IMG/VR virus record: IMGVR_UViG_3300013126_000042
Span: 1 to 53,683 of that record
DNA length: 53,683 nt
From: a virus
Direction: 5' to 3' (one strand)
Below, one piece after another: positions 1-53,683 of the stretch (the stretch's first letter is position 1; each line of letters opens with the position of its first letter). The notes under the pieces are model-generated. The model was not told the DNA's origin, did not search any database, and saw only the letters and a list, made by a program, of their open reading frames with translations. Made by a program: the position numbers and the translations under genes.

Positions 1-1215
1 GAAATTATAGATCAATTAGGTGCTAAAATACAAGACACTGCACCTGTAAAAGCATTTGATCAAAAATTTGAGCAGTTAAAATCTAAAGTGGCTGAAAAAT
101 TTCCGGACCTGGCAGAAAAAACTGCCAGTTTAGGAAATTGGGTAAAAGAAAATCCCGGTAAATCTGCGCTGGTCATAGGTATCCTAACTGCCATAGCCTC
201 TTTGGCGGGCGGACCTGTTGGAGGCGCTATAGCCGGTCAGGTTCTACGTGGTGCTCAAGAATTACTCAAAGGTGAAAAACTTTCTACTGCTGTAGGCAAA
301 GGTATTAAGACCGCTGCATTAGGTTATCTATCTGGTAAAGCATTTGAGATAATTGGAGACTACGTTGCTGGAATGCGGGCTGATTCGATTCCTTTTGGTC
401 CCAAAGACGCAGGTCTTGAACAGGTCAGCTACGGAGCCACACGCACACTGACTGCACCGGGAATGACATCTAAAGAAACTCTGCAGGGATTTAATGTGGT
501 TGTGTTTCCAGAACAGCAAGAAACCATTAACTCTGCGATGAATCTAATTAGGCAAGGCGACAGCAGTGGATTTGACACACTGAAAACTGTTGCCGCAGAA
601 ATACGAACACCTGAATATAAGGCTGCTATCAAAGACATTATGAAGTCTGCTAGAAGCCTACAGCTCAGCAATGACAGTTTGATGCGATGGATCAACGGTG
701 TTGCCAAAGCCGGACAGTCGCTGTCACAAGGCGCTGTGGCTGCTGCAGGTGCTGCTGGCAGCAAAAAAGAAAGTTATTATACGCAGACCCGTCCACTCAG
801 CGAAGGTCAAGTCTATATGCTGTTTGATCGTGTGCTTACAGAAGCTGGATTCATGGACAAGATCAAAGGTGCTGCAGGCAAAGTCGCTGGTGCAGTAAGC
901 AAAGGTGCTCAATGGGCCGGTAAGCAGGCCACGGAAAAGGTCACTAGTGCTAAACTACTGGCAGCTTGGAAACTGGAAGGTTCGCCTACAGATTCTGAAG
1001 AATTAAAAAAGTTTTTGTTAGACTTTGGCGGTATAGATACTGCTGTCATAGACAAAGTCTATGCAGACATGAAATTACCTGTAGCCGGTGCAGCAAAAAC
1101 TGATCCTGCTGCACAATCTGTATACGCTACTGTTAAAACCAGTGTAAGTCAGTTAAATAAGAAAGATAGAACTAGATTGGTAGCTTACCTCCAAAAACAA
1201 TTAGGAACCGCATAA
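1..1215 (+). CDS. putative internal head/virion structural protein (5' end outside window)
   Basis: The reading frame is open from the first base, so the true start lies upstream; the GTG at 88 is an internal codon rather than a convincing start. The visible 404 residues include a Gly/Ala-rich hydrophobic stretch (roughly visible residues 55-80), a central region without recognisable motif, a Lys/Ala-rich helical part, and a C-terminal helix-rich segment containing VYATVKTSVSQLNKKDR. A closely similar segment (MYAQVKANIDKLDKKGK) occurs in the next gene, so the two share a C-terminal module. It sits one base before the next gene in a three-gene run that ends against the convergent gp51/gp26 genes. 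I do not recognise an enzyme. By context and composition it is a virion protein, possibly an internal or ejected head protein; that role is inferred. Confidence 0.7.
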   Translation, partial: EIIDQLGAKIQDTAPVKAFDQKFEQLKSKVAEKFPDLAEKTASLGNWVKENPGKSALVIGILTAIASLAGGPVGGAIAGQVLRGAQELLKGEKLSTAVGKGIKTAALGYLSGKAFEIIGDYVAGMRADSIPFGPKDAGLEQVSYGATRTLTAPGMTSKETLQGFNVVVFPEQQETINSAMNLIRQGDSSGFDTLKTVAAEIRTPEYKAAIKDIMKSARSLQLSNDSLMRWINGVAKAGQSLSQGAVAAAGAAGSKKESYYTQTRPLSEGQVYMLFDRVLTEAGFMDKIKGAAGKVAGAVSKGAQWAGKQATEKVTSAKLLAAWKLEGSPTDSEELKKFLLDFGGIDTAVIDKVYADMKLPVAGAAKTDPAAQSVYATVKTSVSQLNKKDRTRLVAYLQKQLGTA

Positions 1216-1216
1216 C

Positions 1217-2137
1217 ATGAAAATCAATGAAATATTAACAGAAAGTCAACAGCTAGACGAAGGCCCATTAGACAGCGTTGGCAAATACATCGGACGAGGT
1301 GTCGGCGGAGCTGCCAAAGCAGCAGGTGCTGTAGCAGGTGGTGTTGCTGGCATAGGTCGAGCATTTAAGAAAGGTTATGCAGGAGGTAAGGCCACAGTAG
1401 CAGGAGATCCTAGTCCCAATGCTGATGACAGCACAGATACTACTACAACCACAACTACTACCGGAGGCGGATCAGCACCTGCAACACAACCGGCAGCAGC
1501 CGCAGAGCCAGCATCTGGGGGAGGTTCAGGATACGCAGCACCGGCAGCACAGCCCGCAGCAGCTCCTACCGCACAAGCTGTTAACAAAGCAGGTCCTGCC
1601 GGAGCTCCAGCAGCTAAACCACAAACCGGCGCTGCTGCACAGGCCATGGCTAAAACTGCACAGGCCACAGCTGGTCAAGACGCAGGACAGGCTGGACAGA
1701 CCATGTATGCTCAGGTCAAAGCCAACATTGACAAGCTAGACAAAAAAGGCAAACAACGTATTCTACAGTTGTTACAGAAATCATTAACACAACCTAGTCC
1801 AGCAGATCAGAAAGCTGCTGCTCCTGCAGCACAACCAGCAGCAGGACCCGGAAGCAAGACCGCAGGTACTACCGCAGCAGGACAACCTAAAGTTGAACCA
1901 GATCTAAATGCACCAGCAGCAACACCAGCAGCACCAGCTGCAACACCAGCTGCACCCGCTGGTGAGCCTGCACCTGTTAAAAAGAAAGGCGGCCGCAAAA
2001 AAGCAGCAGCTCCTAGCCAAGCAGAAATTGATGCAGACAGAGAACGTCTAATGGGAGTAACTTCAGATTCAATTATTCGTAAAGGTAATTTAGTATCTGA
2101 GGGTCGAGTTCCATTTAGTTTTTTTAAACCTAGATGA
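1217..2137 (+). CDS. Ala/Pro-rich putative internal head protein with N-terminal capsid-targeting-like peptide
   Basis: 306 aa. The N-terminus MKINEILTES resembles the short capsid-targeting peptides of T4 internal proteins (MKTYQEFIAE type), ending in L-T-E, a match to the (I/L)-x-E rule of the gp21 prohead protease; a second match, L-D-E, follows a few residues later. The middle (about residues 70-150 and 195-255) is low-complexity Ala/Pro/Gly/Thr, which looks disordered. Between them lies the helix-rich MYAQVKANIDKLDKK segment shared with the upstream gene. The C-terminus is basic, then ends in FSFFKPR. ATG follows the upstream stop by one base, and the stop overlaps the next start (ATGA). 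That it is packaged and processed is inference from the N-terminal motif and the neighbours. Confidence 0.72.
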   Translation: MKINEILTESQQLDEGPLDSVGKYIGRGVGGAAKAAGAVAGGVAGIGRAFKKGYAGGKATVAGDPSPNADDSTDTTTTTTTTGGGSAPATQPAAAAEPASGGGSGYAAPAAQPAAAPTAQAVNKAGPAGAPAAKPQTGAAAQAMAKTAQATAGQDAGQAGQTMYAQVKANIDKLDKKGKQRILQLLQKSLTQPSPADQKAAAPAAQPAAGPGSKTAGTTAAGQPKVEPDLNAPAATPAAPAATPAAPAGEPAPVKKKGGRKKAAAPSQAEIDADRERLMGVTSDSIIRKGNLVSEGRVPFSFFKPR

Positions 2138-2568
2138 AAGCCAAAGAATTTATCTTTGAACGAGACTCTCTATGGAGTAAGGTCAAAGATTTTACCGGTT
2201 GGTCAAAATATCAAAATACCGATGCTCCGACCGCAGACGATGAATGGAACCCTTTTAGATCTAAGGGAGCCAAGCAACCAACAGCAAACAAGTCTGTGAA
2301 AAAAACTGTGACAAGATCTCAGCCAACCGTGCAAGGCATAAAAGATTTTGAAATCAAGGACACAGTGTCTAGACTGCACAATGGACAGCCTATGTATGCA
2401 GATGATCAGGATAGATTGAATAGACTAATCAATGGTCTAAGAAAAGGCACAGTTAGAACATCTGTTGACACTAATTCTTTAATGCGTACACTGAAAGATG
2501 CTCAACAAGGTAAGAGTCTTTCGGACGAACAAAAACAGGTTCTTGTAAATTATAAAAACAATCTTTAA
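2134..2568 (+). CDS. small basic protein with capsid-targeting-like N-terminus
   Basis: 144 aa, starting in an ATGA overlap with the previous stop, so translationally coupled. The N-terminus MKAKEFIFER again looks like a T4 internal-protein targeting peptide, with I-F-E fitting the gp21 (I/L)-x-E cleavage rule. The rest is charged and hydrophilic, with an Arg/Lys-rich helical part (about residues 80-115, DRLNRLINGLRKG) and a C-terminal helix (SLSDEQKQVLVNY). No enzymatic motif is visible. Its stop codon overlaps by two bases the stop of the opposite-strand gp51-like frame. A role as an internal head protein is inferred from the N-terminus and its position next to a similar gene. Confidence 0.68.
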   Translation: MKAKEFIFERDSLWSKVKDFTGWSKYQNTDAPTADDEWNPFRSKGAKQPTANKSVKKTVTRSQPTVQGIKDFEIKDTVSRLHNGQPMYADDQDRLNRLINGLRKGTVRTSVDTNSLMRTLKDAQQGKSLSDEQKQVLVNYKNNL

Positions 2569-2792
2569 AAGAAATTTAAACCTGTTTTCTTGGTAGTTTC
2601 TAGGTTTTCTTTGATAATCTCTGCTACGATTTCTCTTTCATCGTAACTCATATTCATACCTTCACTGTAAGAAAGACCTCTCATATACCAACACAGTTTG
2701 AGAACATCTTTCTTTATTATCCGTGCCTCTTTGTCTAATTGTTCAGCTTCCTGTAAGATCTCCGGCAGGGATAATGTTAAGATCTTACTGCG
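2565..2792 (-). CDS. gp51: gp51-like baseplate hub assembly protein, read in the -1 frame of gp26
   Basis: A 75-codon frame that no ATG-based search reports. It reads LTLSLPEILQEAEQLDKEAR, then IIKKDVLKLCWYMRG, and ends TGLNFF. Size, helical character and position directly after gp26 fit the small gp51-type hub assembly proteins of marine T4-like phages. The only in-frame ATGs lie in the middle of the conserved part, so either a non-standard start is used (for example the ATC at 2783-2781, inside the gp26 stop region) or it is made by -1 frameshifting out of gp26. The frame is continuous with gp26 after a slip at the T TTT TTC heptamer at 2798-2792; the fusion would have 282 + 75 residues. 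Protein identity is moderately sure; mode of expression is inferred. Confidence 0.72.
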   Translation of the reverse strand, partial: RSKILTLSLPEILQEAEQLDKEARIIKKDVLKLCWYMRGLSYSEGMNMSYDEREIVAEIIKENLETTKKTGLNFF

Positions 2793-2798
2793 AAAAAA
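2753..2798 (-). promoter_or_regulatory. candidate -1 ribosomal frameshift signal (slippery heptamer plus hairpin)
   Basis: On the minus strand the gp26 codons AAT TTT TTC contain T TTT TTC (2798-2792) in the exact X XXY YYZ phase needed for tandem slippage. Three bases later comes GTAAGATCT (2788-2780), then an 18-nt loop, then the perfect complement AGATCTTAC (2761-2753). Slipping by -1 leads into the gp51-like frame, which otherwise lacks a start. The 3-nt spacer is shorter than usual for such signals, which is the main weakness. Confidence 0.55.
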
Positions 2799-3637
2799 TT
2801 TGACTGATCCATGGTTACGGGTAGGATATAAGGTGTTTCACATTCTTTACAGACAACATCTTGAGGTTTAAGTTCAACATTTTCTTTGAGTTTAGTCATA
2901 TGTTCAGAGATACGTTCGAACACATCTTTAGAACAGTTATAGATAAATTCTTTAATCTGATTAGGGTCGCTGGTTTCGCCCTCCGGTGTTTGTATTTTTG
3001 CAATACAACCGGCTACGATATCTACAGTTAATTCAGTGAGTTTAACAAAACTTTTACCAAAACGTTCTACTTTTTCTTCGTCACTGATATTTTCGTCATT
3101 GACAATTGAAAAAATTCTCTGTTGCTCAAAAGTTTTAATAGTATTCTTAGTAACTTCTTGATAGGTATAGGGTCTTAGATAAAAAGTCAACGGGTCAATA
3201 GTTACAGTTTCTTCATAGACAAATGTACCAAATTTTTCTAACCAAGCAGTTAAATTCATTTCAAATTCATTTTCTGCTTTGCAATGAGGGCAAGTACTGT
3301 TTAACTCCATGGTTTCACCATAGGTAGCGATTCTAATAGCAATTAAACAAACATCAAGATCGATACTAGGCATCTTCCAAGGATCTATAATCGCAGGAAT
3401 ACAGCTTTTGATAACTTGTACAGTGCTTTCTCCGGATAACAATGCGTCCGGAGTTTTAAACATCAATTCGTCTTTGGCTGTCATCGCATATACTGGATAT
3501 GTGCCATTGGCAGAAATATCGATGGCATTTTTAGGATAGAATTTTCCTTCCGAAGGTAGCTTCAGCCATATTTTAGGTTGTCTAAAATAATTTGCTAAAG
3601 GATTACCGCTCACTATCGTTCTTTGATTTTCTGACAT
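2777..3637 (-). CDS. gp26: baseplate hub subunit gp26
   Basis: 286 aa, similar in layout to the T4 gp26 baseplate hub family. The N-terminus has the family pattern NPLANYFRQPKIWLKLPS followed by a GKFYP turn. Two cysteine pairs, C116-P-H-C119 and C263-K-E-C266, could form a zinc-binding knuckle. I place the start at the ATG of MSENQ (3637) rather than a TTG four codons earlier, because GGAG lies at the right distance before this ATG and actually overlaps the TTG codon region. The gene is transcribed opposite to its neighbours from a perfect TATAAATA late promoter at 3678-3671. It feeds into the gp51-like frame, probably by -1 frameshifting near its 3' end. Confidence 0.88.
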   Translation of the reverse strand: MSENQRTIVSGNPLANYFRQPKIWLKLPSEGKFYPKNAIDISANGTYPVYAMTAKDELMFKTPDALLSGESTVQVIKSCIPAIIDPWKMPSIDLDVCLIAIRIATYGETMELNSTCPHCKAENEFEMNLTAWLEKFGTFVYEETVTIDPLTFYLRPYTYQEVTKNTIKTFEQQRIFSIVNDENISDEEKVERFGKSFVKLTELTVDIVAGCIAKIQTPEGETSDPNQIKEFIYNCSKDVFERISEHMTKLKENVELKPQDVVCKECETPYILPVTMDQSNFFAVRS

Positions 3638-3647
3638 TTTGATCTCC

Positions 3648-3655
3648 AATAAATA
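3648..3655 (+). promoter_or_regulatory. candidate late promoter AATAAATA for the tape-measure gene
   Basis: AATAAATA matches the T4-like late motif NATAAATA and would start RNA near 3661, giving a leader of about 44 nt to the ATG at 3705. It faces the minus-strand late promoter 16 bases away, so the two initiation sites overlap. Confidence 0.4.
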
Positions 3656-3670
3656 CTATTGCCGTATTGG

Positions 3671-3678
3671 TATTTATA
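3671..3678 (-). promoter_or_regulatory. late promoter TATAAATA for gp26-gp51
   Basis: A perfect copy of the T4 late promoter octamer on the minus strand, 33 bases before the gp26 start. With T4 spacing RNA would begin near 3665 and carry the GGAG ribosome binding site. Confidence 0.7.
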
Positions 3679-3704
3679 TGCGCATTTTTCTGGATTTTTA
3701 AATA

Positions 3705-6700
3705 ATGGCTCAAGTCACAATCGATATTCCTGGAATTGGTAATGTAGTAGCTAAGAATGCTGCCTCTGAAGCCACCTTGAAAGAAATTCTCAAAGCTATG
3801 CAAGGTGCAGGCAAAGGTGGAGGTGGTGGCGCAGGCGGAGCTGGCGCAGGAGGCGGAGCTGGAGGTGCAGCATTAAATCAGCAGACCAAAGCAGTTAAAG
3901 AAAGCACCAAAACTACACAACAAACTACTAAAGAAGTTAAAGAAAGCGGTGATGCTTTTGGAAGAGTTGGAAGAGCAGCTGGGTTGGTTAGCTTTGGGAT
4001 GGGCAGACTTACAAAAATCGTAGAGACTGCTGGAAGAGGTGTATTAGGTCTCGGTGAACGAGCAGCACAAATCGTACAGACATTTGCTAATGTAGGCGAT
4101 AGTGTAGAAAATGCAGCTGGTGTGTTTTCTGGTATTCCGGTAGTAGGTACTATTTTTGCAGCAGTGGCTTCAGCAGCAACTAAAGTGACAGATTCGTTTC
4201 AAAGTGCTACAGCCGCTGGTGCTACATTTGGCGGAAGTATAACTAATTTCTCTAGAGCAGCCAGCGGTGCAGGAATGACCATGGAAAAATTTGGTCAGAT
4301 GATAGCACAGAACGGAGAAGGTCTAAGACTGTTAGGTGGTACTACTGAAGCTGGCGCAAATAGATTCAGTCAAATTTCAAACGCTGTACGAAAAACCAGC
4401 AACGATCTATATGCATTAGGTTTCAGCACAGCTGATGTTAATCAAGGTATCGCTTCATACAGCAAGTTGATGGGCAGTTTAGGCAAGCTTCAAGGAATGA
4501 GCAATGCAGATCTAGCCAAAGGCAGCAGAGCATATCTTAAAGAAATTGATGCCCTGGCAAAAATCACGGGCGAAACAAGAAAACAACAAGAAGAAGCTCA
4601 GGCAAAATTAGCAGCGTCGGCACAATTCCAAGCGATGGTAGGTAATATGAACGCTACCGAAGCTAAGAAAATGATGGCTACTATAACGGGACTGCCTCCG
4701 GGATTAAGAAGCGTAGCTGAAGACATTATGGCCACAGGTACAGCCACTACTGAAGAAAGTCAACAGTTCATGGCATTGATGCCTAAGTCTGCAGCAAAAA
4801 TGGCAGAGTTTGCTGAAATGAGTAAACGAGGTATAGCACCAACAGTTGCTCAACAACAAGAACTTCAAAATCTTTTAAAGATGGAAGGAGCCGCAGCTAA
4901 GAAACAATACGGAGACAATGCTAGATATAACAAAGACATAGCTAAGACATTCATGATGATGAATGATTCTGCTAATATTACCAAAGACGGGTTAGTGCAG
5001 GCAACCGCAGAACAAGAAAAAGCTATCAATAAAACTGACGGTATGGCCGCACAGATGGAAAAGACTAAACAAACTCTTGCAGAGTTTAGTAACGGTTTTC
5101 AAATGGCACTGGCTAATAGTGGTATACTTGATTTGATGTTGAAAGCATTTACATTATTAGCGAATCTTGTTCAAACATTTGTAGTTCCTGCTTTTAACAT
5201 AGTAGCTGGAATCCTTACTGCGGTATTAGAACCAGCACTAAAATTCTTAGGAGAAATAATTAACACCTATGTTGTACCTGCGATGCAGGTATTGGTAGGA
5301 TTTTTCGTTGATACTTTAATACCGGTCATCCAAGATGTTGCTACTACCTTAAAAGACTTTTTCAAACCTATATTTGAAGAAATTGGTGCATTCTTTAGAG
5401 ATACATTATATCCAGCGTTTCTAGATGTTGTTGTATTTGTTCGAGATTCGTTCTTGCCTACATTTATGGACATAGCATCAGCCATAGGAGAAATAGTCAC
5501 TCCGGTATTTGAAGCACTTGGTGGAATAATCAAAGACTATGTATGGCCAGCTTTTCAAGCCATAGGATCATTTATCGCAGATAATCTTACTCCAATATTT
5601 GCTACTTTATTAACAGCATTAACTGCCTATGCTACCTATCAATTAGTTACAGGTATAGGTGCACTGATTAGTTTTGGTACAGCTTTAATAGCAGCAACAA
5701 TACCATTCCTTCCGTTAATAGCCGCAGTGGGTGCAATAGCCGCAGGTTTCTTTTTCTTATATAAAAAATTAGAAGAAGCCGGATTTGGTTTTAATATGTT
5801 AGGTGACGGTCTACGATTAATCAAAGTGAAGTTTAAAGAATTTACCGGCGCTATTGGTGATATAATAGCTAAGATTCCTGGTATGGGTAGATCCGAAGAA
5901 GAAGAGAAAGCTAGAGAAGAAGAGAAAAAAGCTCTAGAAGAAGAGAAAAAAGAGATACAGAATAGATTAGAAGAAAGAAGAAAACAAAATGCTTTTGAAG
6001 CCACCGAAGGAGGAAAACAACTTAAGGCTATTGAAAATCAAAAGAAGCGTGAAGAACTAAAATTAGATATTGATAAAAAAGTTACAGGATATAAAGAAAC
6101 TGGAGCTAAACATATCAAATCTGCAAGCGGTTCATTAGGCCAAGGAGCAGCGTCTGCCAAAGAAACTGCCGATGCAGCCAAAGATGCGGCAGCAACAACC
6201 AAAGAAGTTGATCTAAGTAGTCCTATTAATTCTTTGATGACCTTTGCAGAACAACAGAAATCATCTATGTTTGTAGAAGGCGATAGAGAGAAAAAACAAA
6301 AAGTAAGAACAGAACAAAGAGCCGAAATAGTCAAAGAGTTTGAAAAAGAAAAATTAGCAGCGGTAACCGGAACAGACAAAGAAAAAATGGAAGCTGCTAA
6401 ACGAGCTGTAGAAGCACAGAAAAAATTAGAAGCGTTTGATAAACAAGCAGCAGTTGACTCTGCTAGAGCCGAATTAGGATATGCAAAAACAGATGCAGAG
6501 AAAAAGATGGCTGCACAAACCCTAGCAGCGGCGGAGAAAAAATTAGCAGATTTTAAGAAAGAAAGTCAAGAGAAACCTACAGCAAAAGCATCTGCTCCTA
6601 GCACATCTCCGACTACTCCTTCTACTAGCAAGGTAGGTGCAGCTGAAACTCCTAAAACTGAATTAGAAGCCCAGGCCGCAAGAAAAGCAGCAGAAGAAAA

Positions 6701-6905
6701 AGCTAGAAAGGAAGCAGAAGGTAAACCTAGCACACCTGGACAAAAAACTGTACCAGGACGTAATCAAGAATCAGCTGAATCGTTGTTAGCCAGCTTAAAT
6801 ACTAAGATGGATGTTCTTATAGGAATAAATCGACAACAAATTGATGTAGGAGAAAGACAACTTTCAGTGCAATCCAATCTGTCAGGTGATGTTTTCACTA
6901 TATAA
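3705..6905 (+). CDS. putative tail tape-measure protein
   Basis: 1066 aa. The N-terminus (MAQVTIDIPGIGNVVAKNAA, then EATLKEILKAM) is of a type I associate with long tail proteins of aquatic T4-like phages. It is followed by a Gly-rich linker (about residues 38-56), a long Ala/Gly-rich helical region, and a hydrophobic section (about 470-690) with repeats of V-P-A-F or I-P-V-I helices and putative membrane-like segments. The C-terminal third is a highly charged Lys/Glu/Ala coiled-coil region with EEEKAREEEKKALEEEKK. This architecture (coiled coil, hydrophobic middle, very long) is that of tape-measure proteins, and it lies between hub gene 26 and the portal. No strong ribosome binding site precedes the ATG. 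Alternative: another long baseplate or virion protein. Confidence 0.7.
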   Translation: MAQVTIDIPGIGNVVAKNAASEATLKEILKAMQGAGKGGGGGAGGAGAGGGAGGAALNQQTKAVKESTKTTQQTTKEVKESGDAFGRVGRAAGLVSFGMGRLTKIVETAGRGVLGLGERAAQIVQTFANVGDSVENAAGVFSGIPVVGTIFAAVASAATKVTDSFQSATAAGATFGGSITNFSRAASGAGMTMEKFGQMIAQNGEGLRLLGGTTEAGANRFSQISNAVRKTSNDLYALGFSTADVNQGIASYSKLMGSLGKLQGMSNADLAKGSRAYLKEIDALAKITGETRKQQEEAQAKLAASAQFQAMVGNMNATEAKKMMATITGLPPGLRSVAEDIMATGTATTEESQQFMALMPKSAAKMAEFAEMSKRGIAPTVAQQQELQNLLKMEGAAAKKQYGDNARYNKDIAKTFMMMNDSANITKDGLVQATAEQEKAINKTDGMAAQMEKTKQTLAEFSNGFQMALANSGILDLMLKAFTLLANLVQTFVVPAFNIVAGILTAVLEPALKFLGEIINTYVVPAMQVLVGFFVDTLIPVIQDVATTLKDFFKPIFEEIGAFFRDTLYPAFLDVVVFVRDSFLPTFMDIASAIGEIVTPVFEALGGIIKDYVWPAFQAIGSFIADNLTPIFATLLTALTAYATYQLVTGIGALISFGTALIAATIPFLPLIAAVGAIAAGFFFLYKKLEEAGFGFNMLGDGLRLIKVKFKEFTGAIGDIIAKIPGMGRSEEEEKAREEEKKALEEEKKEIQNRLEERRKQNAFEATEGGKQLKAIENQKKREELKLDIDKKVTGYKETGAKHIKSASGSLGQGAASAKETADAAKDAAATTKEVDLSSPINSLMTFAEQQKSSMFVEGDREKKQKVRTEQRAEIVKEFEKEKLAAVTGTDKEKMEAAKRAVEAQKKLEAFDKQAAVDSARAELGYAKTDAEKKMAAQTLAAAEKKLADFKKESQEKPTAKASAPSTSPTTPSTSKVGAAETPKTELEAQAARKAAEEKARKEAEGKPSTPGQKTVPGRNQESAESLLASLNTKMDVLIGINRQQIDVGERQLSVQSNLSGDVFTI

Positions 6906-6917
6906 TGGAAAAATAAA

Positions 6918-8615
6918 ATGAGTTGGAAAAAATATTTTACACCGGTAACGATCGATAACGAATCTAGATCAATGAGTCCTTTAGGAGGCAAAGGTCGTCC
7001 GGGTCCGGCTCGAGCAAACTACAGTTCATTTTTACCAGATGTATATGCCGGAGCTCCTAATCGCGTTGAACGTTATATGCAATACGACACAATGGATATG
7101 GATTCAGAAGTCAATGCGGCCCTAGATATTCTAGCAGAATTCTGCACACAGAAAGACAAAGAAAATGCTACCCCATTTCATTGCTTTTTCAGAGGTAGAG
7201 CAACAACCACTGAAACGAAGTTATTGAAAGAAAGTCTTCAAAAATGGAGCAAGTTACAGCAATTTGAAACTAGAATTTTCCGTATAGTTAGAAATGCTTT
7301 CAAATACGGAGACTGTTTTTTTGTAAGAGATCCTGAAACCAAAAAATGGTTATTTGTAGATGCTGCTAAAGTTTCTAAGATTATCGTAAACGAGTCAGAA
7401 GGTAAGATTCCTGAACAATATGTTGTTCGAGATATCAATTTTAATTTCAAAGAGTTAATCGCAGTAACTCCCCACGGTACTACAAACACAGCACCTAGCG
7501 GTACAAGTTCATATACTTCAGGCGGGGGATTTGGTCGTGGAATGGTTGGCTCAGCAGCACAACCTCCAGGTACAAGATTTAGTAATCAAGCTAACGAAGT
7601 AACTATCGATGCTAAAAATGTTGTACACATTAGCCTAAGTGAAGGATTGGATAATAACTATCCTTTTGGTAATTCGTTGTTAGAATCGGTATTCAAAGTT
7701 TATAAACAAAAAGAATTGTTGGAAGATGCAATCATTATCTATCGTATCCAACGTGCTCCAGAACGTAGAATTTTTTATGTCGACGTAGGTAATATGCCAG
7801 CTCACATGGCTATGAGTTTTGTTGAGCGTGTTAAAAATGAAATTCAACAACGTCGCATCCCTAGTGCCACAGGCGGAGGCGCGAATGTAATGGATGCCAG
7901 TTATAATCCATTATCTGTATCTGAAGATTATTTTTTCCCACAAACAGCAGAAGGTCGGGGTTCAAAAGTTGAAACCTTGCCGGGCGGAACTAATCTTGGT
8001 GAGATCACAGATTTACGTTATTTTACTAATAAACTATTCCGCGCTTTAAGAATTCCAAGTTCTTATCTACCTACAGCTATTGATGAGCAACCAAATAATG
8101 TAGCGGACGGTAAAGTTGGTACAGCATATATTCAAGAATTGAGATTTAATGAATATTGTAAACGCCTGCAATCTATGATTGGAGAAACTTTTGATCAAGA
8201 ATTTAAAACTTGGTTGAATGACAGCGGTATTAATATCGATCCGGGATTATTTGAATTAAAATTTAATACCCCACAGAACTTTGCGGCCTACAGACAATCA
8301 GAATTGGATACAGCTAGAGTAGCGACCTATGCACAGTTAACACAGATTCCTTATATCAGTAAACGTTTCGGATTAAAACGTTTCCTAGGTTTAACACAAG
8401 AAGAAATCGTTGAAAACGAAATACTATGGAAAGAAGAAAACAGTGGTAAATTAAAACCAGCATTAGATGCCGCAGGTGAAATGAGGTCTATAGGAATTTC
8501 AGGCGGCGGCCTACAATCAGCTGCCGAAGGACAAACAGCAGAAGCATCTCCGGACATGGCCGCAGCAGCAGAAGCTCCGGCTGAAGAACCAGCAGCACCT
8601 GCAGCAGAAATTTAA
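6918..8615 (+). CDS. gp20: portal vertex protein gp20
   Basis: 565 aa, the length expected for T4-like portals. The dodecameric portal is the head initiator and DNA gate. Family landmarks seen: MSWKKYFTPV at the start; RVERYMQYDTMDMDSEVNAA; KYGDCFFVRDP; RAPERRIFYVDVGNMP near residue 280; YNPLSVSEDYFFPQ; and LPGGTNLGEITDLRYF before residue 370. The extreme C-terminus is Ala/Glu-rich. ATG is preceded by a weak GGA. It opens the head operon, followed within 10 bases by the small core-type protein, in the same order as T4 gene 20 and gene 67. Identification is secure from sequence pattern and synteny. Confidence 0.96.
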   Translation: MSWKKYFTPVTIDNESRSMSPLGGKGRPGPARANYSSFLPDVYAGAPNRVERYMQYDTMDMDSEVNAALDILAEFCTQKDKENATPFHCFFRGRATTTETKLLKESLQKWSKLQQFETRIFRIVRNAFKYGDCFFVRDPETKKWLFVDAAKVSKIIVNESEGKIPEQYVVRDINFNFKELIAVTPHGTTNTAPSGTSSYTSGGGFGRGMVGSAAQPPGTRFSNQANEVTIDAKNVVHISLSEGLDNNYPFGNSLLESVFKVYKQKELLEDAIIIYRIQRAPERRIFYVDVGNMPAHMAMSFVERVKNEIQQRRIPSATGGGANVMDASYNPLSVSEDYFFPQTAEGRGSKVETLPGGTNLGEITDLRYFTNKLFRALRIPSSYLPTAIDEQPNNVADGKVGTAYIQELRFNEYCKRLQSMIGETFDQEFKTWLNDSGINIDPGLFELKFNTPQNFAAYRQSELDTARVATYAQLTQIPYISKRFGLKRFLGLTQEEIVENEILWKEENSGKLKPALDAAGEMRSIGISGGGLQSAAEGQTAEASPDMAAAAEAPAEEPAAPAAEI

Positions 8616-8621
8616 TAAATA
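8614..8621 (+). promoter_or_regulatory. candidate late promoter AATAAATA
   Basis: AATAAATA ends only four bases before the ATG of the 82-aa gene at 8626. With T4 late spacing RNA would begin at or just inside the start codon, so transcripts would be leaderless or the motif is chance in AT-rich DNA. Confidence 0.35.
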
Positions 8622-8625
8622 CAAG

Positions 8626-8874
8626 ATGCTTCTATTAGAATTTTTATATTTCAACGATAACACCAACGATTTTTCTGTAGATCGTCGTTATTCTAACGAA
8701 CGAGACAGCAGTATTTTAGAAAAAGATGATACAAGAAAAATACGTCTAACTCTAAGACAAATCAATCAGCTTAGAATGCAGAGCGAAGCTCACGAATTTG
8801 AAAAAGAGTCAGAGTTAGAATTTATCAAACAAATGTACGGAACTCCAGTTGAAGCAGAACAACCAGCCCAATAA
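8626..8874 (+). CDS. small prohead-core-like protein downstream of portal
   Basis: 82 aa, acidic and helical, beginning MLLLEFLYFNDN, with a conserved middle (DDTRKIRLTLRQINQLRMQS) and an EKESELEFIKQMYGTP tail. Similar small proteins follow the portal gene in aquatic T4-like phages, and in T4 itself this position is held by gene 67, an 80-aa prohead core protein. The position and size therefore suggest a core or head-assembly role; I see no catalytic motif. Its last 26 bases overlap the next gene's TTG start. Confidence 0.75.
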   Translation: MLLLEFLYFNDNTNDFSVDRRYSNERDSSILEKDDTRKIRLTLRQINQLRMQSEAHEFEKESELEFIKQMYGTPVEAEQPAQ

Positions 8875-9496
8875 TACTCCTGCATTCGTTCTAGGTAACG
8901 GTGTTAGCAGATTAAAAGTAGATCCTAATTTTTTACTAAAAAGCGGAACAGTCTACGGGTGCAACGCCCAATATAGAGAATTTGAACCCCACTATCTAAT
9001 AGCCGTTGATGTTAAAATGGTCAACGAAATAGTGTCTGCAGGCTATCACAAAAATCATCAGGTTTGGACAAATCCTAACAAAGGAATCAGCTCAAAACAC
9101 GGTTTAAATTTTTTCAGTCCGCATAAAGGGTGGAGCTCAGGACCAACTGCATTGTGGTTTGCATCCACACACGGATACAGAGAAATATACATCTTTGGTT
9201 TTGATTATACCGGTATAAACGGCAAATTTAACAATGTATATGCTGATACATTCAACTATAAAAAGAGCCAAGATTCTGCTACATTCCACGGAAATTGGGC
9301 AAGTCAGACAGAAAAAGTAATAAAAGAATTCCGTAATATTACCTATTACAGAGTAATAGATCCTTCACAAAATTACATTCCGGAAAAACTAAGTAAAGAA
9401 ATATATAATCTAAAACATCTATCATTCGCTGATTTTGAAAAAAGATTTCCGGGCAGTATTTACAGCGACCAAATCCTTCAAAAAACTACCATTTAA
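8849..9496 (+). CDS. GT42/DUF115-like (sialyltransferase-fold) protein inside head operon
   Basis: 215 aa. The N-terminal AFVLGNGVSRLKVD followed by VYGCNAQYREF resembles the nucleotide-sugar binding start of bacterial GT42 sialyltransferases and DUF115-type proteins (GNGPSL...CN..Y). The segment SSGPTALWFASTHGYREIYI then GFDY matches their second signature (SG...A...GY.EIYL.G.D), and a FHGNWASQTEKVIKEF segment occupies the place of the catalytic-His helix in those enzymes. There is no ATG near the conserved start, so I use TTG at 8849, with GGAA about 8 bases upstream, overlapping the previous gene. It lies between two prohead core genes, a place where T4 has no such gene. Glycosyltransferase activity is inferred, not shown. 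Confidence 0.7.
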   Translation: MKQNNQPNNTPAFVLGNGVSRLKVDPNFLLKSGTVYGCNAQYREFEPHYLIAVDVKMVNEIVSAGYHKNHQVWTNPNKGISSKHGLNFFSPHKGWSSGPTALWFASTHGYREIYIFGFDYTGINGKFNNVYADTFNYKKSQDSATFHGNWASQTEKVIKEFRNITYYRVIDPSQNYIPEKLSKEIYNLKHLSFADFEKRFPGSIYSDQILQKTTI

Positions 9497-9516
9497 CGCC
9501 TGAATATTATCTGCGT

Positions 9517-9524
9517 GTTAAATA
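9517..9524 (+). promoter_or_regulatory. candidate late promoter GTTAAATA before core/protease/scaffold/capsid genes
   Basis: GTTAAATA lies in the 65-base gap before the acidic core gene; RNA would begin near 9530 and carry the strong AAGGAG site before the ATG at 9562. The gap and ribosome site support a fresh transcript for the head genes. Confidence 0.4.
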
Positions 9525-9561
9525 AAACTACAGCCTTTTGTCAATTCAAGGAGAATAAATT

Positions 9562-10392
9562 ATGGCAGATAAAACCACACTTGAGCAAATGCTCGAGAGC
9601 TTGGTCAACGATGATCAAGCCAAAGCAGAAGAACTTTTCCACGAGTACGTAGTAGCGAAATCTCGTGAAATTTATGAAAGTCTTATCGAGGACGAACTAG
9701 AAGAAGCTTCAGATGAAGACGAAGATGACGAAGAAGTCGACGAAGCTAGTCACAAAGAAGAAGATGAAGACGACGAAAAAGTAGACGAAGAATTTGAAGA
9801 TATCGCTATCGAAGCTGATGATGATATGGGCGATATGGGCGGAGATCCAACCGACGACCTAGAAGGCGACCTAGAAATGGGCGACGATGAAGGTGACGAG
9901 GGTGAAAAAAGCGAAGAAGAACTTTTCCAAGATCTAGACGCTATCGTTGACGAACTACAAGCCAAGTTTGATGAACTCAAAGGCGGCGACGAAATGGGCG
10001 GCGACGAAGAAATGAAAGACGAGTTTGATCTAGAAACAGTTCGCGAGTATGTAGAAAAAGTTCCAGCTGGACACGGTGCTGAAAAGAAAGGTGCTGCTGA
10101 AAAAGCTGACAACACAAAATCTATTGTAGACAATATGAAGAACGATATGGGCGGCACAACTGCAAACATTCTAAGCGGTCGTGATGGCGCATCTGGTTCC
10201 GAAACAGGTGCACTGAAAGGTAACGGTCTTTTAAAAGGTTCACCAAAAGAAGATAATGCTGGCAACATCAATGTTCCAGGCGGCAAAGCTGGCAATGCGT
10301 TCAGCAAAAAAGAGCCAGGACATGGTGCTGAGAAAAAAGGTTCTGCTGAATCAGCAGACAACAAGCAAAGCCTTTTCCGTGGTCGTAGATAA
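9562..10392 (+). CDS. acidic prohead core (internal scaffold) protein, gp67/gp68-like
   Basis: 276 aa. The N-terminal helix (TTLEQMLESLVNDDQAKAEE, then LFHEYVVAKSREIYESLIED) is the pattern found in prohead core proteins of T4-like phages between genes 20 and 21. It is followed by a very acidic Asp/Glu block (about residues 45-130) and a Gly/Lys-rich C-terminal region with two near-copies of GHGAEKKG(A/S)AE (about residues 172 and 254). Core proteins of this kind form the internal scaffold and are removed by the gp21 protease. A strong ribosome binding site, AAGGAG, precedes the ATG. Synteny (core, 21, 22, 23) supports the call; which T4 core protein it matches is uncertain. Confidence 0.82.
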   Translation: MADKTTLEQMLESLVNDDQAKAEELFHEYVVAKSREIYESLIEDELEEASDEDEDDEEVDEASHKEEDEDDEKVDEEFEDIAIEADDDMGDMGGDPTDDLEGDLEMGDDEGDEGEKSEEELFQDLDAIVDELQAKFDELKGGDEMGGDEEMKDEFDLETVREYVEKVPAGHGAEKKGAAEKADNTKSIVDNMKNDMGGTTANILSGRDGASGSETGALKGNGLLKGSPKEDNAGNINVPGGKAGNAFSKKEPGHGAEKKGSAESADNKQSLFRGRR

Positions 10393-10405
10393 TAGGACTA
10401 TATAG

Positions 10406-11035
10406 GTGAAAACTACTCTATCAGAACATTTGAGTTTTGACCAGGCTAAGATTGTCTTGGAGCGAGATGAGAGCAGTGACGGTAAAAAGTCGCTGCACTT
10501 AAACGGGATTTGCATCCAAGGAGACATCCGTAATGCAAATCAACGTGTTTATTCTTCTCAGGAAATTGGCAGGGCTGTCAAAACGCTCAACGAACAGATC
10601 TCTGGCGGCTACTCAGTTCTTGGAGAAGTTGATCATCCTCAGGATTTGAAAATCAATCTTGATCGTGTTAGTCACATGATTACCAAGATGTGGATGGACG
10701 GTCCTAACGGCTACGGAAAACTTAAAATCCTCCCTACTCCAATGGGTCAACTAGTACAGACTATGTTGGAGTCGGGAGTGAAACTAGGAGTTTCAAGCAG
10801 GGGCAGTGGCGAAGTTGACGGCAGCGGTAATGTCCAAGGTTTTGAAATTATTACAGTGGACGTTGTTGCACAACCCAGCGCCCCGGGAGCTTATCCTACA
10901 CCAGTTTATGAACACCTTATGAATAATACAGGTGGATATCAGGCATTTAGAATAGCACAAGAAGTCAAAGGCGATCTTAAGGCACAGAAATACCTAGCAG
11001 AGAGTCTCAAGAGAATTATCTCTGGACTCAAATAA
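10406..11035 (+). CDS. gp21: prohead maturation protease gp21
   Basis: 209 aa. This serine protease cleaves core, scaffold and capsid precursors after (I/L)-x-E and then itself. Motifs seen: NGICIQGDIRNANQRVYS near the N-terminus; GEVDHPQ with the probable catalytic His77; GVSSRGSG with the catalytic Ser at 130/131; and a VDVVAQPSAP strand after it. The C-terminus holds KYLAESL, whose L-A-E fits a self-cleavage site. The start is GTG at 10406 with TAGGA upstream. Order between core and scaffold genes is as in T4. Confidence 0.94.
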   Translation: MKTTLSEHLSFDQAKIVLERDESSDGKKSLHLNGICIQGDIRNANQRVYSSQEIGRAVKTLNEQISGGYSVLGEVDHPQDLKINLDRVSHMITKMWMDGPNGYGKLKILPTPMGQLVQTMLESGVKLGVSSRGSGEVDGSGNVQGFEIITVDVVAQPSAPGAYPTPVYEHLMNNTGGYQAFRIAQEVKGDLKAQKYLAESLKRIISGLK

Positions 11036-11049
11036 CAGAGGAGAATCAC

Positions 11050-12147
11050 ATGTTAGATATAGTAAAACAGTTGTTTGAAAACAATGTGATTTCCGAAGAG
11101 ATCAAATCGGAAATTGAAAATGCTTGGCAAAGCAGAATTCAAGAAAACCGTGATCAAGTCACTGCTGAACTACGTGAAGAGTTCGCTCAGAAATATGAGC
11201 ACGACAAGTCTGCAATGGTAGAGGCTGTTGAAGCCATGCTATCCGACAGACTACAAGCAGAACTAGGCGAACTTGCAGAAGATCGTCAAGGCCTAATTGA
11301 AGCCCGTGCAAAATATCACAAGAAAATGAAAGACGATTCCAAAGCAATGGAATCATTTGTCTTGAATAATCTTAAGAAAGAATTGAGCGAATTACACGAA
11401 GATCGCAAGCAGGTAGCATCTAATGTTGCTAAATTAGAATCTTTTATCGTGGATGCCCTAGCGAAAGAAATCGCAGAATTCCACAGCGACAAAAAAGACC
11501 TAGCTGAAACCAAAGTTAAATTGGTTCGCGAAAGCAAGGTAAAATTTGAAGCAATGAAAAAAGATTTTATTGCACGTTCAGCTAAAATCATTGAAGAAAC
11601 AGTGTCGAAAGGCCTACGTTCTGAAATGACACAGCTACGCGAAGACATCGAAGCTGCTCGTAAGAATGACTTTGGTCGCAGAATTTTTGAAAGTTTCGCC
11701 AGCGAATATGCTGCATCTCACTTAAATGAGAAATCTGAAACTGCAAAACTTCTTCAAGTTGTAAAACAAAAAGAAGCAGAGCTAGAAGAAGCAGCTAAAA
11801 TTGTTGCAGAAACACAACAACTAGTAGAAAGCAAAGAATCTCAATTACGTATTGCTAAAGATTCAGCTACTCGTAAAGAATTAATGAGCGAGTTGTTAAA
11901 TCCTTTAGCAGGCGATAAGAAGGAAGTCATGAGCAGTCTATTAGAATCAGTTCAAACTGAAAAGCTACGTACAGCTTTCGACAAGTACCTACCAGCTGTA
12001 ATGAACGGCACAGGTGCACCGGCGAAGAAAGTACTATCAGAAGGCAAAGAAATCACAGGCGATAAAGCACAGGCACAAGCTATCGGCGGAGAGGAAAAAA
12101 CCGCTGAAATTTTTGACATCCGCAGGCTTGCGGGACTTAAAGTTTAA
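11050..12147 (+). CDS. gp22: prohead scaffolding core protein gp22
   Basis: 365 aa, almost entirely long charged alpha-helix/coiled coil (about residues 20-290), as expected for the major scaffold protein around which gp23 assembles and which gp21 later digests to peptides. The N-terminus MLDIVKQLFENNVISEEIK and the C-terminal segment LRTAFDKYLPAVMNG are family-typical. Several (I/L)-x-E tripeptides are available for cleavage. Strong AGAGGAG site; 14 bases after gp21 and 11 before gp23. Confidence 0.92.
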   Translation: MLDIVKQLFENNVISEEIKSEIENAWQSRIQENRDQVTAELREEFAQKYEHDKSAMVEAVEAMLSDRLQAELGELAEDRQGLIEARAKYHKKMKDDSKAMESFVLNNLKKELSELHEDRKQVASNVAKLESFIVDALAKEIAEFHSDKKDLAETKVKLVRESKVKFEAMKKDFIARSAKIIEETVSKGLRSEMTQLREDIEAARKNDFGRRIFESFASEYAASHLNEKSETAKLLQVVKQKEAELEEAAKIVAETQQLVESKESQLRIAKDSATRKELMSELLNPLAGDKKEVMSSLLESVQTEKLRTAFDKYLPAVMNGTGAPAKKVLSEGKEITGDKAQAQAIGGEEKTAEIFDIRRLAGLKV

Positions 12148-12158
12148 GGAGAACTATA

Positions 12159-13331
12159 ATGTCACAACTACTCGAGTCACGCTGGTCGGAAACCAAAGAG
12201 GCACTACTTGAAGGCCTACAAGGTACTAAGCGTACAGTGATGGCAACTACTCTAGAGAATACCCGCAAGTATCTCGCAGAAAGTGCTACCTCTGGTGCTA
12301 CATCCGCCGGTAACGTTGCAACCCTAAATCGTGTGATCCTTCCAGTGATCAGACGTGTGATGCCTACGGTCATCGCTAATGAATTAGTTGGCGTACAGCC
12401 AATGACTGGACCAGTTGGTCAGATCCATACCTTACGTGTTCGCTATGCAGATAGCTTTAACAGCACATCGGGTACTGATGTAACCGCTGGTGAAGAGGCA
12501 CTAAGCCCATTCAAGATTGCAGAAGGTTATTCTGGTTCTGCTGCTAACGACAAAGCTGCTGCTACAGCCGCTTTAGAAGGTGTAGCTGGAAACAGAATGA
12601 GCATTCAAATCTTGAAACAAACTGTTGAAGCTAAAACTCGTAAGTTATCAGCTCGCTGGACTTTCGAAGCTGCACAAGATGCACAAGCTCAACAAGGTAT
12701 CGATATCGAAGCAGAAATCATGGCAGCTCTTGCTCAAGAAATCACTGCTGAAATCGATCAAGAAGTTCTTGGATCATTGAATTCATTGGCTGGTACAGTA
12801 CTAACCTATGACCAAAACGCAGTTTCTGGTACTGCTACATTCGTTGGTGACGAACACGCTGCTTTAGCTGTTCAGATCAATCGTGTTGCAAACTTGATCG
12901 CTCAGCGTACACGTCGTGGTGCTGGTAACTGGGCTGTTGTATCTCCAACAGTTCTAACATTGCTACAAAGCGCAACAACTTCTGCATTCGCAAGAACCAC
13001 AGAAGGCACATTTGAAGCACCTACAAACACCAAGTTTGTTGGTACATTGAACAGCGCAATGAAGATCTATGTTAACGGCTATGCAACATCTGATGATGTT
13101 TTAGTTGGCTACAAAGGTTCTAGCGAATCTGACGCAGCAGCATTCTATTGCCCATACATTCCATTGATGAGCAGTGGTGTTGTTCTAGATCCTAGCACAT
13201 TTGAGCCAGTAGTTAGCTTCATGACACGTTATGGATATGTTGAGTTAACAAACACAGCATCATCTCTAGGTAACGCTGCTGACTATCTAGGCAAGGTTGC
13301 TGTAACTACAGCTAACCTAAAATTTGCTTAA
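12159..13331 (+). CDS. gp23: major capsid protein gp23
   Basis: 390 aa, shorter than T4 gp23 (about 520 aa), as usual for aquatic relatives. The propeptide ends with KYLAE; the L-A-E at residues 39-41 fits gp21 cleavage, giving a mature chain starting SATSGATSAG. HK97-fold landmarks of the family: RVILPVIRRVMPTVIANELV followed by GVQPMTGPVGQI, and near the C-terminus FYCPYIPLM then FMTRYGYVEL. Strong ribosome site AAGGAG. The gene ends in a strong terminator, closing the head operon. Identification is secure. Confidence 0.97.
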   Translation: MSQLLESRWSETKEALLEGLQGTKRTVMATTLENTRKYLAESATSGATSAGNVATLNRVILPVIRRVMPTVIANELVGVQPMTGPVGQIHTLRVRYADSFNSTSGTDVTAGEEALSPFKIAEGYSGSAANDKAAATAALEGVAGNRMSIQILKQTVEAKTRKLSARWTFEAAQDAQAQQGIDIEAEIMAALAQEITAEIDQEVLGSLNSLAGTVLTYDQNAVSGTATFVGDEHAALAVQINRVANLIAQRTRRGAGNWAVVSPTVLTLLQSATTSAFARTTEGTFEAPTNTKFVGTLNSAMKIYVNGYATSDDVLVGYKGSSESDAAAFYCPYIPLMSSGVVLDPSTFEPVVSFMTRYGYVELTNTASSLGNAADYLGKVAVTTANLKFA

Positions 13332-13352
13332 TAGTAAATTTTCTAGTAAATC

Positions 13353-13380
13353 AAAAAGGCTCTTCGGAGCCTTTTTGTTT
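13353..13380 (+). terminator. Rho-independent terminator after gp23
   Basis: AAAAAGGCTC, loop TTCG, GAGCCTTTTT: a perfect 10-bp stem closed by the very stable C(UUCG)G tetraloop and followed by a T run. It lies 21 bases after the gp23 stop. Confidence 0.93.
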
Positions 13381-13382
13381 GG

Positions 13383-13390
13383 CGTAAATA
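13383..13390 (+). promoter_or_regulatory. candidate late promoter CGTAAATA
   Basis: TAAATA core directly behind the gp23 terminator and 8 bases before the ATG at 13399; RNA start would be within about two bases of the start codon. Confidence 0.4.
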
Positions 13391-13398
13391 TCTGAGTT

Positions 13399-13668
13399 AT
13401 GCAGATAGAATCAGAAAAGGATTTTCCGCAGTTAAGAGAACAGCTTAGAATTTGGCGTAAACGGTTTTCGATGTTTGCGCATGACGTTAATCAAATTGAA
13501 CACATTATAGAAAATCATATACAGAATTATAGCATAGCAGGCGTAAATTACAGACAAACTAAAAGCAAAAAATATCTTGAAGATGCACAAAAAGAAATTG
13601 AAGAGATTAACAGAATTTTATTAACAGTAGAAAAACTAGAGCTAATGGCTCTAATGAGTAGAGGATAA
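13399..13668 (+). CDS. small coiled-coil protein after capsid gene, function unknown
   Basis: 89 aa, strongly helical and charged (LREQLRIWRKRFSMFAHDVN, then KYLEDAQKEIEEINRILL). No catalytic or binding motif is seen. It stands alone between the gp23 terminator and the next promoter, with a TAAATA motif just upstream and no clear ribosome binding site. A heptad-like pattern is shared with the 87-aa protein at 50103-50366, but I cannot tell whether they are related. Confidence 0.65.
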   Translation: MQIESEKDFPQLREQLRIWRKRFSMFAHDVNQIEHIIENHIQNYSIAGVNYRQTKSKKYLEDAQKEIEEINRILLTVEKLELMALMSRG

Positions 13669-13671
13669 ATA
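13664..13671 (+). promoter_or_regulatory. candidate late promoter GATAAATA
   Basis: GATAAATA at the end of the 89-aa gene, giving a predicted RNA start near 13677 and an approximately 80-nt leader before the ATG at 13758. Confidence 0.5.
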
Positions 13672-13757
13672 AAATATCATAAGGTAAGTGCCGTATGATT
13701 CGGACTTATGCGGTACCCACCGCGTAGACCTAGAACGTCAACACAAGGAGAAAACAA
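13672..13757 (+). promoter_or_regulatory. structured 5' leader upstream of 156-aa virion protein
   Basis: Two hairpins can form: TAAGT/ACTTA plus CCG/CGG with one bulged G around a 7-nt loop (13685-13708), then GCGG-TACCCA-CCGC (13710-13723). The strong AAGGAG ribosome site (13745-13750) lies outside both. No match to a riboswitch family I know. Confidence 0.4.
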
Positions 13758-14228
13758 ATGGGACGTCCACTGAAAAAAGATGTATATGGTACTGATGTTA
13801 TCGGTACTCCGGCAAGTGCAACAGGTATTACTTGCGAGTTTTGGGATGGTTCTACCAACCAAACAGATGGTGTGATTATTAAACAACGAGGTGCCAGCAG
13901 TTTTGTTGTTTGCCGTATTGGACAAATTTCAACACCGGCCAATTACAAAGTTTGTAAACTAGTTAATACTACTCCTAACGCAGATGGAGAAATGCGAATC
14001 CAAGGATCTACTACTGGCTTGTTAGATCAGGGATTAGTACCTATTGCTAAACTCACAAGAAGAATCGCTTACGGTTTTCCTTCTAGCCCAGATCTAAGTA
14101 ATGGATTCTGGAGAGGTGAAGATTCAAACGATGCAAATAATCACGATCAAACCAAATACAACTGGTATCTAGAAAATGATTCGTCTGCAGACTATATCGT
14201 ATTAACACCGATCACTGCAACAATGTAA
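13758..14228 (+). CDS. conserved virion structural protein (MGRPLKKDV family)
   Basis: 156 aa. The N-terminus MGRPLKKDVYGTDVIGTPAS is a pattern I associate with small virion proteins conserved in aquatic T4-like phages, here at the head of the fibre region. It is rich in beta-strand and Gly/Thr (GVIIKQRGASSFVVCRIG) with an acidic C-terminal part (GEDSNDANNHDQTKYNWYLE). No enzyme motif. Strong ribosome site AAGGAG and a structured leader precede it, so expression is probably high and controlled separately from gp23. Possible decoration or neck/fibre-attachment protein; the exact place in the virion is unknown. Confidence 0.72.
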   Translation: MGRPLKKDVYGTDVIGTPASATGITCEFWDGSTNQTDGVIIKQRGASSFVVCRIGQISTPANYKVCKLVNTTPNADGEMRIQGSTTGLLDQGLVPIAKLTRRIAYGFPSSPDLSNGFWRGEDSNDANNHDQTKYNWYLENDSSADYIVLTPITATM

Positions 14229-14241
14229 TCTAGGAAATACG

Positions 14242-15309
14242 ATGGGACAGTTTCTTCAGGTAAACGGCGACTATAATATTAAGACCAAAGAAGGATCTAA
14301 GATAACATTAGATCCTGGTCTTACAGGCCAGGTTAGAGTAACAGGGGACCTTGTAGTCGAAGGTGACACTCTCACGGTTAGTGCTGAAAATTTAAATGTT
14401 AATGACAATATTATAATTTTAAATTACGGAGAAACTGGTCCAGGTGTTAGCTTACAATATTCAGGTATTGAAATTGATAGAGGAAGTTACGTAGATTCTT
14501 CGCAGGTTCCTAGAGCAGCATTTTTATTTGATGAATCTATCGAATCTTGGATCATCGCCAACGGCAGTGTTCCAAATCCTTTGAGTTTTGAAAATAGTAA
14601 TTTAAAACTGAGAAGAATTTACACCGATTCAACACAGCCAGATTTGATTTTAATTAGAAACGGCAGCGGTGTTGTTAATGTAGGAAACAGAGAAATTGAT
14701 GACGACGGAGTGGCCACTGGAAATTCACCGTATGAGAATTTAGTCACTGACGACGACGATGTACCTAATAAAAAATATGTAGATGATGCTATTCAAAATA
14801 ATCCCACATTTCAGATTAGATCACCGGGTGTGGGAGATTCTACTGCTACTGACACAAGAATAATTATTGCAGACTCCGATGTTCCTGATGATATAACCAA
14901 TCCCGGATCTATACAGTATTTTAATTTTGAAACAGTATCTAATGTTAATGAAAGCACTATAGGTGTGTTCGTAGACGGAGTTCAAAATACATTTTTTTAT
15001 AACGATCGAACAGCAATACAAGGATTAGAAATCCAAGACACTGTAATAAGCACTGGGTTTGGATTAAGCGGGCAACCTATTAGATTAAGTACTCCGGGAT
15101 CCGGAAAAGTTATTTTAGAATATGCTTTAGAAATAGAAAACGATGCACACGGCACTGGTTCAGGACCTACTTATAATGCAGGTTCAACTTTGCTATACAC
15201 AGGTACAGAAGAAACTGGTAATTCTGGAATATTTTTTGTAACCTCAGCTGATAACCGTGATGAATTAATGAGTAGACGTAGATCTCTAGTTTGGAGCATG
15301 CTATTTTAA
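14242..15309 (+). CDS. virion/fibre structural protein
   Basis: 355 aa. A beta-rich protein whose N-terminal part (residues 1-100) has fibre-like repeated strands: GLTGQVRVTGDLVVEGDT, then LNVNDNIIILNYGETGPGV. It includes the NKKYVDDAI motif (about residue 175) common in fibre proteins where a shaft ends. Ends in a basic RRRSLVWSML tail. A TAGGAAA site precedes the ATG. By composition, repeats and location it is a short tail fibre or whisker-type component; no precise T4 counterpart is recognised. Confidence 0.72.
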   Translation: MGQFLQVNGDYNIKTKEGSKITLDPGLTGQVRVTGDLVVEGDTLTVSAENLNVNDNIIILNYGETGPGVSLQYSGIEIDRGSYVDSSQVPRAAFLFDESIESWIIANGSVPNPLSFENSNLKLRRIYTDSTQPDLILIRNGSGVVNVGNREIDDDGVATGNSPYENLVTDDDDVPNKKYVDDAIQNNPTFQIRSPGVGDSTATDTRIIIADSDVPDDITNPGSIQYFNFETVSNVNESTIGVFVDGVQNTFFYNDRTAIQGLEIQDTVISTGFGLSGQPIRLSTPGSGKVILEYALEIENDAHGTGSGPTYNAGSTLLYTGTEETGNSGIFFVTSADNRDELMSRRRSLVWSMLF

Positions 15310-15312
15310 ATA
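15305..15312 (+). promoter_or_regulatory. candidate late promoter TTTAAATA
   Basis: TTTAAATA spans the stop of the 355-aa gene, 10 bases before the ATG at 15323, followed by a GAGAGA ribosome site. Weak because T-rich AT sequence is common here. Confidence 0.25.
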
Positions 15313-15322
15313 AGAGAGAATT

Positions 15323-15889
15323 ATGATAACAAACACACCAGTATTTTCAACCGCACTAACTGATGCATATCAAATTTTTAAAGCTACTGATACCGGTGCT
15401 ACTGGCGGAACTGCAGAAAGACGTGCAGTCACAACAATAATTTTATGTAATACAGGAACAGTTAATCTTACAGATGAAACAGTTAATCAATCTACAGTTA
15501 ATATCTATATTGTAGATAGTTCAAAAGCAGGTTATACAACTCCAGGTACATATAATTTAGTAGCAAGTAATTTAATCATTCCAGCAGGAGAAACATTTTT
15601 CTTTTCAGAAGAACGAATAGTTTTAGATAACAACGATTCTATTCATGTAAGTTGCACAACGGGCGGCACAGAAACTGCTGGATCGTTTGTGGTCGGAGCA
15701 AATTATAAAATTTTAACATTAGGCACTACAACAAATTGGAACGTTGTCGCCCCAACTTCTACTCAAAGATCTTGGGGAGGAGGATCCCCTACAGTAGGAG
15801 ATACTTTTACTGCCGGTGCAGCAGGATCCGGTGACGGAACAGCTATACGTTGTTTGTTGACTGCAACTGTGAGTTCATTAGAAGTATGA
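15323..15889 (+). CDS. short beta-sandwich virion protein with inserted repeat domain
   Basis: 188 aa. Residues 1-115 and the last 15 match the layout of two other small proteins in this window (110 aa at 18773 and 108 aa at 32536): N-terminal strand, CNTG or CNLS or CNRS turn, 'V-strands' and a C-terminal TVSxxE strand. Between the last two strands there is an extra block (about residues 120-175) containing NYKILTLGTTTNWNVVAP and GDTFTAGAAGSGDGTA. This resembles the short inserted module common in phage fibre proteins (Y.I...GTTD...G..F.A.G.G.GTGTA). Role: fibre or virion surface protein. Stop overlaps the next start as ATGA. Confidence 0.7.
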   Translation: MITNTPVFSTALTDAYQIFKATDTGATGGTAERRAVTTIILCNTGTVNLTDETVNQSTVNIYIVDSSKAGYTTPGTYNLVASNLIIPAGETFFFSEERIVLDNNDSIHVSCTTGGTETAGSFVVGANYKILTLGTTTNWNVVAPTSTQRSWGGGSPTVGDTFTAGAAGSGDGTAIRCLLTATVSSLEV

Positions 15890-16512
15890 AATTTCTAAAA
15901 CAAAAACATCTCGGAAAATTCAGTGTGAGAGATCAAACACTGTTTACCAATCAATATGGTCGTGCTGTTATGGACCTTACCGGAGGATTGAGACTGCCTC
16001 AAGGTACTACGGCCCAGCGTCCGCAGACTTCCGGAGTAAGATATCCAGCATCCGGAGTTTCGTCAAGTTCGGAATATGCAGACGGACTAATACGTTATAA
16101 TCTTACACTTAATCAATTAGAATGTCTTATTGCTGGTGTTTGGGAAGCAGTAAGAGCTGCCGGCGGCGGCACAGTTATAAAACAAACCATAGGTCCTGGA
16201 GACGGTGTAGAACAATATTTTGGTCCTTTGCAAAATCTTGGTGTGAATTGGTCTCCTCCAACATTAGTAGCGGGAGGTAGTGCCGGCACAGGACTTTACA
16301 CTTATCCGTTAATCGTTTTAGTTGAAAATGTAATACAAATTTACAGCGATAATTGGACATTGGTACAAAACCCAGCAGGTGTTCCTTCGGCCGCTTTCTA
16401 CGGTGGCGCAGGAAGCTATCCTGCAGGGTATTATCTAGATTTTGGCGCTAGCCCTTTAGGAACTGTTCCTCTCAATAAGTATGTAACGGTTTTCTATAAC
16501 TTCGGAAACTAA
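15886..16512 (+). CDS. fibre-associated virion protein
   Basis: 208 aa from the ATG overlapping the previous stop (ATGA); a TTG twelve codons earlier is less likely. The N-terminus MKFLKQKHLGKFSVRDQTLF is basic. Then comes the AQRPQTSGVRYPASG segment, also seen in fibre C-termini here (AQRPTAYAVLGMTRFN at 17716-18768), and a Y.L..NQLEC...GVWE motif resembling the W-containing end motif of the neighbouring fibres. The C-terminal half is beta-rich, Gly/Tyr-rich. Probably a short fibre or fibre tip protein; no catalytic signature. Confidence 0.7.
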   Translation: MKFLKQKHLGKFSVRDQTLFTNQYGRAVMDLTGGLRLPQGTTAQRPQTSGVRYPASGVSSSSEYADGLIRYNLTLNQLECLIAGVWEAVRAAGGGTVIKQTIGPGDGVEQYFGPLQNLGVNWSPPTLVAGGSAGTGLYTYPLIVLVENVIQIYSDNWTLVQNPAGVPSAAFYGGAGSYPAGYYLDFGASPLGTVPLNKYVTVFYNFGN

Positions 16513-16514
16513 TC

Positions 16515-17597
16515 ATGCCTCAGCTAGGTAGAATAACAGGACCTTTATTAGAAGCGAACCTGTTGAGAAACGGCGTAGATCTAGCCTTCGAAACTACCTT
16601 ACTATACATAGATGTCAATGACGACAGTATAGGAATTAAGAAAAATCCTTCTTCTGTCTACGATCTAGATATAAACAACGATGTTCACACCACTGATATA
16701 ATTGTAGACACCGCTGCAAATGTAGCAAATATTATAATTAATAGTTCTTCTACATTTACAACTTCAACAGGCCCAATTAATCTAAGAACTAATACAGGAA
16801 GCGCAACGATATTTCACGATCGTGTAGCCACTAATAATCTAGTGTTTGACGGAAATAGTATTTTTTCCTCAAACAACAGTAATATTGTCATAGATCCAAA
16901 CGGATCTGGTTCAACACAAATAGTTGCTGACACTAATATTTTAGGTAATCTAAATGTTTCAGGAAATATTACCACACCACAGAATATTATTTTAGGCGGT
17001 AATCTAATCATAGGAGATAATATTGTTGACACAGTAACAGTTGCTCCTGATTTCACTCAAGACATTATTCCCGGACAAGATCTTATCTGGTCACTGGGCG
17101 AGGATACCGGAGATTCATCTCCAAGACGCTGGAGCCAATTATGGTTTACTGATGAAACCAAAGTAAATTTTTGGTATCCGGATATAGTAGATATTAGCAG
17201 TCAAACAAGATTAAATGGATTAACAAATACGATATCTGCACTGCAATCTAACGACGATATAGAAATATTACCAGATACAGGCATTGTTTATATTGAACGA
17301 ACTAAATGGCAAGACAGTGATATAACTAATCTAAACAATACAGCTATTTCTCTAGGATCTACCGGAACGGGTTATACTAATTTCACAGGTAATAATGCAA
17401 TGGTAGTACCAGCAGGTACTGACGCAGAAAGACGGTTAACTCCAGAATTAGCTGAAACTAGATGGAATACTGATAGAAACTATTTAGAATGCTTTGACGG
17501 TACTGTTTGGACCCCTTCAATTGGCGCCGGCGGCGGTGGCGTTTCTGTAACAGATATGGAAGACCTGGGCCATATCTATACCATCATACTTGGTTAA
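16515..17597 (+). CDS. virion fibre protein, paralogue A of the GRI(T/S)GPLL pair
   Basis: 360 aa. The start MPQLGRITGPLLEANLLRNG followed by VDLAFETTLLYIDV is repeated almost exactly by the next gene, so the two are tandem paralogues. The middle holds beta-helical shaft repeats (LGNLNVSGNITTPQNIILGG, then NLIIGDNIVDTV), and the C-terminal part has ERRLTPELAETRWN and LECFDGTVWTP, then ends DLGHIYTIILG. Paralogue B ends IAAAYALILG. These features mark trimeric fibre proteins. ATG follows the previous stop by two bases. Confidence 0.75.
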   Translation: MPQLGRITGPLLEANLLRNGVDLAFETTLLYIDVNDDSIGIKKNPSSVYDLDINNDVHTTDIIVDTAANVANIIINSSSTFTTSTGPINLRTNTGSATIFHDRVATNNLVFDGNSIFSSNNSNIVIDPNGSGSTQIVADTNILGNLNVSGNITTPQNIILGGNLIIGDNIVDTVTVAPDFTQDIIPGQDLIWSLGEDTGDSSPRRWSQLWFTDETKVNFWYPDIVDISSQTRLNGLTNTISALQSNDDIEILPDTGIVYIERTKWQDSDITNLNNTAISLGSTGTGYTNFTGNNAMVVPAGTDAERRLTPELAETRWNTDRNYLECFDGTVWTPSIGAGGGGVSVTDMEDLGHIYTIILG

Positions 17598-17608
17598 TTT
17601 CCAATCAG

Positions 17609-17616
17609 ACTAAATA
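17609..17616 (+). promoter_or_regulatory. candidate late promoter ACTAAATA
   Basis: TAAATA motif at the start of the longest gene-free stretch of the window (118 bases); RNA would start near 17622 and carry the long structured leader of the next gene. Confidence 0.45.
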
Positions 17617-17715
17617 CTACTGATTACGTGGACGACCAATCCTCGTATGGTTAAACTGTGGTAAACCCGCAATGAAAGGTGGTTAACCGTGAAACACGGG
17701 GTATGAGGAGAACGC
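17617..17715 (+). promoter_or_regulatory. structured 5' leader that can sequester the ribosome binding site
   Basis: CCTCGTAT (17641-17648) can pair with GTATGAGG (17701-17708, two G-U pairs); the 3' arm contains the GAGGAG ribosome site of the ATG at 17716. Inside lie GGTTAA (17649-17654) with TTAACC (17683-17688), the hairpin GTGG-TAAAC-CCGC (17658-17670), and the alternative hairpin CCGTG-AAA-CACGG (17687-17699), which competes for two bases of the second stem. This nested, partly exclusive layout looks like a regulatory leader. No known family recognised. Confidence 0.5.
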
Positions 17716-18768
17716 ATGGCCATTGGTCGTATTTCTGGACCGCTCCTGAAGTCGAATCTTACTCGTGACGGGGTTGATCTGGCTTTTGAGACGGACCTAC
17801 TTTATCTTGATGTAAACAATCTCAGGGTCGGAGTGAACACTGCCGCGCCAGATTCTGATCTACAAGTAAGCGGAACTACTCATACAACAAATTTAGTCGT
17901 TGATAATCAAGTTGATGTAGGTACATTAAGTATCTACGGAAACACTATACAAAGTGATTTAAATACTATAAGTTTTAGTCCGTCCGGCGGACAAGCAACA
18001 ATCTATCATTCAAAATTACAAGTAGACGAAATTGAAATTTCGGGAAATATAATTTCTACTTTTAATTCAAATGCATCTATAGAACTTCAACCAAACGGCA
18101 GCGGAACAGTTAACATTCAATCAACAACCAATATCACTGGAAATCTTGCAGTGTCCGGTGATATTTCTGCTGTCGGTAACATACAGCTCAATGGTAATCT
18201 TATCATTGGCGATAGTCTTGCAGATACAATAACAATCAACGCAAGCATTCAAAGTGATTTGATTCCTCAGGCAGATAATACCTACGACTTAGGATCTTCT
18301 GCGTTTAGGTGGAAGAGTGCTTATATCGGTAATGTAGTCACAGACAATCTTGCGGTAAGCACTCTTGATGTAGGTAATCTCATGTTTCGTGATAATGAGA
18401 TTACTACAACTACTGGGCAAGACATTATAATTGACGGCAATGGATCAGGCGGTGTTCGACTAGCAAATTTTAAAATAGTAGACAATACTATAACCAATGT
18501 AGTCAGCGGAGCTATCACACAGATAGTTCAAAGTGGTACGGGATATTTTAAATTAGCAGGAACTAACGGTTTTGTTCCTCCCAGGGGCGATAATGCTCAA
18601 CGTCCAACCGCTTATGCTGTATTAGGAATGACAAGATTTAACATATCGTCCCTAGCATTAGAAGTATGGGACGGTGCTGCCTGGGCGAGCCCAGCAGGAT
18701 CAGCGGGCGCGGTAAGTGCAGCAGGTGCAGCAGATATTGCCGCTGCTTATGCATTAATTTTAGGATAA
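17716..18768 (+). CDS. virion fibre protein, paralogue B of the GRI(T/S)GPLL pair
   Basis: 350 aa. MAIGRISGPLLKSNLTRDGV followed by DLAFETDLLYLDVN matches paralogue A. The shaft has repeated strand units (TNITGNLAVSGDISAVGNIQ, LNGNLIIGDSLADTI). A DLGSSAFRWKSAYIG motif (about residue 195) recurs in the 686-aa fibre as DLGSNSFRWRDLYLSG, a unit typical of fibre ends. The C-terminus has LEVWDGAAWASP and ends AAYALILG. Expression is probably set by the structured leader carrying GAGGAG. Likely a trimeric shaft protein; target unknown. Confidence 0.76.
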   Translation: MAIGRISGPLLKSNLTRDGVDLAFETDLLYLDVNNLRVGVNTAAPDSDLQVSGTTHTTNLVVDNQVDVGTLSIYGNTIQSDLNTISFSPSGGQATIYHSKLQVDEIEISGNIISTFNSNASIELQPNGSGTVNIQSTTNITGNLAVSGDISAVGNIQLNGNLIIGDSLADTITINASIQSDLIPQADNTYDLGSSAFRWKSAYIGNVVTDNLAVSTLDVGNLMFRDNEITTTTGQDIIIDGNGSGGVRLANFKIVDNTITNVVSGAITQIVQSGTGYFKLAGTNGFVPPRGDNAQRPTAYAVLGMTRFNISSLALEVWDGAAWASPAGSAGAVSAAGAADIAAAYALILG

Positions 18769-18772
18769 AGAA

Positions 18773-19105
18773 ATGCCAACAATTTTTAAACATTCATTAG
18801 TTACTCAAATAGGAACAGTTCCAACAGATGTGGTAACTATAGGTGCCGGTGTTCGCGCCACAGTTATAGGATGTAATTTATCTAACGTTACAGACTACGA
18901 CACTGTTATAGCTGATGTTTTTGTTGTTGGAGCTGACACAACAGTTGCACACTATATCAGAGGTCTTACAATACCTCCTAATACTTCGGTAAAGTTAATA
19001 ACACAAGGTGAAAAATTAATTTTACCTGAAAACACAGGTGTTAGAATCGTAACCGATACTTCTGATAGTGTAGATGCTACAGTCAGCTATGTAGAAATAT
19101 CATAA
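18773..19105 (+). CDS. short beta-sandwich virion protein
   Basis: 110 aa, all-beta: MPTIFKHSLVTQIGTVPTDV, then RATVIGCNLSNVTDYDTVIA, and a C-terminal strand DATVSYVEIS. It has the same layout as the 188-aa protein at 15323 and the 108-aa protein at 32536, one of which lies before or after each large fibre group. Probably a fibre-attached or decoration-type domain protein. It starts four bases after the upstream stop, within the same transcript. No catalytic motif; function inferred only from position. Confidence 0.68.
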   Translation: MPTIFKHSLVTQIGTVPTDVVTIGAGVRATVIGCNLSNVTDYDTVIADVFVVGADTTVAHYIRGLTIPPNTSVKLITQGEKLILPENTGVRIVTDTSDSVDATVSYVEIS

Positions 19106-19116
19106 TAGGAAAATTT

Positions 19117-19482
19117 ATGTCTGCAAATTATTATTTAGGCGTAACACCACAAGAATTACTAGGAGATAGTCCTAGATTTTTATATCTTATTAGAAGAAAT
19201 GACGATGGCGAAATTTTCTTAATTCGCAGCGACCAGTTAAAAGATAAAGATAGTATAGAATTAAATGAGCCTGGAATCCCATCAGAAAATTTTGAAGATT
19301 TTGAGCCAGGCATAGACTTTTTTGATGGTATAAATGAAGCGCATAATGCTGTCTATGATAATTTAATTTGGACCCAATATAGATGGGATAATCGACCTAT
19401 TCTTTATTATGTGAATGCATCAGGTCAATTAGTGCAAAGAATAAATCAAAATTATACATATCCAACAGGACATTCAAGTTAA
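19117..19482 (+). CDS. conserved small acidic virion-region protein
   Basis: 121 aa, acidic. It has a predicted alpha/beta N-terminal half (PRFLYLIRRNDDGEIFLIRS) and an aromatic C-terminal part (VYDNLIWTQYRWDNRPILYY followed by VNASGQLVQRIN). I associate this pattern with small proteins found beside the giant fibres of aquatic T4-like phages. It sits immediately before the 1831-aa fibre, 12 bases away, and could be a fibre chaperone or adaptor, but nothing in the sequence proves it. Confidence 0.65.
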   Translation: MSANYYLGVTPQELLGDSPRFLYLIRRNDDGEIFLIRSDQLKDKDSIELNEPGIPSENFEDFEPGIDFFDGINEAHNAVYDNLIWTQYRWDNRPILYYVNASGQLVQRINQNYTYPTGHSS

Positions 19483-19493
19483 CGGGGTAAAAA

Positions 19494-22400
19494 ATGGCAG
19501 AATTTAAGATCAGCAGGATTAGATATACCTGGAGAAACAATTGGACTACTACCACAGTCTATAATAAAGACGACATAGTAAGATATGGCGGAGCTAGTTG
19601 GGTCTGTATGAGACAGCATACAGCAGGTATTTTTGCTTCCGATCAAACATTTCTAGCCAATCCTAGTGATACTGATTTTACACCAGCCTGGAGAAAAATG
19701 ACTGACGGATACCTCTACAGAGGTAATTGGGCAGCTGCCACATTATATAATCCAGGAGATATTATAAAATATGCAGGTAATCTCTACTTAATAGTTAACA
19801 GTTTTACTTCCGGTGCGTTATTTAATTCTAACATCGCAGACGTTACTGTTTATGCAGCTGGTTATAATTACAGACAAAACTGGCAGGCACTGACCAGATA
19901 CGGAGTCAATGATGTTGTACGCTACGGCGGTAATGTCTATAAATGCACAATTGAACATACTTCAACCACTACTACTAACGGATTAGAATTTGACAGCAGT
20001 AACTGGGCAACACATTTTGTAGGTATTGAGTTTAAAGGTGATTATACTGTAAGTACAAGATATAAGCCAAACGACATTGTGCTTCGTGATGGTACATTAT
20101 TAATTTGTTTAGAAGGTTATACTTCATCATCTGAATTTGACGCTACAAAATGGGAAATAGAATTATTAGGTGCTGAATTTAACGGCGAATGGAATAATTC
20201 AACTTATTACGGTATTGGTAGTGTGGTTAGGCACGGAGGCTTTACCTATTCAGCACTGAGATCAAGTTACGGACAAAATCCATATCTATCATCTTATCAA
20301 GCAGAAACCAATGATCCGTATTGGCAGAAATTATCTGAGAATTATAATTTCAGAGGACTATGGAGTTCTACTAATACTTATAAAACCGGCGATGTAGTGC
20401 GCAGAGGCGGAATCTTATATGTGGCTTTGTTAGATACAACCGCTGACGGAAGCTCTGTAGATTATCTAGACACTAGTAATTGGGAAGTATTAGATATAGG
20501 ACAAAATGCTAGGGGAGCCTGGACTGAAGGTCAAACTTATGCTGCAGGAGATCTAGTTACTTTTATCGGTGACGTTTACAAGTGTAACTTTGAACATCTA
20601 GCATCGGATCAAAACTATCCTGGTGACAGTGGATCGGGATTTATCTATTGGGATATATTAATACAAAGCGCAGGACCTAACGTAGGTCTAAGACAGTTAG
20701 GTGACTTGCTTACCTATGATTTATCAAGAAGTCTAGCAGGAGATACCAGTACTTTTGGTGTAACAAATATTGAACTTGGTAATCAAGGAGAGTTATTAAG
20801 CGTTAATAGCGATAACAGCACTGAGTATAGAGTATTTGGTACTATAGCTCGAGTATTTTTTGTAGGCAAAGACGGTGTTGATGACGGTGACGATCCTTTA
20901 AGAGGAACTATTTTGTCATCTCCTTGGAGAACTGTACGCTATGCCTGTTATAGAGCCGACGACGGTTTTTCTGGTTTTACAACTATCAATGTTGGCACAG
21001 GAGTGTTTGAAGAAATTTTACCGATAGTTGTGCCTAAAAGAACAGTGGTATTAGGATCTGAATTAAGATCAACAGTAATAATAGCAGCAGATGCTGATCC
21101 GGCATTGGCCACTGACAGAATATATTTCAAAGCTGGACTAACAAGATTATCTAATATTATACAGACTTTGTTAGCACAGACTACACTTAATCCCGCTAAA
21201 ACAAATACAAACACTTTGAATCCGGTAACATTAGGATTAGATACAGGTCAGGAAACAGGTGAAGCTCCTGCACTATCAGTGCAATCTTTGATTACATCAT
21301 TTAATCAATATATCGATTATCATATTGCAGGGACAGGCAGCACCCCAAATGTCAGCGGTTCAAACAGCATAACCACAGATCAAGAATATTTAAACGCAGC
21401 TTTGGTACTAGCTGCTAACAAGGCTTTCTGTATTGAAGAAATTGTTAAATTTTTACAATTAACATATCCATTGTATACAGTACCCGAATCTTACTACAGA
21501 CAAATATTACCTAGGATTATTGATAGTTTTGTTTATGATATCAAATATACGGGAAATTATAAAACACTAAGAGAAGCAAGAGGCTACGTTAGCGCAGTCG
21601 AAGGTAGTTCTTCAGAAGACATGTTCTATATGAGAGATGCTACCGGACTAAGAGATTGTACTCTTAAAGGATTGGAAGGAATTTTAAATCCACCTACGGT
21701 ATTTGACCTTTATAGAAGACCGACAGGAGGAACATTTGTTGGATTAGATCCAGGGTGGGGACCAAACGATCAAAATGTTTGGATCACTACCAGATCACCT
21801 TATATCCAAGGCGTAACAAATATTGGCACTGCTTGCACAGGACAAAAGATCAACGGAGCATTGCATAACGGTGGAAATCGTTCAATGGTTTCCAATGACT
21901 TTACACAGGTGCTTAGTGACGGAATCGGAGCGTTGGTTCAAAATAATGGTAGAGCAGAATTAGTTTCAGTGTTTACATATTATTGTACAATCGGATACCT
22001 GGCTGAAAATGGTGGAATCATAAGAGGCACCAACGGAAATTGTTCGTATGGAAATTACGGTGCGATTGCTGACGGCAATGATTCGACCGAAACTCCTGAA
22101 ACAATCACAGTTAATGCAAGGAATAATCAAGCAATAGTGGCAAATGCATTTGCCGGCGAATTTGTTGACGAAATACAAATATTAGAATTTTATAATGCAG
22201 GAGAAAGATATACTCAGGCCGGTGCAACATTTACTTCAGCTGGAATAAATGCATCGGTAAGTTTTGAAGATTTTAGAGATCAAGCTATTTTTGAAGCTCG
22301 TCCTATTGATACTTCAACAACACCGGCGTCAGAAATAATAGGTGGCGGTGGTTACAGTGTTATTCAAGGTAATGCTCAGGTTCATACCACTCCCAACGGT

Positions 22401-24989
22401 GATCTAACATCTATCACCATTTCTGCTTCTGACATAAATTTACAAACAGATTATTTAGGAAAACGAATTATTATTGTTAGCGGCACAGGCACAGGACAAT
22501 ATGGATATGTTACTGCTTACAATACCACATCTAAGGTAGTTTCAGTATCAAAAGAATCCGATGATACTCCAGGTTGGGATCATGTGATAGCAGGAAAAGA
22601 GATCGCTAACCCTATCGACACCACGACAAGATATAGAATAGAACCAAGAATCACTTTTAGTGAGCCAGATTTTTCAGTAGCAGCAGTTAATACCACCGTT
22701 AATACTTTTTGGAGTGATATCTGTTACGGTGAACTTACTCAATCATTTACTAACGTAGTTGGAGATAGTGGATCAGGACAGACAATTGATGTTCCTGCGG
22801 CTACTGCAACTTTTAATGTTAATCAAGTAGGAAGAGAATATTCAGTAACATTGGTTAATGCAGGTGCAGGATATTCTGTAGGTGATACAATAACCATAGA
22901 AGGAAATTCGATAGGCGGCCAAATAGGTATCAACGATATTACAATTACTGTAACAGGTACAAGTGAAGACAGTACTAATTCAATAATTTCTTTTACCTAC
23001 GAAGGAACTGGACATAGCGGTAAGTTTGTGGCAGTAGCGTTAGGCGGAAGTGCTGGTGTCTATTCAGCCAATGCACTAGACTGGGTTTCATTCAACATGC
23101 CCAGTAGCGGTGATTGGATAGGAGTAGCAGCAGGTAATAATAGATTCGTAGCTATAAGATACGGCAGTAACCAATGTTCAAGTTCATTCGACGGAATAAC
23201 TTGGACTGCTCGTACTATGCCAGCGTCTAGAAATTGGACAGCGGTGGCATATGGTGGAGGAAAATTTGTTGCAGTTGCTGAAGATCTAAACAGTTCAGCA
23301 TATTCTTTAAACGGCCAAACTTGGATTTCTTCTAGTATGCCAGTAATTGGTGATTCTACAGAAAATCAATGGATAGATCTAGCCTATGGTAAAGGCCGTT
23401 GGGTAGCTATTGCTAATTCTAACAACGTAGCTGCTTACAGTGATGACGGAATAAATTGGTCAGGCACAGTCATGGATGTCGTAACAGACAGCAGTCAGCG
23501 AGATTGGGTGTCTGTGGCCTACGGCAATAATAGATGGATTACTGTGTCATCTCAAGGAGATTGTGCATATAGCTTTGACGGAATTACCTGGTATGCATCA
23601 ACTATGCCTAAGCAGGACGGATCAACACCTCATAGCTGGACTAGAGTAAGATATGGACAGGGAATATTCTTTGCTGTGGGCAGTACAGGTAATAGAGTAG
23701 TAGGCGGAGACCCTACAGCAGATTTAACAACATATTCAGCAACGAGCCCAGACGGAATAAATTGGACAGGTAGAACTCTTGCAACATCTGCAGTCTATAC
23801 TTCTGTTGCATTAGGCAATCCCTATATAGAATTGGACGATTCAAGTACAGGAGCTAATACACCTTTATGGGTAGCTGTAGCAGACAATAATGCTAATTTC
23901 CAAAGAATTAGAACCGGAAAGCGTGCCTTAGGCAGAGTCGAAGTAAGATCAGGTATAATTTCAAAAGTAAAATTTTGGGATACAGGATCCGGTTATAGAG
24001 AACCACCAACTTATACAATAACAGATCCTAGTTCGACCAGCGATGCAGTTCTAGAAGTTAGATTAGGAGACGGTGTATTAACTAATCCTGAATGGATTAA
24101 TCGTGGTTCTGGATATAGGACTTCTAGTACAACTGTAACTATATCCGGTAACGGTTATGCTGATGTATATCCTGTGGGTAAATTTGTAACAGTTGATGGA
24201 CTAGGTTTCTATCCAAAACCTGGAGCTCAGGTGCAGTTTACAGGCAATACTCAAGTTTATCAGTTAGTTGATGTTGAAGAACTTGGTGCAATTAATGGCG
24301 GACTTAGTGCTACGTTAAGATTAACACCTAATATTAAAATAAGAGATTATTTTACGCATGGTACTTCGGGAACTATACGAATCAGATACAGTCAGGTAAG
24401 AATTACCGGACACGATTTCTTAGATGTTGGTACTGGAAATTTTGAACAAACTAATTATCCTGAAATTTATGCGACCGGTGTTTACCAACCTACTCCAGAA
24501 AATGAAGTTTATGAGGAATCTGGTGGTAGGGTATTCTATACCAGCACGGATCAAAGCGGTAACTTTAGAGCAGGTGAATTGTTTGCTGTAGAACAAGCAA
24601 CAGGTATTGTAACAATCAGTGCTGATTTCTTTGATCTGTCAGGTTTAACAGAACTGAGAATTGGCGGGGTAAGATTAGGCGGATCGGGAGTTGTTATTAG
24701 AGAATTTTCAACTGATGCACTGTTTACCGCTGATTCAAACAACATAGTTCCTACACAGAAAGCTATTGCTGCTTATTTGAATAACAGATTAACAGTAGGC
24801 GGATCAGAAATTTCAACATCTAGCTTTATTGCTGGTTTTGTAAGAGTTGGTCCTGATTTAATAAACCATACATTAACACAAAAAATTATTATTCCTGTTA
24901 GAGCAGATTTTGAGTCTACAGTAGAAACTGTTGGAGTAAGCGGCAGTATTGTAGCGCAGGCAATGTTCTACAAATCTTTCAATCAATAA
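19494..24989 (+). CDS. giant tail fibre/adhesin, paralogue 1 (1831 aa)
   Basis: Domains in order. About residues 10-400: seven copies of a W...Y..(D/G)D(I/V)V..GG..Y.C...HT...W module resembling CBM5/12-type carbohydrate-binding repeats. About 460-530: a beta-helix entry (GVDDGDD...PWRTVRYAC, then GTGVFEEILPIVVP). About 670: one copy of the helical D(S/A)..YD(I/L).Y.GN module. About 755-860: a conserved beta-helix block (WGPNDQNVWITTRSPYIQG, LHNGGN, RGTNGNCSYG). About 1175-1480: repeated G..(F/W)(V/I)A(V/I)...YS.DG..W...(M/L)P units suggesting a BNR-like beta-propeller. C-terminus: RVFYTSTDQSGNFRAGELF to PTQKAIAAYL. Length, repeats and neighbourhood indicate a host-recognition fibre. Paralogue of the next gene. 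Confidence 0.82.
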   Translation: MAEFKISRIRYTWRNNWTTTTVYNKDDIVRYGGASWVCMRQHTAGIFASDQTFLANPSDTDFTPAWRKMTDGYLYRGNWAAATLYNPGDIIKYAGNLYLIVNSFTSGALFNSNIADVTVYAAGYNYRQNWQALTRYGVNDVVRYGGNVYKCTIEHTSTTTTNGLEFDSSNWATHFVGIEFKGDYTVSTRYKPNDIVLRDGTLLICLEGYTSSSEFDATKWEIELLGAEFNGEWNNSTYYGIGSVVRHGGFTYSALRSSYGQNPYLSSYQAETNDPYWQKLSENYNFRGLWSSTNTYKTGDVVRRGGILYVALLDTTADGSSVDYLDTSNWEVLDIGQNARGAWTEGQTYAAGDLVTFIGDVYKCNFEHLASDQNYPGDSGSGFIYWDILIQSAGPNVGLRQLGDLLTYDLSRSLAGDTSTFGVTNIELGNQGELLSVNSDNSTEYRVFGTIARVFFVGKDGVDDGDDPLRGTILSSPWRTVRYACYRADDGFSGFTTINVGTGVFEEILPIVVPKRTVVLGSELRSTVIIAADADPALATDRIYFKAGLTRLSNIIQTLLAQTTLNPAKTNTNTLNPVTLGLDTGQETGEAPALSVQSLITSFNQYIDYHIAGTGSTPNVSGSNSITTDQEYLNAALVLAANKAFCIEEIVKFLQLTYPLYTVPESYYRQILPRIIDSFVYDIKYTGNYKTLREARGYVSAVEGSSSEDMFYMRDATGLRDCTLKGLEGILNPPTVFDLYRRPTGGTFVGLDPGWGPNDQNVWITTRSPYIQGVTNIGTACTGQKINGALHNGGNRSMVSNDFTQVLSDGIGALVQNNGRAELVSVFTYYCTIGYLAENGGIIRGTNGNCSYGNYGAIADGNDSTETPETITVNARNNQAIVANAFAGEFVDEIQILEFYNAGERYTQAGATFTSAGINASVSFEDFRDQAIFEARPIDTSTTPASEIIGGGGYSVIQGNAQVHTTPNGDLTSITISASDINLQTDYLGKRIIIVSGTGTGQYGYVTAYNTTSKVVSVSKESDDTPGWDHVIAGKEIANPIDTTTRYRIEPRITFSEPDFSVAAVNTTVNTFWSDICYGELTQSFTNVVGDSGSGQTIDVPAATATFNVNQVGREYSVTLVNAGAGYSVGDTITIEGNSIGGQIGINDITITVTGTSEDSTNSIISFTYEGTGHSGKFVAVALGGSAGVYSANALDWVSFNMPSSGDWIGVAAGNNRFVAIRYGSNQCSSSFDGITWTARTMPASRNWTAVAYGGGKFVAVAEDLNSSAYSLNGQTWISSSMPVIGDSTENQWIDLAYGKGRWVAIANSNNVAAYSDDGINWSGTVMDVVTDSSQRDWVSVAYGNNRWITVSSQGDCAYSFDGITWYASTMPKQDGSTPHSWTRVRYGQGIFFAVGSTGNRVVGGDPTADLTTYSATSPDGINWTGRTLATSAVYTSVALGNPYIELDDSSTGANTPLWVAVADNNANFQRIRTGKRALGRVEVRSGIISKVKFWDTGSGYREPPTYTITDPSSTSDAVLEVRLGDGVLTNPEWINRGSGYRTSSTTVTISGNGYADVYPVGKFVTVDGLGFYPKPGAQVQFTGNTQVYQLVDVEELGAINGGLSATLRLTPNIKIRDYFTHGTSGTIRIRYSQVRITGHDFLDVGTGNFEQTNYPEIYATGVYQPTPENEVYEESGGRVFYTSTDQSGNFRAGELFAVEQATGIVTISADFFDLSGLTELRIGGVRLGGSGVVIREFSTDALFTADSNNIVPTQKAIAAYLNNRLTVGGSEISTSSFIAGFVRVGPDLINHTLTQKIIIPVRADFESTVETVGVSGSIVAQAMFYKSFNQ

Positions 24990-24992
24990 TGA

Positions 24993-25000
24993 AATAAATA
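24993..25000 (+). promoter_or_regulatory. candidate late promoter AATAAATA
   Basis: AATAAATA just after the stop of paralogue 1; RNA would start near 25006, directly before the CGGAG ribosome site of the 2498-aa gene. Confidence 0.5.
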
Positions 25001-25018
25001 TACGATACGGAGTGCAAA

Positions 25019-28000
25019 ATGGCAGAATTTAAACTAGGTAGAATTAGATTTGTATGGAAAGGTCCTTGGACGACCGCTACAACATACTATATTGATGACG
25101 TTGTTAGATACGGCGGAAAAACATATATTTGTGCGGTAGGTCATACGGCAGCTGCTGATTTTAATACGGATCTAGAATATAGTCCCACTAAATGGAATCT
25201 AATGTCGGATGGACAAGAATGGAAAGGCGATTGGTCAATTTCCACTTTCTACAAATTAAATGACATTGTCAAATATGGAGGATATCTCTATGTTTGTAAT
25301 GATAGTCACACTTCTGCTGCAACTCTAGCATCCGGTTTAGAAAATGATCAAGGTAAATGGACTTTATTCTTAGAAGGTTTTGATTGGAAAGGATCTTGGA
25401 ACGCTCTAATTAGATATAAAGTAAATGATCTTGTAAGCTACGGTGGAATCACATATGTTTGTAATCAAGGACATACTTCTGCTGCGACAACAGCGTTAGG
25501 CCTAGAAGCAGATCAAAGTAAATGGGATACATTTAATGCAGGTTTAGATTACAAGGGATCTTGGACTGTTTCGGCAAGATATAAAGTAAATGATGTAGTA
25601 AAATACGGTGGCGGACTATGGATCTGTACTGTATATCATACTGCATCTGCATTGTTTGCCACAGATTCTGCAAATTGGACTCAGTTAGTCGGTGGTTTTA
25701 CATTTGAAGATGCTTGGAATAGTTCTACACTTTATCAACCGGGAGATATTGTAAGATACGGTGGAAATCAATACGTAGCTTTACTAAATCATTCTAATGA
25801 AGTTCCATCAACCAGCACATCTAATTGGAGTTTGTTCAGCAAAGGATTTAGTTTTGTCAGTGATTGGGTCAATACCACTTCTTATAAGGTAGGTGAAGTT
25901 GCAAGACTGGGCGGATATACATATCTTGCCACCGCAGATTCTCCTTCTATCGTAACTACAGGTACAGCTTCAAACGCTGGTACAGGTCTGTTCACAGTTA
26001 CTTCTACAGCCAATATGGTTGTAGGAATGTCAGTGAAATTCAGCGGAACAACTTTTGGAAATGTAAGTTCTGATACAAATTATTATATTAGAACTATTCC
26101 TGGCGGAGCTGAATTTACTATCAGCACACAACCAGGAGGCACAGCATTCGTTCCATCAACTGCTACTGGATCTATGACAGTAACCGTAGCACCTAAGCCA
26201 CCTAACAGTTCTTACTGGACAAAATTAAGTGGTGGATTTGATTGGAAAGGAAGTTGGATCGATGATGCTGATTATGTACTAGGAGATATTGTAAGATACA
26301 ATAGCAATACATATGTCTGTGTGCTGGCTCACAGATCAGAAAGTGATGACGGCTCAACAATTAGACCAGCAGGTGGCGGCGCTGCAGACAGCAGACCTGA
26401 TCAAGATGTTACCGGTACTTATTGGAATTTATTTGCAGTAGGATCTGATACCGCAGTATTGACCACCAAAGGTGATTTGGTTTATTACGGAAATAATGGT
26501 CCAACAAGATTGCCAATAGGTCTAGAAGGACAGGTATTAAGAGCAGGTGACGAGATTCCTGAATGGGTTTCATTAGGTGCGCAGGATTTTGAATATTTTG
26601 TAGCACCTAATGGTGTAGACTTACCAGCGCCTATTTGGGGCAGAAGCTTTGATAAACCATGGAAAACAATTAGGTATGCCTGCGAACAGGTAGAAAACGG
26701 ACCTAGGAATCCAAATGCAAAATATCTGTTAGAAATGAATCGCGCATTTATACAGAAAGAAGTTACAGAATGGATTCAATATCAAATAACAAATAATATC
26801 ACACCTTTTATTACATCTTTTGACTACGACGAATACAAGTGTGAAAGAGATGTTGGTTTTATCATAGATGCTTTGATCTACGATCTAGGTCACGGTGGTA
26901 ATGTAAGAACACGAGGTGCTGCTAATGCATTTGTAGGAGGACTAACAGAGTCTGAGAATATGCCTTACGGAGGAGCAGGCCTAGCAGCAGAATCAGATGA
27001 ATCAGTCGCGGCATATACATATTTTCTTACAGTTGTTGAATCAGTTCTAGATAATCAAGCACCAGCAGTAAATTATCAAACACTGAACGGAGACAATTCT
27101 ACAGCAGTAGTTGGCCAATTTATTGATACCGATTATACATCCGAAGATGTTATGGCCACAGTTACTGATCTAGTAGAAATAGTTACTGATGCAATTACAG
27201 CAGGTGTAGCAACTAACATTCCTGAAAGAGACAGTCCTAATAATCTAATAAGAATCGCCACAGGAACATATAGAGAAACATTACCTATTATTGTTCCAGA
27301 ACAAACCGCACTGCTTGGAGACGAGCTACGTTCAACCAATGCTGGTCCTGCAGGAAGTTTAACAAATAGATCAGATTCTAAGTATAGCGTAGAAACACTA
27401 ACAAGATTAGAAACTGTTCTGGGACAGATCATTCTTGGCTCAAATGTCACAGAATCAGCAGGAAATACCAGCACACAAGATGTAGCATTTCCATATGCAA
27501 GCACTGTAGAAGAAACTGATATCAAACGTCTAGTAAGAATGATGCAGCACCGTATTGATTTCAGCGTAGGTACAATGAATCTTGCATCTAGTGCTGATCC
27601 AACAGGATACAATTCTGCATATCTTGCAGGTTACGGTGATGCCAGAACTTTATTAAAAGAAAATAAAGAATTTATCAAAGCTGAAATAATTGCTTATATC
27701 ACTACAAATTATCCAACAATAAAATACAGTAGAACTGCCTGTAAACGAGATGTTGGATATATCGTAGATGCAATGATCTATGATCTAACCTACAGCGGGT
27801 CTACTCAAACACTAAATGCAGGCCTAGCCTATTATGATGGAGCTGGATCAAATCTGATGATTGATTCGACTGAGGTAACAGCAACAATAGCAGCATATGG
27901 ACGTTTAAAAACGGTGATGCAGCAGATTATTGCCAATACTTCGGTAACTGCTTCTTCTGGTAATGTCAGCACTCAGTGGACTGATACTACAAATCTAACC

Positions 28001-31000
28001 GGTGGTTCTGCAGCGAATAGTTTTGTTGGTGGTAACATAGATATTATCACCGCTATCCTTGCCGCAGGATCAACTACTGGCCGACCAAGTGTTACAGTAT
28101 CTTCAATTACCGGTACAAATACTTTTAATACCAGCGCAGCTCACGGATTAGCCGCAGGTGATCTTGTAGTACCTAGAACAACGGCTAACGGTGTAACAGT
28201 TGACGTTAGATATTATGTGATTTCAGCAGGACTAACTTCAACTGCATTTAGACTTGCTACAAGTTATGCAGGATCTGCAATAACTGTTACCAACGGAACA
28301 GGTCTGAGTATAGTATTAGATACCGAAGACAGACCTGCAGCTACAAATGCAGTGACTACCACCACAGCTCTGATCAATGCTTATACTACTTTAAGTGCAG
28401 CAGTTTCGACCATTGTCACAGATATGACAGCGTACATCACTGCAAATTATGGCTCTTTAAGTTATAACAGTGCAAAATGTCAACGTGATGCTAGAATAAT
28501 CTTAGATGCTGTTGGATACGATTTTATGTTCAACAGCAATTTCCAAACTTTGAAAGCAGCATACGCATATTTGAGATCAAGTGCTAGCGATGTTTTTGAG
28601 AATAACCAAAAGGCAGCAACAAGAGCAGCTTTTAGTTACGTTAAAACACAGGCTAAATCTAATGTTGGGGGTGATGCTACCGCTCAAAGTAGAATTGAAA
28701 CACTGATGACTTTGTTAGACGACATAATTTTTGGAGCTACTGACGAGGGTTCATCTTGCGCAACAGGATTACGATCAGCAGACTACGCACTGTTACAATT
28801 AGAAAGAAATAGATCTTATATTGTCAACGAACTGTCTGCATACATAAGTTCTACCTATACAACAACAGCCAGTGCGACAGCAGCAACTACTAATTTAATT
28901 ACAGTTAGCAGCACAAGTTGGATGCAGCGTAATACTGCGATAAGATTTACTGGTACACCTGTAGGCGGGCTAGCTACAAACACTACCTATTACGTACAGA
29001 ATGTTGTTAGTTCAACTACATTTAAAGTATCCTCAACTAGAGATAGCAATACTGCACTAACATTATCTAGTGCATCTGGTTCTTTCACAGTTAGTTTATA
29101 TTATGATTCAGCATTGTGCGAACGTGATGTTAACAGATACATTGATGCGTTAAAGTATGATCTTAAATATCCAGGCAACTATAAGTCAAGAATGGCTGCT
29201 AGATTATATGCTAACTCTGTTCTAGGTAGCTTGGAAGAGGATATGTTCTATCTAAGAGACAATACTGGTGTTAGAGATATGACTCTAGAAGGGTTGACCG
29301 GAGATTTATTAGCTCCGAACGAATACGGAACTTCTAGAGTAAGTGCAGGTGCTTATTGTTCACTTGATCCAGGATGGGGTCCTGACGATTTTAGAACTTG
29401 GATTAATACTCGTTCGCCCTATGTACAAGGAGTTTCTACATTTGGTACTGCGGCCATTGGTCAAAAAATTGACGGAGCATTACACAACGGTGGTAACGAT
29501 TCAATAGTATCAAATGATTTTACACAGGTAATAAGTGATGGTATCGGTGCTTGGGTGGCTAACAACGGCCGCGCAGAACTAGTATCTGTGTTCACTTATT
29601 ATGCTCACGTTGGTTATCTATCAACCGGCGGCGGCAGAATTAGAGGCACCAACGGTAACTGCTCATATGGAGATTTTGGTGCAGTAGCAGAAGGATACGA
29701 TGTAACTGAAACACCAAATACAGCTACGGTTGATAACAGATTCCAATTTGATGCTGTGGTAGGATCGGTATTTACTGATACAGAAGCAATTTATCAACTA
29801 GAATTTGATAATGCAGGTATAGATTATACAGAAGCTACCTGGACTATTACTGGCGGTGGCGCCGGTGCAAACGTGCTGCAGAACGAATTCAGAGATGATG
29901 GAGTTTTTACAGTAAGATTATTAGATTTGGTTGATGACAGTACCAATGCCCCAGAAGCATCAGGTAATTTTGGCGGATTTGGATATATCACAAATTCCAA
30001 TACAGCCCAGACAGGTTCGACTACTTCGTTAACTTTAGCAGCGACCGACTCAGAAACCAGCTCTGCTTATGTAGGAATGAAGATTTATCTCACAGGAGGT
30101 ACAGGAGTAGGCCAGTTTGGAATTATCAGTGCTTATAACAGCGGAACAAAAATAGCCAGTGTGGTAAAAGAAACAACAGGAGCATCTGGTTGGGATCATA
30201 TGATTTCAGGTACAGCAATCGCTACTCCTGATGCATCTACTACCTATACTATAGAACCAGCTGTTAGTTTTACAGCACCTACATTTACTAATGTAGCAGG
30301 CACTATGAGTTCATCCGGTGTTTGGTCTAATGTTATTTTTGGATCAACTACAGCATCTTACACTTCTCAATACGGTACATATACAGGATCGGGTACAGGT
30401 GCTAATTTTACTGTGGTAAGAAACGGTTGGAAATATACAACATATATTCAAACAGCTGGATCGGGTTACGAGCGTTTAGAAACAATCACTATAGCAGGAA
30501 CTAATCTTGGCGGACTTTCTAGTACCAATGATCTGGTTATAACTATTACTGCTGTTTCTACTTCAGGTGCAATTTTAGCATTTGATACAGAAGGATCTGG
30601 ATGCGGTGGTAGATTTGTAGCTTTACGCACAGGAGGTACTACAGCAGGTGCATATTCTGACAACGGTTCGACCTGGACAGCGATGACATTACCGTCGTCC
30701 GGTAACTGGACAGCATTAGCACACGGTCTTATCGAAGACGGATCTAGTGTTCTTCAACAATCAAGATTTGTTGCTATACGCACAGGATCTGATGCAGCAG
30801 CTTATAGTGACGACGGTATAACCTGGACTGCAACAACTATGCCAACCAGCACAAACTGGACATCTGTTGTGTTTGGTAATGATAGATTCGTAGCTGTAAA
30901 CAGTTCTAACAGTACCGTGGCAGTTTCATTAGACGGTGTTGTGTGGGATATTACAGGAACCAATACAGGAGCAGCTACAGAGATAACCTACGGTAAAGGT

Positions 31001-32515
31001 TTGTTTGTTACAGTTAGAACAGGTAGTACAGCAGCAGCTAGTAGTCCGGATGGCGTGACATGGACTGCTAGAACTTTACCAGCATCTGTTGCTTGGAATT
31101 CTGTCGCGTTCGGTAACAATATTTTTGTTGCAGTGGCTACAGACAGCAATTCTGGAGCATATAGTATAAACGGTACAACTTGGACTGCCATGACATTAGG
31201 ATCTGCAGACGGATCTACTGTAGCAGGATATCAAGAAGTTAGATACGGTCAAGGACTGTTTATGGCCACAGCATACATTGCCAGTGTAGAAGACTATAGT
31301 TATGTTGCAACTTCTGAAAACGGATTAAATTGGACTGTTAGGGGACTACCTAATGGCGGCCTTGATAATGCTCTCAGCGGTTATGGTGCAGTAGCATTTG
31401 GTAGTCCGCATAGAACCGGTTACTGGGTAGCTATAATCAAAGACAGCGGTAATCACGTGGTAAGAATCAGAGGTGGAGCTACAGCAAAAGCTAGAGCTTA
31501 TGTAGCAGACGAAAAAGTGTTTGCTATAAGAATGACCGAACCTGGCTCTGGTTATGATACAGCACCAACAGTTACAATTACAGATCCAAACAATATCTAC
31601 GAAGCACCTACATCTGTAAGAAAAGGCAAAGGAGTGTTATCACAACCTACCTATACAAATAGAGGTACCGGTTATTCAACTGGATCTGCTGAGATTGACA
31701 CAGGTGATGGCTATGCAGATATCTATCAAAGCGGTAGTTTTGTTGCTGTAAGAAGATTAACAGAACAACCAGTTCCTGGTTCAAACGTTGTGTTCGACCA
31801 TTTACCAGATAGAACTTTTAAATTAGTAAACGTGTTTACATTCTTGGGAAGTTTTGACGGAGCATATACCTGCTTCTTCCAAATAAGTCCATCATTTACA
31901 ATCAGTGAAGCACCAGAACATTTAGAAGATATTACCACACGTATTAGATATAGTCAAGTACGTTTAACAGGTCACGATTTCTTAGACATAGGAACTGGTA
32001 ATGTTGTAGAAACAAATTATCCAGGAACCGCTACACAAACTACTATACCGGCCAATGAAACGGTAGAGAGCGACGGCGGTCGTGTGTTCTACACATCAAC
32101 CGACCAAGACGGTAACTTTAGAGTTGGTGGCCTATTCAGCATTGAACAGAGTACAGGTGTTGCAACATTGAATGCAGATGCATTTAATATTTCAGGTCTA
32201 CAAGAACTTAATCTCGGTGAAGTTACATTAGGTGGCGGTTCTGCAACGATCACTGAATTCTCAACAGATCCGTTCTTTACTGCTGATTCGGATACTGTAG
32301 TACCGACTCAACGTGCGATTAAAGCCTATATTGCTGCACAAATTGGTGGTGGTGGTGCTGCTTTGAACGTAAATAGCGTTACCGCAGGATCAATTAAGAT
32401 AGATTCTAATCAAATTACAAACATAACTGGTGCTAGCATCAAAATGAAAGCAGTGTTTGAATTTAGAGGTGGAGTTACAGGATATCCAATGGCCTGGAAT
32501 TACTTTTTAAACTAA
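25019..32515 (+). CDS. giant tail fibre/adhesin, paralogue 2 (2498 aa)
   Basis: The largest gene in the window. Same plan as paralogue 1 but expanded. N-terminal W/Y carbohydrate-binding-like modules to about residue 470, one of them split by an inserted beta domain (about 315-390, GTGLFTVTSTANMVVGMSVK). Beta-helix entry near 540. Four copies of the helical C(E/K/Q)RD....(I/L)DA..YD module near residues 608, 908, 1155 and 1367, with further beta insertions near 1025-1105 and just before the fourth copy. WGPDDFRTWINTRSPYVQG block near 1453. BNR-like W-repeats about 1863-2137. C-terminal block (HDFLDIGTGN, TSTDQDGNFRVGGLFSIEQS) near 2319-2450. Probably a long host-recognition fibre. It starts with a CGGAG ribosome site. 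Confidence 0.83.
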   Translation: MAEFKLGRIRFVWKGPWTTATTYYIDDVVRYGGKTYICAVGHTAAADFNTDLEYSPTKWNLMSDGQEWKGDWSISTFYKLNDIVKYGGYLYVCNDSHTSAATLASGLENDQGKWTLFLEGFDWKGSWNALIRYKVNDLVSYGGITYVCNQGHTSAATTALGLEADQSKWDTFNAGLDYKGSWTVSARYKVNDVVKYGGGLWICTVYHTASALFATDSANWTQLVGGFTFEDAWNSSTLYQPGDIVRYGGNQYVALLNHSNEVPSTSTSNWSLFSKGFSFVSDWVNTTSYKVGEVARLGGYTYLATADSPSIVTTGTASNAGTGLFTVTSTANMVVGMSVKFSGTTFGNVSSDTNYYIRTIPGGAEFTISTQPGGTAFVPSTATGSMTVTVAPKPPNSSYWTKLSGGFDWKGSWIDDADYVLGDIVRYNSNTYVCVLAHRSESDDGSTIRPAGGGAADSRPDQDVTGTYWNLFAVGSDTAVLTTKGDLVYYGNNGPTRLPIGLEGQVLRAGDEIPEWVSLGAQDFEYFVAPNGVDLPAPIWGRSFDKPWKTIRYACEQVENGPRNPNAKYLLEMNRAFIQKEVTEWIQYQITNNITPFITSFDYDEYKCERDVGFIIDALIYDLGHGGNVRTRGAANAFVGGLTESENMPYGGAGLAAESDESVAAYTYFLTVVESVLDNQAPAVNYQTLNGDNSTAVVGQFIDTDYTSEDVMATVTDLVEIVTDAITAGVATNIPERDSPNNLIRIATGTYRETLPIIVPEQTALLGDELRSTNAGPAGSLTNRSDSKYSVETLTRLETVLGQIILGSNVTESAGNTSTQDVAFPYASTVEETDIKRLVRMMQHRIDFSVGTMNLASSADPTGYNSAYLAGYGDARTLLKENKEFIKAEIIAYITTNYPTIKYSRTACKRDVGYIVDAMIYDLTYSGSTQTLNAGLAYYDGAGSNLMIDSTEVTATIAAYGRLKTVMQQIIANTSVTASSGNVSTQWTDTTNLTGGSAANSFVGGNIDIITAILAAGSTTGRPSVTVSSITGTNTFNTSAAHGLAAGDLVVPRTTANGVTVDVRYYVISAGLTSTAFRLATSYAGSAITVTNGTGLSIVLDTEDRPAATNAVTTTTALINAYTTLSAAVSTIVTDMTAYITANYGSLSYNSAKCQRDARIILDAVGYDFMFNSNFQTLKAAYAYLRSSASDVFENNQKAATRAAFSYVKTQAKSNVGGDATAQSRIETLMTLLDDIIFGATDEGSSCATGLRSADYALLQLERNRSYIVNELSAYISSTYTTTASATAATTNLITVSSTSWMQRNTAIRFTGTPVGGLATNTTYYVQNVVSSTTFKVSSTRDSNTALTLSSASGSFTVSLYYDSALCERDVNRYIDALKYDLKYPGNYKSRMAARLYANSVLGSLEEDMFYLRDNTGVRDMTLEGLTGDLLAPNEYGTSRVSAGAYCSLDPGWGPDDFRTWINTRSPYVQGVSTFGTAAIGQKIDGALHNGGNDSIVSNDFTQVISDGIGAWVANNGRAELVSVFTYYAHVGYLSTGGGRIRGTNGNCSYGDFGAVAEGYDVTETPNTATVDNRFQFDAVVGSVFTDTEAIYQLEFDNAGIDYTEATWTITGGGAGANVLQNEFRDDGVFTVRLLDLVDDSTNAPEASGNFGGFGYITNSNTAQTGSTTSLTLAATDSETSSAYVGMKIYLTGGTGVGQFGIISAYNSGTKIASVVKETTGASGWDHMISGTAIATPDASTTYTIEPAVSFTAPTFTNVAGTMSSSGVWSNVIFGSTTASYTSQYGTYTGSGTGANFTVVRNGWKYTTYIQTAGSGYERLETITIAGTNLGGLSSTNDLVITITAVSTSGAILAFDTEGSGCGGRFVALRTGGTTAGAYSDNGSTWTAMTLPSSGNWTALAHGLIEDGSSVLQQSRFVAIRTGSDAAAYSDDGITWTATTMPTSTNWTSVVFGNDRFVAVNSSNSTVAVSLDGVVWDITGTNTGAATEITYGKGLFVTVRTGSTAAASSPDGVTWTARTLPASVAWNSVAFGNNIFVAVATDSNSGAYSINGTTWTAMTLGSADGSTVAGYQEVRYGQGLFMATAYIASVEDYSYVATSENGLNWTVRGLPNGGLDNALSGYGAVAFGSPHRTGYWVAIIKDSGNHVVRIRGGATAKARAYVADEKVFAIRMTEPGSGYDTAPTVTITDPNNIYEAPTSVRKGKGVLSQPTYTNRGTGYSTGSAEIDTGDGYADIYQSGSFVAVRRLTEQPVPGSNVVFDHLPDRTFKLVNVFTFLGSFDGAYTCFFQISPSFTISEAPEHLEDITTRIRYSQVRLTGHDFLDIGTGNVVETNYPGTATQTTIPANETVESDGGRVFYTSTDQDGNFRVGGLFSIEQSTGVATLNADAFNISGLQELNLGEVTLGGGSATITEFSTDPFFTADSDTVVPTQRAIKAYIAAQIGGGGAALNVNSVTAGSIKIDSNQITNITGASIKMKAVFEFRGGVTGYPMAWNYFLN

Positions 32516-32518
32516 ATA
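32511..32518 (+). promoter_or_regulatory. candidate late promoter ACTAAATA
   Basis: ACTAAATA overlaps the end of the 2498-aa gene; RNA would start near 32524, just before the CGGAG ribosome site of the 108-aa gene. Confidence 0.4.
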
Positions 32519-32535
32519 ATAACGGAGAATAAATT

Positions 32536-32862
32536 ATGGCAACAGGAAGATTAGGCGCACTAGACTTATCCGCAGCAACAAATACAACTTTGTATACGGT
32601 GCCTGTAAATACTTTTACAGTGGCAACAGTAAGTCTTTGTAATAGAAGCAGCAGTCCAGTGACTGTTAGAATAGCAGTGAGCACAAATACAACACCTACT
32701 GATGCAGAATATGTGGAATATGACACAAGTTTATCTGCTAAGGGTGTATTGGAAAGAACGGGCTTAGTTCTTGATGTAACCAATGGAAAATACATCGTGG
32801 TAAGATCAAGCGGAACTGGTGTATCTGCAGTTTGCTACGGTATCGAAACATCTACTGCGTAA
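32536..32862 (+). CDS. short beta-sandwich virion protein
   Basis: 108 aa, all-beta with a single domain: LYTVPVNTFTVATVSLCNRS, a VRIAVSTN strand, KGVLERTGLVLDVTNGKYIV and the end strand AVCYGIETS. Its layout matches the 110-aa protein at 18773 and the core of the 188-aa protein at 15323. It follows the 2498-aa fibre as the 110-aa protein precedes the 1831-aa one. Likely a virion surface or fibre-associated domain; no enzymatic residues. Good CGGAG ribosome site. Confidence 0.7.
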   Translation: MATGRLGALDLSAATNTTLYTVPVNTFTVATVSLCNRSSSPVTVRIAVSTNTTPTDAEYVEYDTSLSAKGVLERTGLVLDVTNGKYIVVRSSGTGVSAVCYGIETSTA

Positions 32863-32877
32863 TAGGAGAAATTAGAT

Positions 32878-33771
32878 ATGGCAAGAAAACTCACAGCTGG
32901 TGCAGTAGGTGAACCTAGCATAGGAGCACTACAAATACAGCCTACTGCGGTTATCAGCACCGCGCAAGATTTAGATATTACAGTTGATCCTTTAGGCACC
33001 GGCCGATTTTTGATTGCCGCCGATGCTCAGTTAACAAGTCAATCAGATTTGAGATTTGGTGATGCAGATAACTCTAATTATGTGGGATTTCAAGCACCTG
33101 CCACAGTATCCACAAATTTAATTTGGACGTTGCCTGCAGTTGATGGTTCTAACGGTCAATCGTTGGTTACCAACGGTTCAGGCACACTATCATTTGCTAC
33201 TACAGGCGCAACTATCACGGATAATACCAGTGATTCTGGAACTAATTATGTTATATTAGGAACAGCTACTACAGGAAATCTAACAGCAGCAAGAGTTTCG
33301 AGTACAAAATTAACGTTTCAGCCCAGCACTGGGACACTGACAATTACTGCATTGCAGGTCAATGGAAAAGCAAACAGTCTACGACCAGAAAATGTACAGA
33401 CTGCCAGTTATACTATGCAGTTGACCGATGCAGGCGGAGTTATCAATATGAATAATTCTACTACAGCTACTTTGACTGTGCCAACAAATGCCGCAGTAGC
33501 ATTTCCAACCGGTACAGTTATCTGGGTGTACAGACAAGGTGCAGGAAACGTGACTCTACAAGGAGATGGTGGTGTAACTTTAACAGCTACTGGTACAATG
33601 GCAGCCAGCGAAGAATTATATCTAAGAAAAAGAGATACTAACAATTGGGTAGTATTTCATATCGCTACTGCAGGAACATTGTCTGTGACAGGCGGATCTG
33701 TAACTACAGCAGGTGGTTTCCGTAGACACGAATTTACCAGCGTCGGCAGTTCATCGCTGGTCGCATCATAA
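32878..33771 (+). CDS. fibre protein with beta-helical shaft
   Basis: 297 aa. The N-terminal half has fibre-shaft motifs (DLDITVDPLGTGRFLIAADA; SDLRFGDADNSNYVGFQAP). The latter recurs in the 357-aa fibre at 43787 as ELRFSDTDNSNYVGFKAP, followed in both by a W(T/V)LP...DG..GQ.L.T.G.G.L pattern. The C-terminal half contains YTMQLTDAGGVINMNNSTTA and a TVIWVYRQGAGNVTLQGDGG strand unit typical of fibre tip domains. Ends in RRHEFTSVGSSSLVAS. An AGGAG site precedes the ATG. It lies directly before the first glycine-rich adhesin. Confidence 0.75.
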   Translation: MARKLTAGAVGEPSIGALQIQPTAVISTAQDLDITVDPLGTGRFLIAADAQLTSQSDLRFGDADNSNYVGFQAPATVSTNLIWTLPAVDGSNGQSLVTNGSGTLSFATTGATITDNTSDSGTNYVILGTATTGNLTAARVSSTKLTFQPSTGTLTITALQVNGKANSLRPENVQTASYTMQLTDAGGVINMNNSTTATLTVPTNAAVAFPTGTVIWVYRQGAGNVTLQGDGGVTLTATGTMAASEELYLRKRDTNNWVVFHIATAGTLSVTGGSVTTAGGFRRHEFTSVGSSSLVAS

Positions 33772-33783
33772 GAGAGAATAAAA

Positions 33784-34749
33784 ATGCCATTTATCAGTTC
33801 AATAAGAAACAAAGTAAATCGAGAGCAGCCAATCGGCATTAAAAAAGAAGATCTTTTTGAAGTTACAGGAGGAGATCTAGTCTATACGGCTGGCGGATAT
33901 AAAATCCACGTGTTTACTACTGTTGGAGAGTCGGGACTTAATGTAAAGCTAAAAGATCAATATAAAAATAATGAATTAGCCTTGACAACAGCAGCCTCAG
34001 GTATGAATATAGAATACCTAGTAATTGCGGGCGGCGGCTCTGGTGGTAGTAGTAACTCGACCAACGGTAACGGCGGTGGCGGCGCTGGCGGTTATAGATC
34101 CGGCACACTTACATTGACCACTGGAACTACACCGACTAACGTAGGCGCAGGCGGCCCTCCAATCGGATCATATAGCAGTGGTAGCAATAACGGCGGCCCG
34201 TCTACTATGGGCTCAATTACTTCTACCGGTGGCGGAGGAGGTTCTAGTTATACCAGCGGTATCGCTGGACGACCTGGTGGCTCTGGTGGTGGGTCGGGAG
34301 CTGGTTATTCTGCTGGTTCAGGAACGCCCGGGCAAGGCACACCGGGAGCACCAGGAGGATTTTACTGGTCAGGAGCAGGTGGAGGCGGATCATCGACTCA
34401 GGGAGGAAGTCCGGGGCCTTTACACCAAGCAGGTTTTGGAACTTCTAGTTCCATAACAGGATCTGCAATCACTCGAGCAGGTGGGGGAGGAGGAGGAGGC
34501 AACTCTTCCGAAACAGGCGGCGACGGAGCTCACGGCGGTGGCCGCGGCCACGGCAGTTGTCCAAATTGGGGTTATAGTTATTACTCATATTCTCAAGATC
34601 CTCGAGGAGGATGGGGTGTAACACACGCTTACTCGGCTAATTTTGGATCTGGTGGCGGTGCAGGCAGCTATTGGTCGCCAAACATAGGTTGGAACGGTTC
34701 AGGCTACGGATCAAACGGTCTAGTAGTAGTTAGATACCCATTTACTTGA
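33784..34749 (+). CDS. glycine-rich tail adhesin, copy 1
   Basis: 321 aa. The N-terminal 80 residues include GGDLVYTAGGYKIHVFTTVG, shared with the 318-aa copy at 39710. From about residue 80 the protein is extremely Gly-rich with Ser/Thr/Pro (NGNGGGGAGGYRSGTLTLTT, then GGGGGSSYTSGIAGRPGGSG), ending in a hydrophobic strand GSNGLVVVRYPFT. Glycine-rich blocks separated by variable loops are the plan of receptor-binding adhesins such as gp38 of T-even phages, where the Gly blocks pack as polyglycine helices and loops contact the host. Receptor specificity is therefore the likely job; the receptor is unknown. Followed by one base and a small conserved protein gene. Confidence 0.8.
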   Translation: MPFISSIRNKVNREQPIGIKKEDLFEVTGGDLVYTAGGYKIHVFTTVGESGLNVKLKDQYKNNELALTTAASGMNIEYLVIAGGGSGGSSNSTNGNGGGGAGGYRSGTLTLTTGTTPTNVGAGGPPIGSYSSGSNNGGPSTMGSITSTGGGGGSSYTSGIAGRPGGSGGGSGAGYSAGSGTPGQGTPGAPGGFYWSGAGGGGSSTQGGSPGPLHQAGFGTSSSITGSAITRAGGGGGGGNSSETGGDGAHGGGRGHGSCPNWGYSYYSYSQDPRGGWGVTHAYSANFGSGGGAGSYWSPNIGWNGSGYGSNGLVVVRYPFT

Positions 34750-34750
34750 T

Positions 34751-35173
34751 ATGGCAATTTTTAAAACTACTTATAATATTTTTAAAACACCCTGGGAAGA
34801 AGAATTATTCAACGAAAATTGGATGGATAAAGATGTGCCCTATGCACCACCTACGGTAGACTGGGATTACGGTAGAGAGATGCGTATAGAAGATGTTGAA
34901 ATTTGGGAACAAATTTATTACGCGACCAGCGGGATAGGCCTTTATGCCGCATACTTACCCTATGCTGAATTTTATATGATCACCGGAGAATGGATTGTTC
35001 AAAGCCCTAGTAATGTAGAATGTTTTTACGGCCCGGGATCTATGGAAGCAGCCTACAAGCGAGCTAGAGAATTAGGAATGCCAATATCTCTGCAACCACA
35101 GTGGGTTGATAATCAAGATATGTGGTTGTTCAAAGAACCTAGACAAGACGACAGTAAAATAATTTTACCGTAA
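34751..35173 (+). CDS. small conserved protein paired with the adhesin, copy 1
   Basis: 140 aa. Pattern: MAIFKTTYNIFKTPWEEELF, then PPTVDWDYGREMRIEDVEIW, then GLYAAYLPYAEFYMITGEW, and an Ala/Lys-rich helix with YKRARELG. Two paralogues follow the second adhesin (136 aa at 40666, 116 aa at 41066). Constant association with the glycine-rich adhesin suggests a dedicated chaperone or adaptor, comparable in position only to adhesin accessory genes in T-even phages; this is inference. Its last bases overlap the end of the opposite-strand oxygenase operon. Confidence 0.68.
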   Translation: MAIFKTTYNIFKTPWEEELFNENWMDKDVPYAPPTVDWDYGREMRIEDVEIWEQIYYATSGIGLYAAYLPYAEFYMITGEWIVQSPSNVECFYGPGSMEAAYKRARELGMPISLQPQWVDNQDMWLFKEPRQDDSKIILP

Positions 35174-35680
35174 TTTTTTCCAATTGTAATAATTTAAATT
35201 TATTACGCATCTAACTTTTTGATCTGTGCAAGTAGTTCCGGCGTGTTTTAATCCTGAAGAAAACTGCAATAATCTATTTGCCTGAGAACTTATCTGCTGA
35301 TTATTTTCTAATAAAGTATACCCGTTGTTAGAATTTACATAAAAAACAGCAGTCTCACCGTCAAAATTTTCAAGGTCGTTGTGCATATCATAAACTATGA
35401 TATTTTTTGTTACTGGTTGCAGATTAGCTTTTATTCTTACTATAGCTGATGGATTAATGTAACTTAATAATTTATCTAGCAAATATATGTGATTACTTTG
35501 CACTTTATACTGATCATAAAAAGTGTGTGTGAATTGAAAATTATATAATTCTGGTACTGTTGAATTTGAAAATACTTTACTGTTATTTAAATACCAAGGA
35601 AAGTCAGCACTCAATAATGTTTTTTGAATTATATGGAATTCATCATCGTCTAAAACATTGTCTATAATTTTATAATTCAT
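35165..35680 (-). CDS. putative 2-oxoglutarate/Fe(II) oxygenase (171 aa)
   Basis: 171 aa, last gene of the seven-gene minus-strand operon, starting in an ATGA overlap with the previous stop. Candidate metal and cosubstrate residues of the double-stranded beta-helix fold are visible in order: H100-N-D102 in VYDMHNDLENFDGETAVFYV, then GYTLLENN strand, H146 in SSGLKHAGTT, and R157 in KVRCVINLNYY. This H-x-D...H...R series is the signature of the superfamily. Such enzymes hydroxylate or otherwise oxidise proteins, nucleic acids or small molecules using 2-oxoglutarate, O2 and Fe(II); the substrate here is unknown. It ends by overlapping the adhesin accessory gene on the other strand. Confidence 0.8.
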   Translation of the reverse strand: MNYKIIDNVLDDDEFHIIQKTLLSADFPWYLNNSKVFSNSTVPELYNFQFTHTFYDQYKVQSNHIYLLDKLLSYINPSAIVRIKANLQPVTKNIIVYDMHNDLENFDGETAVFYVNSNNGYTLLENNQQISSQANRLLQFSSGLKHAGTTCTDQKVRCVINLNYYNWKKLR

Positions 35681-36285
35681 TTAGCAGTATCAAATAAAAT
35701 ATTCCCTGACAGCGATATGCGAATATCGTCGCTTGAATAAAACGGGTAAACACAGTGTATTAGTTTACTGGGAAACATTATTAAATAACCTTCCCAAGAT
35801 TTATCAATGTATAAACGTTCAATCATAATGTTACCTAGTCCTGAGGTATAGGTAAATTCAAAACATCCACTGTAATTATTTGTTCCTTTTGAATGTTCTT
35901 GGTCTATATCAAAAGGAACTTGTATCCAAGAGGCATAGCTAATAAAGCCTTCGTGAAAATGATTCGGTATGAATTCATATTTTTTTTGTAAATTAAACCA
36001 AGGCTGGTTATAATGCAAGGGTACGTTATGTGTAAAATGATCAAAAGATTTTACATAACGAGGAAAAGCCCTTATAAATTCTGCAGTTATGCCCGCCACA
36101 AAAGATTTAAAGACTGCTAGATTATGATCTAACTTAATAGTTTTTGGTATTCCAACACCGTCGATAGAAGTTGGATGTATTTGATCACTGTCGAGCAAAG
36201 CTTCTTGCCGAAGCTTTGTTAAAAGATCAGATGGTATCTTACATTTTAAGAATCCAAAATTTTCAAATTGTATTAGTTCTATCAT
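35677..36285 (-). CDS. putative 2-oxoglutarate/Fe(II) oxygenase (202 aa)
   Basis: 202 aa, ATGA-coupled on both sides. It resembles the PF13759-type oxygenases: a W-F-N...H-x-H strand (PWFNLQKKYEFIPNHFHEGF, His109/His111), then SYASWIQVP, and near the end GYLIMFPSKLIHCVYPFYS with His177 and DDIRISLSGNI with Arg189. The H-x-H/E variant of the first metal motif is usual for this family. Substrate unknown. It belongs to the operon of six related folds between the two adhesin cassettes. Confidence 0.75.
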   Translation of the reverse strand: MIELIQFENFGFLKCKIPSDLLTKLRQEALLDSDQIHPTSIDGVGIPKTIKLDHNLAVFKSFVAGITAEFIRAFPRYVKSFDHFTHNVPLHYNQPWFNLQKKYEFIPNHFHEGFISYASWIQVPFDIDQEHSKGTNNYSGCFEFTYTSGLGNIMIERLYIDKSWEGYLIMFPSKLIHCVYPFYSSDDIRISLSGNILFDTAK

Positions 36286-36881
36286 GCGAATTCAAAATTA
36301 GCACTGATGCTGATTCGTTTATGCTCGCTGAGATTTTTCTCAACCATATGCGGCAAATTTGATCTAAAAATCAACAATAAATTCTCAACTGGCTCATAGG
36401 CACAGGTTTTCCAACTGGCTAGATTTTCATTTTTAGATTCTACAGGCAATGTATACATATCAGTCATTGCTTCTACGCTTCTAAATCTAATTTTTCCACA
36501 ATTTTCTGGAACATCAAGGTAGTAGCTAACACTAAAATGTGATCTAGTGTGCTGATGATATTCTTGATAAGCACCTGGTTCAGCTATATTGAACCAAAAA
36601 TCTTTGCAGTGTAAAAATTCTATTGGTAAAGTGATTCCGTAAACCCTACTAAATTCGTATACTTTAGACTTAAAAGTATCAACGATTTGATTCACTATCG
36701 GATCATTGTTATTTTTGTGATCAAAAAAACCTATAGTGTTGAAGGTATCGCAAGCCCATTTGGTTGTGGGCTTTTTATTTGAATTATTGTATATGTCTAA
36801 TGCAATATTTTTAAGATATTGATTATGTTCAAAATCTATACAATGATTATATATTAGGGTTGGAAACCAAGATTCTATCAT
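36282..36881 (-). CDS. putative 2-oxoglutarate/Fe(II) oxygenase (199 aa)
   Basis: 199 aa, beginning MIESWFPTLIYNHCIDFEHN, a start typical of PF13759-type phage oxygenases. Signature parts: DFWFNIAEPGAYQEYHQHTR (His109/His111) followed by SHFSVSYYLDVP, and near the end LLLIFRSNLPHMVEKN (His178) with EHKRISISANFEF (Arg189). The family pattern W.N....G..Q..H.H....S..YYL...P...H.V.....RiSis.N is complete. ATGA overlaps with both neighbours. Its C-terminal motif is very similar to that of the 202-aa gene, so the two may be old duplicates. Substrate unknown. Confidence 0.82.
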   Translation of the reverse strand: MIESWFPTLIYNHCIDFEHNQYLKNIALDIYNNSNKKPTTKWACDTFNTIGFFDHKNNNDPIVNQIVDTFKSKVYEFSRVYGITLPIEFLHCKDFWFNIAEPGAYQEYHQHTRSHFSVSYYLDVPENCGKIRFRSVEAMTDMYTLPVESKNENLASWKTCAYEPVENLLLIFRSNLPHMVEKNLSEHKRISISANFEFA

Positions 36882-37519
36882 TTTGTTTGTATAATATAAT
36901 TTTTATAGTCGGGCTGAGCAATTTTAGTTTTTGGTTCTTTCAACAGTCCAATAGATTCTCTCCTATCAAATTTAAAATCTGCATAAGGACCTTGTGCATT
37001 TACGTAATGTAAAAAAGCTTGTACCTGCCAGGTATATTGATCTACCTTAAATTCGTTTCGCCAATGTTGTAAATCACAGCCTCTATAGATAACCATATCT
37101 CCAGGATGTAATTTTACTTCAGCACCGCCCATATATATCGGCCAACAGTTTTCATTGTCGTAACTGTAGTTCAAACAGACAGTGGCAGAAATTTCGCAAC
37201 TGGGTCGATCAACGTGAGGTTCAAGATCGTCTCCGTCTCTATAAACTCTGTAATAGGAATATGTAGGATATAAAGATAACCCGGTATTTTCCTCCATCAA
37301 TGGATGCAGATGTAATAATAAAGATTCCATCGCTGGATCACCGTATTTAGAATGTGCTTCTGCAACCTGTGCTCCTTCCGGACCACTGAGTGTTTTTTCA
37401 GGAGTAAAATCTTGCATTTCATCAAACAATGCATATTGTGTAATGAAATCTCTCAATTCTTGAGATATAGCAGATCTTATAATTACATATCCGTGTTTAG
37501 AAAAATAATCTTTATTCAT
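36878..37519 (-). CDS. putative 2-oxoglutarate/Fe(II) oxygenase (213 aa)
   Basis: 213 aa from the ATG of MNKDYFSKHGYVIIRS; an earlier TTG start would need a 56-base overlap with the upstream gene, while this ATG overlaps its stop by 8 bases. Features: FSKHGYVIIRSAISQELRDF at the start, typical of this superfamily; YYRVYRDGDDLEPHVDRPSC with H102-V-D104; GGAEVKLHPGDMVIYRGCDL; and H152 in QHWRN. The usual distal Arg seems to be replaced by Gln165 in WQVQAFLHYV. The gene ends ATGA-coupled to the 199-aa oxygenase. Substrate unknown. Confidence 0.82.
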   Translation of the reverse strand: MNKDYFSKHGYVIIRSAISQELRDFITQYALFDEMQDFTPEKTLSGPEGAQVAEAHSKYGDPAMESLLLHLHPLMEENTGLSLYPTYSYYRVYRDGDDLEPHVDRPSCEISATVCLNYSYDNENCWPIYMGGAEVKLHPGDMVIYRGCDLQHWRNEFKVDQYTWQVQAFLHYVNAQGPYADFKFDRRESIGLLKEPKTKIAQPDYKNYIIQTK

Positions 37520-38309
37520 TAGAAACTCTCCCACTACTAAAGGGACATCCTTTATCTCGTTCTTCAATTTTTTGATGTAATTTTTTCTTTCTATTATAAA
37601 TCTGCGATGAATCGTAGCTAGTATCTCGCATAATCATTCTGTCTAATCCGAACAATCTAAAATAATCGTCTTTTGAAACCAAATGATGAACCAGTTTAAT
37701 TGGTCTTTCGGTAAGTGGATGCATTATTACCAATGGATTTAATGCTGGTATTGTACATTTTTGTCGATATGGCTTTTGTTCTACAAATAAATTTATTTCC
37801 GAAGCATGATTGTATTTGTAATTTACCACTGCAGGCAGTATAGAAATAGTGTTTTTATACTCGTTCATATTCCACAGAGGTTCAGTCCATGTAAAATATA
37901 TCTCTTCTTTGGTTCTAAGAGCCCACGGTGAAACCAATTTAATATTATGTCCGTGTTGACCCGAAAACCCATCAAACTGTCTTTGTACGTGAGAGTGACC
38001 GGTATCTAGATCAGAATTAGATGATCGCCATTCCCATTCGGGAAGTTCACCGATAGGAGCGATTGTTAACTCCATTTCAAACCACGAAGGAATCACTATA
38101 CCTCGTTTGTAGTAATCAATAAATCCGGTACAATGTTTAATTGTGGCACCTTTTGTAAGCTCAGGAAGCTGTCCGGGTGTTTTTTTCCACCACTCGGGTA
38201 CATATTTAGATGCTTGATCTATTTTAGCATAATCATAGGCATAATTCAAATGTGTAAAACATTCAACGACTATTTCTTTTTCTTTTATAAAGAAATTTTT
38301 AAAATTCAT
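37512..38309 (-). CDS. DUF6065-like protein in oxygenase operon
   Basis: 265 aa. Conserved-looking parts: ASKYVPEWWKKTPGQLPEL, KHCTGFIDYYKRGIVIPSWF, GHNIKLVSPWALRTKEEIYF, LPAVVNYKYNHASEINLFVE, CTIPALNPLVIMHPLTERPI. I recognise this arrangement (SKY.P.WF...P, then a C..F.D....G..IP segment, ending in a PL....F motif) as similar to the uncharacterised DUF6065 family, often seen beside oxygenases and in aquatic phages. No metal-binding H-x-D is evident, so it differs from its six neighbours. C-terminus: RDKGCPFSSG. ATGA overlap with the upstream gene. Function unknown; perhaps it acts with the oxygenases. Confidence 0.7.
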   Translation of the reverse strand: MNFKNFFIKEKEIVVECFTHLNYAYDYAKIDQASKYVPEWWKKTPGQLPELTKGATIKHCTGFIDYYKRGIVIPSWFEMELTIAPIGELPEWEWRSSNSDLDTGHSHVQRQFDGFSGQHGHNIKLVSPWALRTKEEIYFTWTEPLWNMNEYKNTISILPAVVNYKYNHASEINLFVEQKPYRQKCTIPALNPLVIMHPLTERPIKLVHHLVSKDDYFRLFGLDRMIMRDTSYDSSQIYNRKKKLHQKIEERDKGCPFSSGRVSNE

Positions 38310-38974
38310 AATAATACCTGTCTAGAAGCAGGAATAGGAAAATAATCAGAACTGATTTCATGTACAAAAAATACCTGAGTCAATCTTGGTTTTTGATCAT
38401 CGCCTATAAATCTAGGCACCCCATGATATTGAAAACCGTCATAGGCAACTAAACGATTATAGATATTCTTGAAATTAATAGTTTCTTCAAACAATTCGTT
38501 ATTTTCTTTTATTTTCTGCTGATAAAATTTTGATTTAGATGATTCAAAATTAAGATACATATCTTGTTTTTCGTTCATATTAATTGGACCGCTTGGACCA
38601 TTTTTAGATCTGTAAATGGATGTTCCGCAGTTCAAGCTCATATCCGGAGTCAAATAAATCACACCTGCGTAAGTTTTGTAATCTAAATGTACCCATCCTT
38701 CATTGATATCAGCATATTGATCTGGTTCCATTATTTGGAAATAGGTTTCTACAGAATATTTCAAATTATTTGTTTTTTTGAAATCAAATGTCAATGAAAA
38801 CAATTTATCACAAAAGTTTTTAAATATAAAACTGTCCAACATATCTAATGATCTGGTTCTTTTGCCAGGCCACGGAATTTGTGTAGTCGCTGAAAACTCT
38901 TGAGAAAGAGCAAATTCTCTTATTTTATTCGGTTCAGTATAAAAATTATCTACGCATATTGTAGGAAAATACAT
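38306..38974 (-). CDS. putative 2-oxoglutarate/Fe(II) oxygenase, DUF6445-like (222 aa)
   Basis: 222 aa. N-terminus MYFPTICVDNFYTEPNKIRE; a PWPGKRTRSL motif near residue 35 is typical of DUF6445-type proteins. Predicted active-site residues: H96-L-D98 in GWVHLDYKTYAGVIYLTP; GTSIYR strand; H184 in YDGFQYHGVPRF; R197 in KPRLTQVFFVHEI. The order and spacing fit the double-stranded beta-helix oxygenase fold. It starts one base after the first gene of the operon and is ATGA-coupled to the DUF6065-like gene. Substrate unknown. Confidence 0.82.
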   Translation of the reverse strand: MYFPTICVDNFYTEPNKIREFALSQEFSATTQIPWPGKRTRSLDMLDSFIFKNFCDKLFSLTFDFKKTNNLKYSVETYFQIMEPDQYADINEGWVHLDYKTYAGVIYLTPDMSLNCGTSIYRSKNGPSGPINMNEKQDMYLNFESSKSKFYQQKIKENNELFEETINFKNIYNRLVAYDGFQYHGVPRFIGDDQKPRLTQVFFVHEISSDYFPIPASRQVLL

Positions 38975-38975
38975 A

Positions 38976-39605
38976 TTACATTTGCCTATCTTTGATCCAA
39001 GTTACCATGGCATATTTTGTTCCTGATTTAACAGGATGTGCAATATGTTCATACGCATAATTAGAAGGAAATAATATTAACATTCCTGGCTGGGGATTTA
39101 ACATAAAATTAAAATTTGGAAATTCTAATTCGCCACCTTCGTAATCGCTGTTAAGATAACATATGGCCGAGATTGATCGTCCAATCGAAGTCCCTCCGTC
39201 ATAATGCGGTTTGTATTCCTCGCCAGTAGAATATTTTAACATATGGTAATGTTCATGAAACAACTGTTCTTTAATTCTAAATCTTCGAGAATAGGGATTA
39301 GAAGCAGCTAATAACAGCATATAAAATTGATTGTGTACATTTTGCAAAGCAGGATTGTTGGCAACGTAAGCTAGATGACTGACAGCCATTAGTTTATTTG
39401 TTCTATAATCTTGATAAGCACCGCTATCTATAGTTGCTGCTTGTTCCCAATATGCTCCCGAGCTAGGATTAGCTGCTTCGTTTTCTACTAATCTGATAGC
39501 TTCATCTGGATTAGGCCAAACATTTTCATAAATAGCGATACAGCCACCAATTACAGTGTTTGGTTCAAGCTCTCCTGGAAAAAATCCATTTACTTGCAGG
39601 GTCAT
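38976..39605 (-). CDS. putative prolyl-4-hydroxylase-type 2-oxoglutarate/Fe(II) oxygenase (209 aa)
   Basis: 209 aa, first gene of the minus-strand operon. The C-terminal half has the P4H-like core: YKPHYDGGTSIGRSISAICY with H134-Y-D136, LNSDYEGGELEFPNFN, PQPGMLILFPS, then EHIAHPVKSGTKYAMVTWI, where H187 is the distal ligand and K197 replaces the usual Arg in the GTRY motif. The N-terminal 100 residues have no clear motif. Relatives hydroxylate proline or other residues in peptides; the substrate here is unknown. A minus-strand TAAATA promoter and GAGGA site lie just upstream of the ATG. Confidence 0.85.
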   Translation of the reverse strand: MTLQVNGFFPGELEPNTVIGGCIAIYENVWPNPDEAIRLVENEAANPSSGAYWEQAATIDSGAYQDYRTNKLMAVSHLAYVANNPALQNVHNQFYMLLLAASNPYSRRFRIKEQLFHEHYHMLKYSTGEEYKPHYDGGTSIGRSISAICYLNSDYEGGELEFPNFNFMLNPQPGMLILFPSNYAYEHIAHPVKSGTKYAMVTWIKDRQM

Positions 39606-39626
39606 TTTAGGTCCTCTAATAGTAGC

Positions 39627-39634
39627 TATTTAAT
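39627..39634 (-). promoter_or_regulatory. candidate late promoter ATTAAATA for the oxygenase operon
   Basis: Minus-strand ATTAAATA 21 bases before the first oxygenase start; RNA would start near 39621 and carry the GAGGA ribosome site. The 104-base gap also holds a plus-strand promoter, so the region is a divergent promoter pair. Confidence 0.4.
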
Positions 39635-39675
39635 TTTTTAAAATAAATTATTGGTAAATATTGAAACAATAAATC

Positions 39676-39683
39676 GCTAAATA
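39676..39683 (+). promoter_or_regulatory. candidate late promoter GCTAAATA for the second adhesin cassette
   Basis: GCTAAATA with a predicted RNA start near 39689 and a strong AAGGGG ribosome site (39699-39704) before the ATG at 39710. Confidence 0.45.
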
Positions 39684-39709
39684 TTACACAAGTCTCTTAA
39701 GGGGAAAAA

Positions 39710-40666
39710 ATGCCTTTTGTTACCACTATTCGTAGAAATCATGCTAGAGAACAGCAACTCAAAATAGAACGTCCTCGTTTTGAATTAACTGGCGGTGATA
39801 AAGTTTATACCGCTGGCGGGTATAAAATCCATATGTTCACTTCTGTGGGCGAGTCTCAATTATTCTTAAAACAACTGCAAGATCCAAAATATCTACATTT
39901 GACAGGAGGCGCTGGTGGCGGAATGACGGTAGAATATCTTTGCGTTGCAGGTGGTGCCGCCGGTGGCGGTGAGCGTAATGACGGAGGATCTGGTGGTGGT
40001 GGTGGTGCAGGCGGTTACAGATCCGGTACCTTTACGTTAACCACAGGAACGACTCCTGTGCAAGTAGGCAGCGGTGGCACTGGTCACGCACCTAGCAGTT
40101 ACGGAGGACCAAGCAGCCCCGGCGGAAATGGCGGCAATTCAGCAGTAGGACCAATTACATCTACTGGTGGTGGTGGTGGCGGATTTTACACTACCAACGG
40201 AAATCCAGGAGGATCCGGTGGTGGCGGCGGAGTAAATACCAGCAGTAATACTCCGGGAACGCCCGGGGAAGGCAATCCAGGAGGCAACGGACAAAGCAGT
40301 AGTTCTAGTGGTCGCGGTGGCGGAGGTGGTGGCGCTGGTGGCGCTGGTAACCCTGGTCCCAGTTCTGGCGGTGCTGGTGGGCCTGGCACAACGTGGCCAG
40401 GAAATAGTCAAACTTACGGTGGCGGTGGCGGCGGCGGTGCTGGCCCTCGTATCGGTGCTGGTGGTCCTGGTGGTCCTGGAGGAGGAGCACCCGGAGCAGG
40501 ACCTGGCAGTCCATATAGTCCGAGAGCAGGTACTCCTGCACCTTTTTGGGCAGGAAATAACTTTGGAGGTGGCGGAGGCGGTACTTCCGGATCCGGAAAC
40601 TCTGGGCCAGGCCCTGCAGGTAACGGGTCCCCAGGTATAGTAATTGTGAGATATCCTTTCCCGTAA
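39710..40666 (+). CDS. glycine-rich tail adhesin, copy 2
   Basis: 318 aa, paralogue of the adhesin at 33784. Shared N-terminus (MPFVTTIRRNHAREQQ; GGDKVYTAGGYKIHMFTSVG; TVEYLCVAGGAAGGG) and shared end GIVIVRYPFP. The Gly-rich part (from about residue 82) holds GGGGGAGGYRSGTFTLTTGT, then long Gly/Pro/Ser runs that differ from copy 1. Constant ends plus variable Gly-rich loops are what is expected of receptor-binding adhesins. Strong AAGGGG ribosome site. Its stop overlaps the start of the paired small gene (TAATG). Confidence 0.8.
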   Translation: MPFVTTIRRNHAREQQLKIERPRFELTGGDKVYTAGGYKIHMFTSVGESQLFLKQLQDPKYLHLTGGAGGGMTVEYLCVAGGAAGGGERNDGGSGGGGGAGGYRSGTFTLTTGTTPVQVGSGGTGHAPSSYGGPSSPGGNGGNSAVGPITSTGGGGGGFYTTNGNPGGSGGGGGVNTSSNTPGTPGEGNPGGNGQSSSSSGRGGGGGGAGGAGNPGPSSGGAGGPGTTWPGNSQTYGGGGGGGAGPRIGAGGPGGPGGGAPGAGPGSPYSPRAGTPAPFWAGNNFGGGGGGTSGSGNSGPGPAGNGSPGIVIVRYPFP

Positions 40667-41076
40667 TGCCTTTATTCAAAACCACATATAACATTTTAGG
40701 TCCTAGAGATCAGGACGAATTATTTGACAGAAATCAATTAGATAGATCTACGCCCTGGCTTCCGCCTTCGGCAGATTGGGATTATGCTAGAGAAATGCGG
40801 ATTGAAGATGTAGATGTTTGGGAAATACTATACGAAGCAGGGCAAGGTATAGGTGTATATGCAGCCTATAGCCCATTTGCTGAATTCTATATGGTTACCA
40901 CGGGTTGGTTACCTTTATTACAAGGTCAACCATATAACGATAAAGTTATAGAAACCTATTACGGTGCAGGTGCACAAAATAAAGTTTATAAACGTGCTAA
41001 AGAATTAGGAATAGATCTCAGTCTTTATAAATCTTGGGTAGATGACGACGAGATGTGGTTATACAATGGTAGCTAA
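40666..41076 (+). CDS. small conserved protein paired with the adhesin, copy 2
   Basis: 136 aa, clear paralogue of the 140-aa protein at 34751: MPLFKTTYNILGPRDQDELF, then PPSADWDYAREMRIEDVDVW, GVYAAYSPFAEFYMVTTGW, and YKRAKELGIDLSLYKSW. The start overlaps the adhesin stop (TAATG), indicating translational coupling. The coupling with the glycine-rich adhesin in both cassettes suggests a dedicated folding or assembly partner, an inference. No catalytic motif. Confidence 0.7.
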   Translation: MPLFKTTYNILGPRDQDELFDRNQLDRSTPWLPPSADWDYAREMRIEDVDVWEILYEAGQGIGVYAAYSPFAEFYMVTTGWLPLLQGQPYNDKVIETYYGAGAQNKVYKRAKELGIDLSLYKSWVDDDEMWLYNGS

Positions 41077-41416
41077 ATTTATAAGAACTATTGATCTTAA
41101 AAATGACAGCTGGCAACTGAGGAACTACGATAAAAATTTTTTATCAGCACCGCCTTCAGAAGATTGGACCGGATCTTATCCACCTGATATTGATGATATA
41201 CAAATATGGGAAGAAATCTACTATGATCCTGGAGTTATAGGCGTATACGCAGCGTGGAATCCATTTTGTGAATTTTATATAATCGATCGTCCTTTTGTAA
41301 AAAATCAAGATAAGAGATTTTTAAAATTCTACGGTACTGAATCTTCAGAAAAAATACAGGAAATTGTTAAAAACTATAATATCGAAATTCCGGTTTTTAC
41401 AATGAAAGTAAATTAA
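41066..41416 (+). CDS. small conserved protein, third divergent copy of the adhesin partner
   Basis: 116 aa from the ATG of MVAKFIRTIDLKND, which overlaps the previous stop; an ATG eight codons earlier is less likely because the paralogues start at the same relative point. Shared pattern: PPSEDWTGSYPPDIDDIQIW, then EEIYYDPGVIGVYAAWNPF and CEFYII. More divergent than the 140- and 136-aa copies, and lacking the Tyr-Lys-Arg-Ala helix. Ends overlapping the opposite-strand 81-aa gene by four bases. Function unknown. Confidence 0.65.
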   Translation: MVAKFIRTIDLKNDSWQLRNYDKNFLSAPPSEDWTGSYPPDIDDIQIWEEIYYDPGVIGVYAAWNPFCEFYIIDRPFVKNQDKRFLKFYGTESSEKIQEIVKNYNIEIPVFTMKVN

Positions 41417-41658
41417 TTAAAAGAAAGACTAAATTTTGTACCGTCTATAGCATTAACAAAATGTATACTATCAAAATAAGAATTTTCGTTATCAACTAAT
41501 ATAGAATTATATTCCTGTAGCCACAATTCTCTTATTTTTTCAAATTTGTTATCGGCTGTTGATATTTCTATAGGATATTTTTCCAATAGCAGTTTCAAAG
41601 CTCGTATAAAATATGGTTTTGTAATGCCGTCCTTGTCAAATATAGGTAGTACTGTCAT
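41413..41658 (-). CDS. small unknown protein on the minus strand
   Basis: 81 aa from the ATG of MTVLPIFDKDG; a GTG/TTG region further upstream lies inside or behind the promoter, so is unlikely. Charged, helical middle (RALKLLLEKYPIEISTADNK, then FEKIRELWLQEYNSIL). A perfect TATAAATA late promoter ends eight bases before the ATG, which supports that the gene is real even though nothing is recognised in it. Single-gene transcript between plus-strand cassettes. Confidence 0.6.
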   Translation of the reverse strand: MTVLPIFDKDGITKPYFIRALKLLLEKYPIEISTADNKFEKIRELWLQEYNSILVDNENSYFDSIHFVNAIDGTKFSLSFN

Positions 41659-41666
41659 GGTAGAAG

Positions 41667-41674
41667 TATTTATA
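41667..41674 (-). promoter_or_regulatory. late promoter TATAAATA for the 81-aa gene
   Basis: Perfect T4 late octamer on the minus strand, eight bases before the ATG at 41658. With T4 spacing the leader would be about three bases. Confidence 0.65.
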
Positions 41675-41700
41675 GCCAAAATGCACAACACCTAAGCTAG

Positions 41701-41708
41701 CATAAATA
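41701..41708 (+). promoter_or_regulatory. late promoter CATAAATA for the cupredoxin-tipped fibre
   Basis: CATAAATA ends five bases before the ATG at 41714, so with T4 spacing RNA begins at the start codon. It forms a back-to-back pair with the minus-strand TATAAATA. Confidence 0.65.
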
Positions 41709-41713
41709 ACAGT

Positions 41714-43774
41714 ATGACAGCATTAAATTACTTCAGAATTATTCCTAGAGATGCTGATTTTCTAGATAGGAAAACAGGTTCTCGCGGCGAAATCTTTTTT
41801 GACGAAGATAGCAATAGTTTACGGTTATATGACGGTGTTAATCTTGGCGGGATAGCATTGCTACGTGCTGATCTAGAAAATCTAGAAGCGCAAATTAGCA
41901 CAGTAATCCCATCAAGTACGCCACCCGTTGATGTTGACCCGGGCACAGTTTGGTTTAACACTAACAACGGAAAAATCTACATATATTTCAACGACGGCGA
42001 CAGCAATCAATGGGTACAGCCTACTACTCCTAGTGTTGGCGGTGGTGGTGGAGGTGGCGGAGCTTCTGATTTTTCTGGTTTAACTGGTACTATTTCTTTG
42101 GGACAGATTGCAAATAATTTAATTACTCCTGCTAAATTAAATTTATCAGCCAGTTTAATTCCAAATGCTAATATAGCTTATGATCTAGGCAGTAACAGTT
42201 TTCGATGGAGAGATTTATATCTAAGCGGCAGTTCGATCAATTTAGGATCTGCCGTGATTACTGCGTCGGGCTCCAGTGTAGTTCTGCCTGCGGGCAGCAC
42301 AGTAGCGGGTTCATCAATATTAGGATTTTCTACTATTGAAATAGCTGGACAATCAAACATAGTAGCAGACACGTCGTCTGATACTTTAACTTTAGTAGCA
42401 GGTCCAGGCATACAGATTACAACGAACAGTGAAACTGATACAATCACGATCACAAACACCGGTGGAGGTGGTGGTGGCGGTAGTGGAGTAAGTTCTGGAA
42501 CAGTTAATAGATTAGCTTGGTATGCAACAACAGGCAGTGTCGTATCTGATACCGGCAGCGCACTGACATGGAACGGAACAAATTTAAATATCACAGGAAC
42601 AATTACAGCATCAGGAGCAGTCAGTTATACAAGAGCTTACTTTGATACATTAACGGCTTTAAATCAGGTTAGTCCTAGTACGTGGCATGGAATGGTTGCA
42701 CATGTTCACGACACAGGAAGAATGTATTTTGCGCACGCAGGACAATGGACTCCGCTGGCAAATTACAGCGATATCAGCCATTTTTCTACAATTGCGGTTG
42801 CAGGACAATCTAGTGTTGTAGCAGAAACCGCCAGCGATACTTTGACACTCATAGCTGGATCAAATATAACTTTATCTACGAATGCCAGCGCCGATTCCAT
42901 TACGATTTCAAGTAACGCTATATCTCTTGACGGACTCAGTGATGTTACTATTACTTCTCCAACAGTCGGGCAAATTTTAAAATATAATGGCAGTATTTGG
43001 ATCAACGATACAGACGCTACAGGTGGCGGTGGTGCTGCTTCAAATAGTTTTGAAACAATCGCAGTAGCAGGACAATCCAGTGTTGTTGCTGATAGTAGCA
43101 CAGATACATTAACGTTGGTTGCTGGATCAAATATAACCATAACCACAAACGCCTCTACAGATACAATAACAATTAGTGCTGCTGGAGGAGGTGCTACGTC
43201 AAATAGTTTTGAAACAATCGCAGTAGCAGGACAGTCTAACGTTGTTGCTGACAGCAGCACAGATACATTAACGTTAGTAGCCGGTACCGGAATTTCTATT
43301 ACTACCAATGCCAGCACAGACGCAATTACTATCACAAGCACTGTTACAGCAGGAGCCACAGCATTTACTGGATTATCAGATTCTGCTGGGTTGACTGTAG
43401 ATAAAATTTATCTTCCAGCTATCACAATGTTAACAACAACAAATAACGGAGCATCTTCCTACAGATTTGATCAATACGGAGCTTCTGATAACCCAACCAT
43501 ATATGCAATCAGCGGAACTACCATAGCTTTCAATCTCAGTGTAGCAGGTCATCCATTTTTAATACAAGACGGTGCTGGTAGTAATTATAATACTGGCCTA
43601 GTACACGTGAGTACCAGCGGTAGTGTGAATACTGGATCGGCAGCTCAAGGTCAAACTTCTGGAACACTGTATTGGAAAGTACCAAATAGTATTTCTGGAA
43701 ATTATAGATATCAATGTTCTATACACGGCGGCATGGTTGGAACTATAACTGTTAAATCATTTGCCGGTATATAA
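41714..43774 (+). CDS. tail fibre with C-terminal cupredoxin-like (type-1 copper) domain
   Basis: 686 aa. N-terminus MTALNYFRIIPRDADFLDRK with SRGEIFFDEDSNSLRLYDG, then a Gly8 linker (about residue 110-117). DLGSNSFRWRDLYLSG (about 156) matches the 350-aa fibre. Four shaft repeats of F.TI.(V/I)AGQS..VA(D/E).(S/A)(S/T)DTLTL.AG near residues 210, 357, 446 and 498. The C-terminal domain (about 560-686) reads like a blue-copper fold: H613 in VAGHPFLIQD, then YRYQCSIHGGMVGTITV with C668-x2-H671-x2-M674, the spacing of amicyanin. Metal binding and role are inferred; it may bind copper at the fibre tip or be a structural relic. No ribosome site. Confidence 0.82.
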   Translation: MTALNYFRIIPRDADFLDRKTGSRGEIFFDEDSNSLRLYDGVNLGGIALLRADLENLEAQISTVIPSSTPPVDVDPGTVWFNTNNGKIYIYFNDGDSNQWVQPTTPSVGGGGGGGGASDFSGLTGTISLGQIANNLITPAKLNLSASLIPNANIAYDLGSNSFRWRDLYLSGSSINLGSAVITASGSSVVLPAGSTVAGSSILGFSTIEIAGQSNIVADTSSDTLTLVAGPGIQITTNSETDTITITNTGGGGGGGSGVSSGTVNRLAWYATTGSVVSDTGSALTWNGTNLNITGTITASGAVSYTRAYFDTLTALNQVSPSTWHGMVAHVHDTGRMYFAHAGQWTPLANYSDISHFSTIAVAGQSSVVAETASDTLTLIAGSNITLSTNASADSITISSNAISLDGLSDVTITSPTVGQILKYNGSIWINDTDATGGGGAASNSFETIAVAGQSSVVADSSTDTLTLVAGSNITITTNASTDTITISAAGGGATSNSFETIAVAGQSNVVADSSTDTLTLVAGTGISITTNASTDAITITSTVTAGATAFTGLSDSAGLTVDKIYLPAITMLTTTNNGASSYRFDQYGASDNPTIYAISGTTIAFNLSVAGHPFLIQDGAGSNYNTGLVHVSTSGSVNTGSAAQGQTSGTLYWKVPNSISGNYRYQCSIHGGMVGTITVKSFAGI
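43041..43332 (+). repeat. tandem repeat inside the fibre gene (159-bp period)
   Basis: The strings starting CAAATAGTTTTGAAACAATC at 43041 and 43200 are nearly identical for about 85 bases and encode two adjacent shaft repeats. Two older, diverged copies lie near 42340 and 42780. Confidence 0.75.
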
Positions 43775-43777
43775 ATA
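43770..43777 (+). promoter_or_regulatory. late promoter TATAAATA for the 357-aa fibre
   Basis: Perfect late octamer overlapping the stop codon of the previous fibre gene, nine bases before the ATG at 43787; the leader would be about four bases. Confidence 0.6.
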
Positions 43778-43786
43778 GGATGAATC

Positions 43787-44860
43787 ATGCCACTTAATTT
43801 TCCTAATAATCCAACTGCAAATGTAACAACATACACAGACGGAACAACCAATTGGATTTATAACGGATCAGCCTGGGAAATAGTTCCAAATCAGAGTCCC
43901 AGCTTTACAAATATCACAGTCAGCGGAACTATTACCGGTAACGTCACAGGCACGGTGTCTAGTCTCAGTAATCACGGAATTGATGCTCTAAATGATGTAA
44001 CAATTAGTTCTCCTACAAATGCACAGGTACTATCCTATAATTCTACTACAAGCACGTGGGAAAATATCAGTCAAGGTGCTTTCGGTGGCGGAACAGTTCC
44101 TAATCCTATAAATTTAACTAACGCCACTGTCAGCACAAGTTCAACTACTGGAGCTTTGAGAGTCGCTGGAGGTGTGGGCATAGTTGATGATCTATTCGTT
44201 GGCGGTGCTGTAACTGTAGAAGATGAATATTTAGATTTAAAAACTAGAGCAGAGTTACGTTTCAGTGACACTGACAATTCTAATTATGTTGGTTTTAAAG
44301 CACCAACAAATCTAACTGCAAATAAAATTTGGGTCTTACCGACTCAAGACGGAGATCCAGGACAATTCTTGCAAACTGACGGTGCTGGCAATTTAACTTG
44401 GGCAGGCAGCGGTGGTGGCGGCGGCAGCTCAGTTGGCGGTTCAAATACACAGATCCAATTCAATAACAACGGTATATTTGGCGGTAACGCATCATTTACA
44501 TTTACACCCGGTACTAGTACTATTAATTTAGTAACACTTGTAGCCTCGGGCATAGCTACGTTTACTAATAATACTGCTAGTACAAGTTCTACCACCGGAG
44601 CAGTATTAGTACAAGGTGGACTAGGTGTTGCAGGTCAAATAAATTCTGCTGGTGCAACAAATAAATTCACAGCTTCAACCGCCTCAACCACAGCTAGTAC
44701 AGGTGCAGTGGTGATTACCGGAGGGCTTGGAGTAGGTGGACAGATCACAGTAGGGGGAGATGTAAATATATCTACAGCTCCTACTTTAGCATCTCATGCT
44801 GCTACTAAATCTTATGTAGATTCACAGGTACTGGCGCTTTCGATAGCGTTCGGAGTATAA
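43787..44860 (+). CDS. tail fibre protein with shaft repeats
   Basis: 357 aa. The N-terminal NWIYNGSAWEIVP motif is a fibre landmark. Shared block with the 297-aa fibre: ELRFSDTDNSNYVGFKAP then KIWVLPTQDGDPGQFLQTDG. Three copies of T(A/V)STSSTTGA(V/L).V.GG(L/V)G(V/I) shaft units (near 107, 265 and 305). The C-terminal HAATKSYVDSQVL motif is a common shaft end in T4-like fibres. Trimeric fibre or tip protein by composition; specific function unknown. Starts just behind a TATAAATA promoter. Confidence 0.77.
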   Translation: MPLNFPNNPTANVTTYTDGTTNWIYNGSAWEIVPNQSPSFTNITVSGTITGNVTGTVSSLSNHGIDALNDVTISSPTNAQVLSYNSTTSTWENISQGAFGGGTVPNPINLTNATVSTSSTTGALRVAGGVGIVDDLFVGGAVTVEDEYLDLKTRAELRFSDTDNSNYVGFKAPTNLTANKIWVLPTQDGDPGQFLQTDGAGNLTWAGSGGGGGSSVGGSNTQIQFNNNGIFGGNASFTFTPGTSTINLVTLVASGIATFTNNTASTSSTTGAVLVQGGLGVAGQINSAGATNKFTASTASTTASTGAVVITGGLGVGGQITVGGDVNISTAPTLASHAATKSYVDSQVLALSIAFGV

Positions 44861-44870
44861 GGAAAAATAA

Positions 44871-47800
44871 ATGGCAAAGAAATTAGTTAAGAATTATGTG
44901 TTTACTCCGGGCGTTAGTTTAGATGAAAATCTATTTCCTAATGCCTACAGTCTAATCAGTCAAAACCGACAGTTTATCTTAAAAGAAATTGTAGGATTTA
45001 TTCAAAATCTTGTTACTGCCGGAGATTCTTCGTATGTGGGTTACACATTCAACACCGTAAAATGTGAACGCGACAGCGGTTATGTAATAGATGCACTTTT
45101 ACATGATCTTCGATACGGTGGTAACGAAAATATAAGATATGTAGCAAGTCAATACTGGGACGGCACTGTGGCGCAGATTGATGGTAACAGAATTCCAGAA
45201 TATGAAGCATACGAATTCGCTAGAGATTTAATCAACACTTATATTCTAACAAATACAACAGACCCCAGTCCAGAACAAGGGATAGAAATACAAGTTATTG
45301 ACGGAACTAAAAATACAGAAGCAGGTGCATATGCCCGTGTGCAGACACTGCTTACTAATGTCAAAGACGTTATTGAAAACGGCCTAACCAGTCTGCCAGT
45401 CTTAAACATCCAACTAGGTAGAATAGAAGTTTTAGGTAAAATTGAATTAGAAGATATATTGCTAATATCTAATGTAACCGACAACGTAGTAATTTACAAT
45501 TTTGCCGAGCCTACCAAAGGCGGCACAGTAGAATTCAACGAAGGTAACAGCACAGCGTATCCCAATGCTCTGCAGGTCAACAACGGTACAACAATCATAC
45601 GATTCAAATTTGATACATCGAATATGTCTAGTACCGACAGTGTACAAATTTTCCTTGAAAACACAGAACTCAAAGTAAGACCATATGACTTTGGCACAGA
45701 CGCTATTGAGCGTATGCGAGTAGCCCAGCCACAGGCTATGTTAGACGCTGACTTCGAATACGGTCTGCAGCCAACAAAGTGGCAGGCGATTGGTACTCAA
45801 CGAGGATATCCTGCTACTTATGAAGTCAGTTCGACCGATATTCCAGTAAGTAGCATAGTAACTGATGCATCAACTGGCACAAGCGGAATTGGCGGAAGTT
45901 TAATAACAGTTACAACGGTAAGCTCACATGGTCTGGTAGCAGGACAGGCTATCAGTATCAGAGCGTTAGCATCCAGTATTACAGGATTTGCAAGAGCAGA
46001 AGGCACATTCATAATTTATTCTGTTCCAAGCGGTACTACATTCACATATTATGCCAAAGCTAAGGTAGGAACAAGCAACGGACAAGTTTTAGCAACATCT
46101 ACATCTCAGCTAAGACAAGCCGCATTCTATACCGGAGCTAGTGTTGGACAACCAATATTTACTGTGTACAGCAACGGTAGCAGCGGGTCCTTTACCACTG
46201 CTTTACGAACAGAAAGCGGACAGAATACTCTTGCATTTATTGGACTGGCTCCTCCAATCGGAGCTCCTTTGTCTGGGACAAACATCGCCAGCGGCACACA
46301 GATTGCTGGTGTGTTTGGACCTTCTAATTCTGACGGTATTGTAGATTATAGATATGTGCGCACTACCTATGGTGGCGGAGTTTCTAGTGTAGATTTAGTA
46401 GAGACAAGTGGTCTACAGGCAGGTATGGCCTTAGGCGATGAAGCTTCGCCTAATATCTTGCGAGAAATTACCTCTATAGACGGTATAACTTTGAATTTAA
46501 GCGGCGCAGTTACAGTAGGACATACAGGAGACAACAGTATATATAACGGATCAGCTACTCCTGTAAATAGTTCAGGAGTGAATGCATTTTTTAACATCAC
46601 AGTAACATCTGGCGTTTATGCTGTGGCCGGTATTGGGTCTAGTGGCGGTGGTACAGATTGGGCAGTAGGAGATACAGCTCTAATCACCGGAGATTTTTTA
46701 GGCGGTGCTACCCCCGCCAATGATTTGTATATTAACATAGATTCAATATCGGGGGGTGCAGTAACAGGAGCCAGTATCGTTCAGGGAACAGGTACAGGTA
46801 GCGGATCATTCAACGACATTGAAGCATATGGTGATGCGTCTAAAGGTTCGGGCGGTGGAAATTGGTTCATAACCAGAGCCGGTGGACTTTATAGTCTTAC
46901 AGCAGCACCCGGCAGTGCTGGTACAAAATACTATGTCGGTAATAAATTTAAAATCCCAGGAACCAGTCTAGAAGGCGCAACCCCGGCCAATGATGTGTTA
47001 CTACGTATAGATTCGGTATCAGCACCTGGAGGTTATCCTACTGCGGCATCTATTACTTCAGGCACAGCAGCTAGAGGAGATCAAATCCCAGTTTATGCCA
47101 CAGTAACGTTATCGGAAAATACAACAGGAATAGTATCAGCTGCGGCAACAATTAACTATTCGTCTATTGCAACAATTCAAGTGGCATTTCCTTCAAATCA
47201 CGGATTTGTTCCGGGTATGGGTTTAAATATAGCTATAACATCAACCGGAACTAATCATGCTCTAGCATCTGGTCCGTTTGCAGTCGAGGAAATAGTAGCC
47301 ACAAATGTCATAAGATATACTGCTAGATCTTCTGGTACAGTAGATACAGCAACATTGTTACAGGGTGTGGTCTATGTACGACCTGATACCTTCTTTACCC
47401 ATAGACCGTTTGACGGCGGTGTTCAGCTAGGTACAGGGGGACCGCAACACGGTGGCCAAGCTATTCGTCAAAGTAAAAAATATATTCGTTACCAATCTGG
47501 TAAAGGCGCGATGTATAACACAGGTGCCTTATTCGCTCCTAGTTTTGATGTAAGGACCGTGACAGCCGCTGCAACGGCGTCTGGATCGTTGATTACTATT
47601 GTCACTGACGATGTAGATCACGGATTACAGGCTGGTTCTACTATTAGATTATCGGGTGTACAAACGACTGGTTATAATGGCGATTATCAGGTCAGTGAAA
47701 TCGTAGATGAAAGAACTTTTAGAATAGTAGCCCAAACTGCGCTAGGAGACACCACAGGTGCTATCGGCAGTCAATGTCAAATGTCGTTAGTAAATTGGCA

Positions 47801-50102
47801 TGGCGCAACTGTTAGGTCAGGACCGTTCGATGATCAAAATGGAATTTTCTTCCAGTATGATGGTCAAAAACTCAGTGTTGGTAGAAGAAGTTCAACATTT
47901 CAAATAGCAGGTACAATATCTGTGAATACGGACAGTAATGCAGTCACAGGAACAAATACTAGATTTTTAGATCAATTGCAAGAAGGAGATAGAATTGTCA
48001 TCCGTGGAATGACACACGTGGTGGCTAATATTACGTCTAACACGGTGATGACAGTCACTCCAGATTTTAGAGGGGTGAATAACGTTTCCGGAGTAAAGGT
48101 CTGCAAAATTGAAGATATTATAATTCCGCAGGATGACTGGAATCTAGATCGCTGTGATGGTACAGGACCCAGCGGCTATAACATAGATGTAACCAAAATG
48201 CAGATGATCGGCATCCAATACAGTTGGTACGGTGCTGGTTTTATTGATTGGATGTTGAGAGGACCCAGCGGCGAATATGTTTTCTGTCATAGACTAAAAG
48301 GTAATAATAGGAATACAGAAGCATATATGCGTACAGGTAACGGTCCTGTTCGATACGAAGTTACCAACGAAGGTGCAAGAAGTAGATTGACTAATTCTAT
48401 AGACGATGCTCAAACTACAATTACACTAGACAATGTATCAGATTTTCCTACCAGCGGAACCGTATATGTTGACAACGAATTAATATCTTACTCGGGAAAA
48501 ACCGCCGCAACAAATCAACTAACAGGTTGCACCCGTTCGGCTTCTCTGAGCAATTTTGCAGCAGGTGCAACAAGAACATATACCGCAGGCCTAGCTGCCA
48601 GTCACGTGGCTAAACAAGGAGTAGTACTTGTTTCTTGTACAACCAGTCCTATTATCAGCCACTGGGGTAGTGCATATTTGATAGATGGAAATTTCGACGA
48701 AGATCGAGGTTATATTTTTAACTATGCTGCAACAAGTGTTAGCGCAAGCACTACAAAACGTACAGCATTCTTAATTAGACTAGCACCAAGTGTTTCTAAT
48801 GCAGTTACCGGAGATCTTGGAGAACGAGAATTACTTAACAGAGCTCAATTATTACTCAATGCTCTCTCAATCACTTCTGATACAGTATCTGGAGGCGGAG
48901 CGATAGTCGTTGAAGGTATCTTAAACCCTAACAATTATCCAACAAATCCAGCTAACATTCAATGGAACGGACTAAATTCTGCAGCAGCAGGAGGACAGCC
49001 TAGTTTTGCACAGATAGCATTGGGCGGTTCTGTTAGCTGGGGTGCTTCTGGATCAACAACTACTGCTACAGTTGCCGGTGCAGTTACGACCACAGTATCA
49101 GCACAGGGTTTGGCATTAGTGACATTCTCAATGACCACAAGAGTCGTATTTGGCGGCAATTCGGCCTATAGCGGTACAAGTTACTTCTTCATCACTGTTG
49201 CAGATTATAATGCATTTACGACCAAACCCTTGGTCGGCGACGGAATAACCGGTACAAATATTCCTGCCAATACCAATATAAACCAAATTAGTTTATACAG
49301 CTCCACTTATTATATTATCTACATGAGTAGAAATTGGACTGGGAATATAGTTGGTCAAGGTTCAGTAACAGTAACTAATCAGATCAGCAGTAACTATAAC
49401 AGTGCATTTAGAAGCGGACAACGAGATTTTTTGATAACCAACTCAGTCGCTGCTTCTAGCGGAATAGCAGTCGGTGATACTGTAAGTTCTGCTAATTTAT
49501 CCAGTACCAGGGTTGAGAGTATATCTAGTAGCTATGTGACATTGGCAGGCACTGCTTATACAAGAATTCAAACGAGCGGCAAAGCAAGTTCTACATCGAC
49601 CGGCGGATCAAACATCAGTACCACAGTAACAGCTAATCAAACAGCAGCAAGTTATAGCGGTGTGAACTACTTGTTCTTTACGTCTGCAACATTCCCAGGG
49701 TCCGGTGCTACAGTTGGTACTAGATTGGATGCGTCGGTGACGCAATTTCCAGCAGGTACGATTATCAGTGCTGTCACTACGAGAACATTAGGTGCAACAA
49801 CTGTTTACAGAGCAACATTTTCACAGACATCTACATCATCGACAGCCGCAGCCGCGACTATTACATTCGCATTTGGTGCAGAGTTTGCTTTGCCCGGAGA
49901 GCAGGTATTTTCGTTTATTGCTAATCCCGGAGAAACTTCGACCCTAGATTTATCGGCACTGAAAGAACTTGGTACCACAGCTATTGGAGGTAGAGGAACC
50001 TTCCCTAACGGCCCAGACGTACTGGCTATTAATATCTTTAAAGTTTCAGGATCAGCAACGAATTGTAATTTAATTCTTCGTTGGGGTGAAGCCCAGGCCT
50101 AA
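44871..50102 (+). CDS. giant virion adhesin/fibre protein (1743 aa)
   Basis: Starts MAKKLVKNYVFTPGVSLDEN; about residue 64 carries the helical module VKCERDSGYVIDALLHDLRY followed by GGNENIRYVASQYWDG, which recurs four times in the 2498-aa fibre. The long middle (about 300-1400) is beta-rich with repeated 'SGG..T..S...G' units. A block near 860-1000 resembles phage baseplate- or fibre-associated domains (HGGQAIRQSKKYIRYQSGKG, MYNTGALFAPSFDVRTVT). A DITKMQMIGIQYSWYGAGFI-type stretch lies near 1105. The C-terminal part (about 1370-1743) is Ser/Thr-rich. Strong AAGGA site. Probably a long host-recognition or baseplate-peripheral fibre. Confidence 0.78.
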   Translation: MAKKLVKNYVFTPGVSLDENLFPNAYSLISQNRQFILKEIVGFIQNLVTAGDSSYVGYTFNTVKCERDSGYVIDALLHDLRYGGNENIRYVASQYWDGTVAQIDGNRIPEYEAYEFARDLINTYILTNTTDPSPEQGIEIQVIDGTKNTEAGAYARVQTLLTNVKDVIENGLTSLPVLNIQLGRIEVLGKIELEDILLISNVTDNVVIYNFAEPTKGGTVEFNEGNSTAYPNALQVNNGTTIIRFKFDTSNMSSTDSVQIFLENTELKVRPYDFGTDAIERMRVAQPQAMLDADFEYGLQPTKWQAIGTQRGYPATYEVSSTDIPVSSIVTDASTGTSGIGGSLITVTTVSSHGLVAGQAISIRALASSITGFARAEGTFIIYSVPSGTTFTYYAKAKVGTSNGQVLATSTSQLRQAAFYTGASVGQPIFTVYSNGSSGSFTTALRTESGQNTLAFIGLAPPIGAPLSGTNIASGTQIAGVFGPSNSDGIVDYRYVRTTYGGGVSSVDLVETSGLQAGMALGDEASPNILREITSIDGITLNLSGAVTVGHTGDNSIYNGSATPVNSSGVNAFFNITVTSGVYAVAGIGSSGGGTDWAVGDTALITGDFLGGATPANDLYINIDSISGGAVTGASIVQGTGTGSGSFNDIEAYGDASKGSGGGNWFITRAGGLYSLTAAPGSAGTKYYVGNKFKIPGTSLEGATPANDVLLRIDSVSAPGGYPTAASITSGTAARGDQIPVYATVTLSENTTGIVSAAATINYSSIATIQVAFPSNHGFVPGMGLNIAITSTGTNHALASGPFAVEEIVATNVIRYTARSSGTVDTATLLQGVVYVRPDTFFTHRPFDGGVQLGTGGPQHGGQAIRQSKKYIRYQSGKGAMYNTGALFAPSFDVRTVTAAATASGSLITIVTDDVDHGLQAGSTIRLSGVQTTGYNGDYQVSEIVDERTFRIVAQTALGDTTGAIGSQCQMSLVNWHGATVRSGPFDDQNGIFFQYDGQKLSVGRRSSTFQIAGTISVNTDSNAVTGTNTRFLDQLQEGDRIVIRGMTHVVANITSNTVMTVTPDFRGVNNVSGVKVCKIEDIIIPQDDWNLDRCDGTGPSGYNIDVTKMQMIGIQYSWYGAGFIDWMLRGPSGEYVFCHRLKGNNRNTEAYMRTGNGPVRYEVTNEGARSRLTNSIDDAQTTITLDNVSDFPTSGTVYVDNELISYSGKTAATNQLTGCTRSASLSNFAAGATRTYTAGLAASHVAKQGVVLVSCTTSPIISHWGSAYLIDGNFDEDRGYIFNYAATSVSASTTKRTAFLIRLAPSVSNAVTGDLGERELLNRAQLLLNALSITSDTVSGGGAIVVEGILNPNNYPTNPANIQWNGLNSAAAGGQPSFAQIALGGSVSWGASGSTTTATVAGAVTTTVSAQGLALVTFSMTTRVVFGGNSAYSGTSYFFITVADYNAFTTKPLVGDGITGTNIPANTNINQISLYSSTYYIIYMSRNWTGNIVGQGSVTVTNQISSNYNSAFRSGQRDFLITNSVAASSGIAVGDTVSSANLSSTRVESISSSYVTLAGTAYTRIQTSGKASSTSTGGSNISTTVTANQTAASYSGVNYLFFTSATFPGSGATVGTRLDASVTQFPAGTIISAVTTRTLGATTVYRATFSQTSTSSTAAAATITFAFGAEFALPGEQVFSFIANPGETSTLDLSALKELGTTAIGGRGTFPNGPDVLAINIFKVSGSATNCNLILRWGEAQA

Positions 50103-50366
50103 TTATTCTCGAATATCGTTTATTCGTTTTTGGATTTTTTTACGGATTTCTGCTATTCGAGATTTTGATTCGTCGAGTCCCATAGGCAGACTATGGGACC
50201 TTACTAATTCTTCGTGAAATGTATCTAACTTCTTAACTTCGTTTACTAGTTTGTTTAGTAATTCTAGTAATTCAGTTTTTTGATTGCAGTCAGACATACC
50301 GTCTACTTTAATTCTCCAACTTCTATATTCTGATTGAAATCTTTCATTCTTAAGCATTGACAACAT
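50103..50366 (-). CDS. small coiled-coil protein, function unknown
   Basis: 87 aa, helical and charged (KTELLELLNKLVNEVKKLDT, then SKSRIAEIRKKIQKRINDIRE). The ATG at 50366 has GGAG about nine bases upstream and overlaps the stop of the Nudix-like gene by 17 bases, so it is the last gene of the gp14-gp15-Nudix transcript. Its stop abuts the plus-strand 1743-aa gene. No recognised motif. Confidence 0.62.
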   Translation of the reverse strand: MLSMLKNERFQSEYRSWRIKVDGMSDCNQKTELLELLNKLVNEVKKLDTFHEELVRSHSLPMGLDESKSRIAEIRKKIQKRINDIRE

Positions 50367-50742
50367 ATTCTAACTCCAATATAGTTTCTATTTTAGTTCT
50401 TATGATCTGATTACTCAAAGTAGTTTTAAGTCCGCTGTGTAAATTTTTAGGCAAATAATTTAACTGTGCCCAACATATTGTAGCAGCAGCAGTGGTTAGG
50501 AATTCATTATCAACCAAACAAACATATGTTCCGTATTCGAAACCACGATCCTCGCTGAGATATAATTCTATAGGCAACAATCTACCTTTGCAGTAGTTTG
50601 TGAGTAAATCTCGGGAATCTTCTAGAAGGTTAGATTTTCTACCAAAAGTAGGCACAGTCCACTTGCCTTCTTCGTCGATTAATAATATTCTACCAGTGTC
50701 TTTGGCTAAAAAAAGAATTCCTGCTCTCTGTTGCATAGTCAT
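50350..50742 (-). CDS. Nudix-fold-like protein with degenerate catalytic box
   Basis: 130 aa. The start (QRAGILFLAKDTGRILLIDE, then EGKWTVPTFGRK) follows the Nudix pattern (AG.l......vLL......W..P.G), and CKGRLLPIELYLSEDRGFEY then GTYVCLV fits the later strands. But the Nudix box itself (G.....E.......RE..EE.G) is not present: after FGRK comes SNLLEDSRDLLTNYC without the catalytic glutamate pair. A hydrolase function is therefore doubtful; it may be a structural or binding remnant. It lies 5 bases after gp15 and overlaps the small 87-aa gene. Confidence 0.6.
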   Translation of the reverse strand: MTMQQRAGILFLAKDTGRILLIDEEGKWTVPTFGRKSNLLEDSRDLLTNYCKGRLLPIELYLSEDRGFEYGTYVCLVDNEFLTTAAATICWAQLNYLPKNLHSGLKTTLSNQIIRTKIETILELEYVVNA

Positions 50743-50747
50743 ACTTA

Positions 50748-52196
50748 TTAAGCATCGAGATCAAATCTCCAGAAACCGATATTGTATTCACCTTCAAAAC
50801 TCTTTAACCACTGATCACCATCCCACTTATATTGAATTCCTGTGGTTAGATTTGTTACATAATTATTAGCGTTTTGTTCAGTAGGAGTAAACACAGTGAC
50901 CCATTGATCACCGTTCCACTGAATGATAGAATTTTCTAATATTTCTGGATCACTGCCGTCGATATTTTTCCACGCATCTGGACCATCGTACCCTGATTGA
51001 CCTCGATTAACACTGCTATTTACAGCGTCTAACATTAGGTACCTAGTTCCAATAGGAATATTTCCTATACCGTTGAATGTCTTTTTAGGATTAAAATTGT
51101 ACGGATCAATAATAGCTGTCAGTGCAGGTAATGTGTTTGACGGCACTGTATCTCTGTCAATAGTAACAGATAAAAACGTAGGATCGATTGCATTGACTGT
51201 GAAAGTTCCTGTGACTTCGTAACCGCTAGGCTGTAAGAAATGTATTTTACTGAGGCCAGAAACATAGCCTCCTTGTTGTTCAAGTACTGTGTTCCAATCT
51301 ATCTCTTTACCTAACTTGTTAGTTATAGGTATTTTCAATACATTTGCTAATTGATCTATATCTAATATTGAAACGTTATACAAGTTAGGTAGGTTGGAGT
51401 TGTTAGCACTTAATAATAAAACACTGTAATTATCATTAGTTCGACGTAGAGAAATATCAGCTCCCCGATTTCCTAGATTAAATGACAGGTCGTTCAAGCT
51501 TAATACATCTCCACTTTCTGAGAATACATTAGAAATCACAGTTCTAACTATGCCTAATTTCTTAACCTTAGCCGGAGGAGTAATCCATACGGGCATTTCA
51601 AATTCTAGTGTGCAAATATCTATTTCAGATTCTGCACCTTGAGGTATGGTCCTTGAACTAAAATTTATGTTAGTGATATAAATGGTGCTTAGACTAGTCC
51701 AATCAATGTAATTATCCGTGGTCTGTATTTCTAGACTAGGATTAAACAATACTAAAATTTGTTCTAATATCTGTAGCTTTTGATCTGTATTGCTGGTCCA
51801 GATATCTGCCTTCATTGACAATTTAAACGGAGTTGGCATTATACGTTCTACAGTGTAACTTCCTCCTTGGTTGCCACCGTATACTGGATCTCCTGCGGCG
51901 TCAAATTCGTAAGATCGCTCTCGTATTTGTACTTTGCTAACAAATGTTGGATCTGCCAATCTAGTAGTGTCTAGTTCGAGTCCCGATATATAGCAGGCTA
52001 CTTTAGGCACAGTAGACATTTTATTTTCAGAATTATCTTTGATAATTCCCGCAACCTGTCTAGTCATATCGCCATACATCACTGGTATGTGTCTTTCTTC
52101 TGATACAGTACCACCAGTTTTATATTTAAAACCTATAAACACCCGCAAGAACTGTGTTACATATCTTCGTATCTGGCCGTCGTAAAAATAATCCAT
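50748..52196 (-). CDS. gp15: tail sheath stabiliser / tail completion protein gp15
   Basis: 482 aa, against 272 in T4, as is usual for aquatic relatives. Parts aligning in pattern with T4 gp15: the start MDYFYDGQIRRYVTQFLRVF; HIPVMYGDMTRQVA; VPKVACYISGLELDTTRL; TPFKLSMKADIWTSNTDQKL followed by QILEQILVLFNPSLEI; TLEFEMPVWITPPAKVKKLG. The C-terminal extension holds two W-motifs, IQWNGDQWVTVF and YKWDGDQWLKSF. gp15 caps the finished tail and binds the neck. The ATG overlaps the gp14 stop by one base (TAATG), so it is coupled to gp14. Confidence 0.88.
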   Translation of the reverse strand: MDYFYDGQIRRYVTQFLRVFIGFKYKTGGTVSEERHIPVMYGDMTRQVAGIIKDNSENKMSTVPKVACYISGLELDTTRLADPTFVSKVQIRERSYEFDAAGDPVYGGNQGGSYTVERIMPTPFKLSMKADIWTSNTDQKLQILEQILVLFNPSLEIQTTDNYIDWTSLSTIYITNINFSSRTIPQGAESEIDICTLEFEMPVWITPPAKVKKLGIVRTVISNVFSESGDVLSLNDLSFNLGNRGADISLRRTNDNYSVLLLSANNSNLPNLYNVSILDIDQLANVLKIPITNKLGKEIDWNTVLEQQGGYVSGLSKIHFLQPSGYEVTGTFTVNAIDPTFLSVTIDRDTVPSNTLPALTAIIDPYNFNPKKTFNGIGNIPIGTRYLMLDAVNSSVNRGQSGYDGPDAWKNIDGSDPEILENSIIQWNGDQWVTVFTPTEQNANNYVTNLTTGIQYKWDGDQWLKSFEGEYNIGFWRFDLDA

Positions 52197-53455
52197 TATG
52201 AATCTGCCTTAGGTCTAAGAGCTTTGCTAAGACTCTGTTTTTCTTTAACTGTTTTACCGTTAATTCTATCAGTTTTCTGATTATTAATAAATCCAGCTTT
52301 TTGTGTATATCTTGCTTCTTTGCCTTCAAACATATCGCCGCTTTCTTGAACATCATCGACTCCAAGATTACTCATAGTCATTCGAACCTGATCTTCAAAT
52401 TTAATCCATCTTGTTCCATTAAAACGGAATAACCTTTTAGGAATAAAATCTAATCTGAGACAGAACTGTCCTTCGACTGGATTAGCAGGGAACCCAGCAC
52501 CTGCAGAAAACGGAGCACCGTTAGGAGGTAGTCCGTCACCTAACAAGTAACTGTCGTATCCTTCGCTGGTCGGACTTTGTATTGATGTAGACGCTGTAGC
52601 ACCTACATATATCGGATCACCATTTTCGTCAAACAGTAAATTGCCATACTCGTCTGTGGCTTGGGTTTCTCTAGAAGCATCAATCTGTGTTGTATCAACG
52701 CTGACCAATTCAGTCCGTCCGTCATCGTTTTTCTGTATGTGATAAAATCTGTTGGTATCGTATCCGCTGCGAGGAGCATCTGATTCGGCTTGATTCAGTA
52801 CTGCTTGGGTGATCTGCATCTCTTTTTCATAGGTGCTCATCACATCTCTCAGAGTCTGATCACTGCCTTCACCTGCTAGACCATCTAATATCTCTTTAAA
52901 TTCTTGGCTGTCTACTAAAGGTTTACATTTGGCTCGATAAAGATGTGGGTACCAAGTAACTGAAAAACCTTCAGCTGCTCTAGAAATCTCTTCAATCACA
53001 TAAAATCTTTTTAAAGAAAATTGAAAATCATTCAAAGCAAACTGGTCTTTAAGATGGGGCAATTCTATAACGTCCCCAGCTATTAATTTTCTGCCTATTT
53101 TTTCAACAGTATCATTGATATGAAAGCTTATAAAAATAGTATCGTTTTGTAAAAATAAACCAAATTGACTTAGATTAAAATCGGTATCTTGTATGTTATA
53201 AACACCCCTAAGCACATAGATATCTGGATCATATTTTCTATCTCTGTTTTCTAAAAATAATAGATCTTGGATGTTACTTACACTGTTACTAGCATAATTT
53301 GGCGTTGATGGGGTATCTTCGGCAGGTGTACCTGGGCCTATATATTTGTGTACGAAAACATCAGTACCGCCGACCTGGAACATTTCCCAGATATTTTTAT
53401 CGATAAACTTGTAATCGTTGCCCTTTTCTGGGCGATAAAGCGAAAGTCTTGGCAT
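52196..53455 (-). CDS. gp14: neck protein gp14
   Basis: 419 aa from the ATG of MPRLSLYRPEKGNDYKF (an upstream TTG would start inside the promoter region). Neck proteins gp13 and gp14 seal the filled head before tail joining. The pattern ENRDRKYDPDIYVLRGVY, LSQFGLFLQNDTIFISFHIN, KLIAGDVIELPHLKDQF, RFYVIEEI matches the gp14 layout, and the C-terminal part adds LFRFNGTRWIKFED. Longer than T4 gp14 (256 aa). It is transcribed away from gp13 and followed by gp15 with a one-base overlap. Confidence 0.87.
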   Translation of the reverse strand: MPRLSLYRPEKGNDYKFIDKNIWEMFQVGGTDVFVHKYIGPGTPAEDTPSTPNYASNSVSNIQDLLFLENRDRKYDPDIYVLRGVYNIQDTDFNLSQFGLFLQNDTIFISFHINDTVEKIGRKLIAGDVIELPHLKDQFALNDFQFSLKRFYVIEEISRAAEGFSVTWYPHLYRAKCKPLVDSQEFKEILDGLAGEGSDQTLRDVMSTYEKEMQITQAVLNQAESDAPRSGYDTNRFYHIQKNDDGRTELVSVDTTQIDASRETQATDEYGNLLFDENGDPIYVGATASTSIQSPTSEGYDSYLLGDGLPPNGAPFSAGAGFPANPVEGQFCLRLDFIPKRLFRFNGTRWIKFEDQVRMTMSNLGVDDVQESGDMFEGKEARYTQKAGFINNQKTDRINGKTVKEKQSLSKALRPKADS

Positions 53456-53462
53456 AGTCTTA

Positions 53463-53470
53463 TATTTACC
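53463..53470 (-). promoter_or_regulatory. candidate late promoter GGTAAATA for gp14-gp15
   Basis: Minus-strand GGTAAATA ending seven bases before the gp14 ATG at 53455; forms a back-to-back pair with the gp13 promoter. Confidence 0.5.
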
Positions 53471-53475
53471 GCTAC

Positions 53476-53483
53476 GATAAATA
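53476..53483 (+). promoter_or_regulatory. late promoter GATAAATA for gp13
   Basis: GATAAATA ends five bases before the gp13 ATG at 53489, the same distance as the CATAAATA of the 686-aa fibre; with T4 spacing RNA begins at the start codon. Confidence 0.6.
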
Positions 53484-53488
53484 GTTGT

Positions 53489-53683
53489 ATGAGCCAAACT
53501 AACCAGATCAAACAGGGTGTTTACGATTACTGCAGAACTATGCTAGGCGACGGTATGGTAGATGTAGAGCTAGATCCCGTCCATTACGAAACCGCACTAA
53601 ACAGAGCTTTGGCTGTGTTTAGACAACGTAGTGATAATTCAGTAGAAGAATCATATATATTTTTAAATCTTCAACCAGATGTA
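53489..53683 (+). CDS. gp13: neck protein gp13 (3' end outside window)
   Basis: 65 codons are visible and the frame runs off the window. The sequence (MSQTNQIKQGVYDYCRTMLG, then DGMVDVELDPVHYETALNRA and LAVFRQRSDNSVEESYIFL) has the gp13 pattern: an N-terminal helix, a DVEL strand, an ETALNRAL..FR helix and EESYIFL. It lies divergently beside gp14, with which gp13 forms the neck in T4. The start has a NATAAATA promoter five bases upstream and no ribosome site. Confidence 0.85.
   Translation, partial: MSQTNQIKQGVYDYCRTMLGDGMVDVELDPVHYETALNRALAVFRQRSDNSVEESYIFLNLQPDV

Follow-up and report, generated by a model that had tools for sequence, protein, structure and literature searches.

An operon of seven minus-strand genes, six of which encode proteins with an oxygenase fold or family assignment and conserved active-site residues, lies between two Gly-rich adhesin cassettes in the phage DNA analyzed here (the window: the whole 53,683-nt stretch at positions 1-53,683 of IMG/VR record IMGVR_UViG_3300013126_000042). 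We propose, with a probability of roughly 0.45 and thus tentatively, that the operon performs late post-translational oxidation of the neighboring Gly-rich adhesin.

Results

Organization and conservation of the operon

In the ORF list of the window, the seven ORFs span 35165-39605 (Table 1). An earlier note, made from the sequence alone, had described them as a tightly coupled operon, and this is borne out at all six junctions: a single nucleotide separates g1 from g2, 4-nt ATGA overlaps join g2/g3, g4/g5, g5/g6 and g6/g7, and g3 and g4 overlap by 56 nt when g4 is read from its TTG start, or by about 8 nt from ATG 37519. The ATG is likely the true g4 start, since the same start is found in a relative (L002). 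The DUF6065-like gene, which the note had placed seventh, is third in order (g3).

Table 1. Features of the oxygenase operon and its flanks (window coordinates)
Feature	Position	Strand	Description
ad1	33784..34749	+	Gly-rich adhesin, PF21722 E 2e-9; 28% Gly
pa1	34751..35173	+	Small ad1 partner; tail-to-tail overlap with g7 end; beside ad1 in relatives too
g7	35165..35680	-	2OG oxygenase, phrog_274, HxD...H...R
g6	35677..36285	-	PF13759 2OG-FeII_Oxy_5 oxygenase, distant g5 paralogue
g5	36282..36881	-	PF13759 2OG-FeII_Oxy_5 oxygenase, HxH...H...R
g4	36878..37567	-	2OG-oxygenase-fold protein, phrog_2954
g3	37512..38309	-	phrog_7084/DUF6065-like, dUTPase-like predicted fold, motif-III Asp replaced
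g2	38306..38974	-	DUF6445 protein, 2OG-oxygenase-like, H96/D98/H184/R197
g1	38976..39605	-	2OG/Fe(II) oxygenase, prolyl-4-hydroxylase-like, HxD...H...K
TAAATA	39627..39632	-	Late-promoter-like element, 27 nt ahead of g1
ad2	39710..40666	+	Gly-rich adhesin, PF21722 E 2e-16; 34% Gly; divergent from g1
pa2	40666..41076	+	ad2 partner; overlaps ad2 end; kept in relatives
pa3	41042..41416	+	Third partner-family member; in relatives even where ad2/pa2 missing

The proposed placement between two adhesin cassettes also holds. Both flanks match PF21722 (Gly_rich_2), with scores of 38.3 bits for ad1 and 61.4 bits for ad2 against a cut-off of 24.3, and each has a small partner. ad2 carries GPG and GxPG motifs. 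For pa1 there was no match in Pfam, PHROG or the phage collection (tblastn, E 1e-5).

Among hexamers preceding gene starts across the window, TAAATA occurs most often (12 of 44, versus 3.9 in shuffles; 0/1000), which lends statistical support to the single TAAATA promoter suggested previously. The element is common to the operon and the structural genes, and its copy upstream of g1 is kept in relatives. The window shows no enrichment of the exact T4 late promoter TATAAATA, only of its TAAATA core, and sigma-70-like promoter scans stayed at chance level. A second element upstream of g1, CAATATTTA, is kept in close relatives and absent before other genes.

The search for the same ordered set elsewhere, which the note had advised, succeeded: the seven-gene order recurs with both flanks in IMG/VR contigs at 63-86% identity, and the genes are under purifying selection (pN/pS 0.11-0.31, pS saturated), so the operon is not a chance arrangement. 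The gene set is modular rather than fixed, and relatives show five-gene versions, insertions and reshuffled orders. The capsid protein of the window is 67-73% identical to those of Phosso, Vibrio 2.275.O, PA5oct and GAP32, and this sequence likeness points to a T4-like jumbo phage. A cyanophage or pelagiphage origin was considered and rejected on the basis of that capsid and the lack of psbA in related contigs of up to 282 kb. Megablast of the region against phages gave no match. Because tblastn of g3 and pa1 against phages was empty at E 1e-5, distant homologues were obtained through PHROG and profiles.

Six oxygenase-fold proteins

The HxD...H metal triad is present, invariant or nearly so, in the family alignments of g1, g2, g4 and g7. 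g1 matches PF13640 (E 3e-15) and phrog_61; by phmmer it is akin to bacterial prolyl 4-hydroxylases (E 2e-8), such as P. putida PPHD and B. anthracis P4H, and also to LH3 and the Mimivirus-type collagen hydroxylases. In its alignment (n = 38), H134 and H187 are found in 38 sequences and D136 in 37, and position 197 is R or K in all. g2 matches PF20043 (E 9e-15) and phrog_1644, has its four residues invariant in 23/23 aligned sequences, and aligns with g1 by hhalign with an enlarged alignment (90%, E 1.5e-6). g7 matches phrog_274 (E 4e-46), with a PF13640 match under the cut-off; H100/D102/H146/R157 are kept in 70/71, and hhalign gives 95% against g1.

For g4, H118/D120/H168/R170/Q183 (long numbering, from the TTG) are invariant in 24/24. 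The first three are the H102/D104/H152 described earlier, counted from ATG 37519; the "Q165" named with them varies, and the invariant Gln is two residues further on (Q183). Arg107 and Arg121 are likewise invariant, at places other than that of Gln183. The g4 AF2 model (pLDDT 81) has P. putida P4H (E 5e-10) and PHD2 as its best Foldseek matches; g4 differs from the prolyl 4-hydroxylases by its invariant Gln at the usual 2OG-anchoring Arg/Lys place. Homologues of g4 stand singly in bacterial chromosomes (Lysobacter and others), and their surroundings gave no clear functional clue.

g5 and g6 match PF13759 (E 7e-19 and 4e-9), and g5 resembles the solved family members 2rg4 and 3bvc (E 6e-8 and 1e-6). 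Here the canonical triad is absent: H109/H111/H178 occur in 61/61 g5 sequences and H109/H111/H177/R189 in 23/23 g6 sequences, giving HxH...H throughout. We therefore claim g5 and g6, whose assignment rests on PF13759 above the cut-off, as members of an oxygenase-fold family and not as carriers of a canonical 2-His-1-carboxylate site. The six triads reported in the earlier note thus stand as six oxygenase-fold proteins with invariant or near-invariant residues, two of which have HxH in place of HxD. The double-stranded beta-helix is assigned through AF2/Foldseek for g4, through Pfam for g1, g5 and g6, and through profile comparison only for g2 and g7. At the position of the residue binding the 2OG C5-carboxylate there is R or K in g1, R in g2, g6 and g7, mostly R in g5, and Gln183 in g4. 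The operon enzymes presumably use 2OG, with the reserve falling especially on g4 (Gln) and g5/g6 (HxH).

By hhalign, g5 and g6 are paralogues (100%, E 1e-41), and the other oxygenases have only distant kinship. Simple recent duplication, already doubted in the note, is ruled out save for this pair, and its members are old paralogues.

Several PHROG labels conflict with these assignments. The label of phrog_2954 would make g4 a ferrochelatase; we reject it, as the listed PDB matches of the g4 model are 2OG oxygenases, with no chelatase fold among them. Judged on sequence, the labels "DNA endonuclease V" for phrog_274 (g7) and "minor coat protein" for phrog_1644 (g2) are doubtful. All three labels are widely spread and appear to hide oxygenase families; the heme/iron argument for pelagiphages rests on the ferrochelatase label (PMC9599517).

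The kinship of g4 bears on a different, quite unlikely role, in which the targets are cytosolic proteins of host or phage (translation factors, ribosomal proteins), or the enzymes mainly drain 2-oxoglutarate to tune nitrogen signaling. The P. putida hydroxylase closest to g4 in fold binds EF-Tu, the solitary chromosomal g4 homologues fit a cytosolic task, and 2OG drawdown acting on NtcA was proposed for cyanophages in 2010 (PMC3037559). However, six divergent enzymes are needless for drawdown, this role would predict neither a late-type promoter element nor linkage to adhesins, and the NtcA argument applies to cyanobacteria specifically, whereas the window falls outside known cyanophage lineages.

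g3 is not an oxygenase

g3 matches phrog_7084 (E 3e-13) and has no Pfam match of its own, including to PF19541 (DUF6065), which matches weakly in 1 of 14 g3 relatives (E 0.007). For its AF2 model (pLDDT 77), the top 50 PDB matches listed are all dUTPases or dCTP deaminases, the best at E 9e-4, with TM-scores of 0.2-0.6; there is also a weak profile match to Wsv112. The predicted fold may thus resemble that of the trimeric dUTPases, from which g3 differs in its low TM-scores and in motif III, where the catalytic Asp is replaced by Asn ("VNYKYNH"). In the alignment, the syn9 homologue retains the Asp ("ILDPKYG"). dUTPase activity of g3 is unlikely.

A dUTPase relative handling nucleotides would suit a cluster devoted to DNA or nucleotide modification by TET/JBP-like oxidation, and there are matches of the g4 family to a Tet-like dioxygenase profile (E 0.07) and of g1 to Tet_JBP (E 0.11). 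Neither match is significant, g3 lacks the catalytic Asp, the genes lie in the tail region, and no hypermodification gene was found among the window genes scanned; we regard this explanation as highly improbable.

Oxygenase runs adjoin Gly-rich adhesins in other phages

The earlier note held a run of six to be exceptional. It is not, since annotated runs of 5-9 are already public in HTVC008M, syn9, S-SM1, S-RSM4 and S-CREM1, and S-SCSM1 has 24 oxygenase genes of this kind; publications since 2010 have described numerous 2OG oxygenase genes of cyanomyoviruses (PMC3037559, PMC9602691). The clusters of T4-like cyanophages and pelagiphages (S-CREM1 72-80, syn9 gp45-54, S-SM1 051-061, S-RSM4 132-142, HTVC008M gp68-72, and Mosig) resemble that of the window in their tandem divergent oxygenases, in PHROG families 81, 274, 2954, 61 and 1644, and in the Gly-rich adhesin that often adjoins. 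The window differs in its jumbo-T4-like capsid, the opposite strand, the position between two cassettes and the lack of a halogenase.

Linkage to the adhesin recurs in three samples, which are only partly independent and contain related, hence non-independent, phages: in g7-seeded IMG/VR loci, a Gly-rich adhesin is present in 11/13 with at least four oxygenase-operon ORFs versus 2/19 with fewer (10/12 versus 2/12 in pieces of at least 8 kb, p = 0.003); in g4-seeded GTDB contigs, it lies by runs of at least three in 9/15 versus 5/57 otherwise (p = 7e-5); and of 15 cyanomyovirus genomes, nine have PF21722, which in six of these lies no more than 5 kb from a run (combined p = 0.005). In S-SM1 and S-RSM4, tail fiber, Gly-rich gene, partner and oxygenase run are co-directional with gaps of 6-25 nt, and in L035/L037 two oxygenase genes enclose the Gly-rich gene. 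The cross-phage comparison and this shared operon structure strengthen the proposed link. The window itself has at least three divergent tandem oxygenases with a Gly-rich adhesin within a few kb, a pattern absent or only loosely present in Syn33, S-SSM7 and P-SSM2; S-SM2, S-PM2 and Syn1 have runs and no detectable PF21722 gene. Many oxygenases are scattered rather than in runs.

Halogenases and a g3 homologue adjoin the S-CREM1 and syn9 clusters, and S-CREM1 has the order "collagen-like protein", halogenase, g3-like gene, eight oxygenases plus JmjC. Clusters of relatives include flavin tryptophan halogenases, carbamoyltransferases and a sulfotransferase. Just upstream of the syn9 run lies gp42 (530 aa), probably an ortholog of VirX1 (531 aa; 6QGM), the iodinating flavin halogenase of Syn10; such a halogenase is found in relatives' clusters only, the window operon having none.

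With these additions the enzyme set resembles natural-product tailoring, and VirX1 accepts a broad range of small molecules in an active site that is wide and open (PMC8407142), as would befit a pathway that builds or alters a diffusible metabolite. We consider such a pathway very unlikely: the window genes scanned showed neither a scaffold synthase nor a carrier protein or transporter, and the persistent adhesin linkage would be left unexplained.

Carbamoyl- and sulfotransferases often act on glycans, and their presence in relatives' clusters fits an unlikely alternative, modification of host-surface molecules (LPS, capsule, outer membrane protein or lipid), one possible purpose being to block superinfection. 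The cluster's place in the host-recognition region would then follow from the part that both play in receptor competition. Indeed, S-SCSM2R oxygenases lie among glycosyltransferases and sugar enzymes, and the same region in pelagimyophages, with its LPS glycosyltransferases, has been suggested to change the host surface (PMC7029224). In the window, however, no glycosyltransferase or sugar-nucleotide gene was found among the genes scanned, and both operon structure and the promoter-like element connect the runs with adhesin and not LPS genes.

Discussion

Oxidation of the adhesin is favored by the oxygenase fold or family and conserved active-site residues of six of the seven proteins, the recurrent Gly-rich linkage, the operon-like order, the shared TAAATA element and an order kept with both adhesins. 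These are tailoring enzymes with no scaffold-building enzyme, and g1 is nearest to prolyl hydroxylases and LH3, as g4 is in fold to P. putida P4H. On the other side, the arguments are all of genomic association, and genes that sit beside an adhesin need not act on it, since the region for host recognition is a hot spot in general. Operon and adhesins are on opposite strands in the window, and runs without PF21722 exist. To our knowledge, the gp38 adhesins of enteric T4-like phages, Gly-rich too, need no hydroxylation, and the adhesin is no strict collagen (GXY) repeat.

Under the adhesin-oxidation reading, the host-recognition module would include late-expressed modification enzymes, the six oxygenase-fold proteins with g3 as an altered dUTPase-fold accessory. 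Before or during virion assembly, they would hydroxylate or otherwise oxidize side chains of the Gly-rich adhesins, the tail-fiber tips, and/or of their small partners. Each enzyme may be specific to one residue or site, so that the chemistry of the adhesin surface would diversify as enzymes are gained and lost. Catalytic activity, the adhesin as substrate and any effect on host range are inferred.

Multi-oxygenase clusters are already known; what is new is their reading as adhesin-linked islands. We found no literature tying oxygenases to Gly-rich adhesins, the nearest being a table of host-recognition genes in marine phage islands, in which Fe(II) oxygenases and gp38 adhesins appear with no mechanism (PMC3909814). 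Clusters of this sort recur beside Gly-rich adhesins among cyanophages, phages of SAR11 and uncultured relatives, which suggests that phages chemically modify their host-gripping tips. More broadly, and more doubtfully, several unrelated aquatic phage lineages might carry modular "adhesin tailoring islands" that decorate a Gly-rich tail-fiber adhesin, with interchangeable oxygenases, flavin halogenases, carbamoyltransferases and sulfotransferases, and with receptor specificity arising from post-translational chemistry as well as sequence. If true, this would give orphan phage halogenases a natural substrate and provide a reason for the many phage 2OG oxygenases. The recurrent operon-level tie to a Gly-rich adhesin opens the substrate questions of marine-phage oxygenases and VirX1 to direct mass spectrometry in cultured phages.

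An oxygenase operon between adhesin genes

The window spans all 53,683 bp of an IMG/VR virus record, which is itself probably a fragment. Within it, the seven ORFs g1-g7 are joined by 4-nt ATGA overlaps or close to that, and are bounded on either side by a Gly-rich adhesin (PF21722) cassette (see table). The earlier note read six of them as oxygenases from their metal triads, and family alignments bear this out. Moreover, the predicted structure of g4 (pLDDT 81) matches the 2OG oxygenases P. putida prolyl-4-hydroxylase and PHD2, so its label "ferrochelatase" is wrong. Use of 2OG by g4, g5 and g6 is putative only, because g4 has an invariant Gln at the usual position of the 2OG-binding Arg/Lys, g5 and g6 have HxH in place of HxD in every relative aligned, and their solved relatives 2rg4 and 3bvc are without known function.

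Features of the locus, with family assignments (Pfam/PHROG), triad conservation (family alignment) and profile linkage to g1
Feature	Position	Strand	Length (aa)	Families	Triad kept in relatives	Link to g1
ad1 (adhesin)	33784-34749	plus		PF21722
pa1 (small partner)	34751-35173
g1-g7 operon, transcribed order	39605-35165	minus
g1		minus	209	PF13640, phrog_61	37-38/38
g2		minus	222	DUF6445, phrog_1644	23/23	90%, once alignment enlarged
g3		minus	265	phrog_7084
g4		minus	229	phrog_2954 only	24/24	70%
g5		minus	199	PF13759, phrog_81	61/61	95-97%
g6		minus	202	PF13759, phrog_81	23/23	95-97%
g7		minus	171	phrog_274	70/71	95-97%
ad2 (adhesin)	39710-40666	plus		PF21722
pa2 (small partner)	40666-41076
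pa3 (small partner)	41042-41416

The DUF6065-like gene, earlier placed seventh, is the third, g3, and is no oxygenase. Its model (pLDDT 77) gives dUTPase matches of marginal significance. A weak profile match to Wsv112 agrees with this, as does a homologue adjoining the S-CREM1 oxygenase run, which is annotated "triphosphate nucleotidohydrolase"; in g3 the motif-III Asp is Asn.

Three families with conserved oxygenase triads bear the PHROG names ferrochelatase (g4), DNA endonuclease V (g7) and minor coat protein (g2), which have been carried into RefSeq phage records, e.g., NC_015282 SSM1_060/061 and NC_006883 PSSM2_324/327. Single-copy chromosomal g4 homologues (38-45% identity) occur in Lysobacter, Legionella, Acidobacteria and others (GTDB contigs L125-L128, L141, L148, L170 and more). 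ORFs of 650-713 aa containing g4-like domains (L014:5446-7587; L120, 653 aa) are possibly fusions with a second domain, as phrog_3531 also suggests. The partner family accompanies the adhesins and stays where ad2 is missing; pa1-pa3 have no Pfam or PHROG match, and pa1 none in the phage collection.

Conservation, lineage and timing

The same ordered set, with both adhesin flanks, recurs in IMG/VR contigs 3300032322_001962 and 3300033571_014378 (63-86% identity); 3300047481_001175 (97%) ends inside g2. Other relatives have g1-g5 with a single adhesin, or an additional ORF separating g3 from g4 (242 aa in L012:9239-9964 and L013). Against the related locus L002, pN/pS is 0.11-0.31 (pS saturated). 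The set is modular and under purifying selection. L107, L111 and L114 have a second oxygenase cluster (g5, g5, g3, g7, g5-like) ~5-10 kb from the g1 operon, beyond a tail-fibre gene; none was seen at the matching place in the window.

The window's major capsid protein shares 67-73% identity with those of jumbo T4-like phages (Sinorhizobium Phosso, Vibrio 2.275.O, Xanthomonas XaC1, PA5oct, GAP32), one contig with a five-gene version of the operon is 281.7 kb, and psbA is absent from nine related records. Among isolates, the g2 and g4 families are present in cyanophages and pelagiphages; the cassette therefore spans distant phage lineages.

Among hexamers in the 60 nt that precede the window's gene starts, TAAATA is the most frequent (12/44 versus 3.9 expected; 0/1000 shuffles). 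A late promoter core of the T4 type should show this pattern, and TAAATA is a candidate for such a core in this jumbo-phage group. It also occurs at position -27 relative to g1, where relatives keep it (in L100 as TATAAATA), so late expression of g1-g7 is likely.

Linkage to Gly-rich adhesins

Because families and phage lineages are common to our three samples, their p-values are indicative: among 32 non-redundant loci fetched with g7, a Gly-rich ORF occurs in 11/13 with at least four g1-g7-family ORFs versus 2/19 with fewer (10/12 versus 2/12 for pieces of at least 8 kb, p=0.003; gene-order permutation, p=0.02); among 72 non-redundant GTDB contigs fetched with g4, an adhesin accompanies 9/15 runs of at least three versus 5/57 (p=7e-5); and among 15 cyanomyovirus genomes, nine have PF21722, at most 5 kb from a run in six (combined p=0.005). 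Several GTDB positives resemble phage sequence that was binned with MAGs or single-cell genomes.

Stronger evidence comes from operon structure. The tail fibre, Gly-rich gene, partner and oxygenase run of S-SM1 and S-RSM4 follow one another in that order and are co-directional, and gaps of 6-25 nt separate the Gly-rich gene and those after it; in L035/L037, two oxygenase genes enclose a Gly-rich gene, with overlap or few-nt gaps.

Relatives' clusters also contain PF04820 tryptophan halogenases (L015, L059, L102, L103, L117-L120), carbamoyltransferases (L069, L102, L103) and a sulfotransferase (L069). L069 has the richest tailoring set seen, adding a halogenase known by motif and a weak radical-SAM match beside its adhesin. 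Halogenases are also annotated in HTVC008M and syn9; the latter shares with S-CREM1 the order Gly-rich gene, halogenase(s), g3 homologue, oxygenases. From length and position, we infer that syn9 gp42 is the counterpart of the Syn10 protein VirX1; a review gives VirX1 no biosynthetic context (PMC8407142).

Known runs and proposed role

Oxygenase-gene runs are already annotated in HTVC008M, Mosig, syn9, S-CREM1 (eight plus JmjC), S-SM1 and S-RSM4; S-SCSM1 has 24 such genes (PMC9602691), and Phold found PHD-like phage proteins to be widespread (PMC12774648). A 2OG oxygenase always adjoins pelagiphage "ferrochelatases" (PMC9599517), which, by our g4 result, are oxygenase-fold proteins as well. The kind of cluster is thus known; new are the jumbo-phage lineage, the double-adhesin setting and the opposite strand. 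The literature searched held no description of a general adhesin-linked tailoring island.

Many 2OG oxygenases occur in 14/16 cyanomyoviruses, where 2OG/nitrogen modulation was proposed (Sullivan et al. 2010, PMC3037559). Here, effects on the 2OG pool or a cytosolic protein are improbable, ranking behind modification of the host surface, itself unlikely; a small molecule as product or target is doubtful still further, and DNA modification very improbable. Our tentative preference (probability about 0.45) is that the operon enzymes would modify the neighboring adhesin by late post-translational oxidation. Adhesin modification would explain the location, the timing element, the enzyme types and the lack of a scaffold-making gene among the genes scanned, and fits the P4H/LH3-like g1 and the "collagen-like" adhesins.
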